Below are positions 1 through 16,767 of a DNA stretch of 16,767 nucleotides, one piece after another. Position 1 is the first letter of the stretch. Each line of letters begins with the position of its first letter. Source of the stretch: Bacteroidia bacterium (GTDB lineage Bacteria; Bacteroidota; Bacteroidia; Bacteroidales; UBA12481). Under the pieces are notes generated by a model. It saw nothing but the letters and a program-made list of their open reading frames with translations. It made no database searches and had not been told where the DNA came from. Position numbers and translations under genes: made by a program. Where the stretch lies: the NCBI GenBank assembly GCA_026391235.1, contig JAPLDV010000141.1:1-16767 (forward strand). The letters are read 5' to 3'.

Positions 1-73
1 ACCATTATCTATCTTTCGGAATGCGTTTGTTATCCCCAAGCTTTATTTCAAAGGTTTAATAAAATTGACTCCC

Positions 74-2088
74 ATGAACAAACTAATCCTCACTACAATG
101 ACAATGGCAATCCTGCTATCGTGCAACGGGCCTGTGAAGAAGAACATTGAATACCCTGCTACAAAACAGGGAGATGTTGCCGATACCTATTTTGGAACCC
201 GGGTTCCTGATCCTTATCGCTGGTTAGAAGATGACCGGTCGGAAGCGACCGCTGCCTGGGTTAAGGAGCAGAACAAGGTAACCTTTGGATATCTTGGCGC
301 CATCCCTTACCGCGAGGAGATTAAAAACAGGCTTCAGAAGATGTGGAACTATGAGAAGTTCACCGCGCCATTTAAAGAGGGCGGATACACCTACTTTTCC
401 CGGAACGATGGATTGCAAAACCAGTTTGTTTTATATCGTCAGAAGGATAATGGTGAACCCGAGGTATTCCTGGATCCGAATACATTTTCATCAGACGGAA
501 CAACTTCACTTGGTGAAATGGATTTATCAGACGATGGCAGCAAAGTGGCTTATTCGATTTCCGAGGGCGGATCCGACTGGCGAAAGGTAATTGTAATGGA
601 GGCCGCATCAAAGCAAATCATCGGCGATACTTTAATAGACGTTAAATTCAGCGGCCTTTCCTGGCAGAGTAACGATGGCTTTTATTATTCGAGTTACGAC
701 AAACCCAAGGGCAGCGAGCTTTCGGCTAAGACCGATCATCATAAACTCTATTACCATAAGCTCGGTACCAGGCAATCCGAAGACAAAGTGGTTTTTGGTG
801 CCGATATCGTAAGAAGATATGTTGGTGGTTATGTTACTGAAGACGGGAGATATCTTGTAGTGACAGCTGCAGTCTCCACTTCTGGCAATGAGCTATATAT
901 CAAAGATCTGAAAAAGCCGGAAGGGAAGTTAACCGTTGTCGTCGATAATTTTGATAACGATCATTTCGTCATTGATAACCAGGGCACCAAACTCTTCATC
1001 GTAACCAACCTTAAAGCACCCAATAAAAGAATTGTTACGGTTGATGCTGAAAAGCCGGGTGTAGAGAACTGGACTGATTTTATCCCGGAAACCCGGAATG
1101 TACTTGATCCTGCAACCGGTTCAGGCTACTTTTTTGCCCATTATATGATCGATGCGATTTCGAAAGTAAAACATTTTCCTTTATGAACTATATCACACCG
1201 ACCACAATCTATAAATTCGATCCGGAAACCGGAAATTCCGAAGTATACAAGAAACCTTCTATCGCATTTAACGGAGCTGAATACGAATCAGTTCAGGTAT
1301 TCTATAATTCTAAAGATGGAACCCGGGTCCCGATGATTATTACCAATAAAAAAGGGACCCTCCTGAATGGAAAAAATCCTACCATTCTGTACGGGTATGG
1401 CGGGTTTAACATTTCCGAGACTCCCAGGTTCAGTGTCCCGTCTGCACTCTGGCTTGAAATGGGGGGGATTTATGCAGCTGCCAATATCCGGGGTGGTGGC
1501 GAATATGGTGAGAAATGGCATTTGGCCGGTACAAAATTGAATAAGCAAAATGTTTTTGACGATTTTATTGCCGCCGGCGAATACCTCATCGAAAAGAAAT
1601 ATACCTCGTCTGATTTCCTTGCTATATTTGGCGGATCTAATGGAGGATTGTTAGTCGGAGCCGTTATGACACAGCGGCCTGACCTGATGAGAGTGGCTAT
1701 TCCGGCTGTCGGGGTACTGGATATGTTGCGATATCATACATTTACAGCAGGTGCAGGCTGGGCATTCGATTATGGTACCGCAGAGGAGAGCAAGGAAATG
1801 TTTGAATATCTATATCGATATTCTCCTGTTCACAATGTTAAAGAGGGCGTCAGGTATCCTGCCACAATTATTACAACCGGAGACCATGATGACCGGGTGG
1901 TTCCGGCACATTCATTCAAATTTGCCGCAGAACTTCAGTCTAAACAGTCCGGCAGCAATCCCGTGCTGATCAGGATTGAGACTAAGGCCGGTCATGGAGC
2001 GGGTACTCCGGTAAGCAAGTCTATAGAACTGTATGCTGATATATTCGGCTTTACCCTTTACAATATGGGGATAAAAGAATTAAAGTAA
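74..2088 (+). pseudogene. Prolyl oligopeptidase (S9A), disrupted by an internal deletion and frame change
   Basis: Serine peptidase of family S9A, which cleaves short peptides after proline; here with a lipoprotein-type signal. The ATG at 74 is preferred over an in-frame TTG at 65 because it gives a clean signal peptide (MNKLILTTMTMAILLSC). The first frame (to 1186) carries the N-terminal segment and beta-propeller, including YRWLEDD. The second frame (from about 1170, with an ATG at 1183) carries the alpha/beta-hydrolase part: the nucleophile serine in GGSNGG (codon 1636-1638), the aspartate in HDDRVVP (1888-1890) and the histidine in KAGHGAG (1993-1995). Compared with family members, about 30 residues that normally join ...DAISKVK to ...NYITPTTIY are missing at about 1165-1185, with a change of reading frame. 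All catalytic residues are intact, but no single frame links propeller and catalytic domain. It could be a recent pseudogene or a misassembly. Confidence 0.88.
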
Positions 2089-2110
2089 CCTAAACTGGAT
2101 TATCCATGAA

Positions 2111-2194
2111 CTTTTGCTCTTCGTTCTATGCGAAAAACCAGGCGATCTCCCCGTTTAAATCTTTTTTTTTCCGCAGAATGCAAAGTTGGCGCAA
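2111..2194. repeat. Degenerate intergenic inverted repeat
   Basis: The left arm at 2111-2136 (CTTTTGC...TTCTATGCGAAAAA) and the right arm at 2166-2194 (TTTTTCCGCAGAATGCAAAG...GCAAG) are imperfect reverse complements, around a loop of about 30 bp. The match contains several mismatches and small gaps. It lies between the broken peptidase and the broken thioredoxin-like gene. It may be an old intergenic repeat of this genome or a weak terminator; the internal T run (2162-2170) does not sit directly after a stable stem, so a terminator role is not convincing. Confidence 0.35.
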
Positions 2195-2239
2195 GGCGGC
2201 CAGGTTTATGAATTATTAAGGCTAATACCTGCTCTTGAA

Positions 2240-2817
2240 ATGAATAACCTGTCACGATCAACAATTGTGCTGTTAACCAGCCTGATGGTCCTTTCCTGCA
2301 ACCAAAGTAGTAATCTGAAAAATTCCATAGCCGTTAACCTGCGTCCGATGGTCCCTAACGATTCTGTTTCAATCAGATGGTCACCGAAGGGTGAAAAGCT
2401 GGTTCTGACCGGCTCTGGTAACGATTTATCAACTGGGTTTTACCTGGGGTCCAGAGACCTGGGGCCGTTTAAACTGGTGCTTTCTTAAAGCAAGGATGCA
2501 GTTTATCCGGATTTACTTAAGGGAGACTGGAACCGCAGCGGGAGTTTGGATGATGATTCGGTTATTAAGACTGTTCCAAAGGAATCACGGGGAAAGATAT
2601 GGATCAATGGGTCTACAACGCTGACTTGGTAGTAGTGAAAGCGCTTAATCTTAAGGCAGTTAAGGTGGACGGTGACGAAAGTCGCGATTTGGTTAAGCAA
2701 TATAAAGTCGCTGCCTATCCGACTATTATACTGATAGGAACGGATGGAAAGGAAATGCGAAGACTTGTCGGTTATCAATCAGTAAGTAAGATGGTTGAAT
2801 TTTTGTCACTGCAGTAA
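2240..2817 (+). pseudogene. Thioredoxin-fold lipoprotein, degraded (internal stop, frame change, no CxxC)
   Basis: The ATG at 2240 begins a lipoprotein signal peptide ending in LMVLSC. The frame meets a TAA at 2486-2488 but then stays open and protein-like (SKDAVYPDLLKGDW, then a D/N/S-rich stretch and KESRGKIW) up to about 2595, so the TAA looks like a nonsense mutation. From about 2596 the protein continues in another frame: MDQWVYN, then VKVDGDE, AAYPT (the cis-proline loop of thioredoxin folds) and a C-terminal helix ending at 2817. In thioredoxin-like lipoproteins a WCxxC-type active site sits just before the MDxxV segment; no cysteine is present there, so the catalytic block seems deleted together with the frame change. 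The gene is therefore very probably non-functional. Whether the original was an oxidoreductase or a non-catalytic relative cannot be told. Confidence 0.7.
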
Positions 2818-2903
2818 GATTCTGCCGCAGGGATCATTCAATATCTGTAAAAAACTTTAATCCAATAATTTAACATTGATATGGTTATTAATAAAAAAAG
2901 CAT

Positions 2904-2911
2904 AACCTTTG
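2904..2911 (+). promoter_or_regulatory. Possible -7 element of the RRM gene
   Basis: The sequence AACCTTTG lies 35 bp upstream of the RRM start and matches the Bacteroidota -7 consensus TAnnTTTG at all but the first base. No well-spaced TTG -33 element was found. The 5' leader would be about 30 nt and T-rich. This is weak support only. Confidence 0.3.
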
Positions 2912-2946
2912 TTTATCAATTTTAATAACTCTTTTTTCCCTTTACT

Positions 2947-3240
2947 ATGAACATTTTTGTTGCAAAGTTAAGCTCTGACACAAAAGGTGAAGACCTTCAA
3001 GGGCTTTTCGAAACCTACGGCCGTGTTGATTCGGCCAAAGTGATCATTGATCGAGACACCAACCAGTCAAAAGGATTTGGTTTCGTGGAGATGCCTGATG
3101 ATCGTGAAGCTCAAGCTGCTTTAGATGAGCTGAACGAAACTGATTTCAAAGGTAGCCGGATCGTTGTTAAGAAAGCACGTCCGCGCTCTGAAGGACCCGC
3201 CGAGGGACCGAGGAGACCGAATCCCCGATTCAATCGATAA
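2947..3240 (+). CDS. RRM-domain RNA-binding protein
   Basis: A 97-residue single-domain RNA-recognition-motif protein. RNP2 (IFVAKL, residues 3-8) and RNP1 (KGFGFVEM, residues 42-49) are both well preserved, with the aromatic residues expected to stack on RNA bases. The fold is followed by a basic, Arg/Pro-rich tail (from about residue 78). Small RRM proteins of this size are common in Bacteroidota and cyanobacteria, and in Bacteroides they have been linked to post-transcriptional regulation; the targets here are unknown. The gene stands alone, ends 11 bp before a strong terminator and is convergent with feoAB. The ATG directly before NIFVAKL is the only sensible start, since RNP2 begins at residue 3. 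Confidence 0.95.
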   Translation: MNIFVAKLSSDTKGEDLQGLFETYGRVDSAKVIIDRDTNQSKGFGFVEMPDDREAQAALDELNETDFKGSRIVVKKARPRSEGPAEGPRRPNPRFNR

Positions 3241-3250
3241 GGCATTTACA

Positions 3251-3276
3251 AAAAGGCGGGGGACCGCCTTTTTTTT
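3251..3276. terminator. Bidirectional intrinsic terminator between the RRM gene and feoAB
   Basis: A 9-bp perfect stem, AAAAGGCGG (3251-3259) with CCGCCTTTT (3264-3272), has a GGGA loop and is followed on the plus strand by an unbroken T run to 3276. On the minus strand the A-rich side of the stem gives four Ts, so the same hairpin can serve the convergent feoAB transcript, whose stop codon is at 3302-3304. Confidence 0.9.
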
Positions 3277-3301
3277 AACTACCGGGCATTGATTTGCGAA
3301 A

Positions 3302-5755
3302 TCAGAAGAGGCCGGTGACGAAATAACCCAATCTCGCCACTATCCAGGCCAGAAACGTCATGTAGCCTACCATCAAAGCGGACCATTTCCATTTGCCCGA
3401 TTCCCGCCGGATCGCTGCAAGCACCGCAATACACGGAACATAGATCAGAACAAATAACATGAATGCCAGTCCTGCGCGGAGGGTAAATACGTCTTGACCT
3501 TTGAGCCTGCCTTCGGCATGTTTTGATTTCATCATCCGGACCTGTAGGGATGTGCCAGTATCCCCGTCTTGGTATAAAACCCCTATGGTGCTTACAACCA
3601 CCTCTTTAGCAGCAATCCCAGATAAAACGGCAACCGACATTTTCCAGTCGAACCCCAGTGGAGCCAGAACCGGTTGAACAGCATGGCCTATATGTCCTAT
3701 CGCGGAATTCTCTAACTGAACAGTTTTATTCTCGGAGGTTCTCGGGAAGTAGCCCAATGCCCATATTATCATCGAGGCTATTAGAATAACTCCTCCCATT
3801 TTCTTCAAGTACAGACGGCTCCTGAACCACATGTGTTTCACGATGGCATTGGTCCGGGGCCGCCGGTAAGGCGGTAATTCCATTACAAATGGCGCTTCTT
3901 TATTACGGAAAAGGGTGTTCCTGAAAATCAAAGCCATCAGAATGGATAATACAATTCCGACCAGGTAGAGCCCGAAAATCACGTTCGCTGCCTGTCTTGG
4001 AAAAATCACCCCGGCAATCAGAATGTAAACCGTTAAACGGGCACTGCACGACATCAGAGGAACAATCAGCATCGTCATGAGCCGGTCGCTCCGGTTTTCA
4101 ATGGTCCGGGTGGCCATTATTGCCGGAACATTGCATCCGAAGCCCATGATCAGCGGTATAAAGGACTTCCCGTGGAGGCCGATCAGATGCATCAGCTTAT
4201 CCATTATGAAAGCAACCCGCGCCATATAGCCGGTATCTTCCATAAATGAAATAAAGAAGAAGAGAATCAGAATGTTAGGAAGAAATATTATTACTCCGCC
4301 AACACCACCTATTATTCCGTCGATCAGTAAATCCCTCAGAATTCCAGTTGGAAGAACCAGGTGAAGCCATCCCGAAAGTGCATGAACGGCGGCTTCAATT
4401 CCATGAACCGGGTATTTGCCCAGGTTAAAGGTCGATTGAAACATGATCCACAAAAACAGGAGGAAAATCGGAAAACCCAACCATTTGTGCGTCAGGATGT
4501 CATCAATCCTGGATGCGGCGGTTTTCAGTTCCTCTGCGCTTACTTTCTTTTTAAATGTTTCACGCAAGGCACCGGTGATAAAACCATATCTGGAACTGGT
4601 TAGAAGGCTTTCCACATCCTGCTTGTAAAAGTTTTCAATCCGCGCGATTTCCCTATTGGCCAATTCCGTATGTTCCTCTGTAGCCGTTATCCCGTCTACC
4701 GATTTCATAACCTCCGGATTGTGCTCCAGTAACTTTATCGCCAGAAACCGGCTGGAGAATCGGTCAGAGAAGCCAGGTGAATCCCATATTTTATTCTGGA
4801 TTCTTTTTATACTAATCTCTATTTCACGATCATACGGAATGTGAATATGGCGCGTAATCTTGTCCCTTCCTTCCACAACCTCAACAACTTTCCGGAACAG
4901 CTGATCAATACCGGTCCCTTTAATTCCAACAGTAGGTACCACCGGGATTCCCAGCATTTTACCGAGAAGCTCATGATCAAGTTTGTCGCCTTTTTGCTCC
5001 AGTTCGTCATACATATTGAGTGCGATCACTACAGGGATATCCATATCGATCAATTGCGAGGTCAGATAAAGATTTCGCTCGATATTCGAGGCATCTATCA
5101 CATTAATGACTACATCAGGATGTTCAAGTAATAATTGATCACGGACAAATAATTCATCTGGACTGTAGGTACTGAGGGAATAGGTGCCTGGAAGGTCCGT
5201 TAGTTGGAAAGTATGGTTATCCAACTGTAATTCAGCTATTTTAGAATCAACGGTCACGCCTGGGTAATTTCCTGTATGCTCACGTGAGTGGCTGGCCAGG
5301 TTGAAAATCGATGTTTTGCCGCAATTGGGGTTGCCGACGAGGGCGACTTCGATGGTTCCGAAGACGGGTACCACTCCGCTTACCACGACACCCTTTTCTG
5401 CCATCCCCGCGAAAGCGGGAACCCTTTCGCTAACAACGGCACTCAAATCGGGCGCACCCGTTCCAGCTTTCGTATAGCGTGATGGGGCCTCCGCCGGGGT
5501 GACAATTGATCCGGCCAAGCTTGTTTCAGTACTTGCCGGCACTATTACTATCAGCTCAGCTTCCGAGCGTCGTAAGGAAACATAACATCCAAGTATCTGA
5601 TATTCAATGGGATTTTGTAGGGGAGCTGATTTAATGACCGTTACTTCTTTTCCATGAATAAAACCCATATCCATGATCCGCCGTCGAAACACACCTCGGC
5701 CTTTCACTTTGGTGATAATGCCCTTCTGACCTGTTTGTAGTTCCGCTAATGTCAT
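3302..5755 (-). CDS. feoB: Fused FeoA-FeoB ferrous iron transporter
   Basis: Inner-membrane Fe(II) importer with FeoA fused in front of FeoB, a common arrangement in Bacteroidota. From the ATG at 5755 it is 817 residues. FeoA (SH3-like) spans about 1-72; a linker spans about 73-132; the G domain follows with G1 GNPNCGKTS (141-149), a G2 threonine in YPGVT, G3 DLPG (187-190) and G4 NMYD (247-250). The membrane part carries the two Gate regions: the first with GCNVPA and MSCSAR, the second with AAKEVVVSTIGVLY. An in-frame TTG at 5767 is rejected because it falls inside the predicted -7 element. Part of the linker is encoded by palindromic repeats (5406-5419 and 5468-5506). The gene is divergent from an iron-complex ABC operon, so the two are probably co-regulated by iron. 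The usual proline in MSCSARLP is threonine here. Confidence 0.97.
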   Translation of the reverse strand: MTLAELQTGQKGIITKVKGRGVFRRRIMDMGFIHGKEVTVIKSAPLQNPIEYQILGCYVSLRRSEAELIVIVPASTETSLAGSIVTPAEAPSRYTKAGTGAPDLSAVVSERVPAFAGMAEKGVVVSGVVPVFGTIEVALVGNPNCGKTSIFNLASHSREHTGNYPGVTVDSKIAELQLDNHTFQLTDLPGTYSLSTYSPDELFVRDQLLLEHPDVVINVIDASNIERNLYLTSQLIDMDIPVVIALNMYDELEQKGDKLDHELLGKMLGIPVVPTVGIKGTGIDQLFRKVVEVVEGRDKITRHIHIPYDREIEISIKRIQNKIWDSPGFSDRFSSRFLAIKLLEHNPEVMKSVDGITATEEHTELANREIARIENFYKQDVESLLTSSRYGFITGALRETFKKKVSAEELKTAASRIDDILTHKWLGFPIFLLFLWIMFQSTFNLGKYPVHGIEAAVHALSGWLHLVLPTGILRDLLIDGIIGGVGGVIIFLPNILILFFFISFMEDTGYMARVAFIMDKLMHLIGLHGKSFIPLIMGFGCNVPAIMATRTIENRSDRLMTMLIVPLMSCSARLTVYILIAGVIFPRQAANVIFGLYLVGIVLSILMALIFRNTLFRNKEAPFVMELPPYRRPRTNAIVKHMWFRSRLYLKKMGGVILIASMIIWALGYFPRTSENKTVQLENSAIGHIGHAVQPVLAPLGFDWKMSVAVLSGIAAKEVVVSTIGVLYQDGDTGTSLQVRMMKSKHAEGRLKGQDVFTLRAGLAFMLFVLIYVPCIAVLAAIRRESGKWKWSALMVGYMTFLAWIVARLGYFVTGLF
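5406..5419. repeat. Short REP-like palindrome inside the feoAB linker
   Basis: CCCGC (5406-5410) and GCGGG (5415-5419) form a stem around a GAAA loop. The sequence resembles widespread bacterial palindromes of the type CCCGCGAAAGCGGG. Read on the feoAB strand it encodes VPAFAGM (residues 112-118), a peptide often produced when such palindromes fall in a reading frame. It is a different type from the 45-bp unit nearby. Confidence 0.6.
5468..5506 (+). repeat. REP-like repeat copy 3, translated within the feoAB linker
   Basis: This 39-bp copy begins TTTCGTATAGCG and ends GCCGGGGTGACAAT. It matches the two 45-bp tandem units at 5856-5945 at both ends but lacks 6 bp in the hairpin centre, so the stem is eroded. 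It lies in the same plus-strand orientation as those units, and feoAB reads it from the opposite strand as IVTPAEAPSRYTK (residues 84-96). Both 45 and 39 are multiples of three, so the frame is preserved. Confidence 0.75.
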
Positions 5756-5764
5756 AATCGGTGA

Positions 5765-5772
5765 CAAAGATA
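5765..5772 (-). promoter_or_regulatory. -7 promoter element of feoAB
   Basis: On the minus strand the sequence reads TATCTTTG, a perfect match to the Bacteroidota -7 consensus TAnnTTTG. A start of transcription a few bases downstream (about 5759-5761) would leave a leader of only about 4-6 nt before the ATG at 5755, so the mRNA would be almost leaderless. No clear TTG -33 element is visible; the TTAGAA/TTCTAA dyad occupies that region. Confidence 0.55.
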
Positions 5773-5786
5773 TCCTTTTTTGTTAT

Positions 5787-5801
5787 TTAGAATGATTCTA
5801 A
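5787..5801. promoter_or_regulatory. Candidate metal-responsive operator (dyad 1)
   Basis: TTAGAA (5787-5792) and TTCTAA (5796-5801) form a perfect 6-bp dyad with the spacer TGA. It lies just upstream of the feoAB -7 element, around the expected -33 region, between two divergent iron-uptake units. The position and symmetry fit a repressor of the Fur or DtxR/MntR type; the regulator is not identifiable from sequence alone. Confidence 0.5.
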
Positions 5802-5806
5802 GTAAT

Positions 5807-5827
5807 GATAATATCCGAAGCATTATC
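5807..5827. promoter_or_regulatory. Candidate Fur-like operator (dyad 2) at the SBP operon side
   Basis: GATAAT (5807-5812) and ATTATC (5822-5827) form an inverted repeat with a 9-bp spacer. The arms are identical to the hexamers of the classical Fur box, but the spacing is not that of the canonical 19-bp box. TATCTTCG (5824-5831), one mismatch from the -7 consensus TAnnTTTG, overlaps the right arm and is a possible promoter for the binding-protein operon. Confidence 0.4.
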
Positions 5828-5849
5828 TTCGTGACTTAATTAGGGCTTA

Positions 5850-7109
5850 ATGAGATTTCGTACAGCGTCAGGGGGCCCCGGCTTTCGCCGGGGTGACAAC
5901 TTTCGTACAGCGTCGGGGGGGCCCGGCCTTCGCCGGGGTGACAAGTGCTCTGTGCAGGGTTTAGTAGTTATGATGCTGTTATTTGCCGGATGTCAGGGGA
6001 ACCTGAAGGAGAAGCAGGTGCAGAAGATCGCGGTTATCGGCCAGGAAATCCAGGCTACGGATACCGCAATTTTGTCAGTCAGGTACGCAAAGGGTTTCCG
6101 GTTCGAAAAGAATGAGGCGGGTACGCTTTTGATTTTATCTGATCCGTTAAAAGCCGGCCAGGAGATTGCACGGTACCGCCTCATGCATTCAAAATCCGCG
6201 ATCAGTCCCATAAATGGTTATACTGATCTGGTTGTTCCCTTAAATCGTTTGGTGGCTTCTTCAACCACTCACGCAGGATTCCTGTCAGCCATCGGATCAG
6301 GTGACCAACTGATGGGTTGCAATAATCCAGAACGATTATATGATACTTTGCTGTTCAATCGATATCTGAAAGGTGGGTTGGTGAGAATGGGGCGCGATCT
6401 GGAGTATAACCTGGAATACCTGATAGCCAGTAAGCCCAATCTGGTTTTGCAAACGGGTATCGACGGGCAGTTCAACCCCGATGCAAGGTTGGCAGGGATG
6501 GGCATTCCGGTGATGTATGTACTGGAATGGATGGAATCCACTCCACTCGGGCGGGCTGAATGGATCAAGGTTTTCGGCCTGATTACCGGTAAATCCAGAG
6601 AGGCAGATTCTCTTTTTGATGTGATCGAAAAGAATTACATGGTCAATGCTAAACTTGGCCGTGAAGCTCCGGAAAAGATAAAAGTACTGACAGGAAATGT
6701 GTTTAAAGGAACCTGGTACATGCCGGGAGGGAAAAATTATATGACTCGTTTTTTTGAGGATGCCGGCATGGATTATATTTATAAGAATACAGACCAATCG
6801 GGAAGTTTGGCGCTGAGCTTCGAATCAGTTGTGTATCAATTGGCTGATGCATCGGTATGGATCAGCGTGAATGTGGATTCACTTTCAGAGTTAAAAGCTG
6901 CGTATGAACGCTATTCTTCTTTTAAGGCAGTTAAGGACCATCGGGTATTCAGCGTATTTAACCGCGTTAATTCCCATGGGGGGAATGATTTCTGGGAGAG
7001 TGCCGTTGTACGGCCCGATATGGTTTTAGCTGATTTATTGGCTATTGCCCACCCGGAATTAATTCCGGGTCATATCTGGAATTATTATAAACCTCTGGTA
7101 TTTAATTAG
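5850..7109 (+). CDS. Iron-complex ABC transporter substrate-binding lipoprotein (FecB/BtuF type)
   Basis: Periplasmic binding protein (PF01497-like, two-lobed TroA fold) that would deliver a siderophore, heme or cobalamin-like ligand to the permease encoded next. From the ATG at 5850 it has 419 residues. Residues 3-32 are two tandem 15-residue units (FRTASGGPGFRRGDN, FRTASGGPGLRRGDK) encoded by REP-like DNA; then comes a hydrophobic stretch ending in the lipobox LLFAGC (Cys codon 5991-5993). Removing the 90-bp repeat leaves MR-CSVQGLVVMMLLFAGC, a normal lipoprotein signal, so the repeat seems inserted near the start of the signal peptide. Alternative starts (GTG 5952, ATG 5970) give signal peptides that are short and uncharged. 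LVVPLNRLVASSTTH and YLIASKPNLVL are typical of the family. The FecCD gene follows after 4 bp. The true ligand is unknown; iron context favours a siderophore or heme. Confidence 0.88.
   Translation: MRFRTASGGPGFRRGDNFRTASGGPGLRRGDKCSVQGLVVMMLLFAGCQGNLKEKQVQKIAVIGQEIQATDTAILSVRYAKGFRFEKNEAGTLLILSDPLKAGQEIARYRLMHSKSAISPINGYTDLVVPLNRLVASSTTHAGFLSAIGSGDQLMGCNNPERLYDTLLFNRYLKGGLVRMGRDLEYNLEYLIASKPNLVLQTGIDGQFNPDARLAGMGIPVMYVLEWMESTPLGRAEWIKVFGLITGKSREADSLFDVIEKNYMVNAKLGREAPEKIKVLTGNVFKGTWYMPGGKNYMTRFFEDAGMDYIYKNTDQSGSLALSFESVVYQLADASVWISVNVDSLSELKAAYERYSSFKAVKDHRVFSVFNRVNSHGGNDFWESAVVRPDMVLADLLAIAHPELIPGHIWNYYKPLVFN
5856..5945 (+). repeat. Tandem pair of 45-bp REP-like palindromic units
   Basis: Units 5856-5900 and 5901-5945 are nearly identical, each starting TTTCGTACAGCGTC and ending CGCCGGGGTGACAA plus one base. 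Each holds a hairpin: CCCCGGC (5876-5882) with GCCGGGG (5887-5893) around TTTC in unit 1, and CCCGGC (5922-5927) with GCCGGG (5932-5937) around CTTC in unit 2. The 45-bp period equals 15 codons and keeps the frame of the binding-protein gene open. The direct tandem arrangement and the related copy at 5468-5506 show that this is a repeat family and not chance. Confidence 0.9.
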
Positions 7110-7113
7110 TAAG

Positions 7114-8157
7114 ATGAACGCTAAGCGATCCCAATGGATGTTTCCGGTACTGGCTGGAATATTGATTCTCGCCTTTCTCGGGGATCTGCTGTTCGGCAGT
7201 GTCCGCTTGTCGTTGAAAGATTTTTCAGACGTTCTGTTTGGTAAATCTGATAACCAGAATGTGGATTACATTATCTGGAGCCTCAGGTTGCCCAAAGCCA
7301 TTACCGCGATCCTTGCCGGATCCGGACTAGCGCTATGCGGACTGCTTATGCAAACACTTTTCCGAAATCCGCTTGCCGGACCGTTTGTTCTCGGGATCAG
7401 CTCAGGTGCCAGTCTGGGTGTGGCTTTATTGGTTATGGCTTCATCATGGTTCGGTGGGAACGCACTTGTTCAGGCCCTGCCTTATGGTCACTGGGGGATG
7501 GTCATCGCTGCCATGGCGGGTGCCTTGACTGTAATGCTGTTTGTGATTCTGATATCCGTTCGGGTGGCCGATTCGGTATCCATCCTGATCATCGGCATGA
7601 TGTTCGGCAGCGCTACCGGCGCCATCGTCAGCCTGCTGCAATATTTCAGTGATCCTGATACGGTTAAGAGTTTTCTGGTTTGGACCTTTGGCGATATCAG
7701 CGCGGTGACAGCCCCGCATCTGAAACTTTTGGCTCCATTGGTTATTGCCGGAATAATAGCAGGATTGATTCTCCGGAAACCGCTTAATGCATTACTGCTG
7801 GGTGAGAACCATGCCAGGGTGATTGGAATCAACGTAAAACGGTCTAGAATTGTTATTATATTGATAACAAGTTTATTAACCGGTGCAATTACTGCCTTTA
7901 CCGGTCCGATTGCCTTTGTGGGCGTTGCTGTTCCGCATCTGGCGAGGGCTATACTCAGAACATCTGATCACCGCCGGCTGACTCCGGCCACCCTGATGTG
8001 CGGGGCTATCATCATGTTGATTTGCGATATTCTGGCCCAGCTGCCAGCCTCAAACCAGGTACTGCCGATCAACACCGTAACTGCAATCTTCGGGGCACCC
8101 GTTGTCATCTGGGTAATTCTCCGAAACCGTCGCGGACGAACGCCAATAGAATCATGA
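7114..8157 (+). CDS. FecCD-family iron-complex ABC transporter permease
   Basis: Inner-membrane permease of the FecCD/BtuC family, 347 residues with roughly nine to ten hydrophobic segments; it would form a homodimeric channel for the ligand brought by the lipoprotein encoded upstream. The family signature is clear near the N-terminal third: RLPKAITAILAGSGLALCG, then LMQTLFRNPLAGPFVLGISSGA. The segment GENHARVIGINVKRSR matches the cytoplasmic coupling region before the ATPase contact, and GPIAFVGVAVPHLAR is the conserved late motif. The ATG lies 4 bp after the stop of the binding-protein gene, and the stop overlaps the ATG of the ATPase gene in an ATGA, so the three are almost certainly translated as one operon. 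Confidence 0.96.
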   Translation: MNAKRSQWMFPVLAGILILAFLGDLLFGSVRLSLKDFSDVLFGKSDNQNVDYIIWSLRLPKAITAILAGSGLALCGLLMQTLFRNPLAGPFVLGISSGASLGVALLVMASSWFGGNALVQALPYGHWGMVIAAMAGALTVMLFVILISVRVADSVSILIIGMMFGSATGAIVSLLQYFSDPDTVKSFLVWTFGDISAVTAPHLKLLAPLVIAGIIAGLILRKPLNALLLGENHARVIGINVKRSRIVIILITSLLTGAITAFTGPIAFVGVAVPHLARAILRTSDHRRLTPATLMCGAIIMLICDILAQLPASNQVLPINTVTAIFGAPVVIWVILRNRRGRTPIES

Positions 8158-8987
8158 GCCAGCCAGAAACAAATAACATTGTTTTGGAATCGCATGATCT
8201 GGCGATCGGTTACCCGTATCCAGGAAGCTTACCATTGATTTTGGCCCGGAATCTTCATCTTACCATTCAACGCGGTCAGGTAACAGGTCTTTTGGGGCCC
8301 AACGGATCGGGCAAATCGACTCTTTTACGAACGCTGGCGGGATTGCAGCCGACGATATCCGGATCGGTAAAAGTGATGGGCCAAACGATCCGGAGCAACC
8401 AGGTCAGACTAACGGCCCGGATGCTCAGTGTGGTTCTGACTGATCGGATCGATGTAAGGAATCTTACTGTATTTCAGCTGGTTTCAATGGGCAGATATCC
8501 CTACACCGACTGGCTGGGCCGCGCCGGCACCAATGATGATGAACGGATCAAAACCGCCCTGGAACAAGTAAGGCTCCGGGATTATTCCAACCGTTTTTTT
8601 AATGAGCTGAGCGATGGAGAGCAGCAGAGAACCCTGCTGGCGAAAGCGCTCGTGCAGGATACACCCCTGATTATTCTGGATGAACCAACGGCCCACCTCG
8701 ATCTCCCCAACCGTATATCGATCATGCGGTTATTGCGCAACCTGGCCGACGAAACCGGAAAAAGCATACTTTTTTCCACGCACGACCTGGATCTGGCCAT
8801 CCATACCGCCGATGAGCTATGGCTGCTGCAGAAGGGTGGGGTGCTGCTGAGAGGCAGGCCTGCAGAACTGATGGCAGGTGATGCTTTTGAAGACACCTTC
8901 AGAACAGGTACAGATGATGCTGATCTGAATATCATTTCTGACTATTTTCGCAGTCTGAAGAAGCGGTCGGGGGAAATTCATGGTTAG
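8154..8987 (+). CDS. Iron-complex ABC transporter ATP-binding protein (FecE/BtuD type)
   Basis: Cytoplasmic ATPase subunit, 277 residues from the ATG at 8154, which overlaps the permease stop by four bases (ATGA). The frame is open further upstream, but only inside the permease gene, so that part is ignored. Walker A is GPNGSGKST, the ABC signature is LSDGEQQR (Asp at the third position in place of the usual Gly), Walker B is LIILDEPTAHLD, and the H-loop is STHD. The Q-loop region reads SVVLTDRIDV, without the usual glutamine; this is frequent in the FecE/BtuD branch but worth noting. It completes a binding protein, permease and ATPase set opposite feoAB. Confidence 0.96.
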   Translation: MSQPETNNIVLESHDLAIGYPYPGSLPLILARNLHLTIQRGQVTGLLGPNGSGKSTLLRTLAGLQPTISGSVKVMGQTIRSNQVRLTARMLSVVLTDRIDVRNLTVFQLVSMGRYPYTDWLGRAGTNDDERIKTALEQVRLRDYSNRFFNELSDGEQQRTLLAKALVQDTPLIILDEPTAHLDLPNRISIMRLLRNLADETGKSILFSTHDLDLAIHTADELWLLQKGGVLLRGRPAELMAGDAFEDTFRTGTDDADLNIISDYFRSLKKRSGEIHG

Positions 8988-9076
8988 CGAAGGGATGACA
9001 GAAAAGGGTGAGAAATTTGTTGAGTTTTGCGTTATAGTTAAGTCATTGGGAGAATTTATCTCATTACAAAGAAATC

Positions 9077-10051
9077 ATGAAAGATTCGTGGGTAAAAAAG
9101 GGATTCATTGATGAACCGGTCGACAACCAAATCAATTTGGTCGATGGTATCAGGGAACTCCTCAAGGAAAAGAATGCGGTTATCCTGGCTCATTATTACC
9201 AAAATTCTGATATACAGGATATTGCAGATTTCGTGGGTGATAGCTTAGATTTATCCCGAAAGGCAGCCGAGACCAATGCCGACCTGATTGTTTTTGCCGG
9301 GGTTCATTTTATGGCTGAAACGGCTAAAATTCTTTCACCCGGGAAAAAGGTGCTGATACCCGATCAGATGGCCGGTTGCTCACTGGCTGATTCCTGCCCT
9401 CCTGATGAATTTTTAGCTTTCAGAAACGAACATCCTGGCCACATGGTGGTTACTTATGTCAACACCAGCGCTGCCATCAAGGCTTTATCCGATGTTTGCT
9501 GCACCTCGACAAATGCCGTGCAGATCATTCAACATATTCCGGAAGATCAGAAGATTATTTTTGCCCCGGACAGGAATCTGGGAAATTATCTGAACAGCCT
9601 GACCGGAAGGGAGATGCTGGTTTGGGATGGTGCCTGCCATGTGCATGAGGAGTTTTCACTGGAGCAGATACTGCTGCTCAAGAATGAATACCCTAAAGCC
9701 AAGATCATTTGCCATCCGGAGTGCACGAAACCGATCCGGATTGTTTCAGATTTTATAGGCTCAACATCGGCCTTGCTGAGTTTTTCAAAAAGCGATAGCA
9801 GTGATACTTATATCGTTGCAACTGAGTCCGGTATCCTTCACCAGATGAAAAAGGCCAATCCGGATAAATTATTTATTCCCGCACCGCCAAAGGACAGCAC
9901 CTGCGCCTGCAACGACTGCAAGTTCATGAAGTTGCATAATCTGAAGAAAATTTTTCTCACTTTAAAACATGAATGGCCGGAAGTAACGGTTCCTGAGGGT
10001 ATTCGAAAACTGGCGGAGATTCCGATCAGGCGGATGCTGGAGTGGTCGTGA
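9077..10051 (+). CDS. nadA: Quinolinate synthase NadA
   Basis: Condenses iminoaspartate with dihydroxyacetone phosphate to quinolinate in de novo NAD synthesis; a [4Fe-4S] enzyme of the cytoplasm. The 324-residue length is normal. Visible motifs are AHYYQNSDIQDIADFVGDSL (residues 38-57), the cluster cysteine in DQMAGC (Cys101), Cys187 in WDGACHVHEE, and a third cysteine in the C-terminal CACNDC group (Cys276/278/281); CHPEC (residues 212-216) is the substrate-side motif. The partners nadB and nadC are not next to it in this window. The ATG at 9077 lies about 90 bp after the ATPase gene; no terminator is evident between them, so weak read-through from the ABC operon is possible. Confidence 0.97.
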   Translation: MKDSWVKKGFIDEPVDNQINLVDGIRELLKEKNAVILAHYYQNSDIQDIADFVGDSLDLSRKAAETNADLIVFAGVHFMAETAKILSPGKKVLIPDQMAGCSLADSCPPDEFLAFRNEHPGHMVVTYVNTSAAIKALSDVCCTSTNAVQIIQHIPEDQKIIFAPDRNLGNYLNSLTGREMLVWDGACHVHEEFSLEQILLLKNEYPKAKIICHPECTKPIRIVSDFIGSTSALLSFSKSDSSDTYIVATESGILHQMKKANPDKLFIPAPPKDSTCACNDCKFMKLHNLKKIFLTLKHEWPEVTVPEGIRKLAEIPIRRMLEWS

Positions 10052-10160
10052 TTTTCGTACCTTTATTTTCGTTATTTCTAGTTAACAATAGATTTTCCAG
10101 GGATGCAAATGTGACCTAAGGTGCCTATTGTGGTTGATCTTTTCATTAATTAGGACAATC

Positions 10161-13100
10161 ATGAAAACAAAACTCTTTCTTTACGTTATTCTCAACCTTC
10201 TTCTCGCTCTTAACGCTTCTCTTCCTGCCCAGAAAACCTCAAGGGCTAAGGTTCTTCCGCCCGGCTATCCCGACCGCTCTGCGAACCTCGATGTTTATCC
10301 GGGTTTTAAGAATCCGCCGGCCGGATACGGCGAAGTTAGCTTCTACTGGTGGCTGGGCGATACCCTGACCAAAGAGCGGATTATCTGGCAGCTCGATCAG
10401 CTGGCAGGTAAAAGCATTACCGGCCTTCAGGTGAATTATGCCCACAGCGATGAGGGTGGCAATATCTGGGACTGACTTATCGAAGTCAGCCGGGTCTCTT
10501 TACCAAAGCCTGGTGGGACCTGTTTGCCTGGTTCCTCCAGGAGGCCAAAAAGCGGAAAATGTCTGTCAGCCTGAGCGATTATACCCTCGGAATTGCGGGT
10601 CAGGGCTGGTTCGTAGACGACATGCTAAAAGAAAATCCCGGTTTATACGGATCAAAACTCAAGTCGCGTGGTTATGACATCAGGCCCGGCCTGGATACTC
10701 TTATTGAACTTCCTGATAATCTGCTGGATGCAATCATTTATCGTTTTGATAATAAAGCGATCGTACCGGGTTCAGGGGAGAAGCTGACCGCGATCGAAGG
10801 CAACAAACTGAAGATTAAACCGACAACCGACAACCGACAACTTTTTTTGGTTTACTCCGAAACGGTAAAAACTTCTTTCGATCCGATGAATCCCTTAAGC
10901 GGTAAAAAGGTGATCGAGAAGTTCTTCCAGCCTTTCGAGGAGCATTGTCCGGGTGAGGCTGGCAAGGGCCTTAATTTCTTTTTCTCTGATGAGCTTAATT
11001 TCGGGATCAGCGGATTGCTCTGGAACAGCCGGTTTGCCTTTGAATTCAAGAAGAGGAAAGGATACGATATTGTACCGGAGCTCAGCGGGCTGTTCATGGA
11101 TATTGGTCCGCGGACGCCCAAGATCCGGATGGATTTCAACGATGTGCTGGTTACCCTGAGTGAGGAAAGCTTTTTCATACCGATCTACAACTGGCATACC
11201 GACAGGGGAATGCTCTATGGTTGCGATCATGGCGGCAGGGGCCTGGATGTGACCGAATTCGGCGACTATTTCCGGGCACAAAGATGGATGTCAGGGCCCG
11301 GCTGCGACCAGCCTAATCTCGACCGGAATATCAATAAAAATAAGGTAGCCAGCTCGATATCCCATCTTTACGAGCGTCCGCGCACCTGGCTCGAAGGCTA
11401 TCACAGCAGTGGCTGGGGCACCAGCAGTGCCCAGGTGGCCGATGCAACGTTTGCCAATTTTGCAATGGGACAGAACCTGCTGAGCCTGCACGGACTCTAT
11501 TATTCCACACATGGCGGGTGGTGGGAGTGGGCCCCGCCGGATAATCATTTCCGTCAGCCTTACTGGGCGAATATGGGTGATTTCCTGAAATGCTCCGAGA
11601 GGCTGAGTTATTTGCTGAGCCAGGGATACCACCGCTGTGATGTGGCTATCCTCTACCCGGTTGCCCCCAAGGAGGCCGGTATGAACGGAGATGAAGCGGT
11701 TGCCACCGCATTTACCACCGGGAAACAGCTCTATACCTCCGGTATCGATTTCGACTTTATCGATTTTGAATCTTTGACCCGGGCGAAGATTAAAGATGGT
11801 GAATTGCAGGTGAGCGGAGAGATTTATAAAGTCCTGATTTTGCCTGCGATGACTGCTATTCGTTATTCAACGCTGGAAAAGGCCCGCGACTTTTTTCAGG
11901 CCGGTGGCATCGTGATAGCGATCGGTGCTCTTCCTGAAGCCAGTGAGCGTATTGGACGCGATGACCCGGAAATCCGGACGATGGTCAGAAAGATATTCGG
12001 AATAGCTGCTGCGGAAGCAGATGGCAGGGGCCGGCTCGTAAATGAAATGCCTCAAAACAAAGGCATCGGCATCTATCTGGAAAATCCCGATATGATTTCA
12101 GTTGAGATTGGCCGGGTTGTAACGCCTGATTTTAAAGTGATAACCGCAGGCTCTAAACCCTATATTCTGCACCGAAAAATCGGAAAGCGTGATGTATATT
12201 ACGTTTATGGCATACCGAAAGACACAGCCTGTTACTTCCGTTGCCCCGGCAAAGTGGAACTTTGGGATCCCTGGACCGGTACATCAAAGGATTTGCCTGT
12301 TCTTTTTGCAGATGACATCGGTACCCGTTTGAGAATGCCGCTCAGTGAAACTGAACCGCAGCTGATCGTGTTTACACCAGGTGAACCTGCGTTTGCCACA
12401 GATGACGAAACCGTTGCCGCCAAAGGGGAGACCCTGTTGGTTGGGGATTGGGAATTTGAACTGAAACCAACTCTGGATAACAGGTGGGGGGATTACCGGC
12501 AGCCTGCATATCCGGGTTTTGTGGCAACTGATGCCAATGTTATCCGCTACAAGCAGGAAACCTCCCCGGATCCGGGATGGCAGGCTGCCGGTCTGAATGA
12601 CAGCAAATGGGATACGGTTCAGGCGTCGTATGGACCGCAATTCTGGAAACTGGGACCATTGCCCGGAGGAACAGATTCACTTTTACTGGAATCAAAGCTT
12701 TCTGTACTGAAATCTGTTGATCCTGCTGTACCTGTTGAAGTGGCAGGCAAGCGGTATTATTGGTCGTCCTATGAATTCTCGTGGCGATGGGGGCTAAAAG
12801 GAAATCCGGGCAGGCAAGGCTATCACGGATTGAAGGAGTGGGTTCATGATGATATTTTCCAGTTCGGGAACGCCGTGAGAGATTGGCCCGGTGTGCCAAG
12901 GCCCCGTATCGTGGCTGAAAAAGAGGGTACAACCTATTTTCTTTGGTCAACAATTGTTTCCGGTCAGGATCAGGCAGCAAAACTGGTGAAAGGAGGAATC
13001 GATCCGACAGGTATCTGGTTGAATGGCAAAACGGTGAATATATCTTCAACAGATGTCAACCTGAAGCAGGGAAGCAATCCGGTTCTCCTGAGATATACAG

Positions 13101-13870
13101 CTCCGGGCACAGGCTACCTGATATTTGAAAAAAGCGGGATCATTTCCGGATGGAAACAAACAATTCCATTAGCCACAAACTGGTATGCCAATCCAGCTGT
13201 GTTGCCCTATGATCTGGCTCCGGGGGGATCAAAACAAGCCGGATGGTATAGGTTTAAAGCACCTCCCGGTCTTCAATCCATTGAACTTGCCATGAGCAGG
13301 AAACCTCAGGTCTGGGTTAACGGAAGGGAGATTCCGGTTAAGAGTTATATGCAGATGCCCGGTTTGTTTGCCGATTCATTGGTGCCGGCCTGGAAAGCCG
13401 ATCTTACTGCTTCTGCTACTGCTTCTGCAACTGTTGCTTTACGGATACGAATGGAGCCTGGCTTTTATGCTGGTGCCGCTTGTCCCGAATTCATCCGGCT
13501 GAATTGTGGGAAAGGTGTGATTCGTTTGAGCAATTTATGTGATAATGAAGGTCTTATGACTTATTCCGGGGGGATGTGGTATCGTAAAACAATTGTATTG
13601 ACACAAAGTCAGGCCGGTTTCTCAAAGATAACACTCGATCTCGGTGAGCTGGTTTCCTCGGCCGAAGTAATCATCAATGGAAAACCCGCCGGAAAACGTC
13701 TTTCTCCACCCTGGAAGTTCGATCTCACCGGTAAGGTAAAACCAGGCGAAAACCGGCTCGAAATACTGATATATAATACTTTGGGGAACTACTATCTTAC
13801 GACACCCAGCAAGTACGTTGGCTCAACGAAATCAGGGATGATGGGGCCTGTTAAGCTGTTGATGGAGTGA
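10161..13870 (+). CDS. Large secreted glycoside hydrolase (GH2/GH106-like), frameshifted near the N-terminus
   Basis: Secreted carbohydrate-active enzyme of about 1236 residues. The ATG at 10161 gives a signal peptide (MKTKLFLYVILNLLLALNA...LPAQ) and is preferred to an upstream in-frame ATG at 10128. The N-terminal part (GEVSFYWWLGDTLTKERI, then ITGLQVNYAHSDEGGNIW) resembles GH106 alpha-L-rhamnosidase-like TIM-barrel proteins. The C-terminal part has jelly-roll, GH2-type sugar-binding modules (VWVNGREIPV; the last ends in WKFDLTGKVKPGENRLEIL). The frame stops at 10473-10475 right after NIWD; one extra G in the GGG at 10468-10470 would restore NIWGLTYRSQPGLFTKAWW and join it to the rest, which is open to 13870. 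This is either a sequencing error in a homopolymer or a real frameshift. The substrate is not known; rhamnose-containing glycans are a guess from family resemblance. Confidence 0.82.
10819..10848 (+). repeat. Heptanucleotide tandem repeat plus T7 tract inside the hydrolase gene
   Basis: Three perfect copies of ACCGACA (10819-10839) are followed by AC and then seven Ts (10842-10848). They encode TTDNRQLFL in the current frame. Since seven is not a multiple of three, gain or loss of one unit would shift the frame. Confidence 0.8.
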
Positions 13871-14040
13871 GGAAGGGTACTTACGCAAACAGGGGGAGCA
13901 CTGGCCGGGCTGGATCGGGTAATGGGCCTTTGTTGCTATCATCTGTATCAATGTGAATAGTGCAAAGGCATAAGAATTTAGGAGGTAAAAGCCGGCCGTT
14001 CTGGCAGTTAATTGATTCAATACCTAAGATATATTTTGCT

Positions 14041-14069
14041 TTGTCAAATAAGTACCGTTACTTTGACAA
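14041..14069. promoter_or_regulatory. Candidate operator dyad upstream of the methyltransferase
   Basis: TTGTCAAA (14041-14048) and TTTGACAA (14062-14069) form a perfect 8-bp inverted repeat around a 13-bp spacer, 24 bp before the GTG start. It lies in a 223-bp intergenic region that otherwise shows no clear gene. No U tract follows it, so a binding site is more likely than a terminator. Confidence 0.4.
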
Positions 14070-14093
14070 GGTGAATAATTAATAATATACATC

Positions 14094-14951
14094 GTGATAG
14101 GAATAAAAAAGCTCATTATTGACATCTTAGTGGAGGGATTTTTCAGGAGATGGTATCGTTTTGTTAACCATGCAGATAAGAACGCCGAAGTCATTTTTAT
14201 GAATTACGGATTCGCTGCGGATTCTCAAAAGATTTCACTTGATCAAGATGATGAGATTAACAGATACTCGATCCAGCTGTATCATCAGTTGGTTAGGGCT
14301 CACGATCTGAAAAACAAAGATATCCTGGAAATCGGATGCGGAAGGGGAGGAGGGCTGGCTTTTCTGACCAAACTCCTCAAGCCTTCATCGGCTGTGGGAA
14401 TCGATTTGGATCCTACGGCTGTAGAGTTTTGTAATAAATTCTGGGGCAAGCCAGGGTTGACATTTATGCAGGGTGATGCCCAGGCAGTGCAATTGCCCGA
14501 TTGCTCTTTTGATGTAATTATTAATGTCGAATCCAGTCACCGTTATGTGGATCTGGACCTGTTTTTGAAGGAGGTCAAGCGGCTACTGCGGCCAAACGGG
14601 GTTTTCCTATTGACTGATTTCCGGGGACAGGACAAAATGCCTGAGCTTCTCCGGCATTTCAAGGGGTCAGGGCTTGAAATGATTGGTAATGAAAATGTTA
14701 CTCCTCAGGTTGTTAAAGCGCTCGAATTGGATGACCCTCGCCGTCGCAAACTTATTAACAATCTGGTTCCCCTCTTCCTGCATGGGATTGCCCGCGATTT
14801 TGCCGGAGCCAAAGGTTCTCCAACGTATCGCAGATTTGCATCGGGCAAATGGATCTATTTTAATTATTTTTTCAGAAAAACCCCCGTCCCCAGTGTGGTC
14901 AGAAATGACAGTTATGTGTGGAAAAACCTCGATAGCCGCAAGCTCCGGTAA
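14094..14951 (+). CDS. Class I SAM-dependent methyltransferase
   Basis: Rossmann-fold methyltransferase of 285 residues. Motif I is LEIGCGRGGG (residues 78-87), the acidic residue that binds the ribose is in GIDLD (102-106), and GDAQ (127-130) is motif II-like. The pattern MNYGFA, then DEINRYSIQLYHQLV in front of motif I, is typical of the group annotated as phthiotriol/phenolphthiotriol dimycocerosate-type methyltransferases, which also occurs in many non-mycobacterial genomes; the substrate here is unknown and should not be taken from that name. The start is a GTG just after a run of stop-rich sequence; the next in-frame ATG (in FMNYGFA) would cut the conserved N-terminal helix. No partner gene is adjacent. 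Confidence 0.9.
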   Translation: MIGIKKLIIDILVEGFFRRWYRFVNHADKNAEVIFMNYGFAADSQKISLDQDDEINRYSIQLYHQLVRAHDLKNKDILEIGCGRGGGLAFLTKLLKPSSAVGIDLDPTAVEFCNKFWGKPGLTFMQGDAQAVQLPDCSFDVIINVESSHRYVDLDLFLKEVKRLLRPNGVFLLTDFRGQDKMPELLRHFKGSGLEMIGNENVTPQVVKALELDDPRRRKLINNLVPLFLHGIARDFAGAKGSPTYRRFASGKWIYFNYFFRKTPVPSVVRNDSYVWKNLDSRKLR

Positions 14952-15006
14952 GTCCTAAATGTATGATCCCCGCAGGGTTGACAAGCTATTCTGTAAGTGA
15001 ACTCTC

Positions 15007-15041
15007 TGAAACACCGTTTCAAGTCAAACTATATGATTTGA
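15007..15041. terminator. Weak hairpins between the convergent methyltransferase and PKD genes
   Basis: There are two short dyads: TGAAAC (15007-15012) with GTTTCA (15016-15021), loop ACC, and TCAAA (15024-15028) with TTTGA (15037-15041). A T-rich stretch follows on the plus strand (15044-15058). The stems are short and AT-rich, so this is only a possible terminator of the methyltransferase transcript. Confidence 0.3.
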
Positions 15042-15045
15042 GGTT

Positions 15046-16767
15046 TTATTTATCTTTTTGAGCAGTTGTTATTAACGATTCCATTAATGGTCTGCTTTGA
15101 TATAAAGGTCGATTGTATTCTTTGCCTGTAAAATAGGCAATAATCCGGGGTAATAACTCATCAACATCCTTGTTGCCGTATATTCTGTCGTATTGATGCT
15201 CCAGCGGTTGTCCTGTAAATATTATCCATCCATTATTAAAATTAAACTCTATCAAGGTTGGTTCCTTGTCGGAATTTTCACAATAAACAGTAGTTCCGTC
15301 GCTCAGGTTATAAAAGGACTCGTGACTGGCATAATTATGATCCATTTGAATTGGCAATCCGGCAACCAGGGGTAAAAGTGGATTAACTACATAGTTATAC
15401 CAATCGTAGCCGCTTTTAATTAAAACATTGCCAGGCAGCTGTATCCCGGCATCACTTATTGATCCTTCTGCCCACCCAATATCACAAGCTTCCCAAAGGA
15501 TGGAGCCACCGTTACTTAGGAATGTGGCAAATTTCGATTGATTTCTGGCGTAACTATTATAAAAATTCTGAGTCTGGTCATTAGAAACAATGACTAAATC
15601 TTCGCCAGGAACCAAATTAACCGTCTTCATTTGAGTGGAATTAAAGACCTCATACTGATCTGGTCCCGGTCCTTCAGTAAAACCCAATAAATTTAAGACT
15701 TTATATAGCGCTTCACTGTCCCATGGAAGGACGTCCATGAAAACTTTAACATGGCTTGCTGAACCAGCACCGCCTCCCACATTGATCTTGTGTGAAATCG
15801 TACTATTTAATTCATTGGGGTTTTTTACTTCCAGGACCACACTATAGGATCCGGACACAGAATATACATAGGAGATCTTAGGATTTGAACTCCATGAAGT
15901 CCAGTTGTCATCCTCCAGAAAATTCCATCTGAACATTAACTCACTCAATGCAAATGATTTGTCGGACGACAAGGATGCATCAAACATAAATTCGGTTCCG
16001 ATAATTCCTGCAACTGGGTTGACTTTAAATTCGGCCTCAGGTGGAGCTATTTCTGCTATTTCAGTGATTGTACCGTTCTTTTGAATAATATGATATTTAA
16101 CCGGTGATGGTGCCACTACCATGTCCCAGAAGAAAGGGGCCTGTTCGTTTACTTCTGAGATCGCCCAAGATCCATTTGGCTATTTCTTCTTTATTGTAAG
16201 CCAGCAAATCGAGTACACCTAGAACCACCTTGTCGCACTTTTTCTGTATGATGCCATCAGATATTTTAAAAGCTGTTTTCGTTTCAATTTTAATTACTCC
16301 GGGTAATTTAAGCAGATCCGGGAACGGCAAATGCCCCATGGCTATTTCAACCACATAGATCAAACTTTGTCCGATATTCATCATCGTACCCATTCCAACA
16401 GGATCATTACTGTTAAAAATATTTGCAAAGTCGAAACCTTTACCAAGCAAAACGTCAAATTCTCCGTCGCCCAGCTTGTAATAGGTTTCTTCAGCACTAA
16501 TATCAAATTTGGGAGGCCAGCCAAGCTTCAGACTGACAAGCTTTTCCTTTCTGTTAATAGGAAAGGTTGTTACGTGAGCTCCATCAGCTTTATAAACTCC
16601 GGCACCGTAAAATACATGGCGGTTGTTAATTATCTTAATATCTGGTCCGGTCACATCTTCGATCCTTGGCGGCTCGCCGACAGATTTTAACTCTTTTGAT
16701 GTTAGAAGGCCCTGATTAAATGATTCAAGGGTTTCCTTTACTACTGTAGCAAGGACCTGAAAAAATT
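15046..16767 (-). CDS. PKD-domain protein with glutamine-amidotransferase-like C-terminus; partial and frameshifted
   Basis: Only the C-terminal part lies in the window: the frame is open to the right edge (FFQVLATVVKETLESF is the first readable stretch), so the GTG at 16654 is not the true start. The first ~190 residues are not recognised. After a frame change at about 16165-16182 the protein continues as GSWAISEVNEQAPFFWDMV, then a PKD domain (roughly PPEAEFKVNP to ISHKINV, with the diagnostic YVYSVSGSYSVVLEV). The C-terminal ~220 residues contain LVIVSNDQTQNFY, FATFLSNGGSILWEA and NGWIIFTGQPLEH, which look like the ThuA/GATase-like fold found in extracellular Bacteroidota proteins, without an obvious catalytic cysteine. 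It is probably a secreted or surface protein, but function is unknown. One inserted base near 16173 in this sequence would explain the split; a real mutation is equally possible. Confidence 0.7.

Follow-up and report, generated by a model that had tools for sequence, protein, structure and literature searches.

Genes and repeats at the locus

The window, i.e. the whole stretch of DNA that was analysed (16,767 nucleotides), carries a gene for a putative lipoprotein of the periplasmic binding type, next to a divergently oriented feoAB fusion gene. The following features, with coordinates in the window, are relevant here:

3302..5767, minus strand: feoAB fusion gene, divergent neighbour of the binding-protein gene (open reading frame and Pfam)
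5393..5437, minus strand: REP sense to feoAB, in the FeoA-FeoB linker; peptide SERVPAFAGMAEKG; outer limits set by eye around a core at 5399-5417
5467..5505, plus strand: REP antisense to feoAB, in the FeoA-FeoB linker; peptide SIVTPAEAPS; only 5/8 stem pairs; core 5486-5504
5787..5801, no strand: palindrome TTAGAATGATTCTAA, between feoAB and the binding-protein gene
5824..5831, plus strand: TATCTTCG motif, 18 nt before ATG 5850
5850..7109, plus strand: Peripla_BP_2 lipoprotein gene (iron-complex/cobalamin-type binding protein), proposed start ATG 5850 (open reading frame and Pfam)
5856..5900, plus strand: REP unit 1, read as FRTASGGPGFRRGDN; 8/8 stem pairs (GU allowed), loop TTTC, TGTC tag
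5901..5945, plus strand: REP unit 2, read as FRTASGGPGLRRGDK, adjoining the hydrophobic core; 41/44 identical to unit 1, 7/8 stem pairs
5952..5993, plus strand: hydrophobic core and lipobox LFAGC, Cys codon 5991-5993; contains the later starts GTG 5952, ATG 5970 and ATG 5973
8979..9009 (about), plus strand: REP remnant without the hairpin core, giving the last codons and the stop of the ABC ATPase gene (by eye)

The open reading frame at 5850-7109 was assigned to Peripla_BP_2 (Pfam, E 2.2e-17), and is followed on its 3' side by genes for FecCD and then an ABC ATPase (Pfam). Its translation begins MR-FRTASGGPGFRRGDN-FRTASGGPGLRRGDK-CSVQGLVVMMLLFAGC, with exactly 30 extra residues. These are encoded by two REP units of 44 nt each (5856-5899 and 5901-5944), arranged head-to-tail with a period of 45 nt and 93% identical. 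The tandem is in frame, bordered by codon 2 on one side and by the hydrophobic core and lipobox of the binding protein on the other. The in-frame, 30-residue REP-like tandem that an initial annotation of this DNA had placed in the signal peptide was thereby confirmed, and the named relatives are Bacteroidota, as it had assumed for the host. Its remark that the insert adds arginines to the n-region also holds, the net charge being +6 with the REPs and +1 once they are taken out, compared with 0 if translation began at 5952. By sequence, the beginning of the protein fits the plan of a lipoprotein signal, with a charged n-region, the core VVMMLLFAGC, and a lipobox ending in Cys. The public database entry for the window (P0001) starts at ATG 5970 (MMLLFAGC), and the 30 REP residues are consequently absent from it.

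The palindrome TTAGAATGATTCTAA, which we take to resemble a metal-regulator box, is also located 5' of the binding-protein gene in the orthologous loci L001, L003, L004 and L006, and one-base variants of it were seen by eye in L002 and L005. The TATCTTCG motif presumably resembles the Bacteroidota -7 promoter element. No Rfam RNA or riboswitch was found in the window at gathering scores. A scan of positions 5700-6100 for terminators and sigma-70 promoters, which does not cover Bacteroidota promoters, gave no hit, and the start region had no extra RNA stability compared with shuffled sequences (z -0.88; 45/200 as stable).

Two further observations concern other genes of the window. A prolyl oligopeptidase-like gene (65-2088) lies in two overlapping frames, ending at 1186 and restarting at 1183, which points to a broken gene or an assembly error. 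A GH106-like gene (10128-13870) is apparently split between two frames near 10475-10559.

A high-copy REP family in related genomes

Copy number was determined in six relatives (G001-G006), used in place of the window's own genome, with a 16-nt core pattern (CTTCGCSGGGRTGACA) and up to 2 mismatches. The core matched 186, 50, 101, 138, 238 and 133 times, against 4, 1, 2, 1, 1 and 1 times for the reversed pattern. These 50-238 matches per genome, compared with 1-4 in the controls, support the assignment of the units to a high-copy palindrome family, and they rule out a chance GC-rich repeat. A slightly longer core was matched in four of 60 genomes sampled from the order and was absent or single-copy in 58; it was counted 162 times in G001 and 196 times in G005, both in the family, and once in each of two further genomes.

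The anatomy of the repeats was described from a G001 sample of 118 pieces (1.92 of about 4.4 Mb), with 138 REP matches, 136 of them in full context; many pieces had been picked for a REP there, which biases the density. The TGTC tag was present in 129/136 copies and in both window units, the search pattern itself requiring TGAC at that end. All eight stem pairs (GU allowed) around a 4-nt loop were formed in 100/136 copies; the window stems have 8 and 7 pairs, and the loops are TTTC/CTTC. AT makes up the first two stem bases in 122/136 copies, whereas the window copies end GGGGTGACA, without AT. The tail is CCC in 84/136 and CTC in 20/136 copies, and CCC in the window. A variant with a GAC/GTC stem had 31 matches in G003, 5 in G004 and 1 in G006, with 0-8 across the five genomes besides G003; the REPs within genes at L003 and L004 belong to it.

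CGTC-tagged REPs comprise four families, including Neisseria dRS3 and Rickettsia RPE-4/RPE-6, according to the parts of PMC3733652 considered here. Like the CGTC-1 REPs described there, the repeats of the window and its relatives have an 8-bp stem, a 4-nt loop and a high copy number; their tag has the TGTC form, which is accepted alongside CGTC and CCTC, and most of them, though not those of the window, have AT at the base of the stem. They differ in the tail, which is mostly CCC, whereas CCA fits most CGTC-1 copies, and in the length of the repeated unit, about 45 nt. With CGTC REPs in general they have in common that some copies lie in genes, that the hosts include Bacteroidetes, and that there is no clear transposase (same source and parts). 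We claim the family, from these features, as a putative TGTC-tagged relative of CGTC-1, and not as a strict member of it.

Pairs of G001 copies had a median identity of 68% (136 copies), and 0.7% of the pairs reached the 93% of the window units. Since its units are so much more alike than these G001 pairs, the window tandem seems to have arisen by local duplication, with a period of 15 codons. In sense orientation the REP has two open frames, the third being closed by TGA, and these give RGPGLRRDDN-like (arginine-rich) or GVPAFAGMT-like (small hydrophobic) peptides; on the reverse strand all three frames are open (consensus, by eye). The arginine-rich frame suits an n-region, and the GVPAFAGMT-like frame would fit into a linker or at the margin of a hydrophobic core.

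Y1 transposases (Y1_Tnp) gave 12 matches and were present in all six genomes. The REP core occurred in three of ten Y1 loci examined, at a distance of at most 150 nt in one, and two of the 12 matches have a REP close by. A near-identical core lies next to a Y1 fragment on contig C102. These associations make a Y1 transposase no more than a possible mobiliser of the REPs. A RAYT-borne (GTAG) REP was considered and rejected, given the TGTC tag and so sparse an association with Y1. At two G001 sites (L037:1940-2010 and L128:2360-2420), a near-identical REP core is enclosed in a longer CCACTA...TAGTGG palindrome, near a Y1 transposase gene (L037) and a Y1 fragment (L128).

Start codons of the binding-protein gene

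At the seven loci with DNA (window, L001-L006), all in-frame ATG, GTG and TTG codons preceding the lipobox Cys were surveyed. L001 has a single such codon, and it is located upstream of the REP. In the window, signals begun at 5952, 5970 and 5973 would be 13, 7 and 6 residues long, with zero K/R before the Cys, and the later starts of L003, L004 and L006 are all uncharged. As a point of reference, a pattern search of the G001 sample gave 99 lipoprotein-like ATG starts, 97 of which have K/R in the n-region. L002 decides nothing on translation, because a GTG with a charged n-region follows its REPs, and L005, outside the REP-bearing clade, has no REP at the signal site.

The TATCTTCG motif precedes the upstream start by 15-18 nt in all six REP-bearing loci (window, L001-L004 and L006; distances by eye). 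In the same six clade orthologues the REPs are read through in one frame (6/6), though these are related and do not represent six independent trials. Among the intergenic G001 REPs, 7/91 have a start 30-105 nt upstream and are open in that phase (91 of 94 intergenic matches used). The net charge of the n-region is 0 in L003, +1 in L006 and +2 in L004. Differences in the n-regions of L003, L004 and L006 had no third-position excess (8/3/5, 11/8/6 and 8/5/6), and for this reason selection on the REP peptide was not seen; purifying selection on it found no support in these counts.

REPs in other genes

The adaptor of an RND efflux operon is a second lipoprotein with REPs, three of them preceding the hydrophobic core in G001. 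The adaptor gene was found at E 1e-100 or better in five of the six genomes, with 3, 1, 1, 1 and 2 REP cores there. In the G004 adaptor (L160), the REP core of which has 2 mismatches, no ATG, GTG or TTG follows the REP before the Cys. In L161 and L162 an ATG lies inside the REP, and in L163 one comes after the first of its REPs; one or two K/R follow in each case. Read-through is thus forced in L160 only among the five adaptors. At the protein level, the N-terminal REP motif was present in 18/30 testable close and 0/60 testable distant adaptors, after omission of 5/35 close and 25/85 distant ones that were untestable by anchors.

The linker between FeoA and FeoB contains two REPs in the window, in opposite orientation. 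In DNA, linker REPs were found in the window, L001, L003, L004 and L006, and none in L005; the L002 contig holds no FeoAB and stands outside this comparison. REP peptides occurred in the linkers of 10/25 testable close relatives (the window's included) and 0/86 distant ones, with 3/28 close and 6/92 distant proteins omitted as untestable by anchors. Judged from the sequence, read-through is hardly in doubt here, because the REP sits between two domains of one open frame. The adaptor and FeoAB counts include the query's own entries (P0121, P0241), and the borders between close and distant proteins (adaptor P0155/P0156; FeoAB P0268/P0269) were set after part of the lists had been seen. Outside the N-part or linker, the motif was found in none of the three protein sets (binding protein, adaptor, FeoAB).

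In-frame REP copies hence occur in several unrelated, genuine genes: the binding protein, the RND adaptor and the FeoAB linker. In the G001 sample, 44/138 REP matches overlapped called genes, an upper figure, as the home-made gene caller produced several mis-called starts and at least three of the matches are non-REPs.

Some further copies were observed at the margins of this survey. L001 has, at about 10008-10030, a core deletion of the same kind as the remnant at 8979-9009 of the window. At L087:1218-1320, in a gene that appears TolC-like, the signal peptide may begin at an ATG inside the REP (GGGGATGGCA), and a REP could therefore supply a start codon. At L097:7669 (minus strand), a REP lies within a gene that looks like ispG (IspG), with coding signal on both sides.

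Orthologues and history of the signal-peptide site

The REP peptide motif was written after peptides had been seen, and it misses some degenerate copies. In its strict form it was present in the N-part of 11 of the 26 testable proteins among 35 close binding proteins (P0002-P0036), and did not occur in the 8857 aa outside their N-parts. None of the 34 testable distant proteins (P0037-P0120, n=84) had it. Untestable by anchors, and omitted, were 9/35 close and 50/84 distant proteins.

The nearest tree relatives with a complete N-terminus (P0003, P0004, L001 and P0002) have one to three REP peptides at the site. P0002 contains three units with the same 15-codon period as the window (by eye), and P0004 a degenerate copy recognised by eye and unflagged by the motif; P0005, likewise a close relative, does not inform on this, as its sequence begins within the hydrophobic core. 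REP-free orthologues sit farther off within the clade, and the annotated sequences of the clade members P0013, P0022, P0030 and P0034 lack a REP peptide. Because the nearest relatives carry one to three copies, REPs at the signal site are, as far as these sequences indicate, not new to the window organism; gains or losses did occur. A recent insertion into an empty MR-CSVQ site is not supported by these relatives. Nor is the tandem special to this organism, given the three units of P0002; grouped intragenic REPs were moreover known already, at least from the parts of PMC3733652 considered. The alignment of orthologues that the initial annotation had proposed gave a divided answer: no empty site was found among the window's nearest relatives, but neither do all orthologues have the same 30 residues, since number and sequence vary.

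In a tree of 49 proteins, all flagged REP-bearing rows fell within one clade of 37 (support 100/99). The tree left out P0001, P0029, P0032, P0045, P0049 and all above P0050, as well as P0016 and P0031, which the anchor pattern missed; P0016 has a REP-like peptide. Supported branches force at least seven of the 13 changes that the REP label needs, and a single origin was seen in 0% of the 200 bootstrap trees. The number of changes is inflated, because the flag misses degenerate copies (P0004, P0010 and P0012; by eye), P0004 having been scored as 0 despite its copy. Clustering of the label was not clear against shuffles (85/500 as low), with 17/46 inner branches open. The REPs at the site are of two subtypes, both of which are represented in part in L001. 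The first unit of L001 is six residues shorter than that of P0003, as an in-frame core deletion of 18 nt would make it (by eye).

Other repeats were also seen at this site. The core VVMVVMVVMVV of the L002 signal (about 2285-2365) is a short tandem repeat (GGTTGTAAT), so that all of its signal peptide seems to derive from repeats, and a comparable peptide is present in P0020. In G005, the N-terminus of the orthologue (L005, about 9860-9940) is coded by GGTTGAAAT-type tandem repeats in place of REPs.

Probable tolerance of palindromes in lipoprotein signals

The best explanation, to which we give a probability of roughly 0.8, is that a CGTC-1-type REP downstream of the start codon has been retained in frame and would be translated. 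It builds on the REP identity of the units, the shared site and frame, and the lack of any alternative ATG, GTG or TTG in L001 and the G004 adaptor, all read from sequence. A high-copy REP of this Bacteroidales lineage would have landed just 3' of the start codon of the binding-protein gene, whether once or several times within the clade. Kept in frame, it would give RGPGLRRGDN/K-like peptides, and thereby a long, arginine-rich n-region. In lipoproteins, everything before the cysteine is cut off. The REP peptide would accordingly never be part of the mature protein, and the insert probably costs little, because the sequence before the Cys is removed. The exact sequence and length of the peptide would then matter little, and unit number could shift by in-frame steps, such as the 45-nt duplication in the window and the 18-nt core deletion in L001 relative to P0003. 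For the window itself, translation from 5850, cleavage and near-neutrality are what we infer.

If the start had been mis-called, the REPs would be a 5' untranslated leader, and the protein would begin at GTG 5952 or ATG 5970/5973. The database start at ATG 5970 agrees with such a reading, as do the charged downstream GTG of L002 and the charged later ATGs in 3/5 adaptor genes, and PMC3733652, in the parts considered, holds that most N-terminal REP copies may lie outside the gene or be annotation errors. Yet L001 and a second gene, L160, offer no downstream start at all, and the promoter-like motif and the single frame are common to all six loci; the window, L003, L004 and L006, moreover, have nothing but uncharged later starts. 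We therefore consider REPs that are 5' UTR only quite unlikely, and the window units very probably translated, as the initial annotation had supposed. The REPs might instead have been kept as RNA or DNA control elements of the iron locus (a start hairpin, or a site for gyrase or another protein), the open frame being a by-product. They do flank the divergent promoter on both sides, and between L004 and L006, which differ at stem positions on both arms, the hairpin persists although the peptide is altered. This is nevertheless unlikely, as the RND adaptor and other genes carry REPs as well, the start region has no excess folding stability, and replacement by other genomic variants (GAC/GTC) explains the changes on both arms equally well.

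Another question, compatible with translation, is whether the site is a hot spot of repeated independent insertions, rather than the place of one old insertion followed by losses and copy changes. The changes forced on the tree, the lack of a single origin in the bootstrap trees, and the two subtypes, with parts of both in L001, would favour a hot spot. The confinement of all flagged rows to one well-supported clade speaks for the older, single event, and the degenerate copies missed by the label inflate the number of changes and make decay likely. Repeated insertion is a possibility to which we give less than even odds. Returning to translated and retained REPs, we favour tolerated DNA, whose arginines would now serve the signal, over a tuned device. 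Domestication is disfavoured because the codon positions give no sign of selection, and because the two arms of the stem change together, as would be expected if other genomic variants had been substituted for entire REPs.

Several elements of this picture have precedents. Intragenic REPs, also grouped ones, and CGTC repeats in Bacteroidetes have been described, and R. conorii proteins with an N-terminal RPE-1 are expressed in vivo, according to the parts of PMC3733652 considered. Like the Rickettsia RPEs reported there, with RPE-1 as a translated N-terminal case, the present palindromes lie in frame inside proteins, as RPEs do in many; they differ in that the phylum is another one, and that lipoprotein signal peptides and one domain linker are affected, recurrently and with varying copy number. 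Whereas the same source puts most N-terminal CGTC REP copies outside the gene, the start codons here indicate that such copies are read in two genes. An enterobacterial RU-2 is part of the signal peptide of Y. pestis YPO1552, and the signal sequences of related proteins are without it (PMC2759123); RU-2 is a longer, MITE-like repeat, and the parts of that study considered describe no tandem variation among orthologues. Searches of an open-licence library found no account of lipoprotein signals derived from REPs in Bacteroidota. Intragenic REPs are thus already known, and the recurrent use in signal peptides is the new part: in two genes of this Bacteroidota clade the sequences indicate that REPs at the N-terminus are read, and REPs recur at signal peptides and a linker across species.

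More speculatively, and with considerable doubt, REPs could be a standing source of signal-peptide and linker sequence in this Bacteroidales lineage, with the export signals of several lipoproteins being repeatedly rebuilt from REPs and other short tandem repeats, and a VNTR-like unit number could tune the translation or export of the iron-uptake lipoprotein. Two genes in two genomes without any other ATG, GTG or TTG start imply that some N-terminal REPs are read in Bacteroidota. Counts of such cases may be too low, since the public entry for the window begins only past the repeat. That signal peptides are cut off would explain their capacity to absorb mobile DNA.
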